Shown here piece after piece: positions 1 through 64,000 of a stretch of DNA of 64,000 bases (its first letter is position 1; every line of letters starts with the position of its first letter). The stretch comes from Leucobacter chromiiresistens (GTDB taxonomy: Bacteria; Actinomycetota; Actinomycetes; Actinomycetales; Microbacteriaceae). The translations under genes and the position numbers were made by a program. The notes below the pieces were generated by a model. It was not told where the DNA came from and ran no database searches. It saw nothing but the letters and a program-made list of their open reading frames with translations. The stretch covers positions 1,922,001 to 1,986,000 of the forward strand of contig NZ_FNKB01000001.1 in assembly GCF_900102345.1 (NCBI RefSeq). The letters run 5' to 3'.

Positions 1-684
1 GATCGCAGTCGCCATCGTGACCGCCGCGAACGCCCCGCGATCCGCGGGCGTTTCGAAGACGACGAGCCGTGAGACGTCGCCGTTGCCCTGCGCGATCGCG
101 ATGATGCCGATCAGGATGATGACCGCCATGATCGCGATGGTGACGAGGGTGAGCACGAGGTTGAACTTCACGCTCTCGCCGACGCCGCGGAGGTTGATGA
201 TTGCGAGCACCAGGATGATCGCGATCGCCGCGAACATCGTCGCAGTCGCATCCTGCGGCACGCCGTCGATGAACTGGCCCATCCCGATGAGCAGGTTCTT
301 GCCGACGAGCGTCGCCGACGTCGCAGCGCTGGTGATGCCCGAGGAGGCGACGGCGAAGGCGATGATGAAGGTCACGAAGTGCACGCGGAACGCCTTGTGC
401 GCGTAGAGGGCCGCACCGGCCGCCTGCGGATACTTCGTCACCAGCTCGAGGTACGAGAACGCCGTGAGCGTCGCGATGACGAACGCGAGCAGGAACGGCA
501 GCCACGCGACGCCCCCGACCTGCCCGGCGACGCGGCCGGTGATCGCGAAGATCCCGGCGCCGATGATGTCGCCGATGATGAGGAGCAGGAGGAGCTTCGG
601 CCCGATGACGCGCTTCAGCCCCTCGCCGTGATCCCGGGGATCGTCGCCGATCGACGCGACAGCTTCGGTGTTCAACTGCGCCAT
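1..684 (-). CDS. APC-family amino acid/amine permease, N-terminal part
   Basis: This is the first 228 codons of an amino acid-polyamine-organocation permease; the rest lies beyond the left edge. The protein starts MAQLNTEAVASIGDD, and its first membrane segment carries LLLLLIIGDIIGAGIFAIT, the glycine-rich TM1 typical of APC transporters. About five further hydrophobic segments follow. An AGGAAG ribosome site lies about 6 nt before the ATG. The next gene upstream on this strand is an aldehyde dehydrogenase, with a hairpin terminator between them, so the two are probably separate transcripts. A nearby amine oxidase suggests an amine or amino acid substrate, but the sequence does not identify it. 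The frame is open throughout and the family call is firm. Confidence 0.9.
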   Translation of the reverse strand, partial: MAQLNTEAVASIGDDPRDHGEGLKRVIGPKLLLLLIIGDIIGAGIFAITGRVAGQVGGVAWLPFLLAFVIATLTAFSYLELVTKYPQAAGAALYAHKAFRVHFVTFIIAFAVASSGITSAATSATLVGKNLLIGMGQFIDGVPQDATATMFAAIAIILVLAIINLRGVGESVKFNLVLTLVTIAIMAVIILIGIIAIAQGNGDVSRLVVFETPADRGAFAAVTMATAI

Positions 685-859
685 GATGCTTCCTGTCGTG
701 TGCTCGGGAGTCGGGAGTGCGATCGTGCTCGGGCTGCGGCGCCGCGGGAACGATGTGGGCCTACTGTACTGCGCGGGCGGCGCCGTCGAGACGCGGGCGC
801 CCGACGATCGAGGCCGCGACGTCGGAGCGGTCGCCGACGCGCGGGCGCCGGGCGCGCGA

Positions 860-892
860 AGGCCCCGGCATCCGCAGGGAATGCCGGGGCCT
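860..892 (-). terminator. Hairpin terminator after the aldehyde dehydrogenase gene
   Basis: AGGCCCCGGCAT and ATGCCGGGGCCT form a perfect 12-bp stem around a 9-nt loop. It lies 18 bases past the dehydrogenase stop codon and before the permease gene. There is no U-tract, as is common for GC-rich actinobacterial terminators. Confidence 0.75.
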
Positions 893-910
893 CGGAACGA
901 GCGGCGCGCG

Positions 911-2269
911 TTACTTCGCGGCGAAGCGGAAGAGCTTCTTGTTCGCGAACTCGAGCATGCCCACCTTGCCGAGCTCACGGCCGTAGCCCGACTTCTTCAC
1001 GCCGCCGAAGGGCACATCGGCGCCCTCGAGGCCGGCTGCGCCGATGAAGACCATGCCCACGTCGAGCTGGTTGCCGACCTGCTCGGCGCGCTCCAGGTCG
1101 TCGCAGATGATGACGGAGCCGAGGCCGTACGGCGACGAGTTGGCGAGGTCGATCGCCTCCTGGTCGCTCGAGACCTTGTAGAGCTGCGCGACGGGGCCGA
1201 ACAGCTCCTGGCTGTAGACGTCCATCGTCGGCGTGATGTTCGTGAGGATCGAGGGGGTGTAGAGGTTGCCGTCGGGGGTGTTGTCGCCGACGAGCACCTC
1301 GGCGCCCTGGTCGATCGCTCCCTGCACCTGCGAGGTGAGCGTCTTCGTCGCGCCCGCGGAGGAGAGCGGGCCGAAGTCGCCGGCCTCGTACGACTGGCCG
1401 GCGATGGCGGCCTTGTACTTCTCGGCGAACTCGTCGAAGAGCGAGTCGATGACGACGATGCGCTTCGAGCCGTTGCAGGCCTGACCCGTGTTCTCCATGC
1501 GGCCGCCCACGGCGTGCTCGACCGCGTGGTCGAGGTCAGCGGTGTCGAGCACCAGGAAGACGTCGGAGCCGCCGAGCTCGAGCACGCACTTCTTCAGCGC
1601 GCGACCGGCCTGCTCGGCGACGATCGCGCCGGCGCGCTCCGAGCCGGTCAGCGAGACGCCCTGGATGCGATCGTCGGCGATGATGCCCTCGATCTGGTCG
1701 TGGGTCGCGAAGACGTTGACGTAGGCGCCCTTCGGGAACCCGGCGTCGAGGAAGAGCTGCTCGAGCGCGAGCGCGGACTCGGGGCACTGCGCGGCGTGCT
1801 TCAGGATGACCGTGTTGCCGAGGATGAGGTTCGGCACGGCGAAGCGGGCGACCTGGTAGTAGGGGTAGTTCCACGGCATGATGCCGAGGATCACGCCGGT
1901 GCCCTGGAAGCGGAAGAAGCTCTTCAGGCCGTCCTCCACCTCGAGTTGCTCGTCGGCGAGCCACTTCTCGGCGTTGGCTGCGAACGCGGCGCTGATGGCG
2001 CCCGAGAACTCGGCCTCGCCGACCGACTGGTCGATGGGCTTGCCCATCTCGCGGTTGATGATGGCGCCGAGCTCGTCCTTGCGCTCCTCGAACAGCTCTG
2101 CCGCCCGCTGCGCCAGGGCGGCGCGCTCGGCGACGGTGGTCTTGCGCGACCAGTTCTGGTACGTCTCATGCGCCGACGCGAGCGAGGCTTCGATCTCCTC
2201 GGTGGTCGCGTCGGGGTACTCGGCGACTGTCTCGCCCGTAGCCGGATTGATGACGGCGAACGTGCTCAT
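911..2269 (-). CDS. NAD(P)-dependent aldehyde dehydrogenase, succinate-semialdehyde dehydrogenase type
   Basis: A 452-residue aldehyde dehydrogenase. It has the NAD-binding SLTGSERAG loop, the general-base Glu in VLELGGSD and the nucleophilic Cys in GQACNGSKR, followed by ELFGPVAQLYKV. The short length and GKPIDQSVGEAE near residue 80 fit the GabD-like succinate-semialdehyde dehydrogenase group, which oxidises succinate semialdehyde to succinate at the end of GABA/putrescine breakdown. The chosen ATG (MSTFAVINPATGE) has AAGGAG ten bases upstream; an in-frame start 18 codons earlier has no such site and reads unlike the family. APC permeases on both sides and a flavin amine oxidase 2.3 kb away support a role in amine/GABA catabolism. 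The exact aldehyde is inferred. Confidence 0.9.
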   Translation of the reverse strand: MSTFAVINPATGETVAEYPDATTEEIEASLASAHETYQNWSRKTTVAERAALAQRAAELFEERKDELGAIINREMGKPIDQSVGEAEFSGAISAAFAANAEKWLADEQLEVEDGLKSFFRFQGTGVILGIMPWNYPYYQVARFAVPNLILGNTVILKHAAQCPESALALEQLFLDAGFPKGAYVNVFATHDQIEGIIADDRIQGVSLTGSERAGAIVAEQAGRALKKCVLELGGSDVFLVLDTADLDHAVEHAVGGRMENTGQACNGSKRIVVIDSLFDEFAEKYKAAIAGQSYEAGDFGPLSSAGATKTLTSQVQGAIDQGAEVLVGDNTPDGNLYTPSILTNITPTMDVYSQELFGPVAQLYKVSSDQEAIDLANSSPYGLGSVIICDDLERAEQVGNQLDVGMVFIGAAGLEGADVPFGGVKKSGYGRELGKVGMLEFANKKLFRFAAK

Positions 2270-2487
2270 AGGTGACTCACTCCTTAGTGATCGTCGGTGT
2301 TGTGCACGCCCAGTCTCCCACACCGGCTGTCCGCAGCACTACCGCTCGGATGGATCGGATCATGCGAATTCGCCGGGTATCGACCGGCCATTTCGAAAGC
2401 CGATCGGGGGCGAAGCTGCGGAATCCGTCGTGGTGCTCGACGGGGCGCGATCCGGATCACCGGGCCGGGAACCCGCTCGGACCGCAC

Positions 2488-2527
2488 TAGGATGATCGCT
2501 GTCGCACCCCCGACCTCATAGAGGAGG
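2488..2527 (+). promoter_or_regulatory. Candidate -10 box and ribosome site for the TTG-started permease
   Basis: TAGGAT at 2488-2493 is a good -10 hexamer, but no clear -35 lies 17 bases before it. GAGGAGG at 2521-2527, seven bases before TTG at 2535, fixes that unusual start codon. Confidence 0.5.
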
Positions 2528-2534
2528 ACTCGCC

Positions 2535-4055
2535 TTGGCGAAACACACGCTCAGCAATGCCACCGACACCGGGCACATCCACGTCGGCAAGGGCCTGAAC
2601 CAGAACGCGCTCGGAGTCGTCGGGTCGACGATCATCGGACTCGCCTCGACCGCGCCGCTCTACTCCCTGGCGGCGACGCTCGGGTACGTCATCCTCGCCG
2701 TCGGCGCCCAGGCCCCGCTGGTGTTCGTGGTCGCCTGCATCCCGATGGTGTTCGCGGCGTTCGCCTACCAGGAGCTCAACCGCGAGATGCCGGACTGCGG
2801 CACGACGTTCGTCTGGGGCGCGAAGGCGTTCGGACCGGTCGCGGGGTGGATCGGCGGGTGGGCGGTCGCCGTTTCGGCGGTGATGGTGCTCGCCAACGTG
2901 GGCGAGATCACCGGCCAGTACTTCTGGCTGCTGCTCGGCAACGAGGAGTTCGCCGACAACCGGGTCGTCGTCGTGGCGACGTCGGTCGTGTTCATGGCGC
3001 TCATGACGTTCATCAGCACCATCGGCGTGCAGATCGGCGAGAAGCTGCAGATGGTGCTCATGACCATCCAGATCGTCGCGATGCTGCTCTTCGGGGTGCT
3101 CGCGCTCGTGCACGCGCTCGACGGCAGCAACGCCGGCTCCATCGCCTTCGACTGGCAGTGGTTCAACCCGGGCGAGCTCACGTCGTGGTCCGGGTTCATG
3201 GAGGCCGTGCTGCTCGCGCTCTTCATCTACTGGGGATGGGACACGTGCCTCGCGCTGAACGAGGAGACGAAGAACCCCCGGAAGACCCCGGGGCGCGCCG
3301 CGCTCTCGACGATCGTCGTGCTCATCGTGCTGTACGTCGGCATCTCCGTCGCCGTCATGATGTTCGCGGGCTTCGGCGACACGGGCTTCGGCCTCACCAA
3401 CGAGGCGAATCTCGACGACGTGTTCACCGTGCTCGGCGGGGCGCTCTTCGGCCCGTGGGGCTGGTTCCTGCTGCTGGGCGTCATGCTGTCTGCGGCCTCC
3501 TCGACCCAGACGACGATCCTGCCGACGGCCCGCGGCACCCTCTCGATGGCCGTGTACCGCGCCCTCCCCGCGAAGTTCGCGGAGCTGCACCCGCGCTTCA
3601 AGACGCCGTGGTTCTCGACGACCGTGATGGGCGCCGCCGCGATCGTGTACTACGTCGGCATGTCGATCCTCTCGGAGGACATGCTGGCCGACTCGCTCAC
3701 CTCGATGGGGCTCGCCGTCGCGCTCTACTACGCCATCACCTCCTTCGCGTGCGCCTGGTACTTCCGCGACACCCTCCGCGACAGCGCGCGCAATCTGTGG
3801 ATGCGCGGCATCCTCCCCGTGCTCGGCGGCCTGATGCTGGCGTACGCGTTCGTGCAGTCGTGCATCGACATGATCAGCGTCGACTACAGCTACACCGTCA
3901 TCTTCGGGATCGGAGGCGCCTTCGTCATCGGCGTCGGCGCACTCCTCCTCGGATTCGTGCTGATGGGCGTCTGGTCGCTGCGACCCGCTGCGAAGCCGTT
4001 CTTCCGCGGCGAGAGCCTCAACCGCGAGACCCCGATCCTCGTCCCCGACGAGTGA
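2535..4055 (+). CDS. APC-family amino acid/amine permease
   Basis: A 506-residue membrane transporter with about 12 hydrophobic segments. The first one (GSTIIGLASTAPLYSLAATLG, residues about 32-52) is an APC-type TM1, and DTCLALNEETKNPRKTPG near residue 240 is the conserved cytoplasmic loop of amino acid permeases. The start is TTG, supported by a strong GAGGAGG site. It is divergent from the semialdehyde dehydrogenase and lies just upstream of a small membrane protein and a flavin amine oxidase, which suggests import of an amine, GABA or a related amino acid. A 19-bp hairpin follows the stop. The family is certain and the substrate unknown. Confidence 0.9.
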   Translation: MAKHTLSNATDTGHIHVGKGLNQNALGVVGSTIIGLASTAPLYSLAATLGYVILAVGAQAPLVFVVACIPMVFAAFAYQELNREMPDCGTTFVWGAKAFGPVAGWIGGWAVAVSAVMVLANVGEITGQYFWLLLGNEEFADNRVVVVATSVVFMALMTFISTIGVQIGEKLQMVLMTIQIVAMLLFGVLALVHALDGSNAGSIAFDWQWFNPGELTSWSGFMEAVLLALFIYWGWDTCLALNEETKNPRKTPGRAALSTIVVLIVLYVGISVAVMMFAGFGDTGFGLTNEANLDDVFTVLGGALFGPWGWFLLLGVMLSAASSTQTTILPTARGTLSMAVYRALPAKFAELHPRFKTPWFSTTVMGAAAIVYYVGMSILSEDMLADSLTSMGLAVALYYAITSFACAWYFRDTLRDSARNLWMRGILPVLGGLMLAYAFVQSCIDMISVDYSYTVIFGIGGAFVIGVGALLLGFVLMGVWSLRPAAKPFFRGESLNRETPILVPDE

Positions 4056-4064
4056 GTCGCGATC

Positions 4065-4115
4065 CGTTACGGCGCGGTCACGGAGTTGCGCGCCGCCCGT
4101 GACCGTGCCGTAACG
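4065..4115 (+). terminator. Long hairpin terminator after the permease
   Basis: Positions 4065-4083 and 4097-4115 form a 19-bp stem with a single G-T wobble and a 13-base loop, ten bases past the stop codon. It separates the permease from the next small gene, which starts 22 bases later with its own ribosome site. Confidence 0.75.
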
Positions 4116-4137
4116 CGCCTGCCGTGGAATAGGAGGC

Positions 4138-4638
4138 ATGGGTGAGCGGCTGCAGTGGAAGAAGGTCCTGTCGATCTGGATCGGCATGTACCCCGTCAAC
4201 GTTGCGACGTCGTGGGTGATCACCATGCTGCCGTGGTGGGGAGGCGTATCGCTGCCCGCGCGATCCGCCATCGTCGTGACCGTCGTCGCGCCGATCATGT
4301 GCCTCGTCATGATGCCCGCGGTGACGCGACTGCTCGCCCCGTGGCTGCGGCGCACCCCGGAGCAGGGGCGGATCGAGCGAGAGCTGTGCGCCCGGCTCGA
4401 CGCACTGGCCGCTCCGCACTGCGGCGCCGAGGAGGTGCGGGCCTCGCGATCCCTGGCCGAACGACGCCGGCCGCCGCGATCCTCCCGCTCCGACACCCCC
4501 GGATCCGCTCACTCCGACGCGGGTCTCCGCTACGCTGAGGAGGACCGCGGGGGCGCAGCGAGTCTCCACGCGAGCCTCGGGAGGTCACGATGGAGCGATT
4601 CGACACGGTGGTTGTCGGAGCCGGGGTATCCGGGCTGA
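4138..4638 (+). CDS. Small two-helix membrane protein of unknown function
   Basis: An ATG with AGGAGG five bases upstream opens a 166-residue frame. The first 75 residues look real: two membrane segments (WKKVLSIWIGMYPVNVAT and IVVTVVAPIMCLVMMPAV) ending in TRLLAPWLRR. This matches, from memory, the membrane tail of actinobacterial antibiotic-biosynthesis-monooxygenase (ABM) proteins, but here the ABM domain is absent. The last ~80 residues are rich in Arg, Ser and Pro, contain a candidate promoter (TACGCT at 4531) and overlap the amine oxidase start by 49 bases. The C-terminus may therefore be read-through sequence after an ancestral frameshift. No function is assigned. Confidence 0.6.
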   Translation: MGERLQWKKVLSIWIGMYPVNVATSWVITMLPWWGGVSLPARSAIVVTVVAPIMCLVMMPAVTRLLAPWLRRTPEQGRIERELCARLDALAAPHCGAEEVRASRSLAERRRPPRSSRSDTPGSAHSDAGLRYAEEDRGGAASLHASLGRSRWSDSTRWLSEPGYPG

Positions 4639-5954
4639 CGGCGGCGAGATTCCTCGCGAACCACGGGCACCGGGTGGTGGTGCTCGAGGCGAGGGATCGC
4701 GTGGGCGGCCGCACCTGCAGCGAGCTCGTCGACGGCGTCGTCACCGACATCGGCGCCTCCTGGATCCACGGCATCGACGACAACGCGCTCTACAGCCTGA
4801 CCCGGGCGTTCGACATGCGCGCGGTGGAGTTCACCGTCGGCAGCTATCAGCCCGACGGGCGGCCGATCGCGAACTACGGCCCCGACGGGGCGCGGCTCGA
4901 CGATCGGGCCGCGGCGGCCTTCGTCACCGACCTCCGCGAGGTCGACGCCGCGCTCGTCGCGGTGATCGACGTCGCCCCCGAGGGATCCTCGTACGCGGAC
5001 GCCATCGATCGCGCGCTCGCCGAGTTCGACTGGGACGAGGAGCGCGCAGCGCGCGTGCGCGAGTTCCTGCGCCACCGCGCCGAGGAGCAGTACGGCGTGG
5101 CCGCGGAGCGCCTCGATGCGCACGGCCTCGACGACGACCAGGTGGAGGGCGATGAGGTGGTCTTCCCGGGCGGGTACGACGCGCTCGCGCGCGGCCTCGC
5201 CGAGGAGCTCGACGTGCGCACGGGGCACGTGGTCGGCCGCGTGGCCTGGTCGGACGCGGGAGCGACCGTGGAGACGGAGCAGGGCGCCTTCGCCGCGGAT
5301 CGCGTCGTCGTGACCGTTCCCGTCGGGGTGCTCAAGGCCGACGACTTCGTCTTCGACCCCCCGCTGCCCGACCCGGTGGCCTCGGCGCTCGCCGGTCTCG
5401 AGATGAACGACTTCGAGAAGGTGTTCCTGCGGTTCCCCGAGCGGTTCTGGGACGCGGATGTCTACGCCATCCGCCGGCAGGGGCCCTCGGCGCTGTGGTG
5501 GCACTCGTGGTACGACCTCACCGAGCTCCACGGAGTGCCGACGCTCCTCACCTTCGCGGCCGGGCCGAGCGCGCGGGCGACGAGCGAATGGGGTGACGAG
5601 GAGATCGCCGCGTCCGTGCTCGCGTCGCTCCGCGAGATCTACGGCGTGGCCGTGACCGACCCGGAGAGTGTGCGCGTCACCCGTTGGCGCAGCGACCCGT
5701 ACGCGCGCGGCTCGTACGCGTACCTCGCGGTTGGCGCGCTGCCCGAGGACCACGAGGTGCTCGCCACCCCGCTCGGGGGAGCCGACGGATCGCCCGGCGT
5801 GCTCCACATCGCGGGCGAGGCGACCTGGGCCGAGGATCCCGCCACCGTCACCGCCGCGCTCTACTCGGGGCGGCGGGCCGCGGCGCGGATCCTCGACCGC
5901 GAACTCGACTTCGCCGAGCTGGCGCCCGAAGCGCCCGCGTCGACCGCGTCGTAA
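4590..5954 (+). CDS. Flavin-containing amine oxidase
   Basis: A 454-residue FAD-dependent amine oxidoreductase of the monoamine oxidase/polyamine oxidase family. The N-terminus has the Rossmann motif VVVGAGVSGLTAARFLANHGH, then VVLEARDRVGGRTCS and GASWIHGID, which contact FAD. The C-terminal FAD motif is GVLHIAGEATW...PATVTAALYSGRRAA. Such enzymes oxidise primary, secondary or polyamines to aldehydes with release of hydrogen peroxide. GGGAGG lies 5-6 bases before the ATG. The aldehyde product could feed the semialdehyde dehydrogenase at 911-2269, with the APC permeases importing substrate; this coupling is inferred from position. No export signal is visible, so it should be cytoplasmic. Confidence 0.9.
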   Translation: MERFDTVVVGAGVSGLTAARFLANHGHRVVVLEARDRVGGRTCSELVDGVVTDIGASWIHGIDDNALYSLTRAFDMRAVEFTVGSYQPDGRPIANYGPDGARLDDRAAAAFVTDLREVDAALVAVIDVAPEGSSYADAIDRALAEFDWDEERAARVREFLRHRAEEQYGVAAERLDAHGLDDDQVEGDEVVFPGGYDALARGLAEELDVRTGHVVGRVAWSDAGATVETEQGAFAADRVVVTVPVGVLKADDFVFDPPLPDPVASALAGLEMNDFEKVFLRFPERFWDADVYAIRRQGPSALWWHSWYDLTELHGVPTLLTFAAGPSARATSEWGDEEIAASVLASLREIYGVAVTDPESVRVTRWRSDPYARGSYAYLAVGALPEDHEVLATPLGGADGSPGVLHIAGEATWAEDPATVTAALYSGRRAAARILDRELDFAELAPEAPASTAS

Positions 5955-6031
5955 CGGAGAGCGCCGGTGCCGCGAGCGCCGTGCCTGTGCGGTGAGGTGC
6001 GGGTGCCGTGCCGGTGCGGTGCCGAGCGGGG

Positions 6032-7255
6032 CTACGGGAGCGGAATGGTGAGCGTGCCCGTCTCGGGCGGCGGCTCGATGGAGCGTCCCTTGAGGTCGGG
6101 CATCCAGCGCAGGGTGGCGACGGCGAGGATCGCGCACACGGCGAGCAGACCCGCCGAAACGATGATGGCTCCGCGGGCGCCCCCGATGTCGATGGCGACG
6201 CCGGCGAGCGCCGAGCCGGTGGCCACGCCCACGAGCGTGCCGGTGCCGATCCAGCCGTACGCCTCGGCCGTCTCCGAGAACCGCACCGTCGAGCTGACGA
6301 TGTTCGAGATCGCCGCGAACGTGGGCGCGGTGCCCATGCCGCCGATGAAGAGCACGGCGCAGAGCCACCAGATGTTCAGGCTGACGAGGCAGGCCGCGGT
6401 GCCCGCCAGCACGAGCACGATGCGGAGCGCCGGCGACCACGGGCGCATCTCGCGATGCCCGATGAGCAGGCCGCCGACCAGGGAGCCGCCGGCGAAGATC
6501 GCGAGCACCACGCCCGATTCGATGCTGCCGTGGCCGCCGTCGGGGCCGGCGAAGGCGGCGACGATCCCCGCTTCGATGGCGGCGAACGAGGCGACGAAGA
6601 AGAAGCTGAGGATGGTGCCGATGACGACGGTGGGGTAGCGGAGCACCGCGCCGAGGCCGCGCTTCGAGGGGAGCAGCTTCACCTTGCCGAGGGCCGGGCT
6701 CGAGATGAACCAGGCGCCGCCGAGCAGCATGAAGGCGGCCGCGACGCCGAGGCCGGCGGCCGTGCTGAACTGCGACGTGACGAACACCGCGACCACCGGG
6801 CCGATCACCCAGATGATCTCCTGCGCCGCGGCGTCGAGGGAGAAGAGCGCCTGCAGCTGCTTCCCGGGCACGAGCTTCGGGTACATGGTGCGCACGGCGG
6901 GGGTGATGGGCGGCGTCGTCAGCCCGACGAGCAGCGCGATCGCCGTGACGACCGGCAGCGGCAGGTGCACGACGGCGATCACGACGAGCAGCACCGAGCA
7001 GGCGATCGAGGTCGCGGTGAGCACGGGGCGCATGCCCCACTTGCCCATCAACCGGCTGCTCAGCGGGCCGGAGACCGCCTGACCGACGCTCTGCGATGCG
7101 AGCACGATGCCGGCCGAGGTGTAGTCGCCGTACGCCAGCTGGATGTGGAGCAGCACGATGATCGACAGCATCCCGAAGGGGAAGCGCGCCATGAGCTGCG
7201 ACCCGAGCACGCGGAACACGCCGGGATTGCTCCCCAGATCACGATACAAGCCCAT
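6032..7255 (-). CDS. MFS transporter
   Basis: A 407-residue major facilitator protein with about 12 hydrophobic helices and a central polar loop (SPALGKVKLLPSKRGLGAVLR). SSRLMGKWGMRPVL around residue 62 matches the loop 2-3 signature of MFS drug-efflux-like carriers. I chose the ATG giving MGLYRDLGSNPGVFRVLG because everything upstream in this frame is Arg/Ala-rich and overlaps a repeat block. TATACT lies exactly six bases before this ATG, so the mRNA probably starts at the A of ATG with no leader. It converges on the amine oxidase across a 77-bp gap. The substrate is unknown. Confidence 0.88.
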   Translation of the reverse strand: MGLYRDLGSNPGVFRVLGSQLMARFPFGMLSIIVLLHIQLAYGDYTSAGIVLASQSVGQAVSGPLSSRLMGKWGMRPVLTATSIACSVLLVVIAVVHLPLPVVTAIALLVGLTTPPITPAVRTMYPKLVPGKQLQALFSLDAAAQEIIWVIGPVVAVFVTSQFSTAAGLGVAAAFMLLGGAWFISSPALGKVKLLPSKRGLGAVLRYPTVVIGTILSFFFVASFAAIEAGIVAAFAGPDGGHGSIESGVVLAIFAGGSLVGGLLIGHREMRPWSPALRIVLVLAGTAACLVSLNIWWLCAVLFIGGMGTAPTFAAISNIVSSTVRFSETAEAYGWIGTGTLVGVATGSALAGVAIDIGGARGAIIVSAGLLAVCAILAVATLRWMPDLKGRSIEPPPETGTLTIPLP

Positions 7256-7261
7256 CAGACG

Positions 7262-7267
7262 AGTATA
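7262..7267 (-). promoter_or_regulatory. Leaderless -10 box for the MFS gene
   Basis: TATACT, then six bases, then ATG. With the usual seven-base distance to the start point, transcription begins at the A of the start codon. TCGAAT lies 17 bases farther upstream as a weak -35. Confidence 0.65.
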
Positions 7268-7360
7268 TGCGTGGTATCGGCCATATTCGAGTCGGCATTC
7301 CACTGATTCGCGCGTATTCTTCGTGAAGATCGAGCGAATCCGGGGTGTCGGCCGTGCGGC

Positions 7361-7460
7361 GCGCGTCGCGCAGGGGATCCAGCTCGCGCGTCGCGCAGGG
7401 GATCCGGCTCGCGCGTCGTCCAGGGGGTTTCGGCCGCGCGTCGCGCAGGAGATCCGGCGC
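7361..7460. repeat. Four tandem 25-bp repeats
   Basis: Head-to-tail units at 7361-7385, 7386-7410, 7411-7435 and 7436-7460 share the core GCGCGTCGCGCAGGGGATCC. Units 1 and 2 differ at one position; unit 3 is the most diverged. They fill the gap between the MFS start and the helicase terminator. The 25-bp period is not a multiple of three, so this is unlikely to be coding. Confidence 0.85.
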
Positions 7461-7495
7461 TGCGCGGAGGCGATCCCGGCGCGGCGTCCGCGCGA

Positions 7496-7519
7496 CGCCG
7501 AATCTCCTGCGCGAACGCG
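7496..7519. repeat. Inverted copy of the 25-bp repeat
   Basis: The reverse complement, CGCGTTCGCGCAGGAGATTC and on, matches repeat unit 4 (7437-7460) at most positions. The two could fold into a stem around a 35-base loop. Confidence 0.6.
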
Positions 7520-7548
7520 GTCGAGCAGCAGCGGGAGGGGATGCAGCA

Positions 7549-7587
7549 CTGCCGGGCGGAGCGTCGAACGACGGCTCCGCCCGGCAG
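7549..7587 (-). terminator. Terminator of the DEAD-box helicase gene
   Basis: CTGCCGGGCGGAGC (7549-7562) and GCTCCGCCCGGCAG (7574-7587) form a perfect 14-bp stem with an 11-base loop, starting 25 bases past the helicase stop codon. Confidence 0.8.
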
Positions 7588-7612
7588 CCTCACCTCCGGG
7601 AGTGCGTGCGGG

Positions 7613-9253
7613 TCAGCGGCTCGTGCTGCTCGTGGAGTAGACGGTGCCGCCCGAGCTCTGCGCGCGCCGGCCCGACCGACGGCGACCGCCCTCGGCGCCC
7701 GAGCCGGAACCCTGGCGCGACTGGCCGCCCTGGCCGCCCTGCTGGCCGCGACCGCCCTGGCCGCTCGCCTGCGCCTGACCGCCCTGACCGCCCTGGCCGC
7801 CGCGGCGCTGGCCGCCGCCGCCCTGCCCGCCGGCGCCCGGGTTCGCCGAGCGGCGCGACTGGCCGTCGCCCGCCTGACGCTGCCCGGCGCCCGCCGATCC
7901 CGCACCGCGACCGCGGCCGCCGCGCGAGCGCTTGCGCTTGGCGTTCGCACCCGTACTCGACCCCTCGCCGGCGGGGGCGTGGCCCGCCGCGCGCTGCTGA
8001 GCGACCTGCGCGGCCGCCCGCTTGCGCTCGGTCTCGCGCGGATCGACGCGGGGAGCGAGCTCGCCGATGAGCGCGAGCACCTCGGGGTCGATGTTCGCGG
8101 CGCTCGGGTTCACCGGGCGCGGCGTGACGCGGATCTTGGCGGCGCGCATGATCTGGCGCATCTCGCCGCGCTGCTCGGGGAGCACCAGCGTGACGACGTC
8201 GCCCTCGTTGCCCGCGCGGGCGGTGCGGCCCGATCGGTGCAGGTACGCCTTGTGCTCGACGGGCGGGTCGATGTGCACGACGAGGTCGACGCCGTCGACG
8301 TGCACGCCGCGAGCCGCGACGTCGGTGGCGACGAGCACGCGCGCCTCGCCGCTGACGAACTCGGCGAGGTTGCGGTCGCGCGCGTTCTGCGACAGGTTGC
8401 CCTGCAGCTCGACCGCGGGGATGCCGGCGGCGGTGAGCTGCTTGGCGAGCTTCTTCGCCTGGTGCTTCATGCGCGTGAAGAAGATGCGGCGGGCGGTGCC
8501 CGAGGCGAGCGCCTCGATGAGCGCGTCCTTCTGCTCCTTGCCCGCGACCTCGAAGACGTGGTGGGTGAGCTGCGGCACGGGCGACTCGGCGGAGTCGACG
8601 GAGTGCAGGATCGGGTTGTGCAGGTACTTCTTCACGATGTTGTCCACGCCGTTGTCGAGCGTCGCGCTGAAGAGCAGGCGCTGGCCCTGCTTGGGCGTGG
8701 CGTTGAGAATGCGCGTGACGACGGGCAGGAAGCCCATGTCGGCCATGTGGTCGGCCTCGTCGAGCACGGTGATCTCCACCGAGCCGAGATCGACGAGTCG
8801 CTGCTTCATGAGGTCGTCGAGGCGGCCGGGGGCTGCGACGACGATGTCGACGCCGCCCTCGAGCGCGACCTCCTGGCGGCGCTGCGGCACGCCGCCGAAG
8901 ATGGTCGTCACCTTGACGCCCATCGGGTCGGCCAGCATCTTCAGCGTCTCGGCGATCTGCGTGACGAGTTCGCGGGTCGGTGCGAGCACGATGGCGCGCG
9001 GGCGGCTCGGGCGGCGCTTCCGGGCGGCGTCGTCGGCGAGGTTCGCGACGAGGGGGATGCCGAAGGCGATGGTCTTGCCGGAGCCGGTGCGCCCGCGGCC
9101 GAGCACGTCGCGGCCGGCGAGCGTGTCGGGGAGGGTGTCGCGCTGGATCGGGAAGGGCGCCGCCTTGCCGTTCTTGGCGAGGGCGTCGGCGATGGGGGCG
9201 GGGACCCCGAGCTCCTGGAAGGAGGGCGTCGGGGCGGTGGTCTGTTCGGTCAC
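7613..9253 (-). CDS. DEAD-box ATP-dependent RNA helicase with Gly/Arg/Gln-rich tail
   Basis: A 546-residue superfamily-2 RNA helicase. In order it shows the Q motif (FPIQRDTLP), Walker A GRTGSGKT, PTREL, DEAD in VLDEADHMADMG, SAT, the ATDVAARGVHV region and HRSGRTARAG. After residue ~410 comes a linker, then a basic KRKRSRGGRGRG stretch and about 90 residues of repeated G-G-Q and G-Q-G segments. Such disordered RGG-like tails bind RNA in cold-shock and ribosome-assembly helicases. The GTG start (VTEQTTAPTPSF) has an AAGG-type site; an in-frame upstream ATG would add 23 unconserved residues. The long upstream gap suggests a long 5' leader. Confidence 0.93.
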   Translation of the reverse strand: MTEQTTAPTPSFQELGVPAPIADALAKNGKAAPFPIQRDTLPDTLAGRDVLGRGRTGSGKTIAFGIPLVANLADDAARKRRPSRPRAIVLAPTRELVTQIAETLKMLADPMGVKVTTIFGGVPQRRQEVALEGGVDIVVAAPGRLDDLMKQRLVDLGSVEITVLDEADHMADMGFLPVVTRILNATPKQGQRLLFSATLDNGVDNIVKKYLHNPILHSVDSAESPVPQLTHHVFEVAGKEQKDALIEALASGTARRIFFTRMKHQAKKLAKQLTAAGIPAVELQGNLSQNARDRNLAEFVSGEARVLVATDVAARGVHVDGVDLVVHIDPPVEHKAYLHRSGRTARAGNEGDVVTLVLPEQRGEMRQIMRAAKIRVTPRPVNPSAANIDPEVLALIGELAPRVDPRETERKRAAAQVAQQRAAGHAPAGEGSSTGANAKRKRSRGGRGRGAGSAGAGQRQAGDGQSRRSANPGAGGQGGGGQRRGGQGGQGGQAQASGQGGRGQQGGQGGQSRQGSGSGAEGGRRRSGRRAQSSGGTVYSTSSTSR

Positions 9254-9593
9254 GGGGACCTTTCGTGCATGGGCGCGAGCCGTGGTCGAGCCCCGAGCGC
9301 ACGGCTCTGGCGGGCATGACACGCGGCGTCGCGGCCGAATCGGCGAGTGCGCGGTTGCGCATCCGTTCGCCGCAGAGAGTCGGAGGCTCGGCGAGTCGAG
9401 GTTTCGACCGCCGCCTGCTGAGCATCAGCGACGCACGAGCCGGCTCGGCCGACTCGCAACGACCAGCTTAGCGGGTCGGGCTGGGAGCGCCGCGCGACGC
9501 GACTTTTCTCCGGTGCGGAAATCCGGGCGATCTTTCGGGCGTTTTCTGACGGGAGCGCGCCGACGGGCGCACGTCGTCTGCCAGCATGAGCGC
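9254..9593. other. 340-bp divergent intergenic region
   Basis: It lies between the helicase (leftward) and the GNAT-AAA gene (rightward). On the minus strand TAAGCT at 9465-9470 is a possible helicase -10, which would give a leader of about 200 bases. The right half has unusual T-runs (near 9504 and 9540). I see no open gene and no convincing riboswitch. Confidence 0.4.
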
Positions 9594-10895
9594 ATGGGAC
9601 GGATCACGATACGCGATTTCCACGACGACGACCTCGATGCGGTGGTGCGCCTGTGGTGGGAGGCGCACTCCTCGTCGGAGCAGCCCGTGTACTCGCTCGC
9701 CGAGGTCACGGCGTCGTGCCGCGAGGATCACGCGGTCGTGGCGGTGCGCGACGAGCACGTGGTGGCGGCGGCGGTCGGGCGCGCGGCGCACGCGCAGGGC
9801 TGGATCGTGTTCTTCGGGGTCGAGGAGGAGGCGCGCAGCGACAACACCTCGGGCGCCCTGCTCGACGCCCTGGAGCGGAAGATGGCGCCGCTCGGCCTGG
9901 GCACGCTCTCCGTGCTCACGCCCGAGAGCAGCCGCATCGATCTGCTCACCTCGAACGGCTTCCAGCTGCAGCACAATCTGCGCTACCTCGAACGGCAGAT
10001 GCCCGTGCAGCGACGCGAGCTCGAGCTGCTGAAGGACCTGGGCGGTCGGATCCTGCCCCGCCATCTGTGGGAGCAGGTCGCCGGCATGCGGCACGAGAAG
10101 CGGCTGCTCGAGGAGCGGCTCGTGACGCCGCTCGCGCAGCCCGATCTCGCCGACCGCTACGGCGTCGTACCGCCGCACGCGGTGATGCTGTTCGGGCCTC
10201 CGGGCACGGGCAAGACGACGTTCGCGAAGGCGGTGGCGTCGCGCCTCGACTGGCCGTTCATCGAGGTCTTCCCGTCTCGGCTCGGCGACGGAGCGACGAG
10301 CATGGCCTCGTCGCTGCGCGCCGTCTTCGAGCAGATCGCCGAGCTCGAGCACGGCGTCGTGTTCATCGACGAGGTCGAGGAGATCGCGTCGCAGCGCAGC
10401 GACCCGCCCACGCCGACGCAGGGAGTCACCAATGAGCTGCTCAAGGTCGTCGCCGACTTCCGCGACCGGGAGGGCATGCTGCTCGTGTGCGCGACGAACT
10501 TCGTGCGCGCGCTCGACGCGGCGTTCCTGCGGCACGGGCGCTTCGACTACGTGCTGCCGATCGGGCTCCCCGATGCCGAGGCGCGCGAAGCGATCTGGCG
10601 CCGCTACGTGCCGTCGAGCGTCTCCGCGGCGATCGACTTCGCGCAGCTCGTGCGCGTCAGCGAGGGGCTCACCCCGGCCGACATCGAGTACGCGGCGCGG
10701 CGGGCCTCGCAGGATGCGCTCGCCCGCGTGCTCCGGGGCGGGGAGGACGCGGCCGTCGCCGCCGCATCCGCATCGTCGCGCACGGATCTCACGACCGACG
10801 ACTACCTGTCGGCGCTCTCGGTGACGCGCGCCACGGTGTCGGAGGAGCAGCAGGACGCGTTCCTCGAAGACATCGAGTCGCTCGCACGCCTGTAG
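9594..10895 (+). CDS. GNAT acetyltransferase-like domain fused to an AAA+ ATPase
   Basis: A 433-residue two-domain protein. Residues 1-135 (MGRITIRDFHDDDLDAVVRLWWEA ... LSVLTPESSRIDLLTSNGFQ) have the beta-strand opening and the C-terminal 'NGF' of GNAT N-acetyltransferases, though the acetyl-CoA loop is poorly conserved. Residues ~165-430 are an AAA+ module of the FtsH/p97/spastin type: Walker A GPPGTGKTT (~200), Walker B GVVFIDEVEE (~256), sensor 1 CATNF and an arginine-finger-like RHGRFDYVLPIGLP (~313). The small C-terminal domain includes SEGLTPADIEYAARRASQDAL. The ATPase probably remodels a protein target that the GNAT domain modifies or recognises; this is inference. No membrane segment is seen. 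Confidence 0.85.
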   Translation: MGRITIRDFHDDDLDAVVRLWWEAHSSSEQPVYSLAEVTASCREDHAVVAVRDEHVVAAAVGRAAHAQGWIVFFGVEEEARSDNTSGALLDALERKMAPLGLGTLSVLTPESSRIDLLTSNGFQLQHNLRYLERQMPVQRRELELLKDLGGRILPRHLWEQVAGMRHEKRLLEERLVTPLAQPDLADRYGVVPPHAVMLFGPPGTGKTTFAKAVASRLDWPFIEVFPSRLGDGATSMASSLRAVFEQIAELEHGVVFIDEVEEIASQRSDPPTPTQGVTNELLKVVADFRDREGMLLVCATNFVRALDAAFLRHGRFDYVLPIGLPDAEAREAIWRRYVPSSVSAAIDFAQLVRVSEGLTPADIEYAARRASQDALARVLRGGEDAAVAAASASSRTDLTTDDYLSALSVTRATVSEEQQDAFLEDIESLARL

Positions 10896-10937
10896 CGGGC
10901 GTCCGCCGTGCGGAGCCCGGGGCGTCCGACGTGCGAT

Positions 10938-10975
10938 GTCGGAGGCGCCCGGTAGCGTCGGAGGTGCCCGGTAGC
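10938..10975. repeat. Direct repeat of 19 bp, two copies
   Basis: GTCGGAGGCGCCCGGTAGC at 10938-10956 is followed immediately by a copy differing by one base, plus the start of a third. It sits between the AAA gene and the nuclease-helicase. Confidence 0.7.
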
Positions 10976-11019
10976 GTCGGGCGAGTCGGCGGAGGTCGCC
11001 GTGAACGAGAGGAGCCCGC

Positions 11020-14000
11020 ATGTTCGTGCAGGATCGCGCCGACGGCGCCGGGCAGCGCATCGTCACCAGCGCGAGCGACCTCACGGCGGCGAGCCGTTGC
11101 GAATTCGCGTTCCTGAGACGGCTCGACGCGAAGCTCGGACGCGACGTCTCGGTGCCCCCCGACGACGACCCGATGCTGCGGCGCGCGGCGCGGCTCGGGG
11201 ACGCGCACGAGGAGCGCGTACTCGCCGCGTACGTCGACCGGTTCGGCGCGGGCGAGGCGGGTGCGCCCGGAGGCGTGGTCTCCGTGCCCAGGCCGCAGTC
11301 CATGTCGGCCGACGACCTCGGGGTCGTCGCGTTCGAGACGGTGACCGCCCTCGCGGGCGGGGCGGAGGTCGTGTTCCAGGCGACCTTCTTCGACCCGCAG
11401 CAGCGCGCCGCGAGCGGCGGCGACCCCGAGATCGGATTCGTCGGGTTCGCCGACTTCCTGCGGCGCCGCCCCGACGGCCGCTACGAGGTGCAGGACACGA
11501 AGCTCGCGCGTCGCGCGAAGGTGACCGCCGTGATGCAGCTCGCCGCGTACGCCGAGCAGCTCGAGCGCGTCGGCGTTCCCGTCTCGGAGACGGCGGTGCT
11601 GATCCTCGGCGACGGCGCGCAGTCGCGGCATCGCCTCTCCGACATCGCACCCGTGTTCCGCGCCCGCCGCGCCCGTCTGCACGCGCTCATCGTCGACCGG
11701 TTCCGCGCCGCCGGCGACGACGGCGTGCGCGCGCACGCAGAGGCCGTCGCCTGGGGTGCTGCGGGCATCGTCGCCTGCGGGCGGTGCGAGGTGTGCGCGT
11801 CCGAGGTGGAGCGCACCCGCGACCCGCTGCTCATCGCCGGCATCCGCGCGGCGCAGCGCGACGCGCTCGTCGAGGCGGGTCTGCACACGCTCGACCGCGT
11901 CGCCGACAGCCTCGGCGCCGCCCGATCGGGCGCGCTGCAGGTCCCCGGCATCGCCGCACCGGTGCTGGAGCGGCTGGCCGAGCAGGCGCAGCTGCAGCAG
12001 CGCGGGGACGCGGCCGATGGGGGATCGGCGCCGCCGTTCCTCGTCACGCGGCCCGAAGCGCTCGCGGCGATTCCCGCGCCCGACGCGGGGGACCTGTTCT
12101 TCGATTTCGAGGGCGACCCGCTGTTCCGCGCACCGGGCCCCGACGACACCGCCCGGTGGGGCATCGACTACCTCTTCGGCATGGTCGACGCCGAGGAGCG
12201 GTTCACCGCGATCTGGGCGCACGATCTCGCCGCCGAGCGCCGCGCACTCGAGGAGTTCCTCGCGCTCGTCGCCGAGCGGCGGCGGCGCTTCCCCGCGATG
12301 AAGATCTACCACTACGCGGCCTACGAGCGCACGCACCTCGCCTCCATCGCGGCGCGCCACGGAGTCGGAGAGGCGGAGGTCGATGCGCTGCTCCGCGAGC
12401 ACGTGCTCGTCGACCTGTACCCGATCGTGCGCGCCGCGCTGCGGGTCGGCACCCGCTCGTACTCGATCAAGAAGCTCGAACCGCTGTACATGGGCGCCGA
12501 GCTGCGCGATGCCGACGGCGTGACGAGCGGCGAGCAGTCGGTGACGGAGTACGCCGAGGCGAGCGCGCAGCTCGCCTCGGACGATCCCGCGGCGCAGTCC
12601 GAGGGGCGGCGCCGGATGGAGGCGATCGGCGAGTACAACCGGTACGACTGCGTCTCGACGCTCCGACTACGCGACTGGCTGCTGCGGCTGGCGCGGCAGC
12701 ACGGCATCGCGCCGTTCCCGCCCGAGCAGGCGGCGCCGGAGCAGGCCGGCGGGCCGCGGCTCGAGCTCAGCCGCACGAGCGCCGAGCTCGCTGCGCACGC
12801 CGCACGGTTCGCCGAGCTCGACCGGGCCGATGATCGGGCTGCGGCAGCCATCGCCGCGAGCGCGATCGACTATCACGAGCGCGAGCAGAAGTCGTTCTGG
12901 TGGGCGCACTTCGCGCGGCTGATCGACCCCGTCGAGGACTGGGCCGACACGAGGGACGTGCTGGTCGTCGACCCGCGGGCGAGCCGCGTCGAGGCGGAGT
13001 GGCACACGCCTCCGCGTGCGCGCGCCGAGCGGCGACTCGTGCGGCTCGGGGGAGAGCCCGCCCCCGGGTCGCGCTTCCGGCCCGACGGGGAGGCGTTCGC
13101 CCTCTACCCGCATCCGGCGCCGTTTCCGCAGTACGGCTCAGCGCCCGGATCCCGCGGCGCGCGACCGGTCAGGATCGTCGAAGCGCGCGACGACGGGGCC
13201 ACCGTCCAGGAGACGCTGCCGCCGCGCGCCGACCACTACGCGCAGCTGCCGATCGCGCTGACGCCGGGCCCTCCGCCGCGCGCCGGAGCGCAGAAGGGCG
13301 CGATCGAGGAGTGGGGGTCGGCGCTCGCCCGGTCGCTCGATCGCGGAGCGTTCCCCGCCGACCCCGCCGTCGACCTGCTGCGCCGGGAACCGCCGCGCCT
13401 CGCGGGCGATGCGGCTCTCGTCGCCCCGGCGTCCGACGCGGCCCTCGCAGCGGGCGGCGGCGATGCCGACGCTCGACGCATCGGAGCGGTGATCGCCTCC
13501 CTGCGTCGACTCGACCGGTCGGCGCTCGCAGTGCAGGGGCCGCCCGGAACGGGCAAGACCTATCTCGCCGCGCGGGTCATCCGTCGGCTCGTCGAGGAGG
13601 ACGGCTGGGTCGTGGGCGTCGTCGCGCAGTCGCACCGCGTCGTCGAGAACGTGCTCTCGGGTGTCGTGCGCGCGGGTCTCGCCCCCGCCCGGGTCGGCAA
13701 GGCCGCCCAGCGCGGGGCCGACCCTGCCGAAACCGCAACGGCGCCCTACACGGTGCTGCGCAGCGGCGGGCAGGCGGCCTTCCTCACGGGCCACGAGCGC
13801 GCGGGGCGCGGCGCCGTGATCGGGGGGACGGCCTGGGACTTCAGCAACCCCGAGCGCATCGGGCGGCACCAGCTCGACCTGCTCGTCGTCGATGAAGCCG
13901 GCCAGTTCTCGCTCGCCCCGACCATCGCGGCCTCGGTCGCCGCGCGCCGCGTACTGCTGCTCGGCGACCCGCAGCAGCTGCCGCAGGTCTCGCAGGGGTC

Positions 14001-14709
14001 GCACCCGGAGCCCGTCGACACCTCGGCGCTCGGGTGGCTGCTCGGCGCGCACGAGACGATCCCGGAGCACCTCGGCTACTTCCTCGCCGAGACGCGGCGC
14101 ATGCGCCCCGAGCTCGCGGACGTGGTCTCCGAACTGGCGTACGAGGGGCGGCTCCGCGCGCATCCGAGCACCGCCGAGCGCGAGGTCGTCGGCGCGGGCG
14201 CCCCGGGCCTCCACTGGCACGCCCTGACCCACTCGGGCAACGCGACGCACTCGGAGGAGGAGGCGCGGCACGTGGTGGAGGTGGTGCGCCGCTCCCTCCG
14301 CGGCGCGCTGCGCAGCCCTGGAGCGGCCGAACGTGCGCTGACGCCCGCCGACCTCATCGTCGTCGCGCCCTACAATGCCCAGGTCGAATGCGTCTCGCGC
14401 GAACTCGACCGCGCGGGGCTCGGAGCCGTGCGGGTCGGCACCGTCGACAAATTCCAGGGGCAGGAGGCGGTGATCGCGATCGTGACGCTCGCCGCGTCGA
14501 GCGCCGCCGAAGTGCCCCGGGGTCTCGAGTTCCTGCTCATGCGGAACCGGTTGAACGTCGCGATCAGCCGCGCGCAGTGGTCGGCGCACCTCGTCTCGTC
14601 GGATCGCCTCGGCGACGGACTCCCGACGACCACCGAGGGCGTCGCCGCTCTCTCGGGCTACCTGCGGCTTGTGGAACGCGCCCGCCCCGCTAACGTGGAG
14701 TCATGGTGA
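11020..14709 (+). CDS. TM0106-type RecB-like nuclease fused to SF1 helicase
   Basis: A 1229-residue nucleic-acid enzyme with three parts. Residues ~15-330 are a RecB-like nuclease region: SASDLTAASRCEFAF with a Cys, then VGFADFLRRRPDGRYEVQDTKLARRAK, which holds the D...E/QxxK catalytic pattern, and a CGRCEVC cysteine cluster near 250. Residues ~350-560 resemble an RNase H-like exonuclease (DLFFDFEGDPLF at ~355; EYNRYDCVSTLRLRDWL). The C-terminal ~400 residues are a Dna2/Upf1-like helicase with GPPGTGKT (~839), DEAGQFSL (~957), GDPQQLPQ, TVDKFQGQEA and NRLNVAISRA. This suggests DNA or RNA end processing. AGAGGAG precedes the ATG, and the end overlaps the aminotransferase start by seven bases. 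Confidence 0.9.
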   Translation: MFVQDRADGAGQRIVTSASDLTAASRCEFAFLRRLDAKLGRDVSVPPDDDPMLRRAARLGDAHEERVLAAYVDRFGAGEAGAPGGVVSVPRPQSMSADDLGVVAFETVTALAGGAEVVFQATFFDPQQRAASGGDPEIGFVGFADFLRRRPDGRYEVQDTKLARRAKVTAVMQLAAYAEQLERVGVPVSETAVLILGDGAQSRHRLSDIAPVFRARRARLHALIVDRFRAAGDDGVRAHAEAVAWGAAGIVACGRCEVCASEVERTRDPLLIAGIRAAQRDALVEAGLHTLDRVADSLGAARSGALQVPGIAAPVLERLAEQAQLQQRGDAADGGSAPPFLVTRPEALAAIPAPDAGDLFFDFEGDPLFRAPGPDDTARWGIDYLFGMVDAEERFTAIWAHDLAAERRALEEFLALVAERRRRFPAMKIYHYAAYERTHLASIAARHGVGEAEVDALLREHVLVDLYPIVRAALRVGTRSYSIKKLEPLYMGAELRDADGVTSGEQSVTEYAEASAQLASDDPAAQSEGRRRMEAIGEYNRYDCVSTLRLRDWLLRLARQHGIAPFPPEQAAPEQAGGPRLELSRTSAELAAHAARFAELDRADDRAAAAIAASAIDYHEREQKSFWWAHFARLIDPVEDWADTRDVLVVDPRASRVEAEWHTPPRARAERRLVRLGGEPAPGSRFRPDGEAFALYPHPAPFPQYGSAPGSRGARPVRIVEARDDGATVQETLPPRADHYAQLPIALTPGPPPRAGAQKGAIEEWGSALARSLDRGAFPADPAVDLLRREPPRLAGDAALVAPASDAALAAGGGDADARRIGAVIASLRRLDRSALAVQGPPGTGKTYLAARVIRRLVEEDGWVVGVVAQSHRVVENVLSGVVRAGLAPARVGKAAQRGADPAETATAPYTVLRSGGQAAFLTGHERAGRGAVIGGTAWDFSNPERIGRHQLDLLVVDEAGQFSLAPTIAASVAARRVLLLGDPQQLPQVSQGSHPEPVDTSALGWLLGAHETIPEHLGYFLAETRRMRPELADVVSELAYEGRLRAHPSTAEREVVGAGAPGLHWHALTHSGNATHSEEEARHVVEVVRRSLRGALRSPGAAERALTPADLIVVAPYNAQVECVSRELDRAGLGAVRVGTVDKFQGQEAVIAIVTLAASSAAEVPRGLEFLLMRNRLNVAISRAQWSAHLVSSDRLGDGLPTTTEGVAALSGYLRLVERARPANVESW
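14669..14696 (+). promoter_or_regulatory. Promoter inside the helicase 3' end, leaderless aminotransferase start
   Basis: TTGTGG (14669-14674), a 16-base spacer, TAACGT (14691-14696), six bases, then ATG at 14703. The aminotransferase may thus be transcribed separately although its start overlaps the helicase stop. Confidence 0.5.
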
Positions 14710-15995
14710 ATCCCGGAGGACCCATCAAGACGCCGCCGTCACGTCCGCTGCCGCCGCCCGCCCGCGTCGGCGACGAGCCCGGCGGCAAACCCGGCGGCGA
14801 ACCCGGAGGCGAACAGCGACGCGTGGCGGTGCCGCCCCGGGTGTCGCGCAGATCGGGCATCCCCGCCTTCGAGGTGATGCGGATCACCGACGAGATCGCG
14901 CGACGCCGGGCCGGCGGCCACGACGTCGTCTCGCTCTGCGCGGGCGAACCGAGCGCGCGCGCCGTTCCCGGAACGCTGCGGCCGGCCGGCTACACGGGCC
15001 CGCTCGGCACGGCGCCGCTGCGCGAGGCCGTCGCCGGGCACTACCGGCAGTGGTACGGAGTCGAGGTCGATCCGGCGTCGGTCGCGATCACCACCGGCTC
15101 GTCGGGGGCCTTCCAGCTCGCCTTCCTCGCCGCATTCGACCCGGGCGATCGCGTCGCGCTCGCGAGTCCCGGCTACCCCGCTTACCGCAACATCCTCACG
15201 GCGCTCGGCGTTCACGTCATCGAGATCCAGACCGGGCCGGCCACCCGGTACCAGCCGACGCCGGCGCTGCTCGACGCCGCCGTCGCGGAGCACGGCGAGC
15301 TCGCGGGGCTCGTACTCGCCTCGCCGGCGAATCCCACCGGAACGATGCTCGACCGCGCCGCCCTCGCCGCGCTGGTCGCCTGGTGCTCGCTGCGCGGCGT
15401 GCGCCTCGTGAGCGACGAGATCTACCACGGCATCACGTTCGGCGACGACGGGCAGGATCGCCGGGGCGTCACGGCGCGCGAGCTCGACCGCGAGGCCATC
15501 GTCATCAATTCGTTCTCGAAGTACTGGGGGATGACCGGCTGGCGGCTCGGCTGGGCGCTCCTGCCCGACTCCCTGGTCGCGCCGTTCGAGGCGCTCGCAT
15601 CGAACTTCGCACTCTCGCCGCCCGCGCCCGCCCAGGAGCTCGCGCTCACCGCGTTCACGGACGAGTCGTACGCCGAGCGCGACGCGATCGTGACGGGGTT
15701 CGCCCGCGCGCGCAGGCTCATCCTCGACGCCGAGCCGTCGCTCGGATGGGGCATCGCCGCGCCCTCGGACGGTGCGTTCTACTACTACTCCGAGCTCGGG
15801 CCGCAGCTCGAGCGCTTCACCGACTCAGTCGACTACGCGCGTCGGCTGCTCGCCGAGGCCGATGTCGCCGTCGTGCCCGGAGTCGACTTCGACCCCGTCG
15901 CGGGATCCCGCGCGGTTCGGCTCTCCTACGCGGCAGGCGAGAGCGCCGTCGCGGAGGCGCTCGAGCGGATCGTGCGGTTCCAGAGCGCCGGATAG
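14703..15995 (+). CDS. PLP-dependent class I/II aminotransferase
   Basis: A 430-residue fold-type I aminotransferase. Motifs in order: GYTGPLGTAPLREAVAGHY (substrate loop), ASPGYPAYRNI, ASPANPTGTMLDR (the Asn-Pro that contacts PLP), VSDEIYHGITF (Asp and Tyr), SFSKYWGMTGWRLGW with the PLP Lys near residue 271, and an Arg near the end (GSRAVRLSYA) for the substrate carboxylate. This matches aspartate/alanine-type enzymes. The first ~45 residues are Pro/Gly-rich with a repeated GGxPGGE unit and are unusual, so translation could begin later (for instance at a GTG near 14823). The amino acid substrate cannot be told from sequence. Confidence 0.88.
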   Translation: MVNPGGPIKTPPSRPLPPPARVGDEPGGKPGGEPGGEQRRVAVPPRVSRRSGIPAFEVMRITDEIARRRAGGHDVVSLCAGEPSARAVPGTLRPAGYTGPLGTAPLREAVAGHYRQWYGVEVDPASVAITTGSSGAFQLAFLAAFDPGDRVALASPGYPAYRNILTALGVHVIEIQTGPATRYQPTPALLDAAVAEHGELAGLVLASPANPTGTMLDRAALAALVAWCSLRGVRLVSDEIYHGITFGDDGQDRRGVTARELDREAIVINSFSKYWGMTGWRLGWALLPDSLVAPFEALASNFALSPPAPAQELALTAFTDESYAERDAIVTGFARARRLILDAEPSLGWGIAAPSDGAFYYYSELGPQLERFTDSVDYARRLLAEADVAVVPGVDFDPVAGSRAVRLSYAAGESAVAEALERIVRFQSAG

Positions 15996-16041
15996 CGAAA
16001 CGGGGCCCCTGCGCCGAGCGTGGTGGAGCGACGCCCAGCGC

Positions 16042-16082
16042 CCGGCCTCGCAGTGCGATCGGGTCGCGCCGGGCGAGGCCGG
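16042..16082. terminator. Bidirectional hairpin between convergent genes
   Basis: CCGGCCTCGC (16042-16051) pairs with GCGAGGCCGG (16073-16082) around a 21-base loop, in the gap between the aminotransferase (+) and the small unknown gene (-). Confidence 0.6.
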
Positions 16083-16095
16083 AAGCGGCCGGCGG

Positions 16096-16551
16096 TCAGC
16101 CGTCGATGCGGACGGGGGTGCCGGCGGCGACGCCGATTCTGCGCTGCAGGGCCTCGTCGACCGCCGGGGCGGCGGGATCGATGCCGAGCTGCTCGGCGGC
16201 ATCGCGCGAGCCCGCGCCGAGCGCGAAGCCGACGACGCGCACGGATTCCGCGAGCGGCCCCTCGAGCGCGGCGACCGCGCGGGCGAGCGCGGATCGCGCG
16301 GCCTTCGCCAGCGCCGCCGCGTCGGGCTGCTCGTCGCGCAGCGGCACCTCGGCCCGCGCATAGGTGACGCCGTCGCCCGTGACGACCTCGCCGACGAGCT
16401 GCGCGCCCTCGCGGCGCACCGTCGCCTCGAGCTCGCTGCTCGTCGAGCCGGGCGTCTTCGTGGTGAAGGGGAGGGGAATGCCCGAAGGGGCGCCCCCGTC
16501 ATCGTGATGATGATCGGGAGACGCCCCTCCGAAGGAGAACTTCAAATCCAT
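16096..16551 (-). CDS. Hypothetical protein with His/Asp-rich N-terminus
   Basis: I do not recognise this 151-residue protein. It begins MDLKFSFGG and then has a DHHHDDGG cluster (residues ~13-20) that could bind metal. A two-part alpha/beta body follows, with [13 protein letters not shown] and an Ala-rich helix ([20 protein letters not shown]). No signal peptide or membrane helix is visible. TACTCT lies seven bases before the ATG, close to the leaderless arrangement seen at other genes here. An in-frame start 25 codons upstream would add an Arg/Gly-rich segment without a ribosome site. It lies downstream of the alanine dehydrogenase on the same strand (71 bp away). Confidence 0.65.
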
Positions 16552-16622
16552 GAGTTCCAGAGTACGCGCTCCGCGAGCCCCGGTTGCACCGCGAACGGAG
16601 AACCGGGCGCGCGGGCCGCGGC

Positions 16623-17747
16623 TCACGCGTTGGCGGCGAGCACCTCGTCGACGCTCGAGTAGGCGAGCTCGGGGAACGCGTCGGCGACGCCCTTGAAGGT
16701 GAGCACGCCGTCATGCGCGTTGAGGCCCTTGGCGAGCGACTCGTCGGCCTGCAGCGCCGCGACCCAGCCCTTGTCGGCGAGTGCGACGACGTAGGGGAGG
16801 GTGGCGTTGGTGAGCGCCGCGGTCGAGGTCTCGGGAACGGCGCCGGGCATGTTCGCCACGCAGTAGTAGATCGAGTTGTGCACCTGGAAGGTGGGGTCGT
16901 CGTGCGTGGTGGGGCGCGAGTTCTCGAAGCAGCCGCCCTGGTCGATGGCGATGTCGACGAGCACGGAGCCCGGCTTCATCTGCGCGACCATCTCGTCGGT
17001 GACGAGCTTCGGGGCCTTCTCGCCCGGGATGAGCACCGAGCCGATGACCAGGTCGGCGTCCTTGAGCGATTCGGTGATGTTGTGCGCGTTCGAGGTGCGC
17101 GTCTGGATGCGCCCGCCGAACTCGTCCTCGAGCTGCTTGAGGCGCGGGATCGAGATGTCGATCACGGTGACCTCGGCGCCCATGCCGAAGGCGATGCGAG
17201 CGGCCTGCTCGCCCGCCGCGCCGCCGCCGATGACGACGACCTTGCCGCGGCGCGTCGCGGTGACGCCGCCGAGCAGCACGCCGCGCCCGCCGTTCGCCTT
17301 CATGAGGGAGTACGCGCCGACCTGTGCGGAGAGGCGCCCGGCGACCTCCGACATGGGGGCGAGGAGCGGCAGCGCGCGGCCGGCCTGCACCGTCTCGTAG
17401 GCGATGGCGGTGGTGCCCGACTCGAGCACCTGCTCCGTGAGCGTCTTGTCGGCTGCGAGGTGGAGGTAGGTGAAGAGCACCTGGCCCTTGCGCAGCTTGT
17501 CGTACTCGGCCGCGATGGGCTCCTTGACCTTCAGGATCATGTCGGCCTGCGCCCACACGTCTTCGGCGCCCTCGACGATCTGCGCGCCCGCTGCGGCGTA
17601 CTCGTCGTCGGTGATCGCCGAGCCGATGCCGGCGCCCGCCTGCACGAGCACCTCGTGCCCGCGACGGGTGAGCTCGACGACGCCGGCCTGCGTGATCGCG
17701 ACGCGGTTCTCGTTGTTCTTGATTTCGGTGGGAATACCGACGCGCAT
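16623..17747 (-). CDS. ald: Alanine dehydrogenase
   Basis: A 374-residue NAD-dependent L-alanine dehydrogenase, which reversibly deaminates alanine to pyruvate and ammonia. The N-terminal [23 protein letters not shown], the active-site region [12 protein letters not shown] with its catalytic His, the NAD fold [22 protein letters not shown], and the catalytic Asp in [11 protein letters not shown] are all present, and the length is typical. GGAG lies nine bases before the ATG. A divergent Lrp/AsnC gene shares the promoter region, the usual layout of ald with its AldR-type activator, so alanine-responsive control is expected. Confidence 0.96.
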
Positions 17748-17850
17748 GAGATGCTCCAATGGAATCTGCGTTGTACTGATGCGGTGCCGACTCGCGAACC
17801 TGCCGGATGCAGCGCGATCCATTGCGGTCGAACCTCTACAGTGTGCAGTA

Positions 17851-17880
17851 TATTCGTCAGAGTTGCAGTTGCTCTGAATA
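17851..17880. promoter_or_regulatory. Candidate Lrp/AldR operator between ald and its regulator
   Basis: TATTCGTCAGAG, nine bases, then CTCTGAATA form an AT-rich dyad (TATTC..CAGAG against CTCTGAATA) with a two-base bulge. It lies about 104 bases before the ald start and 34 before the regulator start. AGTATA at 17847-17852 reads TATACT on the ald strand as a possible -10 box. Confidence 0.5.
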
Positions 17881-17913
17881 CTCTTCGGCGTGGAGAGTGG
17901 ATGTGAGCGCGAC

Positions 17914-18426
17914 ATGAGTGAGAGGCGAGATAAAGTGGTCGAGACTTCGAAGATTCTGCGTGATGGCGCAGATCTCGACGATGTGGATCGCAAGATCGTC
18001 GACGAGCTGCAGGCGAACGGGCGCATCACCAACGCCGAGCTGGCCGAGCGGGTCGGCGTGGCGGCGTCGACCTGCATCGCGCGCGTGCGCAGCCTCGTCG
18101 CCCGGAAGATCATCACCGGCTTCACGGCGTCCGTCGACCCTCGGGCAATCGGTCTCGACCTGGAGGTGCTCGTCAGCGTCACCGTGCGGTCGGGGGCGCG
18201 GCAGCGGATCACGGAGCTCGCCGACGAGCTGCGCGGGCTGCCCGAGGTCATGCAGCTCTTCTTCCTCGGCGGCGTCGAGGACTTCATCATCCACCTCGCC
18301 GTGCGCGACTCCGACCACGTGCGCGACTTCGTCGTCGAGCACCTCTCGGCGCACCCCGCGATCTCGTCGACCCGCACGAGCATCGTGTTCAGCCACCATC
18401 AGAACCCGGTGCGCATGCAGGCGTGA
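17914..18426 (+). CDS. Lrp/AsnC-family transcriptional regulator, probable ald regulator
   Basis: A 170-residue regulator. The N-terminal winged helix-turn-helix reads DDVDRKIVDELQANGRITNAELAERVGVAASTCIARVRSL, and the C-terminal ligand-binding (RAM) domain includes VLVSVTVRSGARQRITELADELRGLPEVMQLFFLGGVEDFIIHLAVRD. It is divergent from ald with a dyad between them, so it most likely senses alanine or another amino acid and controls ald, as AldR does in mycobacteria. The start is uncertain: GTG at 17890 and a GTG near 17935 are in frame, and no strong ribosome site singles one out. Confidence 0.9.
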   Translation: MSERRDKVVETSKILRDGADLDDVDRKIVDELQANGRITNAELAERVGVAASTCIARVRSLVARKIITGFTASVDPRAIGLDLEVLVSVTVRSGARQRITELADELRGLPEVMQLFFLGGVEDFIIHLAVRDSDHVRDFVVEHLSAHPAISSTRTSIVFSHHQNPVRMQA

Positions 18427-18436
18427 GCGGTGCGCT

Positions 18437-20167
18437 TCAGTGCGCGAGGGGCGGCGTGATCCTCGTCTCCTGCGCGTCGAGCGCGAGCTCCGCGGCGCGC
18501 AGCGCCTGCGAGCTGTAGCGGCCGATCGCGCGCTCCTCGAGCAGCGCGTCGCGCTGCGCGTCGAGCACGGTGCGCGCGAGCCTGCGATAGCACGCCGCCT
18601 GGGTCTCCTGCGCGAACGCCCGCGTCGCGCCGGTGGAGACGGAGGGAAACACGAGCGGTGCGAGCGTGCTCTTCGCGGCCGCGCGCACCCGTTTCACCAC
18701 GTCGTCGTCGGGCACGATCCGGCCGTCCTCCGCCTCCGCATCATTCTCGATCTCGTCCTCGAGCGCGGTGTCGGCCGCCTCGAGCAGATCGCGGCCGAGG
18801 GACTGGAGCTCGGCGGTGCGCGATCCGTTCGCCCCTTCGGGCCACAGCTTCGCGATCAGCAGCGGCAGCGTGAGCCCGTGCAGCAGCAGGGTGACGACGG
18901 CGACCGCGAAGGCGATCAGGATCAGCTGGGGGCGGTAGGGCACGTCTGTGGAGATCGACTGCGCGGCGGCGAGCGTGACGACGCCGCGCATGCCGCTCCA
19001 CGACAGCAGCACGCCGTCGCGCCACCCGAGCTGCTGCTCGCGCTCGTGCGCGAGGTCGGCGCGGGAGCGCTGCTCCAGCAGTTCGAGCTTGCGCAGCCGC
19101 CGCTCGGTGGTCTCGGCGCGGCGGGCGCGCGTGAGGATGCGCGTGAACCCGTCGCTGCGCTGCTGGTACCGCCCCTGATCGCCGCGCATGCTCCAGATGA
19201 GCGGAACCATGAACAGGCCGCGCAGCAGGATGAGCACCGCCACGAGGCCGAGCGCGACGAGCGCGACGTGCTCGAGCTGCAGCTGGGTGTCGTCCACCTC
19301 GTCGAGGAGGGTATGCAGCTGGAGGCCCATGACGAGGAAGACGCCGTTCTCCAGGCCGAACTGCACAGTGCGCCAGTTGAGGCGCTCGTTCATGCGGGCC
19401 GTCGCCGAGAACCGCTTCGCGGCGTGGTGCCCGGTGTAGAGGCCGGTGACCACGACGGCGAGCACGCCCGATGCCCCGAGCTCCTCGGCGGGCATGAAGG
19501 CGACGAACGGCACCACGAACGAGATGATGGTGTCGTACACGGGATTGCGCAGCTTGGATCGGATCCAGACGGTGACCGCGCCCATCACGAGGCCGATGGC
19601 GATCGCGGCGATCACGGAGAAGCCGAAGGAGCCCGCCGCGTCCCAGAAGACGAAGCTGCCGGCGACGGCGGCGAGCGCGGTCTTCAGCAGCACGAGCGAG
19701 GTCGCATCGTTGACGAGGCTCTCGCCCTCGAGGATCGAGACGAGGCGCTCGGGCATGCCGAGCCGCTTGCCGATGGATGTCGCGGCGACCGCATCGGTCG
19801 GGCTGATGACGGCGCCGAGGGCGATGGCGGCGGGCAGCGGGATGGCGGGCACGGCCCAGTGGAGGATGAAGCCGATCGCGACGGCCGAGATGATCACGAG
19901 CAGCACGGAGAGGCCGACCACCGGGCGCAGATTCCTGCGGAAGTCCACGAGCGGCACGTTCACGGCCGCGGAGTACAGGAGGGGCGGCAGCACCCCGATG
20001 AGGATGATCTCGGGGTCGATCTCGACGGGCGGGACGAACGGCAGGTATCCCGCGCCGATGCCGACGATGACGAGGAGGAGGGGGGCCGCGACGCCGATCT
20101 TGCTGCCGAGGATCGACGTCCCGACGAGCACGACCACGGCGGCGACTGCGATCAGGCCGATTTCCAT
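18437..20167 (-). CDS. CPA1-family Na+/H+ antiporter
   Basis: A 576-residue cation/proton antiporter of the NhaP/NHE type. About 12 hydrophobic segments fill residues 1-400, with the ion-site motif GAVISPTDAVAATSIGK (~residue 125) and EGESLVNDATSLVLLK, which holds the Asn-Asp pair typical of CPA1. A hydrophilic tail of ~170 residues follows and is probably cytoplasmic and regulatory. There is no ribosome site; TAGAAT lies exactly six bases before the ATG, predicting a leaderless mRNA. The 3' end faces the Lrp gene with only 10 bp between stops. The likely role is sodium or pH homeostasis. Confidence 0.93.
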   Translation of the reverse strand: MEIGLIAVAAVVVLVGTSILGSKIGVAAPLLLVIVGIGAGYLPFVPPVEIDPEIILIGVLPPLLYSAAVNVPLVDFRRNLRPVVGLSVLLVIISAVAIGFILHWAVPAIPLPAAIALGAVISPTDAVAATSIGKRLGMPERLVSILEGESLVNDATSLVLLKTALAAVAGSFVFWDAAGSFGFSVIAAIAIGLVMGAVTVWIRSKLRNPVYDTIISFVVPFVAFMPAEELGASGVLAVVVTGLYTGHHAAKRFSATARMNERLNWRTVQFGLENGVFLVMGLQLHTLLDEVDDTQLQLEHVALVALGLVAVLILLRGLFMVPLIWSMRGDQGRYQQRSDGFTRILTRARRAETTERRLRKLELLEQRSRADLAHEREQQLGWRDGVLLSWSGMRGVVTLAAAQSISTDVPYRPQLILIAFAVAVVTLLLHGLTLPLLIAKLWPEGANGSRTAELQSLGRDLLEAADTALEDEIENDAEAEDGRIVPDDDVVKRVRAAAKSTLAPLVFPSVSTGATRAFAQETQAACYRRLARTVLDAQRDALLEERAIGRYSSQALRAAELALDAQETRITPPLAH

Positions 20168-20173
20168 GCGTCG

Positions 20174-20179
20174 ATTCTA
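20174..20179 (-). promoter_or_regulatory. Leaderless -10 box for the antiporter
   Basis: TAGAAT, six bases (CGACGC), then ATG. The hexamer is close to consensus TATAAT, and no Shine-Dalgarno sequence is present. Confidence 0.65.
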
Positions 20180-20264
20180 GCGACGGGCCCGATGGGGCCC
20201 CGGCCCGCGCGAGCGCGCGACGCGGGCTCGGCGGGTCGCCGGGCGGGGCGTCGCACCGTTTCTC

Positions 20265-21458
20265 CTATTCGGCGAGCGCGACGTCTCCGGCGGCGACGCC
20301 GTGGAACGCCGCCCAGTCGCGGTTCGCGGCCGCGAGCGCGCCGAGGTCGATCCGCGCGCCCGGGAACGGCGCGACGTCGAGGCCGCCGGCGCGCGTGCGG
20401 CGCCGCTTCCAGGTGCCCACGACGACGCCGCGCTCGACGACGGTCGGCAGGAACATGCCGTTGCGGCCGGGCACGATGCGGGCGAAGTGCTCGGGGTCGA
20501 GCTGCGGCGAGCGCTCGGAGTAGCCCAGCAGGTGCTCGTCGAAGGCCGCGAGGAGCCTCCACTCCGGGAGGGGGGCGTCGCGGGTCGCTCCGAGCAGCCC
20601 CGGATCGACCCACAGCTTCCCGGCGGCCCCGAGCACCGTCTCGCCTGCGGCGTCGCGAGCGCGAACGGGGGCGAGCGCGCCGCTCTCCGCCGCCGCGGCG
20701 ATGCCGATCCGGGCCTCTGCGACGGTGAGGCCGGTCCACCAGGCGAGATCCTTCTCCCGGAACGGCCCGCGGGCTGCGGCGTACCGCACCGCGAGCTCGT
20801 GCAGGGCCGCGTCGCCGGCGAGATCGCGGGAGGCCGTGATCCAGTGCTCCGTCGCGACGAGCAGGGGTTCGCCCCCGGGCCCGATCGGGCCGAATGCGGC
20901 GAGGCCGTTCTGGCAGATCCACCAGATGAGGTGGTACCGCCAGTTGGGCTGCCAGTCGATGCCCGCTTCCGTCCAGGTCGCGGCGAGTCGGTCGCGGTCC
21001 AGCCCGGCGGGGCCCGCGGCGGCGAGCGCGAGCAGCGACGTGTCGACGAGTCGGTCGAGCACCGCGTCGTCGATGCCGAGGAACGCCCGGCGCTTCGGGG
21101 CTCCCGCCAGCACGCGATGGTTGGTGGCGAGCTGCATCCAGCGGATGTCCTCCGCGGCGACGATGTGCACGGTGCCCCGCATGGGCCAGGAGCGCACGAT
21201 GCGTCGGGAGTCGAACGCGGCCTCGACGTCGGCAGACGTCGTGCCGGGGGCGCGCACGCCGAGCGCCCACCGTGCGGACCGCCAGTCCTGGCCCTGCAGC
21301 GCGAGCATGCGCCGCGCGACGGCGGCGATGCGCTCCGCCCCGTCGTGAGCGGTGTCGTCGGTCGAGCTCCGGCCCCCCTCGGCCCCGTCGTGCCCCGCGA
21401 GGCCGAGGGCGCGCATCCGCATTCGGAGCACATCGTCGGGGGAGAGCGTCTCGTTCAT
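20265..21458 (-). CDS. Winged-helix DNA-binding protein, AlkZ/YcaQ-like (HTH_42)
   Basis: A 397-residue protein of the HTH_42 superfamily, which includes the DNA glycosylases AlkZ (Streptomyces) and YcaQ (E. coli) that unhook interstrand crosslinks. Visible hallmarks are RRMLALQGQDWRSARWALGVR, whose Q-G-Q fits the QxQ catalytic motif (~residue 55), SWPMRGTVHIVAAEDIRWM, KRRAFLGI, and a C-terminal barrel with AFDEHLLGYSERSPQL and GRNGMFLPTVVERGVVVGTWKR. Function in DNA repair is inferred from the family. TACACT six bases before the ATG predicts its own leaderless transcript, although the IclR gene ends only 19 bases upstream. Confidence 0.88.
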   Translation of the reverse strand: MNETLSPDDVLRMRMRALGLAGHDGAEGGRSSTDDTAHDGAERIAAVARRMLALQGQDWRSARWALGVRAPGTTSADVEAAFDSRRIVRSWPMRGTVHIVAAEDIRWMQLATNHRVLAGAPKRRAFLGIDDAVLDRLVDTSLLALAAAGPAGLDRDRLAATWTEAGIDWQPNWRYHLIWWICQNGLAAFGPIGPGGEPLLVATEHWITASRDLAGDAALHELAVRYAAARGPFREKDLAWWTGLTVAEARIGIAAAAESGALAPVRARDAAGETVLGAAGKLWVDPGLLGATRDAPLPEWRLLAAFDEHLLGYSERSPQLDPEHFARIVPGRNGMFLPTVVERGVVVGTWKRRRTRAGGLDVAPFPGARIDLGALAAANRDWAAFHGVAAGDVALAE

Positions 21459-21464
21459 GGCCCC

Positions 21465-21470
21465 AGTGTA
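21465..21470 (-). promoter_or_regulatory. Leaderless -10 box for the AlkZ-like gene
   Basis: TACACT, six bases (GGGGCC), then ATG, placed in the 19-bp gap after the IclR gene. Confidence 0.55.
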
Positions 21471-21477
21471 GGCGGGG

Positions 21478-22188
21478 TCAGGCGTCCAACCCCGCGGCGA
21501 GTTCGCTCTCGAGCACTCGGCGCGCTTCGAGCATGACGCGGATGGACTCCTCCATCACCATTCGCCCCTCGGGGGCGATGACGCTCAGGGCGCCGAGGCA
21601 CTCGTCGCCCTGCATGAGGGGCACGGCGATGACCTCGATCGCGTCGCCCATCCACACCGCCCGGTGCACGGAGTAGCCGCGCTCCCTGATCGCGGCCAGG
21701 TCGGCGAGGTGCGGCTCCCGCTCCGCGTCCGTCGCGTGGGGATCGAAGGCGAGGAGCACCTGGCCCGAGGTCGAGCTGAGCGGCAGCATCCGCTCGGCCT
21801 CGCGACGCACGGACAGGGAGCGCCTCGGCTCGATCCGCTCCACGATCAGCGCCGATTCGCCGTTGCGCACGGCGAACGAGATCGGCTCCTCGAGCTGCTC
21901 CACGAGGGCGCGCATGCGCCGCGACACGGCTTCGGGCACGCCCGCGTGCGCCGTCGCGAAGCGCCCGAACGCGGCGGCGCGGATCGAGAGACGGTATCTG
22001 CGCTGCGAGTCCTGCTGCAGCCACCCCGTGTGCACCAGCGTGGTCAGGTACTGGTGCGTGGCGGGCCGGCTCCACCCGAGCGCCTCCGCGATCTCGGAGA
22101 GCGCGATCGCGGCTCGGTCGAAGTGCATGAACTCCTCGAGCACGCGGATCGTCTTCTCGACGGACTGCAGGGTGGTCTGGCCGGACAT
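21478..22188 (-). CDS. IclR-family transcriptional regulator
   Basis: A 236-residue regulator with an N-terminal winged helix-turn-helix (SVEKTIRVLEEFMHFDRAAIALSEIAEALGWSRPATHQYLTTL, residues ~9-50) and the C-terminal IclR effector domain (SFAVRNGESALIVERIEPRR; STSGQVLLAF; VIAVPLMQGDECLGALSVIAPEGR). GGAGAGAGC precedes the ATG. It is divergent from the six-gene operon at 22388-29064, with three AATC...GATT dyads in between, so it most likely represses that operon and senses its substrate or an intermediate. Confidence 0.93.
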   Translation of the reverse strand: MSGQTTLQSVEKTIRVLEEFMHFDRAAIALSEIAEALGWSRPATHQYLTTLVHTGWLQQDSQRRYRLSIRAAAFGRFATAHAGVPEAVSRRMRALVEQLEEPISFAVRNGESALIVERIEPRRSLSVRREAERMLPLSSTSGQVLLAFDPHATDAEREPHLADLAAIRERGYSVHRAVWMGDAIEVIAVPLMQGDECLGALSVIAPEGRMVMEESIRVMLEARRVLESELAAGLDA

Positions 22189-22271
22189 TGCTCTCTCCGA
22201 TCGGGCGCCGAGACTGCCGCTCGGCGCAAGGGCTGCTTCTCACTGTCGCCGAGATTTTCGGCGGCGCCCTC

Positions 22272-22300
22272 TTGACGCGCCGCTGAGGGCTGTTTACTGT
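22272..22300 (+). promoter_or_regulatory. Promoter of the 22.4-29.1 kb operon
   Basis: TTGACG (22272-22277), a 17-base spacer and TACTGT (22295-22300), placing the start point near 22307. This is the best vegetative-type promoter match in the window. Confidence 0.7.
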
Positions 22301-22314
22301 TTTCAATATACCTG

Positions 22315-22375
22315 AATCATGATTAAAGAATACTTAATCCATTGATTCGGGGCTTTCGACGAATCAACGATGATT
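22315..22375. promoter_or_regulatory. Three AATC...GATT dyads, candidate IclR operators
   Basis: AATCATGATT (22315-22324, a perfect palindrome), AATCCATTGATT (22336-22347) and AATCAACGATGATT (22362-22375) lie just past the predicted start point. The region is much more AT-rich than its surroundings. Binding here would block transcription of the operon. Confidence 0.6.
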
Positions 22376-22387
22376 GGAGCGGATACG

Positions 22388-24919
22388 ATGCGGAATCCCT
22401 ACCTCGACGAGGCGTTCTCACCCGAACGGGTGATGGACCCGCGGAGCCTCGGGGCCCTGCAGCCGACGCGGCTGAGCGCATCGCGGAGCTTCCTCGCCCG
22501 GATGCTGCGGGAGGGATGGCGCATTCGCCGAGACCTGCTCGAACTCGACGCACGGGGCAACGGCGCGGCCCGCTACACGATCGAGACGCCTTCGGGAAGC
22601 ATCACCTACGCCGCCTGGCTGAGCGAACCGCGGGGCGTCAACCGCACCGGCCGCATCATCGGATCGTCGTGGGACATGATCGGCACGCTCATCGACGGCG
22701 TCGCGAGCGACGACCAGATCGCCGCGTCCGCCGCGGAGCTGCCGAAGCTGTATGAGGGGCGCGCCCCGGAGGGCACGCTCATCTGGATGCGGTCGAACCA
22801 GAGCCTGCGCCTCTTCAAGCACGTGCGCGACTCGCTGGCCGCGGGCCAGCAGCCCGACGCCGCAGAGGTGAAGCGGGTGGGGTACCTGATGCGCAACACC
22901 GGCCTGGACGGCAACGGCACCTTCGGATCGGTGTCGTTCCCCGCCATCCCGGCCGGGCACCCCCTCGCCCTGTCGTACCACGCGCAGATGCTCTCGGCCT
23001 ACCTGATGCGGGAGCTCTCCGTCGACGTGGTGGAGGAGCTCGCCCGCCTCGACGCCCCCGGCACCGCCGTCGGCCTCGCGCCCGAGGTGCGCCGGCACAT
23101 CGGAGTCGGCAACGGCTCCGCGCTCGGCCTCGTGATGTTCGTCTACAACCGCCCGGCGCTCATCCACACCTACATGTCGCTCACCGTCGAGGCCGCCCGG
23201 CACGCGCTGGAGCTGCCGATCGAAGCGGGGGATCCGCGATTCGCGCGGCTCGAGGCGCTGCTCGACCGCACCATCCAGTACCGCGCCCTCGAAGACACCC
23301 AGTACCGCGTCTTCACGAACGGCAAGCAGCTCGCCGCCGACCTCCGCCGCATCCGCGCCGCCGTGCGCGCCGCTCGCCGCGGCGACATCGAGCGGGCCTC
23401 GGGGGAGACCCCGCTCGCCGCAGCGCACCGGTTCGTCAATGGCCGGGTGTCGCCCGAGGCGCTCAGCACGTTCCACACCCTCCTGATCGAGCTCGACCCC
23501 GACTTCGCCGACGCGCTGGTGCAGGATCGCCTGAACTTCGATGAGACCCTCGACCTCGACCCGCAGCTGCCGGCATCGGAGGTGCGTGAGGCGCTGCTCG
23601 ACACCTTCGGCTGGGCGTTCCGGATGCCGCTCAACGACGCCGAGCACCGCGACCGGGTGTGGTACCAGTCGCGGGCCGCCGAGGAGCCCCGCTCCGGCCC
23701 CGCGGAGGAGGTGCCCGGCGCGCACGAGGTGATCCCGAACTATCCCACGCGGGCGCGGGAGCTGCTCGCAGCGCTCGACGCCGTCGACCCGCTCACGCCC
23801 ATCGGATCCGTCATCGCCGCCCGGCCCGCGCTCGAGCACATGGCGCGATCGGCGGTCGCGCTGCGCGAGATGCCGTACGCCGTGCCGCACGCCGATCCCC
23901 ACGACATCGACTTCGTACCGGTCTGGCTCGTGCGACTCATGAACTCCTGCATCCACGGCCTCGACCGCACCGAGGACTTCCTGAACCGCTCCGTGCTCGG
24001 CCTCATCTACGACGGAGCCCCGTTCCGCGACGAACTCGCCACGGCCCACGCCGACGAGTGGTGGTGGAACTACCGCCCGGCCGTGACGGAGGACCCCGCA
24101 GCTGCGACCCCGGGATCCGCAGCGCCCGCGCTCTCCCCGAAGGTGAGCGCCATCGTCGCGCCGCGGCACGACCCCGCGGAGCGGATCACGATGAAGTTCC
24201 GCGAGCTGCGGCTCGCCGGAGGGCGGGCGATGCAGGCGCTCGAGGTGCCGGAGGGGTCGTGGCACGGCGCCCGCGACTTCTTCGTCACCGCGCTGATCGC
24301 TGACCCGGCGGCGATCACGGGGTTCGCGGGCGCGCTGGCGCGCGAGCTCGACGAGGCGGGCCGGGCCCGCGAGTGGCGGGCCCCCGCGGCGGAGCTCGCC
24401 GACGGCGCGCTCGTCATCGACTGCCACGGCGCGAGCCTGCACACCGTGGGCCACGTACTCGTGCACCGGATCGCCGCAGCCGTCGCCGACTCCGCCCGAG
24501 ACGTGCGCCTCGTCGACCTCCGGCCCGACGGCGCAGAGCCCGGCCTCGCCCTCGCCCTCGCACGCATCGGCGTCGACTGGGAACCGGTGCGCGCCGAGGA
24601 GGGCCGCTACCGCGCCCGGCGGAGCGCTGATCCGGAGGCGGCGCGCGCCCGCTTCGACGACGGCTTCGCCGCGCTGCTGCGCGAGGGAATCGAGGTGCCC
24701 GCGCAGCAGTGGTGGGACGTCTACTACCCGGGGAATGCGGGCCTCTACCCCGACACGCCCCTCTCGCGGCAGCACACCGGCACGGTGAAGGACGTCTACG
24801 TGCCCGGCCAGCAGCTCACGCGGCTCTTCGACCCCGCGGAGGTCGCCAACTCGTCCGACCCGAACCGCGACACCGACCACTACATCCCGCTCACCACCGC
24901 CCACCACGCGTCCGTCTGA
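22388..24919 (+). CDS. Large protein of unknown function, first gene of an IclR-linked operon
   Basis: I do not recognise this 843-residue protein. It has no signal peptide, clear membrane segment or nucleotide-binding loop, so it is probably a cytoplasmic enzyme or assembly protein. The N-terminal ~260 residues contain RNTGLDGNGTFGSVSFP and VYNRPALIHTYMSL. The centre has a Trp-rich DEWWWNYRP. The last ~240 residues hold VIDCHGASLHTVGHVLVHRI, whose clustered His could bind metal, then VRLVDLRPDG and QQWWDVYYPGN. I chose the ATG at 22388 because GGAG lies eight bases upstream; an in-frame ATG at 22370 lacks this and overlaps a dyad. Nine bases separate it from the M19 gene. The operon context implies catabolism of an imported amino-acid-like compound. 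Confidence 0.85.
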   Translation: MRNPYLDEAFSPERVMDPRSLGALQPTRLSASRSFLARMLREGWRIRRDLLELDARGNGAARYTIETPSGSITYAAWLSEPRGVNRTGRIIGSSWDMIGTLIDGVASDDQIAASAAELPKLYEGRAPEGTLIWMRSNQSLRLFKHVRDSLAAGQQPDAAEVKRVGYLMRNTGLDGNGTFGSVSFPAIPAGHPLALSYHAQMLSAYLMRELSVDVVEELARLDAPGTAVGLAPEVRRHIGVGNGSALGLVMFVYNRPALIHTYMSLTVEAARHALELPIEAGDPRFARLEALLDRTIQYRALEDTQYRVFTNGKQLAADLRRIRAAVRAARRGDIERASGETPLAAAHRFVNGRVSPEALSTFHTLLIELDPDFADALVQDRLNFDETLDLDPQLPASEVREALLDTFGWAFRMPLNDAEHRDRVWYQSRAAEEPRSGPAEEVPGAHEVIPNYPTRARELLAALDAVDPLTPIGSVIAARPALEHMARSAVALREMPYAVPHADPHDIDFVPVWLVRLMNSCIHGLDRTEDFLNRSVLGLIYDGAPFRDELATAHADEWWWNYRPAVTEDPAAATPGSAAPALSPKVSAIVAPRHDPAERITMKFRELRLAGGRAMQALEVPEGSWHGARDFFVTALIADPAAITGFAGALARELDEAGRAREWRAPAAELADGALVIDCHGASLHTVGHVLVHRIAAAVADSARDVRLVDLRPDGAEPGLALALARIGVDWEPVRAEEGRYRARRSADPEAARARFDDGFAALLREGIEVPAQQWWDVYYPGNAGLYPDTPLSRQHTGTVKDVYVPGQQLTRLFDPAEVANSSDPNRDTDHYIPLTTAHHASV

Positions 24920-24928
24920 AGGAGACCG

Positions 24929-25915
24929 ATGATCTACGTCGACAGCCTGCTCTGCTCACCGCTCGAGACCGAGCGCCCCGGCAACCGCCCCTCCCTCGAG
25001 GAGGTGGCGGCCGGAGGGCTCGGAGCGATCACCGTCACCGTCGGGTTCTGGGAGGACGCCACCGAATCCATGGACCAGATCGTGAAGTGGCGCAACATGG
25101 CGGAGGACAACGCCGACCTCGTCGAGATCGCCTACCGCGCCGACGACATCCGGCGCATCGCGGAATCCGGTCGCACCGCCATCATCCTGGGCTTCCAGAA
25201 CGTATCGTTCCTGCAGGGCCGCCTCGGCTACGTCGAGCTGTTCGCCCGCATGGGCACGCGCGTCGGGCAGCTCACCTACAACATCCAGAACGACCTCGGG
25301 GGCAGCTGCTACGAGCCGCACGACAGCGGGCTCTCCCGGTACGGGCGGTACGTCGTGCAGGAGATGAACCGCTGCGGCATGGTCATCGACCTGTCGCACG
25401 TCGGCGAGCAGACGACGCTCGACGCCATCGAGGCATCCGGCGAACCCGTCGCCATCACGCACGCGAACCCTGCCTCGCTCGCCCCGCACCCCCGCAACAA
25501 GTCGGATCGGGTACTCGATGCACTGCGCGAACGCGACGGCATGATCGGCGTCTCGGTGTACCGCAACCTCGTCGGGGAGTACACGACCCCGCAGCGGTGG
25601 TCCGAACTCGTCGCGTGGACGGTCGACCGGGTCGGCATCGAGCGCGTCGGCATCGGCACCGACCTCGACCAGAACGGCGGCTTCGCGTACGTCGAATGGA
25701 TGCGGCAGGGGCGCTGGGCGCGCGAGATCCAATACGGCGCGTCGGGGCCGTCCGCACCGGGGCCCACCCCGCCGCTCGACTGGTTCAGCACCCCCGCGCA
25801 GTTCCCGAACGCCGAGGTGTGCCTGCGCGAGCGCGGCTTCGCCGAGGCGGAGGTCGCCGCGATCATGGGCGAGAACTGGCTGCGCTTCTACGACACCGTC
25901 TTCCGAGAGCTCTAG
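24929..25915 (+). CDS. M19 membrane-dipeptidase-like protein lacking canonical metal ligands
   Basis: A 328-residue amidohydrolase-fold protein of the renal/membrane dipeptidase (M19) family. Recognisable parts are VIDLSHVGEQTTLDAIEASGEPVAITHANP, with the two C-side metal His (~157 and ~177), GIGTDLDQNGG near the barrel end and the C-terminal IMGENWLRFY. The N-terminal HxD of M19 enzymes is replaced by YVDSLLCS, and the position of the bridging Glu reads GFQN, so the two-zinc site should be incomplete. Despite the family name no signal peptide is seen. GAAGGAGA precedes the ATG. It may cleave a dipeptide, a beta-lactam-like amide or another amide imported by the adjacent transporter. Confidence 0.85.
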   Translation: MIYVDSLLCSPLETERPGNRPSLEEVAAGGLGAITVTVGFWEDATESMDQIVKWRNMAEDNADLVEIAYRADDIRRIAESGRTAIILGFQNVSFLQGRLGYVELFARMGTRVGQLTYNIQNDLGGSCYEPHDSGLSRYGRYVVQEMNRCGMVIDLSHVGEQTTLDAIEASGEPVAITHANPASLAPHPRNKSDRVLDALRERDGMIGVSVYRNLVGEYTTPQRWSELVAWTVDRVGIERVGIGTDLDQNGGFAYVEWMRQGRWAREIQYGASGPSAPGPTPPLDWFSTPAQFPNAEVCLRERGFAEAEVAAIMGENWLRFYDTVFREL

Positions 25916-25934
25916 GCCGAGAGGAACCGAACCC

Positions 25935-26735
25935 ATGGCTGTCATCGATACGTCAACGACGACGTACACCGGTTCCACCCTGCGCCCGTTCCTCAACGCG
26001 GAGCGGATCGTCAAGCGCTTCGGCGAGCATCGCGCCATCGACGATGTCTCCCTGGCCGTCGGCCGCGGGGAGGTGATCTCCGTCATCGGCCCGTCGGGCG
26101 CCGGCAAGAGCACCTTCCTCAGATGCCTCAACCTGCTCGAACTGCCCGACTCGGGTGCGCTCTCCATCGGCGACGAGGAGATCGAGTTCGCGGAGGGGAG
26201 CCCACCGGCGCGGGCGCAGGTCGCGCGCCTGCGACGGCAGGCCGGAATGGTGTTCCAGTCCTTCAACCTCTTCCCGCACCTCACCGCCGCGCAGAATATC
26301 GAGCTCGCGCAGAAGCGGGTGCTCGGCCGCAGCGCCGACGAGGCCCGTGACCGAGCGCGATCCCTGCTCGACCGCGTCGGGCTCGCGGCGAAGGCCGACG
26401 CCTACCCGAGCCAGTGCTCGGGCGGGCAGCAGCAGCGCATCGCCATCGCGCGAGCGCTCGCGATGGATCCCGAGCTCATGCTCTTCGACGAGCCGACCTC
26501 GGGGCTCGACCCCGAGGTCGGCGCCGAGATCCTCACCGTCATGCGCGAGCTCGCGGATTCGGGCATGACCATGCTGATCGCGACGCACGAGATGGAGTTC
26601 GCGCGCCACGTCTCGAACCGCGTCATCGTGATGGTCGACGGAGCCATCGTCGAGCAGGGGCAGCCCGAGCAGATCATGACGGAGCCGAAGAGCCCGCGCG
26701 TGGGCCGCTTCCTCTCCGCGGTGCTGGGGCGCTGA
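25935..26735 (+). CDS. Polar amino acid ABC transporter, ATP-binding subunit
   Basis: A 266-residue GlnQ/HisP-type ATPase. It shows Walker A GPSGAGKST (~52), Q-loop VFQSFNLFPHLT, signature CSGGQQQRIAIARAL (~161), Walker B LMLFDEPTSGLDPE (~180) and the switch His in ATHEMEFAR. FQSFNLFPHLTA is typical of polar amino acid importers. It energises the two permeases encoded immediately downstream; only one base lies between its stop and the next ATG. GAGGAA lies eight bases before the start. The first ~20 residues are an extra hydrophilic lead not usual in GlnQ. Confidence 0.95.
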   Translation: MAVIDTSTTTYTGSTLRPFLNAERIVKRFGEHRAIDDVSLAVGRGEVISVIGPSGAGKSTFLRCLNLLELPDSGALSIGDEEIEFAEGSPPARAQVARLRRQAGMVFQSFNLFPHLTAAQNIELAQKRVLGRSADEARDRARSLLDRVGLAAKADAYPSQCSGGQQQRIAIARALAMDPELMLFDEPTSGLDPEVGAEILTVMRELADSGMTMLIATHEMEFARHVSNRVIVMVDGAIVEQGQPEQIMTEPKSPRVGRFLSAVLGR

Positions 26736-26736
26736 G

Positions 26737-27381
26737 ATGGGCGACGCACTGCTCGCCATCGCGCTCGCCGCAGGCATGACGATCCTCCTCACCGCCGTGT
26801 CGGGGGCGATCGGGATCGTGCTCGGCGCCCCCGTCATGCTGCTCTCGCGAAGCCGGTTCGCCCCGCTGCGCGCGCTCTACTGGGGCTTCGTGCACATCGT
26901 GCGCGGCGTGCCGACGCTCGTGTGGCTCTTCATCGTCTTCTTCGGGATCACGCAGCTCGGCATCACCCTGGGCGCGGTGACCTCGGCGCTCATCACGCTC
27001 AGCGTCATCGCGGTCGCGAGCATGGCCGAGATCTACCGCGGCGGGCTGAACGCCATCAAGCCGGGCCAGTGGGAGGCCAGCGCGGCGCTCGGTCTCGGCC
27101 GCTTCGCGACCGCCAAGGACGTGCTCTACCCGCAGCTCTTCCGCGCGGTCTCGCCGACGGTCGCGACCTATCTCGTCGGCCTCATCAAGGAATCGGCGCT
27201 CGCCTCGACCATCGGCGTCGCCGAGATCACCTTCGTCGCCGGGCTGCAGGTGCAGTACTTCGGCGAGGGCCTCACCTTCTTCGCATTCGCGGGCCTGATG
27301 TACCTCGCGCTCAGCGTTCCGCTCGGAGCCCTGTCGCGCGGCGTGCACGCCCGCTTGACCCGGAGGTACGCCGTACTATGA
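26737..27381 (+). CDS. Polar amino acid ABC transporter permease (first)
   Basis: A 214-residue HisM/GlnP-type permease with about five helices. VHIVRGVPTLVWLFIVFFGI near residue 50 and YRGGLNAIKPGQWEASAALGLGRFATAKDVLYPQLFRAVSP, the EAA loop that docks on the ATPase, are the family hallmarks. It pairs with the next permease, whose ATG overlaps its TGA, so the two are translationally coupled and probably form a heterodimeric channel. Confidence 0.94.
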   Translation: MGDALLAIALAAGMTILLTAVSGAIGIVLGAPVMLLSRSRFAPLRALYWGFVHIVRGVPTLVWLFIVFFGITQLGITLGAVTSALITLSVIAVASMAEIYRGGLNAIKPGQWEASAALGLGRFATAKDVLYPQLFRAVSPTVATYLVGLIKESALASTIGVAEITFVAGLQVQYFGEGLTFFAFAGLMYLALSVPLGALSRGVHARLTRRYAVL

Positions 27382-28130
27382 ACGACTTCTCCTGGCTCTG
27401 GGATTGGCCGACGCACATCTCCGCGCTGCTGCCCGGCCTGGGCGTGGCCATCATGCTCACCGTCGTCTCCTGCGTGATCGGGTACCCGCTCGGGTTCTTC
27501 CTGGCCGTCCTCTCCGAGTCGCGCAGCCGATGGATCCGCTGGACGACGATCGCGGTCGTCGAGACCGGACGCGGGCTGCCCGCGCTCGTGCTGCTGTACA
27601 TCGTGTACCGCGGCCTGCCGCAGCTCGGCGTGCTCATCGACGCGATCCCCTCGGCGGTCATCGCGCTCACCATCACGGCCGCCGCCTACTCCGCCGAGAT
27701 GATCCGCGCGAGCATCTCGGCGCTCCCGCACGGGCAGACCGACGCCGCCGATGCGCTGGGGCTCGGACGCGCCGACCGGTTCCGGTACATCATCCTGCCC
27801 CAGGCGGCGCGCATCTCGATCCCGCCGCTCGTGAACCTGACCATCACCATGTTCCACATCACCTCGCTCGCGAGCGTGATCACCGTCGCCGAGATCATGC
27901 ACGCCGCATACCTCAGCGGGGCGATCAACTGGCGGTATATGTCGGTGTACCTCGCAGCGGCGTTCGTCTACGCCGTCATCGCGATCCCGGGCGCCGTCAT
28001 GGCGGGCCGGCTCGAGCAGCGGCTCGGGGGCGGGAAGCCGCCCCGACGCAAGCGGCGAGCGCTGCGCGGCGCCGGTGCGCCCGGCCCCGTCGTCTCGCCC
28101 GCGGTGACGCGAGAGCACGCACCGGCGTGA
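27378..28130 (+). CDS. Polar amino acid ABC transporter permease (second)
   Basis: A 250-residue permease of the same family. ETGRGLPALVLLYIVYRGLPQLG and the EAA loop AEMIRASISALPHGQTDAADALGLGRADRFRYIILPQAARI are clear. It starts at the ATG of an ATGA overlap with the first permease. The last ~40 residues form an Arg-rich, probably cytoplasmic tail (PPRRKRRALRGAG) that is longer than usual. Confidence 0.94.
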   Translation: MNDFSWLWDWPTHISALLPGLGVAIMLTVVSCVIGYPLGFFLAVLSESRSRWIRWTTIAVVETGRGLPALVLLYIVYRGLPQLGVLIDAIPSAVIALTITAAAYSAEMIRASISALPHGQTDAADALGLGRADRFRYIILPQAARISIPPLVNLTITMFHITSLASVITVAEIMHAAYLSGAINWRYMSVYLAAAFVYAVIAIPGAVMAGRLEQRLGGGKPPRRKRRALRGAGAPGPVVSPAVTREHAPA

Positions 28131-28206
28131 TCCGCGCGCTCCACGTCCGCCCCCGTACCGCCCACCCCTCGACCGAACGCACACCCACACCCATCAGGAG
28201 GCACCC

Positions 28207-29064
28207 ATGAAGCACCGACTGACCCGCACCGCAGCCCTCGGGGCCGCCGCCGCTCTGCTCCTCGCCGGATGCAGCAGCGCGGGCGGCGGCTCGGAGGCGG
28301 TCGCCGAAGACTGCGTCCCCGCCCACGACGGCATCGAGACCATCAAGCCCGGCGTGCTCACCGTCGCCCACTACGACTACCCGCCCTTCGCATACATGGA
28401 GGAGGGCGAGTTCGTCGGCATCGAGGGGGAGATCATCGCCGAGATCGCGAAGATGGAGTGCCTCGACCTCGAGCTCGTGCAGGGCGACGGATCGGCGATG
28501 ATCACGTCCGTGCAGACCGGTCGAGCCGATACGACCCTCGGCAGCTGGTACCGCACGAAGGAGCGCTCGGAGGTGGTGCGGCTGAGCGACCCGGTCGTCA
28601 CCTCGCCGCTGTCGGTGGTCTCGACGACCGGCGTGCAGACCGTCGACGAGCTCACCGAGCTCGATGCGGTCGGAGCCGGACAGGCGCTCGTCGGCGTCGA
28701 GGAGATGCAGGATCTGCTCGGCGGCAAGCTGAAGCTGTACGCGAACAACGATGCGGAGTTCGCAGACTTCCAGGCGGGGCGCATCGACGGAGCCGTGCTC
28801 GGGCTCGGCGCAGCCGTGACGCTGCTCGAGCTGTACCCCGTCGAGGGGGCGACCGTCGAACCGCTCGAGGCCGATCCGCGTCTCTCCGCGACGGTGAACG
28901 TCGGGCAGACGAACTTCCCCGTCGGCCTCGACAACGACTCGCTGGGCGACGCGATCAACGACGACATCGCGCAGCTGCGCGAAGACGGCACGATCGCCGA
29001 GCTGGCCGAGAAGTACGGGTTCCCGGCGGAGATCGCCGATCCGGGCGAGCCGAACCTGCTCTAG
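28207..29064 (+). CDS. Polar amino acid ABC transporter substrate-binding lipoprotein
   Basis: A 285-residue extracellular binding protein (SBP_bac_3 family). A signal peptide ends in the lipobox LLLAGC, so Cys21 should carry lipid and anchor it outside the membrane. The binding domain starts PGVLTVAHYDYPPFAYMEEGEFVGIEGEIIAEIAK and ends QLREDGTIAELAEKYGFPAE, both typical of amino acid receptors. CAGGAGG lies five bases before the ATG. It completes the importer set (ATPase, two permeases, receptor). Its ligand should be the substrate of the 843-aa and M19-like proteins upstream. Confidence 0.95.
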   Translation: MKHRLTRTAALGAAAALLLAGCSSAGGGSEAVAEDCVPAHDGIETIKPGVLTVAHYDYPPFAYMEEGEFVGIEGEIIAEIAKMECLDLELVQGDGSAMITSVQTGRADTTLGSWYRTKERSEVVRLSDPVVTSPLSVVSTTGVQTVDELTELDAVGAGQALVGVEEMQDLLGGKLKLYANNDAEFADFQAGRIDGAVLGLGAAVTLLELYPVEGATVEPLEADPRLSATVNVGQTNFPVGLDNDSLGDAINDDIAQLREDGTIAELAEKYGFPAEIADPGEPNLL

Positions 29065-29105
29065 GCAGCCGCCGCGGGGGCCCACTGCCGCTCCGCCCCG
29101 CCCCG

Positions 29106-29139
29106 CCCCGCCCCGCCGACGAATCGTGCCGGGGCGGGG
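29106..29139 (+). terminator. GC hairpin ending the importer operon
   Basis: CCCCGCCCCG (29106-29115) pairs with CGGGGCGGGG (29130-29139). The left arm is part of a CCCCG run repeated several times from about 29093. Confidence 0.65.
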
Positions 29140-29153
29140 CTGGCGCGTATCGC

Positions 29154-29159
29154 TACCCT
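29154..29159 (+). promoter_or_regulatory. Leaderless -10 box for the SDR gene
   Basis: TACCCT, six bases (GGACTC), then ATG. No ribosome site is visible. Confidence 0.55.
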
Positions 29160-29165
29160 GGACTC

Positions 29166-30005
29166 ATGCACGCGAACGGCAGCACCATCGTCATCACCGG
29201 CGCCAGCGACGGCATCGGAGCCGCGGCCGCTCGCCGGCTGCACCGCAACGGTCACCGGGTCGTGCTCGTCGGGCGATCGCCCGACAAGACGCAAGCCATC
29301 GCCGCAGAGCTCGGAGCCCCGTTCCACCTCGCCGACTTCGCCGACCTCTCGCAGGTGCGCGCGCTCGCCGCAGCGCTGCTCGCGGAGCACGACCGCATCG
29401 ACGTGCTCGCGAACAACGCCGGCGGAATCATGGGAGACCGCACCCTCACGGTCGACGGGTACGAGCAGACCTTCCAGGTCAACCACCTCGCCCCGTTCCT
29501 GCTCACCCGCCTGCTGATGCCCGCGCTGGCCGCGGGGCGGGCGACGGTCGTGCAGACGGCGAGCCTCGCCGCCCGCGCGTTCAGCCGGTTCGACATCACC
29601 GACCTGCAGAACGCGCGGCGGTACGCGCCGCAGCGCGCGTACGGCAACGCCAAACTCGCCAACATCCTCTTCACCGCCGAGCTGCAGCGCCGGCACGGCG
29701 CGGAGGGCATCTCGGCCGCCGCCTTCCATCCCGGGGTCGTCGCGAGCAGCTTCGCGAGCGACACGACGCACCTCATGCGGCTCGTCTACCACACCCCGCT
29801 CAAGCGCCTCTTCACGATCAGCGCCGACGCCGGGGCGGATCAACTGGTCTGGCTCGCCGAGGGGACGCCGGGGTCGACGTTCACGCCGGGCGCCTATTAC
29901 GAATCGCGGGCCATCGCCGTGAAGGTGAGCCCCGAGGTGCACGATCCCGAACTCGCGCGCGAGCTCTGGGAGCAGTCGCTCGCCCTCGTCGGCGAGGCAG
30001 GCTGA
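29166..30005 (+). CDS. Short-chain dehydrogenase/reductase (SDR)
   Basis: A 279-residue NAD(P)-dependent oxidoreductase. It has the cofactor loop TGASDGIG, DVLANNAGGIMG, a Ser in VVQTASLAARAF and the catalytic YGNAK (YxxxK). ALERT-like cofactor residues VGRSPDK after the second strand suggest NADP. The longer C-terminus and F-N-H-L order (FQVNHLAPFLLTRLL) resemble the retinol-dehydrogenase/WW-oxidoreductase-like SDR group. The substrate is unknown. It is leaderless by promoter spacing and converges on an old-yellow-enzyme gene, so its neighbours do not define a pathway. Confidence 0.9.
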   Translation: MHANGSTIVITGASDGIGAAAARRLHRNGHRVVLVGRSPDKTQAIAAELGAPFHLADFADLSQVRALAAALLAEHDRIDVLANNAGGIMGDRTLTVDGYEQTFQVNHLAPFLLTRLLMPALAAGRATVVQTASLAARAFSRFDITDLQNARRYAPQRAYGNAKLANILFTAELQRRHGAEGISAAAFHPGVVASSFASDTTHLMRLVYHTPLKRLFTISADAGADQLVWLAEGTPGSTFTPGAYYESRAIAVKVSPEVHDPELARELWEQSLALVGEAG

Positions 30006-30042
30006 GGCGCCTCGGCGGCGGGCCCCTGCGTTCCCGGTCCCC

Positions 30043-30122
30043 GGCTTCGGTGAGCGATGCCGCTCCGGTGCCCCCGCGGGCGCGGGTTCCTGCTCACCGA
30101 AGCCGAATCGCTCACCGAAGCC
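30043..30122. terminator. Perfect 16-bp inverted repeat between convergent genes, with a third arm
   Basis: GGCTTCGGTGAGCGAT (30043-30058) and its exact reverse complement (30107-30122) enclose 48 bases. A 13-base third arm, GCTCACCGAAGCC at 30092-30104, can also pair with the left arm, giving two alternative hairpins. The likely role is termination of the SDR (+) and OYE (-) transcripts. Confidence 0.65.
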
Positions 30123-30179
30123 TCGCGCCGGGAGCGGCCGCGGCGCGACCCGACCGGCTGGCGGGGGCGGCGCGCGCGG

Positions 30180-31265
30180 CTAGAACCGCGCCCGCGCGTA
30201 CTGCGGCGGCACGAGCGCCTCGGCAGCCGGTGCGCGCAGCTCGTGCGCCCAGCTGATCGGCAGGTGCGGGTTCGCGAGCAGCGGGCGGCCGAGCGACACG
30301 ACGTCGGCCTGGCCCGTGGCGAGGATGCCCTCGGCCTGCTGCGCGCTCGTGATGAGGCCGACCGCGCCCACGGGGAGCGCACCCGACCGTCGCAGCTCGG
30401 CGGCGAGCGGCACCTGATAGGAGGGGCCCACCGGAATCGGCGCGCCCGGGGTGTTGCCCGCCGTCGACGCGTCGACGAGGTCGGCGCCGTCCTCCGCCAG
30501 CCATTCCGTGACGCGGGTCGCCTCGGCGCCGTCGAAGCCGCCGTCGATCCACTCGGTGGCCGAGAGGCGCACCACGATGGGCAGGGTCGGGTGCTCTGCC
30601 CGCACCGCGCGCACGATCTCGCGGAGCAGGCGGGCCCGCCCGGCGAGGTCGCCGCCGTACTCGTCGGTGCGCTCGTTCGAGAACGGCGAGAGGAACTCGT
30701 GGACGAGGTAGCCGTGGGCGGCGTGGATCTCGACGGCGTCGAACCCGACGCTCGCGGCGCGGCTCGCGCCGTCGACGAAGGCCTGCACCACGCCGGCGAT
30801 CTCGGCGGTCTCCAGGGCGCGCGGCGTCGCGTACTCGCCGAACGGCACGGCCGACGGCGCGACGGTCTCCCAGCCGCCCTCGGCCTCGGGCACCGACCCT
30901 TCGGGGAAGCCGGGCAGCGACGGGTGAGTCGATCCCTTGCGCCCCGCGTGCGCGAGTTGCACGCCGATCTTCGCGCCGTGCGCGTGCGCCGCATCGACGA
31001 TGCGCCGGAGCGGGGGCAGCTGCGCGTCGTCCCAGATGCCGGGGCAGCGGGGGCTGATGCGGCCCTCGGGGGTCACCGCGGTCGCCTCCATGAAGACGAG
31101 ACCGGCGCCGCCGCGTGCGAAGCCGCCGAGGTGCTGCAGGTGCCAGTCGCCGACGACGCCGTCCTCGGCGTCGACCGAGTACTGGCACATCGGCGCCACC
31201 CACAGTCGGTTGCGGATCTCGAGATCGCGGAGCGTGAACGGACGGAAGAGCAGCGGATCAGCCAT
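30180..31265 (-). CDS. NADH:flavin oxidoreductase, old yellow enzyme family (YqjM-like)
   Basis: A 361-residue FMN-dependent ene-reductase. LFRPFTLRDLEIRNRLWVAPMCQYS carries the active-site Cys near residue 26 typical of thermophilic-like/YqjM enzymes. GVQLAHAGRKGS contacts FMN, FDAVEIHAAHGYLVHEFLSPFSNERTDEYGG contains the substrate-binding His pair, and the C-terminal Arg-rich end (PPQYARARF) fits the YqjM dimer arginine finger. Such enzymes reduce activated C=C bonds and nitro compounds using NADPH. TAGGCT lies eight bases before the ATG. It is divergent from the ABC exporter across a region with a nested hairpin. Confidence 0.92.
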   Translation of the reverse strand: MADPLLFRPFTLRDLEIRNRLWVAPMCQYSVDAEDGVVGDWHLQHLGGFARGGAGLVFMEATAVTPEGRISPRCPGIWDDAQLPPLRRIVDAAHAHGAKIGVQLAHAGRKGSTHPSLPGFPEGSVPEAEGGWETVAPSAVPFGEYATPRALETAEIAGVVQAFVDGASRAASVGFDAVEIHAAHGYLVHEFLSPFSNERTDEYGGDLAGRARLLREIVRAVRAEHPTLPIVVRLSATEWIDGGFDGAEATRVTEWLAEDGADLVDASTAGNTPGAPIPVGPSYQVPLAAELRRSGALPVGAVGLITSAQQAEGILATGQADVVSLGRPLLANPHLPISWAHELRAPAAEALVPPQYARARF

Positions 31266-31343
31266 AGCCAGTGAGCCTACTCCCGCCGCCTGTGATCACC
31301 GCGTCCGACCCCCTCTCTTTCTCCCTCTCCCTCCCGGGAGCGG

Positions 31344-31403
31344 GAGCGGGGTCACTTCTCGTGCGTGTCGGATGCCCGACACGCACGGAAACCGACCCCG
31401 CTC
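31344..31403. other. Nested double inverted repeat upstream of the ABC exporter
   Basis: Inner arms CGTGCGTGTCGG (31360-31371) and CCGACACGCACG (31376-31387) with a 4-base loop sit inside outer arms GAGCGGGGTC (31344-31353) and GACCCCGCTC (31394-31403). Lying between divergent genes, it could be a regulator binding site or a leader structure for the exporter. No regulator gene is adjacent. Confidence 0.6.
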
Positions 31404-31536
31404 GCGGAACGCGGGGAGCGGCAGCGGCGGCGCGAGCGCGATGTCGACGGTGCGGGCCGGCGGGGAGCCGAGCGGGAAGAAGTTCGAGGAGTGGTACGTT
31501 GCACCTTCCGACACCATCGATGGAGGCCCGCCCGAC

Positions 31537-33378
31537 GTGACCGTGCTGATCCGCATCCTCAAGTTCACGCGCACCCTCGCGCCCTACTACGCGGGCATCA
31601 TGCTCGCCGCGGTCGTGGTCACGGCTGCCGGTCTCGCCGTGCCGTTCATCACGGGTCGGGCGACCGACGTCATCTCGTCCGCGGTGGGGGCGGCGAACGG
31701 CGCAGACCCCGCCGCCGACGCGGTGCAGACGACGATCGCATCGGTGATCCTGCTCGCCGTCGCGCTGCTCGCGGTCAGCCTGATCGAGGCGGGAGTGGGC
31801 AACATCGGCGGCTACTGGGGCGACGTGATGAGCGCGAAGATGCGCACCATCTTGTCGACGCGCTACTTCGAGCAGCTGCTCGCGCTGCCGCAGCGCTACT
31901 ACGACAACGAGCTCACCGGCACGATCCTGGCGCGCCTGAACCGGTCGATCTCCGAGATCACGAACTTCATGAAGTCGTTCTCGAACATGTTCGTGACGCT
32001 GATCCTCACCACCGTCGCGGTGCTCGCGATCAGCGCGTGGTACTACTGGCCGCTCGCCGTGCTGCTCGCGATCGCGTACCCGGTGTACCTGTGGCTGACC
32101 GCGCTGACGAGCCGCCGGTGGCAGCGCCTCGAGGGCGACAAGAACGTGCACGTCGACGTCGCCTCGGGCCGCTTCGCCGAGGTGGTGGGGCAGATGCGGG
32201 TGGTGAAGTCGTTCGTGAGCGAGCGGCGCGAGCTCGACGCCTTCGGCAGCCGCTTCCGGGCGACCGAGTCGCTCACCGCCGAGCAGTCGAAGCACTGGCA
32301 CCGCATGGACGCGCTGCGGCAGGGCGTGCTGCACGCGATCTTCTTCGGGCTGTACGCCATCATCTTCGTGCGCACCGTGCTCGGGTTCTTCTCGCTGGGC
32401 GAGATGGTGATGCTCGTGCAGCTCATGGCGATGGCGCGCCAGCCGGTGACGAGCCTGAGCTGGGTCGTCGACACCGCGCAGCGGGCGATCGCCGGCTCGA
32501 AGTCGTACTTCGAGGTGATGGATCTCGACCCTGCGGCGGTCGACGGGGGCGGATCGCGGCCGACGGCCGCCCGCGCACCCGCTGCACCCGCCGCCGTCGG
32601 CGCCGATGCGGCGACGCCTGCGATTTCGTTCCAGGGCGTGCACTTCGGGTACGACGACGACGCCGATGTGCTCTCCGACGTCTCGTTCGACATCGCGCCG
32701 GGGGAGCGGGTGGCGTTCGTGGGCGAGTCGGGCGGCGGCAAGACGACCCTGACGAATCTGCTGATGGGGCTCTACGGCGTGCGATCGGGCGCCATCCGCG
32801 TCGCCGGCGCGGGCGAGGACCTCGACGCGCTGCGCCGCAGGATCGGCGTCGTCTTCCAGGAGCCCGCGCTGTTCTCGGGCACCGTGGCGGAGAACATCGC
32901 GTACGGCAGGCCGGATGCGACGCGGGAGGAGATCGAGGAGGCTGCCCGCCGCGCCGCGGTCGACGGATTCGTGCAGAGGTTCGAGCGCGGCTACGACACG
33001 CTCATCGGCGAACGGGGAGTCAAGCTCTCGGGCGGGCAGAAGCAGCGCATCGCCGTGGCGCGCGCCATGCTGAAGGACGCCCCGATCCTCGTGCTCGACG
33101 AGGCGACGTCGGCGCTCGACACGAAGTCGGAGCGCCTGGTGCAGGCCGGCCTCGAGGCGCTGATGGACGGGCGCACGACGCTCATCATCGCGCACCGCCT
33201 GTCGACGATCGCCGAGGTCGATCGCATCGTCACGCTGCGCGACGGCCGCATCGACGAGATCGGCACGCCGGCCGAGCTCGCGGCGTCGGGCGGCATCTAC
33301 GCGGAGCTGCTCGCGCTCCAGGCGTCGCCCGCGGCGTCCCGGCGCAAGCTGATGCGTGAGTTCGACGTCATCGGGTGA
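31537..33378 (+). CDS. ABC transporter, fused membrane and ATPase domains (exporter type)
   Basis: A 613-residue half-transporter of the MsbA/LmrA class: six membrane helices in residues ~10-310 (GRATDVISSAVGAAN in the first outer loop, QRYYDNELTGTILARLNRS in the coupling helix), then an Ala/Pro linker and an ATPase with GESGGGKTT, VFQEPALFSGTVAENIAYG, KLSGGQKQRIAVARAM, LVLDEATSALD and AHRLSTIAEVD. It should work as a homodimer exporting lipids, drugs or peptides. GTG at 31537 has GGAGG about ten bases upstream and TACGTT (31495) as a -10. An in-frame ATG at 31441 would add 32 residues and lacks a ribosome site. Confidence 0.92.
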   Translation: MTVLIRILKFTRTLAPYYAGIMLAAVVVTAAGLAVPFITGRATDVISSAVGAANGADPAADAVQTTIASVILLAVALLAVSLIEAGVGNIGGYWGDVMSAKMRTILSTRYFEQLLALPQRYYDNELTGTILARLNRSISEITNFMKSFSNMFVTLILTTVAVLAISAWYYWPLAVLLAIAYPVYLWLTALTSRRWQRLEGDKNVHVDVASGRFAEVVGQMRVVKSFVSERRELDAFGSRFRATESLTAEQSKHWHRMDALRQGVLHAIFFGLYAIIFVRTVLGFFSLGEMVMLVQLMAMARQPVTSLSWVVDTAQRAIAGSKSYFEVMDLDPAAVDGGGSRPTAARAPAAPAAVGADAATPAISFQGVHFGYDDDADVLSDVSFDIAPGERVAFVGESGGGKTTLTNLLMGLYGVRSGAIRVAGAGEDLDALRRRIGVVFQEPALFSGTVAENIAYGRPDATREEIEEAARRAAVDGFVQRFERGYDTLIGERGVKLSGGQKQRIAVARAMLKDAPILVLDEATSALDTKSERLVQAGLEALMDGRTTLIIAHRLSTIAEVDRIVTLRDGRIDEIGTPAELAASGGIYAELLALQASPAASRRKLMREFDVIG

Positions 33379-33525
33379 GGGCTCGCGGGCCCGCCGCCGT
33401 CGATGTCGGCGGTCTGTGCCAGTCTTGACGTGTGCCGCCGTCGTCGATCGACCGCTCGACGGCCGCCCGGCAGCGCTCCCGGTGCTCGCCCGGAGACCGC
33501 TCGTGAGTTCGTGAAGGAGGCTCCC

Positions 33526-34959
33526 GTGCACGAGATCATGTGCCCGCACTGCCAGAAGGCGTTCACCGTCGATGAGGCGGGGTACGCCGACATCGTGAAG
33601 CAGGTGCGCGACAGCGAGTTCGAGGCGCAGCTGCACGAGCGCCGGGTGCTCGCGGAGCAGGACAAGCGGCAGGCGCTGCAGCTGGCGGAGGCGGCCTCCG
33701 CCGCGCGCCTGCAGCAGGCCGCAGCGGAGAAGGACGCCGAGATTCAGCAGTTGCAGGCGCGCGTGGAGGCGGGCACCGCCGCGCAGAAGCTCGCGGTCGC
33801 CGAAGCGCTGAGCGCGGTCGAGAAGGATCGCGATGCGCTCGCCGGTCAGCTCGAGCAGGCCCGTCGCGAGCAGGAGACGGCGATCGCACTCGCCGAGGCG
33901 AAGCTCGAGGCCGCGGCGCGGCAGGAGGCGGCCGCTCGGGAGACCGAGCTGCAGGAGCTCCGCGCGAGGCTCGCCTCGATGGAGCTCGCCCAGAAGCTCG
34001 AGCTCTCAGAAGCGGTGAGCGCCGTCGCGCGGGAGCGCGACGAGTTGCAGAACGAGCTGCAGCGCGCCGCTCTCGAGAAGCAGCTCGCGGAGCGCTCGCT
34101 CAAGGAGCACCACGCGCTGCAGCTGAAAGACCGCGATGGGGAGATCGAGCGGCTCAAAGACTTCAAGGCGCGGCTGTCGACGAAGATGGTCGGCGAGACC
34201 CTCGAGCAGCACTGCGAGGTGACCTTCAACCAGATCAGGGCCACCGCGTTCCCGAACGCCTACTTCGAGAAGGACAACGACGCCCGCACGGGGAGCAAGG
34301 GCGACTTCATCTTCAGGGATCTCGACGTCAGCGGCATCGAGGTCGTCTCCATCATGTTCGAGATGAAGAACGAGGCCGACGGCACTGCGACGAAGCACCG
34401 CAATGAGGACTTCTTGAAAGAGCTCGACAAGGACCGCCGCGAGAAGGGCTGCGAGTACGCCGTGCTCGTGTCGCTGCTCGAACCCGAGAGCGAGCTCTAC
34501 AACGGCGGCATCGTCGACGTGTCGCACCGGTACCCGAAGATGTACGTGATCCGGCCGCAGTTCTTCATCCCGCTCATCACGCTCCTGCGCAATGCGGCCC
34601 TCAACTCGGTGAAGGTCAAGGCAGAGCTCGAGCAGGTGAAGTCGCAGAACATCGACATCACGCACTTCGAGAGCGAGCTCGACGGCTTCAAGGACGCGTT
34701 CGGCCGCAACTACGATCTCGCCTCGCGCCAGTTCCAGGAGGCGATCAAGCGCATCGACACGTCCATCGCCGAGATGCAGAAGGTCAAGGACAACCTGCTG
34801 AAATCGGAGAACAACCTGCGGCTCGCGAACGACAAGGCGCAGGGCGTCACCATCAAGAAGCTGACGCGCGGCAACCCGACCATGCAGCGCAAGTTCTCCG
34901 AACTCGCACGCGGAGACGCGGGTGCGGGCGCCGAGCAGGGCGGGAGCGCACGCGCATGA
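33526..34959 (+). CDS. DUF2130 coiled-coil protein
   Basis: A 477-residue protein of the DUF2130 family. It starts with a zinc-ribbon-like half site ([11 protein letters not shown]), followed by a long charged coiled coil (residues ~25-215, repeated LxxA/E-rich heptads). The conserved domain follows: [36 protein letters not shown], then [18 protein letters not shown] and [20 protein letters not shown], whose D...E-x-K pattern resembles restriction-type nuclease folds. A nucleic-acid role is inferred. GTG with AAGGAGG five bases upstream is the start. It overlaps the helicase by ATGA, so both are coupled. Confidence 0.9.
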
Positions 34960-37547
34960 GCCTCGGAACGGTGCTCGACAGCCAGCACTTCGACGAATCG
35001 GACGAGGCGTTCGCGGCCTTCGAGGAGTGGGCGTGGGAGCAGCGCGCGCTCCGCCTCTACCCCGCGCAGGAGGAGGCGGTGCTCGGCATCGCGCTCGGCA
35101 GCAACGTGATCCTCGCGACGCCGACCGGCACCGGGAAGTCGCTCGTCGCCATCGGCGCGCACTTCATCGCCCTCGCCGAGGGCCGGCGCACCGTGTACAC
35201 GGCGCCCATCAAGGCGCTCGTGAGCGAGAAGTTCTTCGATCTCGTCGACGTGTTCGGCGCAGACCGGGTCGGCATGGTCACGGGCGACACGTCGATCAAC
35301 CCCGACGCCCCGATCCTCTGCTGCACCGCCGAGATCCTCGCCAATCTCGCCATCCGCGATCGTTCGGCCGGCGGCATCACGCAGGTGGTGATGGACGAGT
35401 TCCACTTCTACGCCGAGCCCGATCGCGGGTGGGCGTGGCAGGTGCCGCTGCTGCTCATGAACGACGCCCAGTTCCTGCTGATGTCGGCCACCCTCGGCGA
35501 CGTCTCCGAGCTCGCCGACGACCTCTCCCGGCGCACCGGGCGCGACACCGCAATCGTCACCGGCGTCGAACGGCCGGTGCCGCTGACGTTCTCGTACGAG
35601 GTCGCCCCGGCGCACGAGGTCGTGGAGCGACTCGTCGAAGACCGGCAGACGCCCGCCTATCTCGTGCACTTCAACCAGTCGCACGCGGTCGAGCAGGCGC
35701 AGGCGCTCTCGAGCATCCGCATCGTCGACCGCGCCGGACGCGACGAGATCGCGGCCGCCATCGGCGACTTCCGCTTCTCCACGGGCTTCGGCTCGACCCT
35801 TTCGCGCCTCGTGCGCTCCGGCATCGGCGTGCACCACGCGGGCATGCTCCCGCGATACCGGCGCCTCGTCGAGCAGCTCGCCCAGCGCGGGCTGCTCCGG
35901 GTGATCTGCGGCACCGACACGCTCGGCGTGGGCATCAACGTCCCGATCCGCACCGTCGTCATCACCGCGCTCACCAAGTTCGACGGCGAGAAGATGCGGC
36001 GACTCTCCGCCCGCGAGTTCCATCAGATCGCGGGGCGGGCCGGCCGGGCCGGATTCGACACGGAGGGCGACGTGGTCGCGCTCGCACCCGAGCACGAGGT
36101 CGAGAACGCGAAAGCGGCCGCGAAAGCCGCCGCCAAGGCGATCGGGGGCAAGAAGGCGAAGCCGGCGAAGAAGAAGTCGCCGCCCCAGGGCTTCGTCGCC
36201 TGGAACGAGGGCACGCTGGAGAAGCTCGTCGGGTCGCAGCCCGAACCGCTCGTCAGCCGCATGCGCGTCACGCACGCGATGGTGCTCGGCGTCATCGGTC
36301 GGGGCGAGACGCGCGAGGGGGAGGCGCTGGAGACGATGCGCACCCTGGTGTTCGACAGCCACGAGCCGCGGCCCGCGCAGTTCGCGCACGCCCGCACGGC
36401 GATCGCCATCTTCCGCACCCTGCGCCAGGGCGGCATCGTCGAGGTGCACGTCGACGGGCGCGGCCAGCGGCTACTGCGCCTCACGGTCGAACTGCAGGCG
36501 AACTTCGCCCTGAATCAGCCGCTCTCGCCGTTCGCGCTCGCGGCGATCGAGCTGCTCGACCCCGAGTCCGACACCTACCCCCTCGACGTGATCTCGATCA
36601 TCGAGGCCACCCTCGAGAACCCGCGCGCCATTCTCCGCGCTCAGGAGCACCGGGCGCGCGGCGATGCCGTCGCGGCGATGAAGGCCGAGGGCATCGAGTA
36701 CGACGAGCGCATGGAGCTGCTCGAGGCGATCACCCATCCGCAGCCCCTGAAAGAGCTGCTCGACGAGGCGTTCGCGGAGTACGTCGCCGAGGTGCCATGG
36801 GCCCGCGACTTCGCGCTGCAGCCGAAATCGGTGGTGCGCGACATGGTGGAGCGCGCGTTCGGCTTCCGCGACCTCGTCTCGTTCTATCAGCTCGGCCGGT
36901 CGGAGGGCGGCGTGCTGCGGTACCTCAGCGACGCGTTCCGCGCGATCGAGCGCACCGTGCCCGAGCGGGCGAAGAGCCCCGAGCTCGAAGAGCTCATCGA
37001 CTGGCTCGGCGAGCTCGTGCGGCAGGTGGACTCCAGTCTGATCGACGAGTGGGAGGAGCTGTCGAGCCCCGACCCCGAGGCACACCGGCGAGCGCGCGCA
37101 CTGCTCGGCCTCGATACCGACGGCGCAGAAACCGCGGCAGCGCTCGCACCGCCGACGCGATCCGTGCTCACGAACCAGCGCGCCTTCCTCGTCATGCTGC
37201 GCAACGCCCTCTTCCGCCGCGTGCAGGCCGCCGCGTTCGAGCGCTACGGCGAGCTCGCCGAGCTCGATGCGGCACGCGGCTTCGGCGAGCAGAAGTGGCG
37301 CGATGCCCTTTCGGGCTACTTCGACGAGTACGACGACATCCGCATCGACGCCGATGCGCGCGCAGCGTCCCTGCTCGAGCTCGACCGCAGCAGCGCGCCC
37401 GAGGGGTTCTGGCGCTTCCGCCAGGTGCTGCTCGATCCCCGCGGCGACCACGACTGGGCGATCGAGGGGTCGGTCGACCTCGCGGAATCCGAAGCCGAAG
37501 GCGAGCCGGTGGTGCGGGTGGAGCGCGTGGGTCCGTTCGCGGAGTGA
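34956..37547 (+). CDS. Ski2-like DEAD/DEAH helicase with DUF3516 C-terminus
   Basis: An 863-residue superfamily-2 RNA helicase. It has [11 protein letters not shown] (Walker A, ~55), [40 protein letters not shown] (motif II), [36 protein letters not shown] and [11 protein letters not shown]. After a Lys/Ala-rich linker (~385-410) the DUF3516 region, common in actinobacteria, reaches the end. Ski2/Mtr4 relatives unwind RNA for decay or processing. The start is the ATG of an ATGA overlap with the DUF2130 gene, so the two products are made together and may work together. Confidence 0.93.
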
Positions 37548-37552
37548 ACGCG

Positions 37553-37589
37553 GAAGTGGGCCCGGAGCACTGCGCACCGGACCCGCTTC
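37553..37589. terminator. Hairpin between the helicase and GH18 genes
   Basis: GAAGTGGGCCCGG (37553-37565) pairs with CCGGACCCGCTTC (37577-37589) apart from one wobble and one mismatch. The genes converge here, so it can serve both. Confidence 0.6.
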
Positions 37590-37632
37590 GCGGTCCTCAC
37601 GGCTCGGATGTTTTCGAACCGCCGCTCGGCGC

Positions 37633-39291
37633 CTACGACCCGTCGGCGTCCGATCCGTCGGCGCCCGAGCCCCCGTCGCTCGCCCCGCCGCTCGCGCTGT
37701 CGCTCGACGCGTCGGCCTGCACCGCGGCGCCCGATCCGTTCGCGCCCGTCGACGCCTCGTTCGACGATCCGATCACCTCGGCGATCTCGGCGTCGGTGAG
37801 CGCGCGCCACGGCGAATCCTGCGGCTGCACGAGCGCCGCGTCGGGGCTGTCGCCGCGCGAGTACCACTTCGCCTCGAACCCGTCGCCGTCGAACAGCACG
37901 CGGTCTCCGCGGCGGTACTCCTTCGACGCATCCCAGGCGGGGTAGGCTCCGGCGGGCAGCTCGGGGCGCTCGATCGGCTTCTCGCCGGGCAGCACGGGGC
38001 CGAGCAGCCGCCAGGGCTGCGATCCGTTCTCGGCGGCGAGGTCGGGCTGATCGCCCTCCGTCCACCACTTCGCCTCGTACACGTTGCGGTGCCAGACCAC
38101 CTTCGTCTCGGCGGGGTACGCCGTGGTCTCGGTCCAGATGGGGTACGGGCTCGTCTCTGGGTCGTCCTCGACGAGCTCGATCGGGCCGTCGCTCTCGACG
38201 GCTTCCGCCACCTGCGAGATCGCGCCGGAGCGGTGCTCGCGCAGGATCTTCGAGAAGTCGCCCTGCTCCTGCACCAGGCCGCTGCACGAATCGGAGACCT
38301 GCTTCGGATCGGGCCAGTTCGCCGAGCACTGCTGATCGCGGTTGAGCGACCACATCGACATGCGCGCCATGCCGTGCTCGTCGGCGAACTCCGAGAGCCG
38401 CTCCGCGTCGGCGAGGGTGAAGACGTCCGTGCGGGTGTCGTTCTGCCCGATCATCGGCGTCGCCGCGACCCGGCTCCACGCGGTCGCGTCGCCGATGGGG
38501 GCGTCGATCTCCTGGTACAGCGACCGCAGCTGCGATTGGGTCGCGCGCAGACTGCTCTCGACGGCGGGGTAGAAGTCCCGCTCCGACTCCGAGTTGTAGT
38601 TCATGGTCATGACGTTCACGCCCGCCAGGTCCACGCCCGCCTTGAGGTACGTGCGAATGGCCTGCAGCCCCTCGAACGTCAACCCGTCGGGCGCCACGGG
38701 CAGCGTCAGCCAGACGTCGAGTCCGACCGCGCGGGCGTCCTGCACCGTGCGGATCGCGTCGGCCTGCCGCGCGATGCCGTCCTCGTCAGCCAGGAACGCG
38801 CCCTCGATGTCCATGTCGATGCTCGCCAGATCGTAGCGTTCGACGACGCTGGTGTAGCCGTCCACGAGCCGACTCGCGTCCTCGCACTCGTACGCGATGT
38901 CGTGGTTGGCCTGACCCCCGAACGAGACCATCGCCGACCCGCCGAGGTTGCGCAGGCGCTGCAGCTTGCGGTCGAGGTCGAGGGAGCTCTCCGCTGCGTC
39001 GAGGTCGTAGTACCCGCCCCAGGAGGGGGTGCACGCATCGCCGGGATCGGCGACGATGAACGACAGCACCACGTTCTTCTGCCCGTCCTCGCCCGGCGAC
39101 TCGAACGGGAAGGTGGGCGTGGCGGTGACGTCGACGTAGGAGTCGAACCAGGGGGTGCGCTCGGAGGCGACCTGCACGTCCTGCACCTTCGACCAGGCGT
39201 AGACGCCTCCGCCGATCAGACCCGCGATCACGACCAGCACGATGCTGAGCCGCGTCAGAGACAGCTTCCTGCCCGGATACCACTTCGCCAT
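37633..39291 (-). CDS. Membrane-anchored GH18 chitinase-like protein with carbohydrate-binding repeats
   Basis: A 552-residue surface protein. A membrane segment near residue 15-35 (LSIVLVVIAGLIGGGVYAW) anchors it outside the cell. Residues ~50-330 are a GH18 barrel: MVSFGGQANHD (second strand) and the catalytic SIDMDIEG (DxDxE with Glu as acid), then VNVMTMNYN and MSMWSLNRDQQC. Two ChtBD3/CBM5-12-like repeats follow (YPIWTETTAYPAETKVVWHRNVYEAKWWTEGDQP and YPAWDASKEYRRGDRVLFDGDGFEAKWYSRGDSP). The tail is Ser/Gly/Asp-rich. It should bind and cut beta-1,4-GlcNAc polymers. It is divergent from a large GT2 synthase, suggesting that it trims or releases that enzyme's product. GTG one codon earlier is an alternative start. 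Confidence 0.9.
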   Translation of the reverse strand: MAKWYPGRKLSLTRLSIVLVVIAGLIGGGVYAWSKVQDVQVASERTPWFDSYVDVTATPTFPFESPGEDGQKNVVLSFIVADPGDACTPSWGGYYDLDAAESSLDLDRKLQRLRNLGGSAMVSFGGQANHDIAYECEDASRLVDGYTSVVERYDLASIDMDIEGAFLADEDGIARQADAIRTVQDARAVGLDVWLTLPVAPDGLTFEGLQAIRTYLKAGVDLAGVNVMTMNYNSESERDFYPAVESSLRATQSQLRSLYQEIDAPIGDATAWSRVAATPMIGQNDTRTDVFTLADAERLSEFADEHGMARMSMWSLNRDQQCSANWPDPKQVSDSCSGLVQEQGDFSKILREHRSGAISQVAEAVESDGPIELVEDDPETSPYPIWTETTAYPAETKVVWHRNVYEAKWWTEGDQPDLAAENGSQPWRLLGPVLPGEKPIERPELPAGAYPAWDASKEYRRGDRVLFDGDGFEAKWYSRGDSPDAALVQPQDSPWRALTDAEIAEVIGSSNEASTGANGSGAAVQADASSDSASGGASDGGSGADGSDADGS

Positions 39292-39514
39292 CACAGCCCC
39301 CCGCCCGCGCCCGCGCCCTCGCCCGACGGGTCTGGGATACCACCTGTAGCGGATTCCGCCATCAGTTATGCTATACGAGCGCCAACGCGCTGTCCTACGG
39401 CGAACCCGATCCTGCGGCTCGCCTGGGAGGATTCACCCGCGAAGCGACCCCCGACTGCAGCACACGTCCGTGGGTGGATCGAGATGCGGGCACAGGTTGC
39501 AAACGGGGGTTCGG
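39292..39514. promoter_or_regulatory. Divergent promoter region between GH18 and GT2 genes
   Basis: TATGCT (39367-39372) is a -10 candidate for the GT2 strand, with CTGTAG 17 bases upstream as a weak -35. The same bases read TAGCAT/TATAGC on the GH18 strand, so the two promoters appear to overlap. I see no gene here. Confidence 0.45.
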
Positions 39515-41959
39515 GTGGCTGAAGCAGCAGTGGCGTCGTCGCGGCGCAGGCAATGGGGAGCGGAGCGCCGCTCCGAACCGCTCGCGATCATGCATTCGCG
39601 ACCGAGCGGCGGCGCCGTCGTCTGGGCGCGCGCGGCCATCGTCATCACGGTGCTCGCCTGGTTCTTCTACATGATCACGACGATCGTGCGCATGGTCATC
39701 GAGGGGCCGACCGAATCGTTCGTCTTCCACGTGCAGACCTGGATCTACGGCCTCACCGTCACCGCGCTGACCTTCTCCGCGCTCATGTACCTGACCGCCC
39801 GCTACGGCGCCCTCGTGCGCTTCCGCGAGCATCTGCGCGTCGAGCGCGCGCTGATCGACGAGCACTTCGCCGAGTCGGATGCCGACGTCACCGTGCTGAT
39901 CCCCAGCTACGACGAGGAGCCGGAGGTGGTGCGCTACACGCTCTGGTCGGCGGCGCTGCAGGAGTTCCCCTCGGTGCGCGTCGTGCTGCTCATCGACGAC
40001 CGTGAAGCCGGCCTGAGCGGGGAGGCGCTCGACCGCCTCAACCGCACCCGCGGCCTGCTCGGGGAGATCGCGGAGGCGCTGGAGGCGCCGCTGCAGCAGG
40101 CGCGCGAGGCGATGCGGGTCTTCGCGGAGACGGCCCCGCAGGTGCCCGGCCCGGACGACGCGAAGCGAGCCGCCGACGCCTACGCCGCAGCCGCGCAATG
40201 GCTGGACGAGTTCGCAGCGTCCGAGCGGATCGAAGACCACATGGCCGAGTTCTTCGCCGAGCAGGTGCTGCTCGGCCTGTCGAACGACCTGCGCCTCACC
40301 CGGCTCGCGCTGAACGCCGCGTACGAGCAGGGCGGATCCCCCGATCGGGAGCGGCTCGAGCAGCTGTACCGACGCCTCGTGTGGATCTTCAGCGCCGACA
40401 TGAGCTTCTTCGAGCGCAAGAAGTACGCGTCGCTCTCGCAGGAGCCGAATAAGGCGATGAACCTGAACTCGTACATCTCGCTCATGGGAGGCCGCTACCG
40501 GGTCTCCGACGAGACCGGCGTGCAGTTGCTGGAGGCGCTGCGCGACCGCGACGAGGCGGAACCGGATCTCGTCGTCCCCGACAGCCGGTACCTGCTCACG
40601 CTCGACGCCGACTCCCAGCTGCTGCGCGACTACTGCGTGCGCCTCGTGTACCTGCTCGAGCAGCCCGAGAACGAGCGCGTCGCCGTGACGCAGACGCCCT
40701 ACTCCTCGTTCCGCGGCGCTCCGACGCGCATCGAGCGCATCGCCGGGGCGACGACCGACCTGCAGCACATCCAGCACCAGGGCCTCACGTACTTCAACGC
40801 CACCTTCTGGGTGGGCGCCAACGCCGTGATCCGCAAGGCGGCGCTCGCCGACATCGCCGTCACCGAGACGGTCGGCGGATTCGAGATCACCACCTACGTG
40901 CAGGACCGCACCGTGATCGAGGACACGGAGTCGAGCATCGACCTCGGCGCGCACGGGTGGACGCTCGAGAACTATCCCGAACGGCTCAGCTACAGCGCCA
41001 CGCCGCCCGACTTCGGCTCGCTCATCGTGCAGCGCCGGCGGTGGGCGAACGGCGGCCTGCTCATCATGCCGAAGATGTTCGAGATGATCCGCATCCGCAA
41101 GGGCACCCCGGCCCGCGTGCGCCTCACCGAGAAGCTGCTCCGCACGAACTACATGTCGTCGCTCGCCTGGGCGAGCTTCGGGCTGCTCTTCCTCCTCTTC
41201 TTCCCGTTCGACTCGCGTCTGCTCAGCCCGCTCGTCGTGGCGGCCGCCCTGCCCTACTTCATCTCGCAGGCGCTCGACCTGCGGGCGAGCGGGCACCGCC
41301 TCAGCGACATCTTCCGCATCTACGGGTTCAACCTCGTGCTGCTCCCCGTGAATCTCGCCGGCGTGCTGAAGTCGATGCAGCAGGGCGTCACGGGGGAGAA
41401 GATCCCCTTCGCCCGAACCCCGAAGGTGACGGGCCGCACGGCATCGCCCGCGATCTACGTGATCCTCCCGTTCGTCATCATCGCCTTCTCGGTGCTCACC
41501 GCCTACCGCGACTTCACGCTCGGCAACTGGGGCAACTTCGTCTTCGCGGCATTCAACGCGATCATGGCGACGTGGGCGGCGGTCTCCTACATCGGCCTGC
41601 GAGCCGCGATCGTGGACGCCGTGCTCGGCGTCGTGGGCTGGCTCTACGTCGTGCCGAAGCCGCCGAAGGCGCAGCGGAAGAGCCCGGTCGACCCCGACGC
41701 CGAGGTGAACTGGCAGGCGATCCTCTACCACGGCGACCGGCGCCTGCGCCGCGACCTCGCCCGATCCAGCGATCGGCGACGGCGTCTGGGCGGGGTGCGC
41801 AAGGAGGTGACCGCCGTCGCCGAGCTGAGCAGCGGGGGCGGATCGCGGGCGACCGTCAACGAGGTCACGCTCGCCGCGCCGAGCACGACGACCGATGTGA
41901 CCGCCGTGATCGCACCGGCGGCCGACGAGGGCACGCCGCCGAAACGCGCCCGCACGTAG
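39515..41959 (+). CDS. Large membrane glycosyltransferase, GT2 (cellulose/chitin synthase-like)
   Basis: An 814-residue processive-type GT2. Two N-terminal helices (WARAAIVITVLAWFFYMITTIV and WIYGLTVTALTFSALMYLT) precede the catalytic domain: DVTVLIPSYDEEPEVVRYTLWSA (~124), VVLLIDDREAG, YLLTLDADSQLL (~360, DxD), VIEDTESSIDL (ED) and QRRRWANGG (~505, the QxxRW acceptor motif). About five C-terminal helices follow. An insert of ~150 residues between the first two motifs is helical and unusual. The GTG start has a GGGGG ribosome site; the frame upstream is not conserved-looking. With the GH18 neighbour, a GlcNAc-containing or cellulose-like exopolysaccharide is plausible. Confidence 0.9.
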   Translation: MAEAAVASSRRRQWGAERRSEPLAIMHSRPSGGAVVWARAAIVITVLAWFFYMITTIVRMVIEGPTESFVFHVQTWIYGLTVTALTFSALMYLTARYGALVRFREHLRVERALIDEHFAESDADVTVLIPSYDEEPEVVRYTLWSAALQEFPSVRVVLLIDDREAGLSGEALDRLNRTRGLLGEIAEALEAPLQQAREAMRVFAETAPQVPGPDDAKRAADAYAAAAQWLDEFAASERIEDHMAEFFAEQVLLGLSNDLRLTRLALNAAYEQGGSPDRERLEQLYRRLVWIFSADMSFFERKKYASLSQEPNKAMNLNSYISLMGGRYRVSDETGVQLLEALRDRDEAEPDLVVPDSRYLLTLDADSQLLRDYCVRLVYLLEQPENERVAVTQTPYSSFRGAPTRIERIAGATTDLQHIQHQGLTYFNATFWVGANAVIRKAALADIAVTETVGGFEITTYVQDRTVIEDTESSIDLGAHGWTLENYPERLSYSATPPDFGSLIVQRRRWANGGLLIMPKMFEMIRIRKGTPARVRLTEKLLRTNYMSSLAWASFGLLFLLFFPFDSRLLSPLVVAAALPYFISQALDLRASGHRLSDIFRIYGFNLVLLPVNLAGVLKSMQQGVTGEKIPFARTPKVTGRTASPAIYVILPFVIIAFSVLTAYRDFTLGNWGNFVFAAFNAIMATWAAVSYIGLRAAIVDAVLGVVGWLYVVPKPPKAQRKSPVDPDAEVNWQAILYHGDRRLRRDLARSSDRRRRLGGVRKEVTAVAELSSGGGSRATVNEVTLAAPSTTTDVTAVIAPAADEGTPPKRART

Positions 41960-41970
41960 GCGGAGCGGGC

Positions 41971-42103
41971 GCTCGTGCGCGGGCGCTCGTGCGCGGGTGC
42001 TCGTGCGCGTGTGCTCGTGCGCGTGTGCTCGTGCGCGGGTGCTCGTGCGCGGGTGCTCGTGCGCGGGTGCTCGTGCGCGGGTGCTCGTGCGCGGGTGCTC
42101 GTG
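41971..42103. repeat. 14-bp tandem repeat, nine full copies plus a partial one
   Basis: Units of GCTCGTGCGCGGGT begin at 41971 and recur every 14 bases to 42096. Copies 3 and 4 read GCTCGTGCGCGTGT, copy 1 ends in C, and a partial copy follows at 42097. It lies just past the GT2 stop, between convergent genes, and is a likely variable-number locus. Confidence 0.92.
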
Positions 42104-42191
42104 GGTGAGCACTTGCGGTCGTCGCCGGGGCCTCGAAGGGGCGAAATTACTCACCCTGCGACTCCAGGGACTGCTCACCCGCCCGAGAGGA

Positions 42192-42575
42192 TCACCCGGC
42201 GTCCGCGCCCCGCACGGTCTCGGTGAGCAGCTGTTCGGCACGGGCGCCCGTCACGCCGAGCGTACGGAGCCGCTCGACCGCCTCGATGGCGATACCTCGG
42301 GCGGCCGCGTCGAGAGGATCCTCGCCGAGCGACACGAAGGTGCCCGCGCGGCCGCGCCCCTCGATCACGCCGTCGGCCTCGAGCGCGCGGTACGCCGACG
42401 CGACGGTGTTCGCCGCGACGCCGAGGTGCGCCGCGAGCCCCCGCACGGTCGGCAGCTTCGCGCCGGGGGAGAGTCGGCCCTCCGCGACGGCTCGCACCAC
42501 GGCGCCGTGCAGTTGACGATACGGCGGCTCCGGCGAGTCGGCATCGACGGCGAAGAGATCGAGTACGTCGCTCAT
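42192..42575 (-). CDS. GntR-family transcriptional regulator (YtrA type)
   Basis: A 127-residue regulator with the winged helix PPYRQLHGAVVRAVAEGRLSPGAKLPTVRGLAAHLGVAANTVASAYRALEADGVIEGRGRAGTFV and a short helical tail. The small effector region places it in the YtrA subfamily, which usually controls nearby transporter or envelope genes. TACCCT lies six bases before the ATG, predicting a leaderless mRNA. Its position between two GT2 genes suggests control of this polysaccharide-like locus. No ABC genes are adjacent, so the target is uncertain. Confidence 0.9.
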   Translation of the reverse strand: MSDVLDLFAVDADSPEPPYRQLHGAVVRAVAEGRLSPGAKLPTVRGLAAHLGVAANTVASAYRALEADGVIEGRGRAGTFVSLGEDPLDAAARGIAIEAVERLRTLGVTGARAEQLLTETVRGADAG

Positions 42576-42581
42576 ACCCAC

Positions 42582-42587
42582 AGGGTA
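42582..42587 (-). promoter_or_regulatory. Leaderless -10 box for the GntR gene
   Basis: TACCCT, six bases (GTGGGT), then ATG. Confidence 0.55.
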
Positions 42588-42763
42588 GCCGTGCCGTGGC
42601 GCCGCGTGACCGATGCGACATGCCCGCCGGCCCCACGCCCGCCGTCCCCGCACCCTGGCCCACCCCACCCCGCCCCCGCTCTGCCCTAGACTGGTGCGAC
42701 AACTGGAGACGCGATGCGGCGGCTGTGGGGTACGGCCGCCGCGCAGAGGCGGAGGGGGTCGTC

Positions 42764-43941
42764 GTGCGGGAGTTCTTCCAGCGGTCGCTCGCGCCGAAAG
42801 CGATCATGGCGCGTTCGCGCGGCGTCTTCGCCGGCGAGATCACCGTGACGGTGCTGATCCCCGCCCACAACGAGGAGGCGTCGCTCCCGGCCACGCTCGC
42901 CTCGCTGCGCCTGCAGCAGCGAGTGCCCGATCGGGTGATCGTCGTGGCCGACAACTGCACCGACGACACGGTCGGCGTCGCGCAGCGCTTCGGTGCGGAG
43001 GTGTTCGAGACGCAGGGCAACACCCACAAGAAGGGCGGCGCGCTGAACCAGGTGCTCGCACGAGAGCTGCCGCACATGGGCGACAACGACACGGTGCTGG
43101 TCATGGACGCGGACACGCAGCTGAGCCCCCAGTTCCTCGCGACGGCGGTGCAGCGCTTCACCGCTGACCGGGCGCTCATCGCGGTCGGCGGCCTCTTCCG
43201 GGGCGAGGCCGGGCACGGCGTGCTCGGGAGTTCCAGCGCAATGAGTACTTCCGGTACCAGCGCGAGATCGAACGGCGCGAGGGGCGCGTGTTCGTGCTCA
43301 CCGGCACCGGCACGGTGTTCCGATCGATCGCGCTGCGGGAGGTGGCGAACGCCCGGGGCTCGTCGATCCCCGGCAATCTCGGCGAGGTGTACGACACGTT
43401 CGCCCTCACCGAGGACAACGAGCTGACGATCGCCATCAAGTCGCTCGGCGGCCTCATGGTGTCGCCGCGGGAGTGCCAGGTGACGACGGAGCTCATGCCG
43501 ACCTGGCGCATGCTCTGGGCGCAGCGCCTGCGGTGGCAGCGCGGCGCTCTGGAGAACCTCGGCGCCTACGGGGTGATGCCGCAGACCGTCCGGTACTGGG
43601 CGCAGCAGATCGCGATCGGCTACGGCGTGTTCGCGCTGTTCGCCTACTTCGGCTTGATGTTCCTGATGGTCGCCGCGATGGACACCTGGGTGTGGTTCCC
43701 GTTCTGGCTGGGGATCGGCCTGGTCTTCGCCGTGGAGCGCGTCGTCACCGTGTGGCGGGGCGGGTGGCGGGCGCGGGCGCTCGCCGTGCTCGTCTTCCCC
43801 GAGCTCGTGTACGACTGCTTCTTGAACCTCGCGTTCCTGAAGGGCGTGTTCGAGATCTCGCTCGGGCGCGTGCCGACCTGGAAGCACGTGGAGCATGGTT
43901 CGGAGCGCTCCCCGAGCGCCGTTGAGCAGGAGGCGCGCTGA
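42764..43941 (+). pseudogene. GT2 glycosyltransferase broken by a one-base frameshift
   Basis: The first part (from GTG at 42764 with GGAGGGG upstream) encodes VTVLIPAHNEEASLPATLASL, VIVVADNCTDDT, KGGALNQVL and LVMDADTQLSP, then GHGVLG. After 'ctcggg' near 43230 the sequence continues in the next frame as EFQRNEYFRYQREIERREGRVFVLTGTGTVFR, TEDNELTIAIKSLGG and QRLRWQRGALENL, plus two or three membrane helices. One extra G in the GGG run would join the halves into a 392-residue GT2 enzyme. Either the gene is inactivated or phase-variable, or a base is missing in the assembly. A coupled 68-aa gene follows. Confidence 0.85.
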
Positions 43942-44147
43942 TGCATCGCACGGGGCTGCTGTTTCCGGAGGAGATCCTCTCGTCCGAGTGGTTCGGCGTC
44001 TTCGCGACGGTGGTCGCGATCAACACGCTCATCTACGTGGTGCTCGGCGTCTCGAAGCTCGTCCCCATCATCAGGTTCGGGCGCAAGGGCAGCGGATGCA
44101 ACCGGAGAACGGAGACGCGCAGCATCTACCCCGAGGCGAGCGACTGA
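43941..44147 (+). CDS. Small single-helix membrane protein downstream of GT2
   Basis: A 68-residue protein whose ATG shares a base with the GT2 stop (TGATG) and has GGAGG upstream. It contains one membrane helix (WFGVFATVVAINTLIYVVLGVSKLVPII) and a basic C-terminus (RFGRKGSGCNRR). The coupling suggests a small partner of the glycosyltransferase, but I do not recognise a family. Confidence 0.7.
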   Translation: MHRTGLLFPEEILSSEWFGVFATVVAINTLIYVVLGVSKLVPIIRFGRKGSGCNRRTETRSIYPEASD

Positions 44148-44157
44148 CGATCCCCAG

Positions 44158-44163
44158 TAGACT
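44158..44163 (+). promoter_or_regulatory. Leaderless -10 box for the Ppx/GppA gene
   Basis: TAGACT, six bases (CGGCGC), then ATG. Confidence 0.6.
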
Positions 44164-44169
44164 CGGCGC

Positions 44170-45141
44170 ATGCGTCTTGGAGTGATCGACGTCGGATCAA
44201 ACACCGTTCATCTGCTCGTCGTCGACGCGCACCCGGGTGCGAGCCCGGTGCCGTTCCACTCGCAGCGGTCGGTGCTGCGGCTCATGCGCTATCTCGACGA
44301 CGACGGCGCGATCGTCGAGGAGGGCGTGGCCCGCATCGTGGAGGCGATCCGGGAGTGCGCTGAGACCGCCCGCGAGATCGGCGTCGACGATCTGATCTCG
44401 ACGGCGACGAGCGCGATCCGCGAGGCGGCGAACGGCGAAGCGGTGCTGGAGCGCGTGACGCGGGAGACGGGCATCGTGCTGCAGGTGCTGTCGGGCGAGG
44501 ACGAGGCGAGGATCACGATGCTCGCCGTGCGCCGCTGGCTGGGCTGGTCGGCGGGGGAGATCCTGCTCTTCGACATCGGCGGCGGCTCGTTCGAGATCGC
44601 CCAGGGCGCCGACGAGTACCCCGATGTGCAGGTGTCGCTGCCCCTGGGCGCCGGGCGGTCGACGATCAACTACCTGGCCGAGGATCCGCCGTCGCGCGAA
44701 GCGGTGTCGCGCCTGCGCGCTCACGCCCGCGCCGAGTTCACCCGTGTGCGCTCGGAGCTGTTCGCCGACCGGCCGCGCCCGAAGCGCGTGGTGGGCACGT
44801 CGAAGACGATCCGCTCGTTGGCGCGCCTCGTGGGAGGCCCCTCGGATCCCGTGACGGGCGATCTCGCGCAGCTGCACTACGTGGGCCTGCGGGAGTGGGA
44901 GCCCTCGCTGCGCGAGATGCCCGGCGCGGTGCGGGAGTACCTGCCCGGCATCACGCCGGAGCGCGGGTACCAGATCATGGCGGGCGCGGTCGTGCTGCGC
45001 ACCGCGATGAAGGTGTTCGAGGTCGACACGCTGACGATCTCCCCGTGGGCGCTCCGCGAGGGGATCGTGCTGCGCTACATCGACGCACTCGACGGACGCG
45101 GCGCGGAGCCGGTGCGCGAGTTCTCGGCAGCGGGGGCGTAG
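44170..45141 (+). CDS. Ppx/GppA-family exopolyphosphatase / pppGpp phosphatase
   Basis: A 323-residue phosphatase of the actin-like ATPase fold. The phosphate loop MRLGVIDVGSNTVHLLV, the second motif ISTATSAIREAANG, the catalytic region VLSGEDEARIT and LLFDIGGGSFEIA, and the later GTSKTIRSLARL are present. The short length lacks the HD-like domain of E. coli Ppx, as in actinobacterial Ppx proteins. It should hydrolyse polyphosphate or pppGpp and so bears on phosphate storage and the stringent response. It is predicted to be leaderless. Confidence 0.92.
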   Translation: MRLGVIDVGSNTVHLLVVDAHPGASPVPFHSQRSVLRLMRYLDDDGAIVEEGVARIVEAIRECAETAREIGVDDLISTATSAIREAANGEAVLERVTRETGIVLQVLSGEDEARITMLAVRRWLGWSAGEILLFDIGGGSFEIAQGADEYPDVQVSLPLGAGRSTINYLAEDPPSREAVSRLRAHARAEFTRVRSELFADRPRPKRVVGTSKTIRSLARLVGGPSDPVTGDLAQLHYVGLREWEPSLREMPGAVREYLPGITPERGYQIMAGAVVLRTAMKVFEVDTLTISPWALREGIVLRYIDALDGRGAEPVREFSAAGA

Positions 45142-45209
45142 GGGCCGGTTCGGCGCGGTGCAGCGCCCGCCGGGCGCCGCGCGGCGGGCGACTCTGCGAG
45201 GATGGAACC

Positions 45210-45851
45210 ATGATCGTCGTTGCGGATGCCGAGGTGCGCGAGCACGACGTGACCCTGCTCCCGGCCACCTCGTTCGAGGTGAGAGCGGGCGAAGCGGTCG
45301 TCGTGCGCGGCGCGAACGGGGTGGGCAAGTCGACGCTGCTGCGCGTGCTCGCCGGCATGCGGGTTCCGACGAGCGGCCGGGTCGGCATCGGCGGGCTCGC
45401 GCCCCATTCGCGCGACCGGCGCGTGCGGCGCCTCGTCGCGGCGATGATCGGACTCCCGCCGATGGCGGCCGACCTGACCGTGCGCGACCACGTGCTGCTC
45501 GTCGCGGTGACGTGGTCGTCGGGGCGGGCGGAGTCGGACGCGGAGGCCGGGCGGATCGCGGACGGGGTGCTCGACGAGCTGGGGCTCGCGCCGCTCGCCG
45601 CGCGCTTCCCCCACGAGCTCTCGTCGGGGCAGACGCAGCTGTTTGGCCTCGCACTGCTGCTCGCGCGCCCCTGCGAGGCGCTGCTGCTCGACGAGCCCGA
45701 GCAGCGCTTGGACGCCGACCGCATCGGGACGGTGGTCGATGCGGTGAATCGGCGCCGGGAGGCGGGCGCCGCCGTGGTCGTCACGACGCACAGCGACGCG
45801 CTGGAGGCCGGGATCGGGGGCCGCACGGTGTGGCTGCGGGGCGCGGCGTGA
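45210..45851 (+). CDS. ABC transporter ATP-binding protein
   Basis: A 213-residue ATPase with Walker A GANGVGKST (~35), the signature ELSSGQTQLFGLALLL (a variant of LSGGQ) and Walker B ALLLDEPEQRLD (EQ in place of TS), ending TTHSDALEAG. The D-loop reading 'EPEQRLD' is typical of CcmA-like small ATPases. The start has GAGGA eight bases before the ATG. It overlaps the following membrane gene by GTGA, forming a two-gene exporter pair of unknown substrate. Confidence 0.9.
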   Translation: MIVVADAEVREHDVTLLPATSFEVRAGEAVVVRGANGVGKSTLLRVLAGMRVPTSGRVGIGGLAPHSRDRRVRRLVAAMIGLPPMAADLTVRDHVLLVAVTWSSGRAESDAEAGRIADGVLDELGLAPLAARFPHELSSGQTQLFGLALLLARPCEALLLDEPEQRLDADRIGTVVDAVNRRREAGAAVVVTTHSDALEAGIGGRTVWLRGAA

Positions 45852-47482
45852 AGCACCGGCCCGTCGCGGATGCCCTCGCGCTGTGGCGCGGTCGGCGTTC
45901 GGGCGCGGGCGCGGGGGCGGACCGTCGCTACGCGATCTACCTCGGGGCGATGCTGGTGCTCGTGTGCGTGGCGCCCACGGTGCGGGCGCTGTGGCTCGCC
46001 GCGTCGGATCCCGAGGTGATGCGGGTGTTGTCGGGCGCCGCGGCGCCGCGGATCGCGGGGGCCTGCGCGGCGGCGGTCTGGATCGGCGCGCTCCTCGTGG
46101 GCCGGGTGCGCGGCCCGGCGCTGCGCCCGCCGCTGCTCGCGTCTGTGCTCGCGCGGAGCGCCCACTCGCGCGCGGCCGCGTTCGGAGGCGCTGTCATGCG
46201 GGCGGGTCTGGCGCTCGTCGCGGTGGCGGCCGTGGCGGGCGCGGGCATCGGTGCGCTGCTCGCGCGGTATGCGCCCGTCGGGCCCGACCCGACCGGTTCC
46301 GAATCGGTCGGGTCGGGGCTCATCGCGGCGGTGCTCACCGGGGCGGGCGGCGGGGCGGGCGCCGGCGCGTGCGCGGGGGTGATCGCGGCCGTCGCGTGGC
46401 TCGCGGGTCAGGCTGCGCCGCGCGCGGCGGGTCCGATCGCCGCGTGCGTGGCGATCCTCGTCGGCGCGACGGCGGTGCTGCCCGAGATCGCCCACCTGAC
46501 TCCCTGGGGGTGGATCGCGGAAGCCTGGACCGCTGCGGCGGGGCTCGCGGCGGAGCCGTCTCCGGGGGTCGGGTGGTCGACGCACCTCGCCGCTCTCGCC
46601 GCGCCCGCGCTTGCGCTCCTGTCTGCCGCGCCGGCGCTGCTCGCCCGCCTGGAGACGGCCGTGCTCGAGGGGCAGGCGGCGCGCTGGGAGTCGTCGGCGG
46701 TGCACGCGTTCGGCATGGATTTCGGCGCCGCGCTCGCCGGCTACGCTTCGCGGCCCTCGGCGCTGCGGCGCGTGCGGGCGGTGCGCTCCCGCGGAAGCGG
46801 CGCGCCCGCCCTCGCGCTGGTGCGCGTGTTCCTCGTGCGCGACGCGGTGGGCGCAGTCCGTGCGCCCGCGCGTCTTCTCGGCGGCGCGATCGGCGTCGCG
46901 GTCGCGGGTGCGCTGGTGACATTCGCGAGCGTCGCCCCGGCGCCGGGAGCGGCGCTCGGCGTGCTCGGAGCCTGCGGCGCGGTGCTCGCGTTCGCCGCGC
47001 TCGGCCCGTTCACCGACGGCCTGCGGCACGCCGCAGCAGTCGCCGCCGATCTGCCGCTCTACGGAGTGGGCGACGCGCACCTCATGCTGCTGCACGCCGC
47101 CTTTCCGCTGTCGGCGATGCTCGTGCTCGTGGGAGCCGCGGCGCTGACGACGTCGATCGTGCTCGGCGTCGGGCCGATTGCGCCCGTGCTCTGCGCGGCG
47201 GGAGTCGGCGTCGCAGCGCTGATCGCGCGGACGAGCGCTGCGCTCAAGGGCCCGATGCCGCTCCGGCTGCTCGCGCCCATCCCGACGCCGGAGGGCGACC
47301 TGAGCGGAGCGGTGCGGCTGCTCTGGGCGGTCGACGGCGCGCTGCTCGTCGGGCTCGCGGGAGCGAGCGCGCCGCTCGCACTGCACGCGCCGGCCTGGGG
47401 CGCCCTCGCGGTCGCGCCGATCGGGCTGCTCGCCGCGGTCGGAGCGGGCCGGTGGCGCGGCCGCCGCGCCGGGGCGCGCTGA
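45848..47482 (+). CDS. Multi-pass membrane protein, partner of the ABC ATPase
   Basis: A 544-residue, very Ala/Gly/Val-rich protein with about 12 hydrophobic segments and few charged loops (for example RARRSAHSRAAA-like basic turns and PSALRRVRAVRSRGSG near residue 305). The GTG start overlaps the ATPase stop (GTGA). It resembles, by length and pairing, the DUF6297-type permeases found with short ATPases in actinobacteria, though I cannot verify that family. It is most likely the transmembrane part of an ABC exporter. Confidence 0.82.
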   Translation: MKHRPVADALALWRGRRSGAGAGADRRYAIYLGAMLVLVCVAPTVRALWLAASDPEVMRVLSGAAAPRIAGACAAAVWIGALLVGRVRGPALRPPLLASVLARSAHSRAAAFGGAVMRAGLALVAVAAVAGAGIGALLARYAPVGPDPTGSESVGSGLIAAVLTGAGGGAGAGACAGVIAAVAWLAGQAAPRAAGPIAACVAILVGATAVLPEIAHLTPWGWIAEAWTAAAGLAAEPSPGVGWSTHLAALAAPALALLSAAPALLARLETAVLEGQAARWESSAVHAFGMDFGAALAGYASRPSALRRVRAVRSRGSGAPALALVRVFLVRDAVGAVRAPARLLGGAIGVAVAGALVTFASVAPAPGAALGVLGACGAVLAFAALGPFTDGLRHAAAVAADLPLYGVGDAHLMLLHAAFPLSAMLVLVGAAALTTSIVLGVGPIAPVLCAAGVGVAALIARTSAALKGPMPLRLLAPIPTPEGDLSGAVRLLWAVDGALLVGLAGASAPLALHAPAWGALAVAPIGLLAAVGAGRWRGRRAGAR

Positions 47483-47574
47483 CCGGACCAGGCGGTCCAG
47501 CGGGCCAGGGGGCCAGCGGGCCGCTCTCGGCGATTCTCGGCGAATTCTCGTCTCGCATTGGGTAAGGTGATCGC

Positions 47575-47710
47575 TGCAGGGGGAGTATTCCCGTTCGCAG
47601 TAGTCCCGTCAATACGAGTGCATCGATGTACTTCGGGCTATTGGCCTCGATCGCGGCATCCGTGTCTCGATCGAGGTGGAAGAGACCTTGGTGTCTTCCA
47701 CCGACCCTAG
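47575..47710 (+). ncRNA. Putative yybP-ykoY (manganese) riboswitch upstream of terC
   Basis: The leader begins AGGGGGAGTATTCCC, close to the GGGGAGTA start of the yybP-ykoY element, and holds AGAGACCTTGG, which resembles its second conserved loop (GAGACC). Stems visible are TAG-CCCG/CGGGCTA (47601/47634), CCTCGATC with GATCGAGG (47645-47652, 47669-47676) and a 12-bp hairpin with one mismatch (47675-47686, 47691-47702) directly before the ribosome site. The last two stems share two bases, so they could compete. yybP-ykoY RNAs bind Mn2+ and often precede terC-type genes. Confidence 0.65.
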
Positions 47711-47718
47711 GAGCCCCT

Positions 47719-48801
47719 ATGCAGATCACGCCGCTGGTCTGGATCATCACGATCCTCGTCACGATCGCCTTCTTCGTCTACGAGTTCTTCGCCCATGTGC
47801 GCAAACCGCACGAGCCCACGATCGGCGAGTCGGCCCGCTGGTCGGCGTTCTACATCGGGCTGGCGCTGCTGTTCGGCGTCGGCATCGGCTTCACGTCGGG
47901 CTGGAACTTCGGCGGCGAGTACTTCGCGGGCTACCTGACGGAGAAGGCGCTGTCGATCGACAACCTCTTCGTCTTCCTGCTGGTGATGAGCGCGTTCGCC
48001 GTGCCGAAGAAGTATCAGCAGAAGGTGCTGATGATCGGCATCATCATCGCCCTGGTGCTGCGCGGCGCGTTCATCGCGATCGGTGCGACGCTGATCGCGA
48101 ACCTGAGCTGGATCTTCTACGTGTTCGGCGCGCTCCTCCTCTTCCTCGCCTACCGCCAGGCATTCGCGAACCACGACGCCGACCCCGCGAACGGCCGGTT
48201 CATGCAGTTCGTGCGCCGCGTGATCCCCGTGACCGACGAGTACCACGAGGACAAGCTCACCGCGAAGCTCGACGGCAAGCGCTTCTTCACGCCGATGTTC
48301 CTGACGATCGTGGCGATCGGCTTCATCGACCTCATCTTCGCCGTCGACTCGATCCCCGCGATCTACGGTCTCACGAACGAGGCCTACATCGTCTTCACCG
48401 CGAACGCGTTCGCCCTCATGGGGCTCCGCCAGCTGTTCTTCCTGATCGGCGGCCTGCTCGAGCGGCTCGTCTACCTCTCGCAGGGCCTCGCCGTGATCCT
48501 CGCATTCATCGGCGTGAAGCTCGTCTTCCACGCGCTGCACGTGAACGAACTCCCGTTCATCAACGGCGGCGAGCCGCTGCTCTGGGTGCCCGAGATCCCG
48601 ATCTGGTTCTCGCTGAGCTTCATCGGCGCCACGATCGCCGTCGCGACGGTGCTGAGCCTCCGCAAGACGCGCGGCGACCGCAAGGCGGCCGAGCGGTTGG
48701 AGGAGCGGCGGGATCGCGCGGCGGAGCCCGGCGCGGGCATCGCCGACGCCCGCTCGGCGGACACGCCCTCCGCGGGGCCGCGCGCCTCCGACGAGCGGTA
48801 G
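47719..48801 (+). CDS. TerC-family membrane protein, probable metal exporter
   Basis: A 360-residue integral membrane protein of the TerC/Alx family with about nine helices. Hallmarks are FGGEYFAGYLTEKALSIDNLFVFLLVMSAF, with acidic residues inside helices, and TIVAIGFIDLIFAVDSIPAIYGLTNEAYIVFTANAFALMGLRQLFFL. Members export manganese or load metal onto secreted proteins. The ATG (MQITPLVWII) has a GGAG site; an in-frame start 31 codons upstream lies inside the structured leader and is rejected. The C-terminal ~45 residues are charged and probably cytoplasmic. The putative Mn riboswitch supports a role in Mn balance. Confidence 0.94.
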   Translation: MQITPLVWIITILVTIAFFVYEFFAHVRKPHEPTIGESARWSAFYIGLALLFGVGIGFTSGWNFGGEYFAGYLTEKALSIDNLFVFLLVMSAFAVPKKYQQKVLMIGIIIALVLRGAFIAIGATLIANLSWIFYVFGALLLFLAYRQAFANHDADPANGRFMQFVRRVIPVTDEYHEDKLTAKLDGKRFFTPMFLTIVAIGFIDLIFAVDSIPAIYGLTNEAYIVFTANAFALMGLRQLFFLIGGLLERLVYLSQGLAVILAFIGVKLVFHALHVNELPFINGGEPLLWVPEIPIWFSLSFIGATIAVATVLSLRKTRGDRKAAERLEERRDRAAEPGAGIADARSADTPSAGPRASDER

Positions 48802-48943
48802 CGGGTCGGCAGCGGCGATCCGACGAGCGGTAGCGGGCCCGCGGCGGCGATCCGCCGACGAGCGGCGCCGCACCGCCCCGATTCGGCGACCCGGCCCTCC
48901 GCCGGCGAGCGGTCGCCACGGGTTCGCGAGCGGGCCGTGCCGC

Positions 48944-48997
48944 ATTCACGGCCCGTTCACCCCCGGCCATTCACGCGACATCTCGCCCCCATACGCT
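48944..48997 (+). promoter_or_regulatory. PHO-box-like repeats and promoter of the alkaline phosphatase
   Basis: ATTCACGGCCC (48944) and GTTCACCCCCG (48955) are direct repeats spaced exactly 11 bases, like the PhoP boxes of Streptomyces (GTTCACC units). A third ATTCAC begins at 48969. Its TTCACG (48970-48975), a 16-base gap and TACGCT (48992-48997) look like -35 and -10 boxes. PhoP activation under phosphate starvation is the natural reading. Confidence 0.65.
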
Positions 48998-49048
48998 CCC
49001 AGAGGCGGCCGATCTGCGGCCGCGGTTTCATTCCGAACAAGGGGACAC

Positions 49049-50782
49049 ATGGTGCATCTGGGGAAGTTCGCGCGGCCGGTCGTTGCGGGCGGCGTGACAT
49101 TGGGGATCATCGCGACGGGCGCCGCATTCGGCTCGCCGGCGATGGCGGCGGAGACCGGGGCAGGGGTCTCGCCGAAGAACGTCATCGTGCTCATCGGTGA
49201 CGGCATGGGGTACAACCACATCGACTTCATGAACGCCGAGACGAGCGGCGAGACGCACTGGCAGGTCGAGCGCGGCGGCGACCGCAAGGTGATCCCGTCG
49301 GGGCAGAACACGGCGCCGACCGAGGGGTGGCAGTCGTGGAACCACCTCGGCATGTCGACGCACTGGGTCGATGGTCCGGTGTACGATCCGGCGGCGTCGT
49401 GGTCGGACTTCGCGTGGAACACCGTGAGCCCCACCGATTCGGCGGCGGCGGGCACGGCGATGGCGACCGGCGTGAAGACGTACAACGCCGGCCTCGGCGT
49501 CGACGAGAACGGCACCCCCGTCGAGAACGTGGCCGAGCGGGCGAAGTCGCTCGGCAAGAGCGCGGGCGTGGTGTCGTCGGTGCCGTTCTCGCACGCGACG
49601 CCGGCGGCCTACTCGAGCCACAACGAGAGCCGCAACAACTACCACCAGATCGCGAGCGAGCAGATCGCGGGCGATCTCGAGGTCGTGATCGGCGCGGGGC
49701 ACCCGTTCTACACCGACGATCATCAGCGCACGGAGACCGGGAGCTTCGGCTACATCGCGGAGGACGACTGGAACGCCGTCTCGACGGGGCAGACGGATCG
49801 CGCGTTCATCGAGACGAAGGCCGATTTCGAGGCGCTCACCGCAGGCGAGACGCCGGAGCGCGTATTCGGCGTGGCGCAGGTCGGGTCGACGCTGCAGCAG
49901 TCGCGCACCGATGGCGCCCCGATGAACGATGTGCCCGATCTGGCGACGCTCTCGAAGGGGGCGCTGAACGTGCTCGACGACAACGAGAACGGGTTCTTCC
50001 TCATGGTCGAGGGCGGCGCGATCGACTGGGCGGGGCACGGCAACGAGAGCGAGCGCGATCTCGAGGAGGTCGCGGACTTCGACGGAGCCGTCACCTCGGT
50101 GATCGACTGGGTCGAGACGCACTCGAGCTGGGACGACACGCTGGTCGTGGTGACCGCCGATCACGAGACCGGCTACCTGTACGGCGAGACGCCGGGAGAC
50201 TTCAGCCCGATCGTTTCCGCGGGGGCCGAGGATCCCGAGGCGCTCGCCGCGCACTCGTGGAACAGCGGGGATCACACCAACATGCTGGTGCCCTTCTTCT
50301 CCCGTGGCGCGGGTACCGAGCAGCTCACGGCGCTCGGCACGAAGCTGGACCTGGTGCGCGGGCACTACTTCGACAACACCGATATGGCGAACTGGATGCT
50401 GAACACGGCCTGGGTCGCGCCCGAGGCTCCGGTGGAGCCGCCGGTCGAGGATGCGACGGGTGCTGCCGACGGCGGCGGCTCAGCGGGCTCCGGGGCCGAT
50501 TCGGGCGGTGCCGCGGGCACTGGCGCGGATGGTGCCGCGGGCGCGGGCGCTGCGGCCGCGGGAGCCGGCGCGGCCGGCGCGGGTGCCGACGGCGCCAATC
50601 CTGTTGCGGAGGCTCCGGCCGCAGTCGCGAGCCCCGGCGGCTCGACCGGTGCGCAGGGCTCGCTCGCCGCGACGGGTGCGCCCGCCGGCGCGGTGCCCCT
50701 CGCGGTCGGCGCCGGCGCGGTGGCCCTCGTGGGCGCCGCGGTGATCGCTCTGCGCGCACGCCGCTCGGCTCGCACCGACTGA
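49049..50782 (+). CDS. Secreted alkaline phosphatase with LAXTG cell-wall sorting signal
   Basis: A 577-residue exported phosphatase. The signal peptide ends near AMAAE (~residue 34). The catalytic domain has VIVLIGDGMGYNHI (metal Asp), the phosphorylated Ser in SPTDSAAAGTAMATG, MVEGGAIDWAGHGN, VTADHETGYL and SGDHTN, the metal-binding set of the PhoA-type family. A Gly/Ala-rich spacer (~460-535) leads to LAATG (539-543), a hydrophobic helix and a basic end (RARRSARTD): a class E sortase signal, so the enzyme should be linked to the cell wall. AAGGGG precedes the ATG. PHO-like boxes upstream imply induction by phosphate shortage. Confidence 0.94.
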   Translation: MVHLGKFARPVVAGGVTLGIIATGAAFGSPAMAAETGAGVSPKNVIVLIGDGMGYNHIDFMNAETSGETHWQVERGGDRKVIPSGQNTAPTEGWQSWNHLGMSTHWVDGPVYDPAASWSDFAWNTVSPTDSAAAGTAMATGVKTYNAGLGVDENGTPVENVAERAKSLGKSAGVVSSVPFSHATPAAYSSHNESRNNYHQIASEQIAGDLEVVIGAGHPFYTDDHQRTETGSFGYIAEDDWNAVSTGQTDRAFIETKADFEALTAGETPERVFGVAQVGSTLQQSRTDGAPMNDVPDLATLSKGALNVLDDNENGFFLMVEGGAIDWAGHGNESERDLEEVADFDGAVTSVIDWVETHSSWDDTLVVVTADHETGYLYGETPGDFSPIVSAGAEDPEALAAHSWNSGDHTNMLVPFFSRGAGTEQLTALGTKLDLVRGHYFDNTDMANWMLNTAWVAPEAPVEPPVEDATGAADGGGSAGSGADSGGAAGTGADGAAGAGAAAAGAGAAGAGADGANPVAEAPAAVASPGGSTGAQGSLAATGAPAGAVPLAVGAGAVALVGAAVIALRARRSARTD

Positions 50783-50786
50783 TGGT

Positions 50787-50816
50787 GCGGGGGCGCCGCG
50801 CGAGCGGCGCCCCCGC
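50787..50816. terminator. Bidirectional terminator between alkaline phosphatase and LysR genes
   Basis: GCGGGGGCGCCGC (50787-50799), a four-base loop, and its perfect 13-base complement (50804-50816) fill the 41-bp gap between convergent genes. Confidence 0.8.
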
Positions 50817-50823
50817 TGCCGCT

Positions 50824-51759
50824 TCAGCCGGCGGCCGGGTGCTCGCTCCGCGCGACGGCGTTCCGGATCGCGGCGGCGAGCTGCCGCGCCGCCGTCGAGG
50901 GCCCCTCGCCGCCGCCCTCGGTGGGAGCGGCGAGCAGCACCGACCGCGCGAACGCGGGGTCGTCGATGGGGCGCAGCACGACGCCAGGGTGCGTGGGGCC
51001 GGCGGCGAGCTTCGCGACCAGGCCGATCACCATTCCCGCGGCGATCATGCCGAGCATCACCTGGAAGTCGTCGGTGCGGATGGCGACTTCGAGCTCCCGC
51101 CCCGCCTCGGCGAACGCGTCGACGAGCACCGAGTCCATCGGATCGTGCCGGCTCGTGCCGAGCAGCCAGCGCTCGCCGTGCAGCGTGAGGAGCGCCGCCC
51201 GGTCGATGGATGCGCGGTCGGCGAGCGGGTGATCCTCGGGCAGTGCGAGCAGCAGCGGGTCGCGCAGCACCTCGGTCGTCGCGATGTCGGGCCGCAGCGG
51301 CACCTCGTAGCCGGGCACCGAGTAGAGGAGCGCGGCGTCGAGCGTGCGGTCGTTGACGTGGGCGATGAGCGGCCCCACCTCTTCGAGCACCGCGTCGATC
51401 TCGATGCCGAGGTCGGAGACCTGCGACACGATCGAGGGGAGCAGCTTGGCCGCAGCGGTGGGGAAGGTGCCGAACCTGAGCCTCGCCCGCCCCATCTGGG
51501 CGAGGTCGCGCGCGTCTCGGAGGGCGCGGTCGCTCAGGGTGAGGATCTCCTCGCCGCGATCGAGCACGAGCACCCCGACCGGCGTCGGCGTGGACCCGCG
51601 AGTCGAGCGCTCGAGCACGGGTGAGCCGATGAGTCGCTCGAGGTTGCGCAGGTGGTAGTCGACGGTGGGCTGGCTCCAGCCGAGTGCGCGGCCCGCGCGC
51701 GTGACGGATCCCTCGCGCTGCACGGCGCGGAGCGCGATCAGCTGTCTCAGATCGATCAT
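50824..51759 (-). CDS. LysR-family transcriptional regulator
   Basis: A 311-residue LysR protein: winged helix MIDLRQLIALRAVQREGSVTRAGRALGWSQPTVDYHLRNLERLIGSPVLER, then an effector domain beginning ARLRFGTFPTAAAKLLP with VGLVAKLAAGPTHPGVVLRPI near the end. YHLRN instead of the common SxxIRxLE is notable. GGGAGACC lies before the ATG. It is divergent from the Orn/Lys/Arg decarboxylase, with a 17-bp palindrome in between, so it probably controls that gene in response to an amino acid or polyamine. Confidence 0.92.
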   Translation of the reverse strand: MIDLRQLIALRAVQREGSVTRAGRALGWSQPTVDYHLRNLERLIGSPVLERSTRGSTPTPVGVLVLDRGEEILTLSDRALRDARDLAQMGRARLRFGTFPTAAAKLLPSIVSQVSDLGIEIDAVLEEVGPLIAHVNDRTLDAALLYSVPGYEVPLRPDIATTEVLRDPLLLALPEDHPLADRASIDRAALLTLHGERWLLGTSRHDPMDSVLVDAFAEAGRELEVAIRTDDFQVMLGMIAAGMVIGLVAKLAAGPTHPGVVLRPIDDPAFARSVLLAAPTEGGGEGPSTAARQLAAAIRNAVARSEHPAAG

Positions 51760-51816
51760 ATGGGTCTCCCGTCATCGAGCGCGTGTGGCGCCCGACGACT
51801 TCTCATCCGTGGCATC

Positions 51817-51833
51817 CACATACATCGTATGTG
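51817..51833. promoter_or_regulatory. 17-bp palindrome, candidate LysR operator
   Basis: CACATAC-ATC-GTATGTG, a perfect 7-3-7 dyad, lies 57 bases from the LysR start and 48 bases before the decarboxylase start. It has the T-N-A symmetry common in LysR boxes. Confidence 0.65.
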
Positions 51834-51881
51834 ACGCAACAGCGGAGTCGGGGATTCCCCGCGACGCGGCGGCGGAGCATC

Positions 51882-53432
51882 ATGGCACTCATGCTGCACA
51901 CCTCCGCTCTGACCGCTTCGCGCTTCCGCCTCGACCACAGCACGGCGCCGTACGCCGACGCACTGGAGGCCTACGCCGACCGCGGGTCCGTGCAGCTCAT
52001 GGTGCCCGGTCACGGCGGTACCGACCGCGATCTCAGCGGCCGGCTCGCGGGCTTCCTCGGGGAGCGCGCGCTGCGCCTCGACATCCCGATGCTCATGGAC
52101 GGCGTGGATCTGCTCGCCCGCGGGCAGGAGCAGACGCCCCTCGATCGCGCGCTCGAGCTCGCCGCCGACGCGTGGGGCGCGAAGCGCACGTGGTTCCTCA
52201 CGAACGGCGCATCGCAGGCCAACCGTACGATCGCGCTCGCCGCACGCGGGCTCGGAGACCGCATCCTCGCCCAGCGCAGCGCGCACTCGAGCTTCAGCGA
52301 CGGCATTCTGCTGGCCGGCATCACTCCGAGCTATGTCATGCCGAGCGTCGACGACGAGCACGGCATGGCGCACGGCGTCTCGCCCGCCGCTCTCGACGAC
52401 GCACTCGCCGCCGCTGCGTCGGCCGGCAACCCGGTGCACGCCGTCTACGTCATCTCGCCGAGCTACTTCGGGTCGGTCTCCGACGTCGCGGGTCTCGCGC
52501 GAGTCGCTCACGCGCACGGAGCTCCGCTCATCGTCGACGGCGCCTGGGGGCCGCACTTCGGCTTCCACCCCGAGCTGCCCGAGTCGCCCGCGCGCCTCGG
52601 CGCCGATGTCGTCATCTCGAGCACGCACAAGCTCGCGGGGTCGCTGACCCAGTCGGCCATGCTGCACTTGGGAGACGGTCCGTTCGCGGATCGCCTCGAG
52701 CCGCTCATCGAGCGCGCCTTCAGCATGACCGCGTCGACCTCCACCAGCGCGCTCCTGCGCGGATCCCTCGACATCGCCCGGCATGCGCTCGCGACGGGCG
52801 AGGAGGCGATCGGCCGCTCCGTCGCGGGAGCGCGCCGCTTCCGCGAGATCCTGCGCGAGGATCCCCGCTTCGCGGTCGTGAGCGACACGTTCGACCGCTT
52901 CGACGACATCGTCGACACCGACCTGCTGCGGGTGCCCATCGACGTCAGCGGCGCGGGGGTCGGCGGGCACTGGCTGCGCCAGCACCTGATCGAGCACCAC
53001 GACATGTACTTCGAGATGTCGACCGCGACGACGATCGTGGCCGTGATCGGCGCGGGCAAGTCGTTCGACTTCGACGCCGTCTACGCCGCGCTGGTCGCGA
53101 GCGTGGACTCGGCGGAGGCCGGGCACGAGCGTCGCATCACGGGCGATGTGCACGACTTCCCGCCCCTGCCCGCGCCCGGCGCGTACCGCGTGAGCCCGCG
53201 CGACGGCTTCTTCGGCGCCACCGAGGTGGTGAGCGCCGACGACGCCGTGGGGCGCGTCTCCGCCGACACCCTCGCGGCGTACCCGCCGGGCATCCCGAAC
53301 GTCATGCCCGGCGAGGAGATCACCGAAGAGGCGGTAGCCTTTCTGCAGGCGGTCGCGGCTTCTCCGACCGGCTACGTGCGCGGCGCGATCGACCCGGGGG
53401 TGGATCGCTTCCGGGTTCTGGCCGGCGGCTGA
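51882..53432 (+). CDS. Orn/Lys/Arg decarboxylase family, PLP-dependent
   Basis: A 516-residue fold-type I decarboxylase of the short (Gram-positive SpeA/Cad-like) group. It begins YADRGSVQLMVPGHGGTDRDL, then TWFLTNGASQANRTIALAA (PLP phosphate), LIVDGAWGPHFGFHPELP (Asp contacting the pyridine) and SSTHKLAGSLTQSAMLHL, with the PLP Lys. The C-terminal domain includes YPPGIPNVMPGEEIT. It should make cadaverine, putrescine or agmatine from lysine, ornithine or arginine. GGCGGAGC precedes the ATG. The downstream APC permease is a likely exchanger for substrate and product, which would consume protons. Confidence 0.92.
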   Translation: MALMLHTSALTASRFRLDHSTAPYADALEAYADRGSVQLMVPGHGGTDRDLSGRLAGFLGERALRLDIPMLMDGVDLLARGQEQTPLDRALELAADAWGAKRTWFLTNGASQANRTIALAARGLGDRILAQRSAHSSFSDGILLAGITPSYVMPSVDDEHGMAHGVSPAALDDALAAAASAGNPVHAVYVISPSYFGSVSDVAGLARVAHAHGAPLIVDGAWGPHFGFHPELPESPARLGADVVISSTHKLAGSLTQSAMLHLGDGPFADRLEPLIERAFSMTASTSTSALLRGSLDIARHALATGEEAIGRSVAGARRFREILREDPRFAVVSDTFDRFDDIVDTDLLRVPIDVSGAGVGGHWLRQHLIEHHDMYFEMSTATTIVAVIGAGKSFDFDAVYAALVASVDSAEAGHERRITGDVHDFPPLPAPGAYRVSPRDGFFGATEVVSADDAVGRVSADTLAAYPPGIPNVMPGEEITEEAVAFLQAVAASPTGYVRGAIDPGVDRFRVLAGG

Positions 53433-53504
53433 CCCGCGGCGCCTGCGACGGCGCCGCTTCGACTTCGCGGCCCACCGCCGCGGATTGCTCGAGATCCGAG
53501 CATC

Positions 53505-53568
53505 TCCTGGAAGACCAGGAACCCTCGCTGCGCGAGTGCCGAGGGACGAATGACCGGGCCTTCGGCCC
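53505..53568 (+). other. Three consecutive hairpins before the APC permease
   Basis: TCCTGG-AAGA-CCAGGA (53505-53520), CCCTCG...CGAGGG (53522-53527, 53540-53545) and GGGCC-TTC-GGCCC (53556-53568) follow one another in the 165-bp gap after the decarboxylase. They could be a terminator or processing site, or a structured leader. I do not recognise a known riboswitch. Confidence 0.5.
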
Positions 53569-53597
53569 TGCGACAACGAAGTCTGGAGAAGACACGT

Positions 53598-55118
53598 ATG
53601 GCAAGCTCTCTGCGGCAGCAGCTCTTCCGAGTACAGCCCGTTCCACACGACGGGGGTGAACGCGGCAGTCAGCTCAAGCGCAGCATCGGGCTCTTCCCGC
53701 TCATGATGATCGGCGTCGGCGGCACCATCGGCACGGGTATCTTCTTCATCCTCTCCGAGGCGGTGCCGATCGCCGGCCCCGCCGTCATCTGGTCGTTCGT
53801 CATCGCCGGGCTCGTCGCCGGCCTCTCCGTGCTGTGCTACGCCGAGCTGGCGAGCTCCGTGCCGGTCTCCGGATCCTCGTACTCGTACGCCTACAGCACG
53901 CTCGGCGAGCTGCCCGCGATGGGCGTGGCCGCGTGTCTGCTCCTGGAGTACGGCGTATCGACCGCCGCGGTCGCGGTCGGCTGGTCGCAGTACGTCAATC
54001 AGCTCGTGAAGAACCTCTTCGGGTTCGAGTTCCCGCACGCCCTGCTGGACGCGCCGGAGAACGGCGGCATCATCAACCTGCCCGCGGTGATCCTCATCGG
54101 GCTCTGCTGCCTGCTGCTGATCCGCGGCACCTCGCACTCCGTCGTCACCAACACCGTGATGGTCGTCATCAAGATCGCTGTGCTGCTCTTCTTCGTGGCC
54201 GTCGGCATCACCGGCTGGAACGTCGACCACTTCGCGAACTTCGCGCCCTTCGGCCTCGGCGGCATCATGACCGGCGCCGGCATCATCTTCTTCTCGTTCG
54301 TCGGGCTCGACGCCGTCGCCACCGCGGGCGACGAGGCGAAGAACCCGCGCCGCAACCTGCCGATCGCGCTGATGGGCGCCCTGGTCGTCGTGACCACCGT
54401 GTACGTGCTCGTCGCGGTCACCGGCCTCGGCGCGCAGGCCCCGGAGAAGTTCGAGGGCCAGAGCGCGGGCCTCTCCGCGATCCTCGAGAACATCGTGGGC
54501 GCCTCCTGGCCGGGCACCATCGTCGCCGCGGGCGCCGTGATCTCGATCTTCAGCGTGACCCTCGTGGTGCTCTACGGGCAGACGCGCATCCTCTTCACCA
54601 TGTCGCGCGACGGCATGGCTCCGAAGATCTTCAGCCGGGTGAACCCGCGCACGGGCACGCCGATCGCCAACACCATCATCGTGTCGATCATCGTCGCGAT
54701 CCTGGCGGGCGTGCTGCCCATCAACTTCCTGGCCGAGATGACGTCGATCGGCACGCTCGCCGCGTTCACGGTCGTGTCGGTGGCGGTCATGGTGCTGCGC
54801 CACCGCGAGCCCGATCTGGAGCGGAAGTTCAGGGTGCCGCTCTACCCCGTGATCCCGATCCTCTCGATCATCGGCTGCCTCTGGATCATCAAGGATCTGC
54901 GCCCGATCACCATCATCGTCTTCGCGCTCTGGACCGCCCTCGTGCTGGTCTGGTACTTCTTCACCGGACGCAGGAACTCGGTGCTCGGCCACCGCATCGA
55001 CACGGGCATGATCGTGCTCGTGGGCCCGGGCCGCTACCGCGTCGGCTCGTCGGAGGGGGAGCTGTACGACGGCGGCGAACTCGATGAGGTCGAGGATCGC
55101 GAGACCTCTCGCAGGTAG
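53598..55118 (+). CDS. APC-family cationic amino acid permease
   Basis: A 506-residue permease with about 12 helices. SQLKRSIGLFPLMMIGVGGTIGTGIFFILSEA (residues ~26-57) is the classic APC TM1 motif, and GLDAVATAGDEAKNPRRNLPIALMGALVV (~240) is the CAT-type signature, where 'EEAKNPRR' is usual. The C-terminal ~55 residues are hydrophilic and acidic. GGAGAAG lies before the ATG. Its position after the decarboxylase suggests uptake of Lys/Arg/Orn or exchange for the diamine. Confidence 0.92.
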   Translation: MASSLRQQLFRVQPVPHDGGERGSQLKRSIGLFPLMMIGVGGTIGTGIFFILSEAVPIAGPAVIWSFVIAGLVAGLSVLCYAELASSVPVSGSSYSYAYSTLGELPAMGVAACLLLEYGVSTAAVAVGWSQYVNQLVKNLFGFEFPHALLDAPENGGIINLPAVILIGLCCLLLIRGTSHSVVTNTVMVVIKIAVLLFFVAVGITGWNVDHFANFAPFGLGGIMTGAGIIFFSFVGLDAVATAGDEAKNPRRNLPIALMGALVVVTTVYVLVAVTGLGAQAPEKFEGQSAGLSAILENIVGASWPGTIVAAGAVISIFSVTLVVLYGQTRILFTMSRDGMAPKIFSRVNPRTGTPIANTIIVSIIVAILAGVLPINFLAEMTSIGTLAAFTVVSVAVMVLRHREPDLERKFRVPLYPVIPILSIIGCLWIIKDLRPITIIVFALWTALVLVWYFFTGRRNSVLGHRIDTGMIVLVGPGRYRVGSSEGELYDGGELDEVEDRETSRR

Positions 55119-55216
55119 TCGCTCACAGCCCCGCTCGGGCCGGCGGTCGCGAGAGCTTTCCACAGAAAGCCGTTCGCGCCCGCCGGCCCGACGCCGTGCA
55201 GCGCAAGCTGGGTTGC

Positions 55217-55696
55217 ATGACACGACTCGAACCGAACCTCATGCCCGCCTCCGACATCGACCCCGCGCGGCCCCTCGACACCGATGACGCGCTCGCCGAC
55301 CAGCTGACCCGGGTGTTCTCCCACGCCGAACTGAGGCAGGTGTGGCTCCTGTTCCTCGACCACGGGCATCGCCTCACCGACCCGATCATGCCCATGGACG
55401 ATCACCCGCTCGCTCCCGACCACCTCCTCGACACCGACGACCTCGGCCCCGTGACCTTCGTGCGGGCGATGGCCGAGCGCGCTCGCATGGCGTGCGACCT
55501 CGTGGGTGCCCACGAGTTCATGTTCATGTGGGAGCGGCGTGGGAGCGGGGGCCTCGATTCCGAGGACCTGCGATGGGCGCGCGGCCTCGACGGGGCGGTC
55601 CGGGAGATGGCCGCGGGCGGCCGCTCACCGCTGCGCGCGCAGCTGCTGCTGCACGACGACGGCGTCCGCGTGATCGACGCCGGGGAGCTGCGATGA
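55217..55696 (+). CDS. Conserved actinobacterial hypothetical protein
   Basis: A 159-residue soluble acidic protein. LRQVWLLFLDHGHRLTDPIMPMDDHPLAP, VTFVRAMAERARMACDLVGAHEFMFMWERRG and DLRWARGLDGAVREM...LRAQLLLHDDGVRVI resemble, from memory, a family of small actinobacterial proteins without assigned function. ATG at 55217 is preferred; GTG at 55196 is in frame, and neither has a strong ribosome site. Its stop overlaps the next small gene by ATGA. Confidence 0.72.
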   Translation: MTRLEPNLMPASDIDPARPLDTDDALADQLTRVFSHAELRQVWLLFLDHGHRLTDPIMPMDDHPLAPDHLLDTDDLGPVTFVRAMAERARMACDLVGAHEFMFMWERRGSGGLDSEDLRWARGLDGAVREMAAGGRSPLRAQLLLHDDGVRVIDAGELR

Positions 55697-55869
55697 CGGC
55701 CGGCGACAGTGCACGTGCACCCGGCGGCGGCGGCCGGGGTCGGTTGACCCGGTACGGGGCGCGCACCAAGATGGATCGTATGCAGGGGGAGCGGATGCGC
55801 ATCGCGAAGCGCGGGCACGCGGCGTCGCCCCCGGTCGATCGAGTGCGGGCCTGGACGGGGTACGTGTAG
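55693..55869 (+). CDS. Possible 58-residue basic protein, coupled to the preceding gene
   Basis: The ATG overlaps the previous stop (ATGA), a strong coupling signal in this genome. The product is Gly/Arg-rich (APGGGGRGRLTRYGARTKMDRMQGERMRIAKRG) with no recognisable domain. It may be a small nucleic-acid-binding protein or a chance frame. Confidence 0.4.
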   Translation: MTAGDSARAPGGGGRGRLTRYGARTKMDRMQGERMRIAKRGHAASPPVDRVRAWTGYV

Positions 55870-55954
55870 CGCCCTCAGCGCGTCGCCCATCACACCCTTC
55901 CGAGGCGCGCCAGCGCCCCACCGGTCGCACCGCGACCAGAACTTTGGAGTACCC

Positions 55955-57322
55955 ATGTCCGCAGTACCCGCACCGTCTTCGCAATCCCACGCAGCCCCGA
56001 GCGGCCGCGCCTCAGGGCGCGCCGAGCTCTCCCAGCCGAGCCCGACGGGCAACCGGCTCGGCGAGCTCTGGTCGATCCTGCCCGAGGAATCGGCGGTCGA
56101 CGACGCCGGAGTGCTGCACCTGGGCGGCGTTCCGGTGACCGAGCTCGCCGATCAGTACGGCACGCCGCTCTACGTGTACGACGAGGCGGGCCTGCGCCGC
56201 CAGATCCGCCGATTCATCGACGGTCTCAGCGCGCGCTGGCCCGCGTCGGAGGTGCTCTTCGCCTCGAAGTCGTTCCCAGCCGTGGGCATGTACCGCATCG
56301 CGGCCGAGGAGGGGCTCTCGGTCGACATCGCCGGCGGCGGCGAGCTGCAGCTCGCCCTCGCCGCGGGGGTGCCGCCCGAGAAGCTTCACTTCCACGGCAA
56401 CGCGAAGACCGACGCCGAGCTCCGCATGGCGATCGAGGTGGGCGTCGACACGATCATCGTCGACAACACCGACGAGCTCGACCGTCTGGAGCGCCTGCTC
56501 ACGCAGCCGCAGAAGCTCCTCCTGCGCGTGATCCCCGGCGTCGAGGCGAAGACGCACGCCTCGCAGGCCACCGGCGGCAGCGACTCGAAGTTCGGGCTCC
56601 CCATGGATCAGGCGCTCGCCGCGATCGAGCGCATGCGCGCCCACCCGCTGCTCGAGTTCGAGGGCGTGCACCTGCACATCGGCTCGCAGATCCTCGATGT
56701 CGAGCAGTTCGGCGAGGCCGTGTCGAAGATCTCGACCGCGGGGGAGTTCGACGTCTACGACGTGGGCGGCGGTCTCGGCGTCAAGTACACCTACGACGAG
56801 GTCGCCCCGAGCGTCGACGAGTACCTCGACACGATCGTCGCGGCGGCGCGGGCGCACCTCCCCGCGGGCGCGCGCATCATGATCGAGCCGGGTCGGGCCA
56901 TCGTCGCTCGGGCCGGCGTGACGCTGTACCGGGTCACGACGGTGAAGCGCACCGGGCGCACGTTCGTGGCGGTCGACGGTGGGCTCGCCGACCAGATGGA
57001 CGCCGCGCTCACCGGCCAGCGCTTCGAGTCCCTGCTCGGCAATCGCGCGCTCGACCCGTGGACGGAGACCGCGCAGCTCGTCGGGCGCCAGTGCGAGTCG
57101 GGCGACCTGCTCGTCGACCGGGCGCCCCTGCCCGAGGCGCGCGTGGGCGACCTCGCGGTGGTCGCGACGACCGGCGCCTACGGCTACACCCTGGCGAACA
57201 ACTACAACGGCGCGCTGAAGCCGGCGATCGTCTTCGTGCGCGACGGCGAGGCGCGACTGGTCGCCCGGCGCGAGACCTACGAGGAGCTGCTCGCGCTGCA
57301 CGCGCCCGCGCTCGAGCGGTAG
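55955..57322 (+). CDS. lysA: Diaminopimelate decarboxylase
   Basis: A 455-residue PLP barrel enzyme (fold type III) for the last step of lysine synthesis, meso-diaminopimelate to lysine. Motifs: TPLYVYDEAGLRRQI, VLFASKSFPAVGMYRI with the PLP Lys, LHFHGNAKTDAELRMA, GSDSKFGLP, VHLHIGSQI, DVGGGLGVKYTYDE, MIEPGRAIVARAGVTLY and GRQCESGD with the catalytic Cys. The last region is TTGAYGYTLANNYNG. The first ~35 residues are a Ser/Pro-rich extension. TTTGGAG lies before the ATG. A strong terminator follows. Confidence 0.95.
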   Translation: MSAVPAPSSQSHAAPSGRASGRAELSQPSPTGNRLGELWSILPEESAVDDAGVLHLGGVPVTELADQYGTPLYVYDEAGLRRQIRRFIDGLSARWPASEVLFASKSFPAVGMYRIAAEEGLSVDIAGGGELQLALAAGVPPEKLHFHGNAKTDAELRMAIEVGVDTIIVDNTDELDRLERLLTQPQKLLLRVIPGVEAKTHASQATGGSDSKFGLPMDQALAAIERMRAHPLLEFEGVHLHIGSQILDVEQFGEAVSKISTAGEFDVYDVGGGLGVKYTYDEVAPSVDEYLDTIVAAARAHLPAGARIMIEPGRAIVARAGVTLYRVTTVKRTGRTFVAVDGGLADQMDAALTGQRFESLLGNRALDPWTETAQLVGRQCESGDLLVDRAPLPEARVGDLAVVATTGAYGYTLANNYNGALKPAIVFVRDGEARLVARRETYEELLALHAPALER

Positions 57323-57345
57323 CGCGCGGAGCGATTGCGCCCGGA

Positions 57346-57391
57346 ACGAGGCGGCGACGCGCGCGGGGTGCCCGCGTCGCCGCCTCGTTTT
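57346..57391 (+). terminator. Rho-independent terminator of lysA
   Basis: Bases 57346-57361 and 57373-57388 form a perfect 16-bp GC-rich stem, followed at once by TTTTG, the best intrinsic terminator in the window together with the one after the tRNA. Confidence 0.9.
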
Positions 57392-57418
57392 GAGTTCGGG
57401 GCGAATCCGGGGTAGAGT
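57390..57418 (+). promoter_or_regulatory. tRNA-Gln promoter overlapping the lysA terminator
   Basis: TTGAGT (57390-57395), exactly 17 bases, TAGAGT (57413-57418). The -35 box begins in the T-tract of the lysA terminator. The start point would be near 57425, about 37 bases before the tRNA. Confidence 0.7.
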
Positions 57419-57461
57419 GATCTCTCGGTGCCGCGCTCCTCGGAGCAGCGGATTTCCGCTT

Positions 57462-57533
57462 TGGGATATGGTGTAATTGGCAACACTACGGTTTCTGGTA
57501 CCGTCATTCTAGGTTCGAGTCCTGGTATCCCAG
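57462..57533 (+). tRNA. tRNA-Gln (anticodon CTG)
   Basis: A cloverleaf is visible: acceptor TGGGATA/TATCCCA, D-arm with TGGTGTAATTGGCA, anticodon stem ACGGT/ACCGT around loop TTCTGGT (anticodon CTG, reading CAG), and T-arm with GGTTCGAGTCC. The discriminator is G at 57533 and CCA is encoded at 57534-57536. Confidence 0.96.
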
Positions 57534-57540
57534 CCACTGA

Positions 57541-57567
57541 AACCCCCGGCATTCGCCCGGGGGTTTT
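57541..57567 (+). terminator. Terminator after tRNA-Gln
   Basis: AACCCCCGG (57541-57549) and CCGGGGGTT (57557-57565) with a 7-base loop, followed by TTC. It starts four bases after the encoded CCA. Confidence 0.88.
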
Positions 57568-57590
57568 CTCGTGCCCGGCCCGCGCCGCAG

Positions 57591-58601
57591 CTACCTCGGC
57601 GCGTCTCGAGCCGATTCCCGAGCCCACTCCCGCAGCCGCTCGATCTCGGCCGAGACGTTGGCGCGTGCTCGCCGCTCCCAGAGATGCCGGGCCGCCTCCG
57701 TGGCGTAGAGCGCCGGGCGATCGAGATACCCCGCGAGAATGCCCGTGCGCGCAGCGGCGAACTCCTCAGCGGGCACGTGCGCGTACTCCCGCCGCACCGC
57801 CGCCGCGTACTCCGCGTAGCGCGACCGGCTCGACGCGAAGATCCAGAGGTCCGCGTCGAGCAGCTGGGCGAGCGCGGGGCGCGGCTCCGCCGGCGCGAGA
57901 CCCGGGGTCGTCGCGATGATGCTCGCCGCCACCGCGTCGATCAGCTCGCGATCGCACCCCAGGCGCGTGAGCGCGGCGACCGCCAGGGCCGCCGACGCGC
58001 GCTCGTCGTCGCCGGCCGATCCCGCGTAGACCGCGTCGTGGAACCAGGCCGCGAGCAGGGTCTCTGGAGCGATGCGCTCACCGCGCGACTCCAGGTGATC
58101 CAGCGCGAGCAGCACGTCTTCGAGGTGCCGCTCGTCGTGGTAGCTGCGGTGCGGCTCGTTCCAGCGCGCGATCAGCTCCTCGCCCAGCTCGCGCCAGGCT
58201 CGCCCGCGAGCGGCGCCGGCGCCCTCGGGCGGAGTGCTGCTGTTCTCGCCCCCGGCACCGAGCGAGGTGCCGAGCGCGGCGCCGAGCGCCGCCCACTGCT
58301 CGGCGAGGTACTGCCGTCGCCGCACGGGAGTGACCCGCTCGCGATCCACCTGGCGCACCCGCAGCCCGGCCAGCTGCAGCCGGCGCACCACCTCGCGGCC
58401 GGCGACGGGCTGGGCGCCGAGCGCGACGGCGCGATCGTAGTTCGCGGCCGAGACGTCGTAGTGGTCGAGATCGAAGCTGCGCCGCGGAAACCCCATCAGC
58501 CGGGCGAAGGCGTGCAGCTCATCGGCGCTCGCGTCGGATACGAGGTGACTCCACAGCGTGCCGTGCGCGGGCCAGGCCGGCGGGTCGATGAGGATCGCCA
58601 T
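57591..58601 (-). CDS. DUF4031 domain fused to an HD-type phosphohydrolase-like domain
   Basis: A 336-residue fusion. Residues 1-90 (MAILIDPPAWPAHGTLWSHLVSDASADELHAFARLMGFPRRSFDLDHYDVS) are a DUF4031 domain, usually a stand-alone ~90-residue actinobacterial protein. After a Gly/Glu linker, residues ~145-330 are HD-like: RWNEPHRSYHDERHLEDVLLAL, LAAWFHDAVYAGSAGDDERASA (the HD pair) and LLDADLWIFAS. HD proteins of this sort hydrolyse nucleotides or other phosphate esters. TACCAT six bases before the ATG predicts a leaderless mRNA; an in-frame start 27 codons upstream is rejected. The 3' end faces the tRNA terminator. Confidence 0.88.
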   Translation of the reverse strand: MAILIDPPAWPAHGTLWSHLVSDASADELHAFARLMGFPRRSFDLDHYDVSAANYDRAVALGAQPVAGREVVRRLQLAGLRVRQVDRERVTPVRRRQYLAEQWAALGAALGTSLGAGGENSSTPPEGAGAARGRAWRELGEELIARWNEPHRSYHDERHLEDVLLALDHLESRGERIAPETLLAAWFHDAVYAGSAGDDERASAALAVAALTRLGCDRELIDAVAASIIATTPGLAPAEPRPALAQLLDADLWIFASSRSRYAEYAAAVRREYAHVPAEEFAAARTGILAGYLDRPALYATEAARHLWERRARANVSAEIERLREWARESARDAPR

Positions 58602-58607
58602 GGGCTC

Positions 58608-58613
58608 ATGGTA
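58608..58613 (-). promoter_or_regulatory. Leaderless -10 box for the DUF4031-HD gene
   Basis: TACCAT, six bases (GAGCCC), then ATG. Confidence 0.55.
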
Positions 58614-58742
58614 CTGCTCGGTATGAGCTGCGTGCACGTGGGGTTCGCTGCTGCAGTCGAAGCGCCGCACCCCGCCTAGCACACCGGCAGCCGGGCCGCC
58701 GCCCCCTGGTCTCCCAGCGGGAGCGCTGCGACAGTGGAGGGC

Positions 58743-60113
58743 ATGGCGACTGCATTCTCCGTTCTCACCGACACGCTCTCACGCTCCGCGCGTACGTCGC
58801 GCATCGGCGTCGCGAAGCTGCTGCACGACGACGCGCCGATGATCATGACCCGCGGCTACGGCTTCGGCGCGGCGATCTGGGATCGCGCGCGGGCCGGCGC
58901 CCGCGCGGTGCCCATGCGCCTGCTCGGGCGGCAGGCCCTGCTCGTGCGCGGCGCGGAGGGCGTGGCGACCTTCTACGACAACGACCGCATCGCGCGGCAC
59001 GGGGCGATGCCCGCCTTCATCCAGGAGACGCTCTTCGGCCACGGCTCGGTGCACAGCCTCGACGGCGCCGAGCACCGGCAGCGCAAGGCGACGTTCGTCG
59101 ACGTGGCCTACGAGGATGCGGCGGTCGAAGCGCTGAAGCCGCTCCTCGAGCGCGAGTGGCGCGCGGAGCTCGACGAGTGGATCGCGGGCGGAAGTCGATC
59201 CGCCTACGACGCGGCGGCCGGGGCTCTCGGCCGCGCGATCATGCACTGGGCGGGCCTGCCCGGCACCGACGACGCTCTGACGCGGTGGTCTGCGCGCATG
59301 GCCCAGATCGTGGACGGGTTCGGGGCGCCGTACTCGCCGAGTTTTCCGCTCGCAGCGGCGAACCGCGCCTGGTCCGATCGTCACGCCCGCAAGCTCATCG
59401 AGGCCGTGCGGGCCGGCGAGCTCGACGCACCCGAGGGATCGGCGCTGCGCGCCTGGGCGTGGCACCGCGACGAGGGCGACGAACTGCTCCCCGCGAATCT
59501 GGCGGGGATCGAACTGCAGAACTGCATCCGCCCCATGGTGGCCGTCGCGCGCTTCGTGGCGTTCGCCGCGAAGGAGCTCCACGATCGGCCCGAGTGGCGC
59601 GACCGCATCTCGGCGTCGGTGGAGGAGCGGGGCGGCGCGCTCGTCGACGATCCCGTTGCGGTCGCCTTCGCGCAGGAGATCCGGCGCACCGCACCCTTCG
59701 TCCCCGTGCTGCCCGGGTGGGCGACTGAGGACATCGAGGTGGACGGGGCGACGGTGCCGCAGGGCGGTCGGGTGGTGCTCGACATTCTCGGCACGAACAC
59801 CGACGACCGGTCGTGGGAGCGGGCGAGCGAGTTCGACCCCTCCCGGTTCCTCGGCGTCGACGACTACGAGGCGATCGAGACGTTCATCCCGCACGGCGGC
59901 GCCCGGGTGGAGACCGGCCATCGGTGCCCCGGCGAGAAGCTCGCGATCGCGGGGCTCTCGGCAGCCGCCGCCGCGCTCAGCGACCCGCGGGTGCGCATTC
60001 TCGGCACGGGCCTCGAGGTGAATCGGCGCCGCCTGCCCACGAAGCCCGCCTCGGGAGGCCTCGTGCGCCCCGCCGCGGCGGGGGCGGCGCCCGCGAAGTG
60101 CCCGTTCCACTGA
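58743..60113 (+). CDS. Cytochrome P450, CYP152-like fatty acid peroxygenase/decarboxylase
   Basis: A 456-residue P450. The I-helix reads NCIRPMVAVARFVAFAA (~260): an Arg-Pro pair replaces the usual acid-alcohol pair, the hallmark of CYP152 enzymes, which use hydrogen peroxide and a substrate carboxylate instead of a reductase. HRQRKATF early on (~117) and the heme loop FIPHGGARVETGHRCPGEKLAI, with Cys near 397, also match CYP152 (BSbeta, SPalpha, OleT). It may hydroxylate fatty acids or decarboxylate them to alkenes. No redox partner genes are adjacent, as expected. GGAGGG overlaps the in-frame GTG nine bases before the chosen ATG. Confidence 0.9.
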   Translation: MATAFSVLTDTLSRSARTSRIGVAKLLHDDAPMIMTRGYGFGAAIWDRARAGARAVPMRLLGRQALLVRGAEGVATFYDNDRIARHGAMPAFIQETLFGHGSVHSLDGAEHRQRKATFVDVAYEDAAVEALKPLLEREWRAELDEWIAGGSRSAYDAAAGALGRAIMHWAGLPGTDDALTRWSARMAQIVDGFGAPYSPSFPLAAANRAWSDRHARKLIEAVRAGELDAPEGSALRAWAWHRDEGDELLPANLAGIELQNCIRPMVAVARFVAFAAKELHDRPEWRDRISASVEERGGALVDDPVAVAFAQEIRRTAPFVPVLPGWATEDIEVDGATVPQGGRVVLDILGTNTDDRSWERASEFDPSRFLGVDDYEAIETFIPHGGARVETGHRCPGEKLAIAGLSAAAAALSDPRVRILGTGLEVNRRRLPTKPASGGLVRPAAAGAAPAKCPFH

Positions 60114-60179
60114 CCGGAGCGGGCCTCCGCGGTGTGGGCGCGCTCGGGGGAGCCCCGCACGCGGGTGCCGCGCGAGCGC

Positions 60180-60185
60180 TAACGT
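60180..60185 (+). promoter_or_regulatory. Leaderless -10 box for the GDPD gene
   Basis: TAACGT, six bases (GATCGC), then ATG. Confidence 0.55.
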
Positions 60186-60191
60186 GATCGC

Positions 60192-60989
60192 ATGACTCCG
60201 CACCGGCGCGACCCGCACCCCTACCTCGCCGACGCATCACGGCCGCGCATCATCGCGCACCGGGGCTTCGTCTCCGACGAGCTCGCCGAACGCGGCGTCG
60301 CGGAGAACACGCGGGCGGCGTTCACCGTGGCGCTCGCCGCAGGCGCCGACTACCTCGAGACCGATTGCCACCTGACGCGCGACGGAGCGGTGGTGCTCGC
60401 GCACGACGCGGACCTCTCGCGGGTGACGGGCGACCCCCGCAAGATCGGCGCGGTGGATCGCGTGGAGCTCGAGCGGATCTTCGCCGAGCGCGGCGGGCTG
60501 CTGACCCTCGAGGAGGCCCTCGCGGAGTATCCGCAGGCGCGCTGGAACATCGACGTCAAATCGCGCGCCGTCGCCGCCCCGCTCGGGCGCATCGTGGCGC
60601 GGCACGGGGCGCGGGTGCTCGTGACGAGCTTCTCCGACGCCCTCCGGCGAACCGCCGTCGCGGCGGCGGCGGGGGAGCGCCCCGCGATCCTGCCCGCGAC
60701 CTCGCCGGGCCGCGGCGCGCTGGTGCGGGTGCTGCTCGCGTCGGTCACCGGGTCGCGGCGTGCGGTTCGACGCGCGCTCGCCGGTCTCGACGCGCTGCAG
60801 ATTCCGGAGCGGCAGGGGCGCATCCGGGTGCTCACCCCGAGGCTCGTCGCCGCGGCGCACGCGAACGGGGTCGAGGTGCACGTCTGGACGGTCAACGACG
60901 CCGACCGCATGCGCGAGCTGACCGCGATGGGCGTCGACGGCGTCGTCACCGACCGCACCGATCTCGCGCTCGCGACGCTGCGGCCCTAG
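60192..60989 (+). CDS. Glycerophosphodiester phosphodiesterase
   Basis: A 265-residue GDPD of the TIM-barrel family that releases sn-glycerol 3-phosphate from deacylated phospholipids. Hallmarks: IIAHRGFVSDE (catalytic His), AENTRAAFTVALAAGADYLETDCHLTRDGAVVLAHDADLSRVTG (metal Glu and Asp, second His), WNIDVKS and the C-terminal VEVHVWTVNDADRMRELTAMGVDGVVTDRTD. There is no signal peptide, so it should be cytoplasmic. Near other phosphate-ester genes it may help scavenge phosphate. It is predicted to be leaderless. Confidence 0.93.
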   Translation: MTPHRRDPHPYLADASRPRIIAHRGFVSDELAERGVAENTRAAFTVALAAGADYLETDCHLTRDGAVVLAHDADLSRVTGDPRKIGAVDRVELERIFAERGGLLTLEEALAEYPQARWNIDVKSRAVAAPLGRIVARHGARVLVTSFSDALRRTAVAAAAGERPAILPATSPGRGALVRVLLASVTGSRRAVRRALAGLDALQIPERQGRIRVLTPRLVAAAHANGVEVHVWTVNDADRMRELTAMGVDGVVTDRTDLALATLRP

Positions 60990-61032
60990 CCCGGTGGCGG
61001 GCCGGGCGCGGCCTTCGTGGCATCATCGACGG

Positions 61033-61707
61033 GTGAAAGATCCACTGGCGAGGCCCGACCTCGACTTCGTGCTCGGCTGCGCTCGAGACGATGCCGCAGC
61101 CGGGCGTCTCGCGCTCTGGGGCGCATCGACCGTGATCGACGAGCACACGGGTGTGGCGTCGTTCGACCGGCAGACCTTCGATGCACTCCACGAGGCGGCC
61201 GGGGTCGCGGCCGAGTTCCCGGTCGGCAACGCGGGCCTGATCCACGTGTACGGGTACTGGTTCTCGAAGGTGCCGACGCCGTTCGGGTTCAAGCGCGATC
61301 GCTGGCAGCAGGGCGATCTGGCGCGCGCGCTCGGCCGCCCGGCCGACGCGTTCCACCTCAGTCGCGGTGCGGACGCCGGGGGCCCCGACTCGACGCCGCT
61401 GCAGCGCGTCACCGACGCCGCCCTCCCGCACCTGCGCCGCCCACCGCAGCAGGCTCGGATGGGGGAGGCCGTCCTGCGCGGAAGCGGCGCGGACGCGGCG
61501 CGGCGCAGCCGAGTGGTGCTCGTGCAGCGCGGCGATCGCGATGCCGCACCGGCGCTGGTGTACGGCATCGCTCCTGCCGAGCGGGCGGAGACCACCGCGC
61601 CCCTGCAGCTCATCACGGCGTTCCCCTTCGCGGGAGACGCCGATGCCCTGCTCGCCGATTTCGAGGCGCATCCCGCGCCGCGTTGGAATGCCGTCGTCGA
61701 CTCGTAA
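61033..61707 (+). CDS. Hypothetical protein
   Basis: I do not recognise this 224-residue soluble protein. It begins VKDPLARPDLDFVLGCARDDAAAGRLALWGASTVIDEHTG and has a central aromatic stretch (GLIHVYGYWFSKVPTPFGFKRDRW) and a C-terminal APLQLITAFPFAGDADALLADFEAHPAPRWNAVVDS. No membrane helix or signal is visible. GTG at 61033 is chosen over a start 13 codons upstream because that lead is Arg/His-rich; CATCAT lies six bases before it, similar in spacing to the leaderless genes nearby. It follows the GDPD gene by 43 bp. Confidence 0.7.
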   Translation: MKDPLARPDLDFVLGCARDDAAAGRLALWGASTVIDEHTGVASFDRQTFDALHEAAGVAAEFPVGNAGLIHVYGYWFSKVPTPFGFKRDRWQQGDLARALGRPADAFHLSRGADAGGPDSTPLQRVTDAALPHLRRPPQQARMGEAVLRGSGADAARRSRVVLVQRGDRDAAPALVYGIAPAERAETTAPLQLITAFPFAGDADALLADFEAHPAPRWNAVVDS

Positions 61708-61713
61708 CCGGCT

Positions 61714-61758
61714 GTTCACCCTACGATAGACGTTTCGTCCATTTCGCGCCCTAGCTTT
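61714..61758 (+). promoter_or_regulatory. Possible PHO-like half site and -10 box before the HAD-Phn operon
   Basis: GTTCACCCTACG at 61714 matches one PhoP-box unit, but no second unit sits at the 11-base spacing. TAGCTT at 61753-61758 is a plausible -10. Weak evidence; noted because the genes downstream are phosphate-related. Confidence 0.3.
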
Positions 61759-61790
61759 GGATGCATCGTCCACAACCGCAGGGAGCGCAC

Positions 61791-62498
61791 ATGGCACCGA
61801 GCATCGTCTTCGACTTCGACGGCACACTGGCCATCGGTCACGGCCCCGTCCGCGCCTACGCGGCCTGCGTGGCCCAGGCCGCTCCGGTGGGATCCGGTTT
61901 CGTCGCACGCGTCGATGCCGAACTCGCGCGGTACGACTCCGGCGAGAGCGCGTACCGCGACGGCTACGACATCGTCGGATCGCTGGGCGAAGCCTCCGGC
62001 GCGAGCGGCGACGCCCTCCGCGCGGCCTACGCGCGAAGCCGCGCCCGGCTCGGCACCGACCTCGCGGTCGTGCACACCATCGACGGCCTCGACGCCGCGC
62101 TCGAGGCGCTCGGCCGATCCGCCCGCCTCGTGCTCGCCACGAACGCCCCCGAGACCGGCGTCGACGCCGTGCTCGACGCGTGGGGCGTGCGGTCGCGCTT
62201 CGACGAGCTCCACTTCACGGTCGGCAAGCCGGCGGGCCTCGAACCCCTCATCGACCGTCTCATCGCGGACGGCCCCGTGCTCGCGATCGGCGACATCTAT
62301 GCGTTCGACCTCGCACCGGCCGCAGCGCGCGGCGCCGACACGGCGCTCGTCGGCGCGACCGCCGAGGCCTCCCCGGCTCCGGTGACGATGCGCGGGCGCT
62401 CGCTCGCCGACCTCGTCCCCGACATCCAGACCTGGGCCGCGACCGCGGCTTCCAGCACCTCCGCGCCGCTCGGCGCGGGATCCGGCATCGAAAGGTAA
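61791..62498 (+). CDS. HAD-superfamily hydrolase
   Basis: A 235-residue phosphatase-like protein. Motif I is IVFDFDGTLAIGH (nucleophile and acid Asp), motif II RLVLATNAPETG, motif III FTVGKPAG (Lys) and motif IV VLAIGDIYAFDLAPAAARGADTALVG. It probably removes phosphate from a small ester or phosphonate-derived compound. ATG at 61791 has GGGAGCG upstream; an in-frame start ten codons earlier is possible. The stop lies eight bases before the PhnD-type gene, so it is the first gene of the importer operon and its substrate may be what that transporter imports. Confidence 0.88.
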   Translation: MAPSIVFDFDGTLAIGHGPVRAYAACVAQAAPVGSGFVARVDAELARYDSGESAYRDGYDIVGSLGEASGASGDALRAAYARSRARLGTDLAVVHTIDGLDAALEALGRSARLVLATNAPETGVDAVLDAWGVRSRFDELHFTVGKPAGLEPLIDRLIADGPVLAIGDIYAFDLAPAAARGADTALVGATAEASPAPVTMRGRSLADLVPDIQTWAATAASSTSAPLGAGSGIER

Positions 62499-62506
62499 CC
62501 ACACCC

Positions 62507-63520
62507 ATGCGTTCATCCGCTCTCGCAGTAGGCGCCCTCACCGTCGCCGCGCTCGGTCTCGCCGGCTGCAGCGCCACCGACTCGTCGGCGACCTCCGCCG
62601 ACGATGCGCAGGCCTGGCCCGACTCCATCACCCTCTCCCTCGTGCCGTCGGTCGAGGGAGAAGACCTCGCCGAGGCGCTCGATCCGCTCACCGCCTACCT
62701 CTCCGACGGGCTCGGCATCGAGGTCGAGGGCGTCGTCGCGAGCGACTACGCCGCGACCGTCGAAGCGCTCGGCGCCGATCAGGCCCAGGTCGTCATCACC
62801 GACGCCGGCTCGCTCTACAACGCCATCGAGCAGTACGACGCCGAGCTCGTGCTGCGCGACGTGCGCTTCGGCGCCACCTCGTATGCCGCGGTCGCCTACA
62901 CGAACAACCCCGACAAGTACTGCGCCGACGAACCGGTCATGGCGACCTACGCCGCGAGCGACATCGAGCTGTCGTACTGCAACGGCATCGAGGAGGCGGG
63001 CGCCGAGGCGACCGGATCCGGCCCCGCGGGCATCGACGCGCTCGAGAAGATCGACGCGGGCACGAAGGTCGCGCTGCAGGCGGCCACCTCGCCCGCCGGC
63101 TACCAGTACCCCGTGGTCGCCATGCGCGACGCGGGCATCGACACCGACGCCGACATCGAGCAGGTGCCGGTCGAGGGCAACAACAACGCGGTGCTCGCGG
63201 TCGCGAACGGCGACGCCGAGGTGAGCTTCGGATACTGGGACGCGCGCACCACCGTCACCGCCGAGGCGCCCGACGTCGCGGAGAAGGTCACGGCGTTCGC
63301 CTACACCGAGATGATCCCGAACGGCGGCGTCGCCGTCGCCCCGACGCTGCCCGACGATCTCGTCGCACAGCTCACCGAGCTCATGGCCGACTACGCCGGC
63401 TCCTCTGACGAGGCCGCGACCGTGATGTTCGACCTCGTCGGGCTGTCGGGCTGGACCGCAGAGACGGCCGACGAGGAGATCGCGCGCTACGGCGAGATCC
63501 TGGGCGAGTTCTCCAACTGA
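62507..63520 (+). CDS. Phosphonate/phosphite-type ABC transporter substrate-binding lipoprotein (PhnD-like)
   Basis: A 337-residue binding protein. The signal peptide ends in the lipobox LGLAGC (~Cys21). The body starts [67 protein letters not shown], the PhnD/PtxB/HtxB receptor pattern, with a later [19 protein letters not shown] about 11 bases before the ATG is a weak ribosome site, consistent with translation coupled to the HAD gene. It delivers a phosphonate, phosphite or phosphate ligand to the ATPase and permease that follow. Confidence 0.93.
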
Positions 63521-63534
63521 TCCGCACGGAAACC

Positions 63535-64000
63535 ATGTCACTCTCACACGACGGGCGCCATGAGGCGAGCGAGCGGCACGTGCCGAACGCCGCCTCGTGG
63601 GGCATCGCCCTCGACCGCGTCTCGGTCACCTACCCCAACGGCACCCGCGCCCTGCACGAGGTCACGCTGCAGATCGAGCCGGGTGAGATGGTCTCGATCG
63701 TGGGGCTCTCCGGATCGGGCAAGTCGACCCTCATCCGCACCATCAACGGCCTCGTCGCCGTGACCGGGGGCAGCGCGACCGTCGGCCCGTATCGCGTCTC
63801 CGGCCTGCGCGGCGGCGCCCTGCGCGAGGCGCGCGGCCACATCGGCATGATCTTCCAGGCCTTCAACCTCGCCGAGCGCGCGAGCGTCTACCGCAACACC
63901 CTGGTCGGTCGGTTCGCGCACTCCCCGGCCTTCCGCACCCTGCTCGGTCTGCCGAGCGCGGAGGATCGCGAGATCGCACTCCGGGCGCTCGACTCCGTCG
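63535..64000 (+). CDS. Phosphonate-type ABC transporter ATP-binding protein (PhnC-like), N-terminal part
   Basis: The first 155 codons of an ATPase, cut by the right edge. Walker [18 protein letters not shown] is followed by [38 protein letters not shown], the Q-loop region diagnostic of PhnC (FQxFNLxxRxSVxxNVL-type). The first ~25 residues are an extra polar lead. It starts 14 bases after the binding-protein stop with GGAAA upstream. Permease genes (PhnE) are expected just beyond the window. Confidence 0.92.

Follow-up and report, generated by a model that had tools for sequence, protein, structure and literature searches.

A conserved module of an uncharacterised LARGE family, a SMALL partner and an M19-like protein, fused in part and placed beside an ABC importer in Leucobacter chromiiresistens, may degrade a small nitrogen-containing acid

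We found that LARGE, SMALL and an M19-like protein form a conserved gene module, and that in the 64,000-nucleotide stretch of Leucobacter chromiiresistens DNA analysed here (the window) LARGE and SMALL are fused into one 843-aa protein, with genes for an ABC importer and an IclR regulator next to its own (Table 1). LARGE and the M19-like protein may together degrade a small nitrogen-containing acid, and the M19-like subfamily is probably misnamed as dipeptidase. The six-gene operon that the initial annotation described is real: the IclR gene faces six tightly packed same-strand genes, for the 843-aa protein, the M19-like protein and a four-gene importer of polar-amino-acid type, with successive gaps of 9, 19, 1, -4 and 76 bp. 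Pfam matches for M19, SBP_bac_3, ABC_tran, BPD_transp_1 (twice) and HTH_IclR were all over cut-off.

Table 1. Features of the operon and its upstream region (window positions).
Feature	Position	Strand	Remarks
IclR-family regulator, divergent	21478..22188	-	HTH_IclR 52.6 bits, IclR_C 46.6 bits, both over cut-off
Candidate promoter TTGACG-17-TACTGT	22272..22300	+	-35 and spacing shared by four aligned upstream regions; -10 variable
Inverted repeat GATTAA-N7-TTAATC, candidate IclR operator	22321..22339		Putative function
843-aa fusion protein LARGE-SMALL	22388..24919	+	No Pfam/NCBIfam family; model pLDDT 90.4, pTM 0.92
LARGE part, residues 1-~563	22388..24076	+	Uncharacterised family; own gene in many relatives
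SMALL part, residues 594-786	24167..24745	+	Like a halved Ldh_2 (type II malate/lactate dehydrogenase) fold; DUF3726-related
M19-like protein, divergent, 2i5g-type	24929..25915	+	PF01244 238.5 bits; without canonical HxD and bridging Glu
Polar-amino-acid-type ABC ATPase	25935..26735	+	ABC_tran 116.3 bits
ABC permease 1	26737..27381	+	BPD_transp_1 63.1 bits; TIGR01726 over cut-off
ABC permease 2	27378..28130	+	BPD_transp_1 77.9 bits; TIGR01726 over cut-off; 4-bp overlap with permease 1
Family-3 solute-binding lipoprotein	28207..29064	+	SBP_bac_3 86.9 bits; carboxylate Arg kept, alpha-amine Asp replaced by Gly

The gene order recurs at all eight loci with the fused gene (L001-L008, from other Leucobacter, Galactobacter, two Labedella, Sediminivirga and Pedococcus), each with a divergent IclR gene in the same place. 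Importer homologues are present at all eight and the binding protein at seven, because the L001 contig ends before that gene. An SDR gene 101 bp downstream was considered as an operon member and rejected: a close adjoining copy occurs among these loci only at L002, L008 shows a 28% match at a greater distance, and the L001 contig ends too early to show one. As to the 'good promoter' of the initial annotation, a sigma-70 consensus scan of positions 21400-29300 returned no promoter at the scan threshold, but TTGACG and the 17-bp spacing are common to the four aligned upstream regions (window, L001-L003), followed by the hexamers TACTGT, TACTGT, TATTGT and TAGTAT, respectively. The inverted repeat is exact in the window, L001 and L002, and has its first base changed in L003.

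The 843-aa protein matched no Pfam family at E<=1 and no NCBIfam family at E<=0.1, and gave no useful match to PDB sequences, PADLOC or PHROGs. Foldseek searches against the PDB (both models) and against viral models (LARGE alone) gave no match at E<=0.001; for LARGE, a confident predicted model found no clear PDB relative. Rows for fumarase/adenylosuccinate lyase, JetA and uricase were weak, within noise, and were set aside. An anti-phage role was likewise rejected, there being no PADLOC match for this protein and only a partial DpdF row (E 0.007) for the M19-like protein. In these searches, then, nothing characterised clearly resembles the 843-aa protein, in support of the initial annotation. 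It is not, however, one unrecognisable block, since it consists of two parts that in other genomes are often separate neighbouring genes; it is a natural LARGE-SMALL fusion, for which a single fusion event suffices. LARGE belongs to a big family that matches nothing in Pfam, NCBIfam or PDB sequences; the C-terminal part resembles a halved Ldh_2 dehydrogenase.

The LARGE proteins scanned belong to no Pfam family, one Mesorhizobium row having two chance-level matches. In an alignment of 97 chosen rows, 43 columns are invariant, including 8 Arg, 5 Trp, 2 Asp, 2 Asn and 1 Glu. A marine relative used as query matched at least 7997 proteins, all of those scored. In two lists of 120 matches each, every source name given was 'hypothetical' or 'uncharacterized protein'. 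Literature searches on DUF3726, PA5396/PA5397 and the locus names found no functional report. SMALL has the Ldh_2 fold at about half the length of the dehydrogenase, short of full length and of the Pfam gathering score: six proteins scanned with Ldh_2 gave 31.0, 25.8 and 10.9 bits (cut-off 38.8) and three without a match, the window SMALL among them. In profile comparison, SMALL was only weakly similar to five full-length Ldh_2 proteins, at E 0.0047 and probability 7%; comparison with five DUF3726 proteins gave E 0.00043 and probability 34% over 175 columns.

Linkage of LARGE to M19-like genes had been set beforehand as a test by the initial annotation. Of 36 loci, 34 have an M19-like gene no more than 4 kb from LARGE (33 of 35 once L065, a repeat of L005, is discounted), and many link LARGE to an importer. 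The annotation therefore survives its own refutation test, the 843-aa protein showing no clear characterised match in the searches above and LARGE being linked to M19 and often to an importer. The L. chromiiresistens genome itself carries two LARGE and two M19 genes, in pairs. Distance matrices of the two families, taken over 26 chosen loci, correlate at r 0.951, which none of 999 shuffles reached; shared genome ancestry contributes to this value. In a Mesorhizobium branch, LARGE is accompanied by a small neighbour but by no M19 gene.

Canonical M19 dipeptidases hold two metals through an HxD motif, a bridging Glu and two His residues, a site that the M19-like protein does not have, despite a PF01244 score far over the cut-off of 26. 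Its nearest solved chain is 2i5g (E 1.1e-59). Across 39 rows of the subfamily (window copies counted; of 47 loci, 10 truncated ones omitted), HxD is absent, the bridging Glu is Gln and the substrate His is Tyr in all 39, while the remaining His, His and Asp residues are kept in 38, 39 and 39 rows, respectively. Relative to GliJ, too, Glu is replaced by Gln and His by Tyr.

The importer is of polar-amino-acid type, with PF00497, PF00528 (both permeases) and PF00005 over cut-off and TIGR01726 in both permeases. The best NCBIfam models for the ATPase (TcyN, GlnQ and EhuA) were below cut-off, as were all equivalog models shown for the importer. In family-3 binding proteins an Asp usually holds the alpha-amine of the ligand. 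In the window and nine further operon copies (L002-L008, L067 and L068) the carboxylate-binding Arg is kept and this Asp, present in 4zv1, is aligned with Gly. Because the M19-like protein is without HxD and bridging Glu and the binding protein without its alpha-amine Asp, we favour breakdown of a nitrogen-containing carboxylate over dipeptide uptake, and the earlier hint of dipeptide cleavage is not borne out.

Neighbourhoods differ between lineages. A RidA query found RidA near LARGE at 11 of 36 loci, and RidA is annotated at L010, L011 and L051 too; in one Sinorhizobium meliloti record two successive RidA genes come after those for an aminotransferase and a succinate-semialdehyde dehydrogenase. 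The query found none at L001-L008, and the four RidA genes of the window genome all lie away from the operon. Loci of the LysR branch carry ALDH, mostly Ldh_2, and BCCT or glycine-betaine importers; the nearest NCBIfam models to the L050 ALDH are 2,5-dioxovalerate and 2-oxoglutarate-semialdehyde dehydrogenases, below cut-off, and three of these loci adjoin sarcosine-oxidase-type genes. Links between the window and this branch rest on 27-29% identity. An actinobacterial LysR-type locus, L066, adjoins a relative of the window importer (45-65% identity), and its ligand may differ because in its binding protein an Asp stands one residue off. Importer types include polar amino acid, SBP_bac_8/PotA-like, betaine ABC, BCCT and nearby family-5 peptide-type ABC, so that the substrate may differ between lineages as well.

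We tentatively propose, with somewhat less than even confidence, that the operon is dedicated to import and catabolism of a single small zwitterion with a carboxylate and a nitrogen, the nitrogen probably being something other than a free alpha-amine. The compound may be a homarine-type acid, N-heterocyclic or N-methylated, or something closely analogous. The dedicated pathway for an imported amino-acid-like molecule suggested earlier is to that extent retained, given the LARGE-M19 linkage and the importer in many loci, with dipeptide cleavage set aside. The importer would bring the compound into the cell, where LARGE-SMALL would act first, activating it or opening its ring or C-N system; the M19-like protein, with its remaining partial metal site, might then hydrolyse or eliminate at the resulting amide, formamide or enamine. 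A RidA protein would clear reactive enamine or imine products, and the carbon skeleton would pass into central metabolism in the form of a C4-C5 semialdehyde or an amino acid. IclR would cease to repress in the presence of the compound or of an early intermediate. Points in favour of this proposal are the LARGE-M19 linkage and correlated distances, the altered sites of the M19-like and binding proteins, RidA at part of the loci, the ALDH, Ldh_2 and betaine-type importers of the LysR branch, and the importer relative at L066. Points against it are the lack of RidA, ALDH and full-length Ldh_2 genes in the window operon, the negative RidA query at L001-L008, the low identity to the LysR branch, the variety of importers, the shifted Asp at L066 and the Mesorhizobium branch without M19.

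Breakdown of GABA-like or polyamine-derived amides, freeing an omega-amino acid that an aminotransferase and a succinate-semialdehyde dehydrogenase (SSADH) would take to succinate, seems improbable to us. It would accord with a Sinorhizobium meliloti record in which genes for an ABC importer, an aminotransferase, SSADH and two RidA proteins stand in a row, with gabT and SSADH near by on the opposite strand in Alloyangia, and with a Bosea ATPase nearest PotA, just below cut-off (346.1 of 355.6 bits), beside a binding protein weakly like PotD (42.6 of 582). Yet the window operon has no aminotransferase or SSADH gene, the LysR branch uses betaine-type importers, and no NCBIfam model matches the binding protein of S. 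meliloti at 1e-10, which leaves a polyamine importer there undemonstrated. According to PMC4960864, the transport gene SMb20383, which may lie in the S. meliloti LARGE locus, is induced when dme is mutated.

We consider it quite unlikely that LARGE-SMALL is a non-catalytic scaffold or regulator derived from degenerate enzymes, with catalysis elsewhere: SMALL resembles a halved Ldh_2 with a weak sequence signal, its M19-like partner is degenerate too and LARGE has no recognised active-site fold, but LARGE keeps its invariant columns, and beyond the M19-like and importer genes the operon offers no other enzyme candidate. Ordinary catabolism of dipeptides or D-amino-acid dipeptides, imported and cleaved by M19 with the 843-aa protein as accessory, appears very unlikely. 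The PF01244 match speaks for it, as do a family-5 (peptide/nickel type) binding-protein gene adjoining the second copy in the genome on the opposite strand (SBP_bac_5 235.1 bits) and family-5-type genes near the split copies L072-L075; the loss of HxD and Glu across the subfamily rows examined, the loss of the alpha-amine Asp and an importer of polar-amino-acid rather than peptide type argue against it.

Within the preferred reading of import and catabolism of a nitrogen-containing carboxylate, a bolder version, which we regard as doubtful, is that LARGE-SMALL is a new kind of enzyme, in which a new fold works with a halved Ldh_2 subunit put to another use and pyridinium-type carboxylates are dearomatised or ring-opened; its M19 partner would have lost dipeptidase chemistry and gained a new hydrolytic or elimination step, and the actinobacterial fused form would be the counterpart, for a different compound, of a large marine branch. 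Fixing one reaction could annotate thousands of genes, explain the M19 subfamily and show reuse of a halved dehydrogenase. With importer, regulator and enzymes side by side, the question lends itself to direct testing.

Compared with known systems, the M19-like protein shares with the M19 membrane dipeptidase family a match over residues 14-320, and differs, like 2i5g, in the replaced HxD, bridging Glu and substrate His. Polar-amino-acid ABC importers of the TcyN, GlnQ and EhuA types share their Pfam families with the window components, which differ in sub-cut-off equivalog scores and the Asp-to-Gly change at the ligand site. From Ldh_2 dehydrogenases (PF02615; for example the delta1-piperideine-2-carboxylate reductase 1wtj) SMALL differs in its half length, its fusion to or pairing with LARGE, and a sequence signal under the Pfam cut-off or absent. 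The homarine operon is presumably homABCDER, with a complete set that we take to include ALDH and Ldh_2; homarine catabolism is reportedly the subject of a 2026 study in Nature Microbiology (doi 10.1038/s41564-026-02313-7). Our homarine literature searches found no paper with the gene set, and neither ALDH nor Ldh_2 was matched at L001-L008 or among the six window genes, which thus do not make up the complete homarine set. PMC13390433 cites this Nature Microbiology study, and Mgd is reported to have a role in homarine breakdown. That pathway may cover the marine relatives of the LARGE module: the LysR-branch loci (LysR-ALDH-M19-LARGE-DUF3726-Ldh_2) would fit a five-gene operon plus regulator, whereas the window operon, without ALDH or a full Ldh_2, has IclR in place of LysR, a fused LARGE-SMALL and an importer of polar-amino-acid type.

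The six genes of the operon, their spacings and the IclR gene facing them, as read in the initial annotation, were borne out in the window, and every gene but that of the 843-aa protein (M19, binding protein, permeases, ATPase, IclR) scored above its own Pfam cut-off. A generic promoter scan of 21400-29300 found none at its threshold; three Leucobacter relatives nevertheless keep the upstream TTGACG, followed after 17 bp by a -10 element that varies, as well as an inverted repeat close by.

The 843-aa protein had no match in Pfam (E<=1) or NCBIfam, and PDB sequences gave a single chance-level row (E 1.6). As a query it matched at least 727 of 7994 scored proteins at E<=0.001, and the best 120 of these were mostly either full-length or about 570 aa, the latter spanning 65-67% of the query. 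It is a fusion of two parts, LARGE (residues 1 to about 563) and SMALL (594-786): in Bosea and Sinorhizobium a gene of about 570 aa stands behind IclR and is directly followed by one of about 240 aa, after which come M19 and the genes of an ABC importer. When 45 chosen LARGE rows were placed on a quick tree, all 18 fused sequences made up one side of a branch with an SH-aLRT of 100, so a single fusion event suffices. The C-terminal part resembles a halved Ldh_2, which amends the earlier description of a protein with no recognisable domain. The Ldh_2-matching protein of L061, a further locus, seems to be intermediate between SMALL and a full Ldh_2.

Linkage of this family with M19-like genes, on which the initial annotation had staked its reading, held: at 34 of 36 loci LARGE has an M19-like gene no more than 4 kb away, the loci being a non-random set picked from search lists in which L065 and L005 are one locus. 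The two others are Mesorhizobium L014 and Aminobacter L016, where the annotation splits LARGE in two; the Mesorhizobium LARGE may be used by a different pathway. LARGE and M19 each occur twice in the window's genome, every M19 adjoining a LARGE. Within the genus the module takes three layouts: LARGE-SMALL as a fusion, accompanied by M19 and an importer; IclR-LARGE-SMALL-M19, then RidA wherever the stretch is long enough; and LARGE-IclR-SMALL-M19, then a gene matching a Bosea PotA-like ATPase. RidA was found by query search in 11 of the 36 loci, with none in the fused loci L001-L008, and is annotated at three additional loci; of four RidA genes in the window's genome, one adjoins the second module and none is near the window operon. 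LARGE is present in 14/54 genomes of the genus, 3/199 of the family, 5/396 of the phylum and 2/30 in the order of another carrier, and its distribution is therefore patchy.

Coordinates of the second module copy, neighbouring genes and further loci
Feature	Location	Strand	Remarks
Second module copy, same genome, unfused	L019:6958-11573 (G000:C1 about 1101957-1106572)		IclR, LARGE, SMALL, M19-like, RidA; family-5 peptide-type ABC genes on opposite strand
SDR-family gene (named by eye)	window 29166-30005		101 bp past binding-protein gene; among L001-L008, close copy adjoins operon only in L002
tRNA-Thr (CGT)	window 30165-30250	minus	
tRNA-Gln (CTG)	window 57462-57536	plus	
344-aa neighbour of M19	L061:10069-11103		matches Ldh_2 at 1.8e-7
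Far LARGE branch and small neighbour, without M19 (Mesorhizobium)	L014:9004-11405		annotated neighbours: amino acid synthesis family, carboxymuconolactone decarboxylase, alpha/beta hydrolase, ALDH
Actinobacterial LARGE-M19 pair	L064:1058-8018		beside Ldh_2, alpha/beta hydrolase, AA_synth and luciferase-like monooxygenase genes; gene mix reminiscent of N-heterocycle degradation clusters

The nearest solved relative of the M19-like protein is 2i5g, named an amidohydrolase, which we take to be P. aeruginosa PA5396. We aligned 39 M19-like rows, including copies of the window and 2i5g (10 of 47 loci with a match were omitted as cut short), and assigned residue roles on the assumption that they follow the human enzyme. 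In all 39 rows the N-terminal HxD is missing, and Gln and Tyr stand in for the bridging Glu and the substrate His. The second His is retained in 38/39, the third His and the catalytic Asp in 39/39. Chain 2i5g_A has the same loss of metal ligands, and a structure of this odd subfamily is thus already available. Homology alone should not be grounds for naming the protein a dipeptidase.

In the binding protein of the window, L002-L008, L067 and L068, a Thr-x-x-Arg stretch is retained and Gly replaces Asp; in that of L066, beside a LysR-type locus, the Asp is one position off. We assume that Thr-x-x-Arg holds the carboxylate in amino-acid binders and that the replaced Asp position holds the alpha-amine, so the pattern suggests that the imported compound is a carboxylate lacking a free alpha-amine. 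The main rivals for the substrate are a compound of the GABA or polyamine type and plain dipeptides; dipeptide cleavage, hinted at in the initial annotation, is not supported by an M19 site from which HxD and the bridging Glu are gone. Another main rival would make LARGE-SMALL a non-catalytic scaffold. In the mechanism we favour, LARGE-SMALL would activate or open a ring that contains nitrogen, or another C-N system, and the M19-like protein would finish C-N cleavage. RidA would clear the products of enamine or imine type, and breakdown would be completed, where the gene is present, by a semialdehyde dehydrogenase. Its observed base is the conserved module, the fusion, the degenerate M19 site, the altered binding site and the halved-Ldh_2-like C-terminal part.

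Distant LARGE relatives under LysR share 27-29% identity with the window protein. Loci of the form LysR-ALDH-M19-LARGE-DUF3726-Ldh_2 with BCCT or glycine-betaine importers occur in Ruegeria, Phaeobacter M644, Shinella and Aminobacter; the stretch viewed in Phaeobacter DSM 17395 (L011) held neither Ldh_2 nor such an importer. Sarcosine-oxidase-type genes adjoin three loci of this branch (L013, L049 and L050), and none were seen at L011, L015 and L052. The homarine pathway has five genes and a regulator. In a passage citing a 2026 paper, Mgd is stated to participate in homarine catabolism (PMC13390433). Homarine is therefore a lead and not a result. The marine branch of the enzyme family may already be in print. 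The operon itself is of a known kind, combining import with breakdown, built on a large uncharacterised enzyme family.
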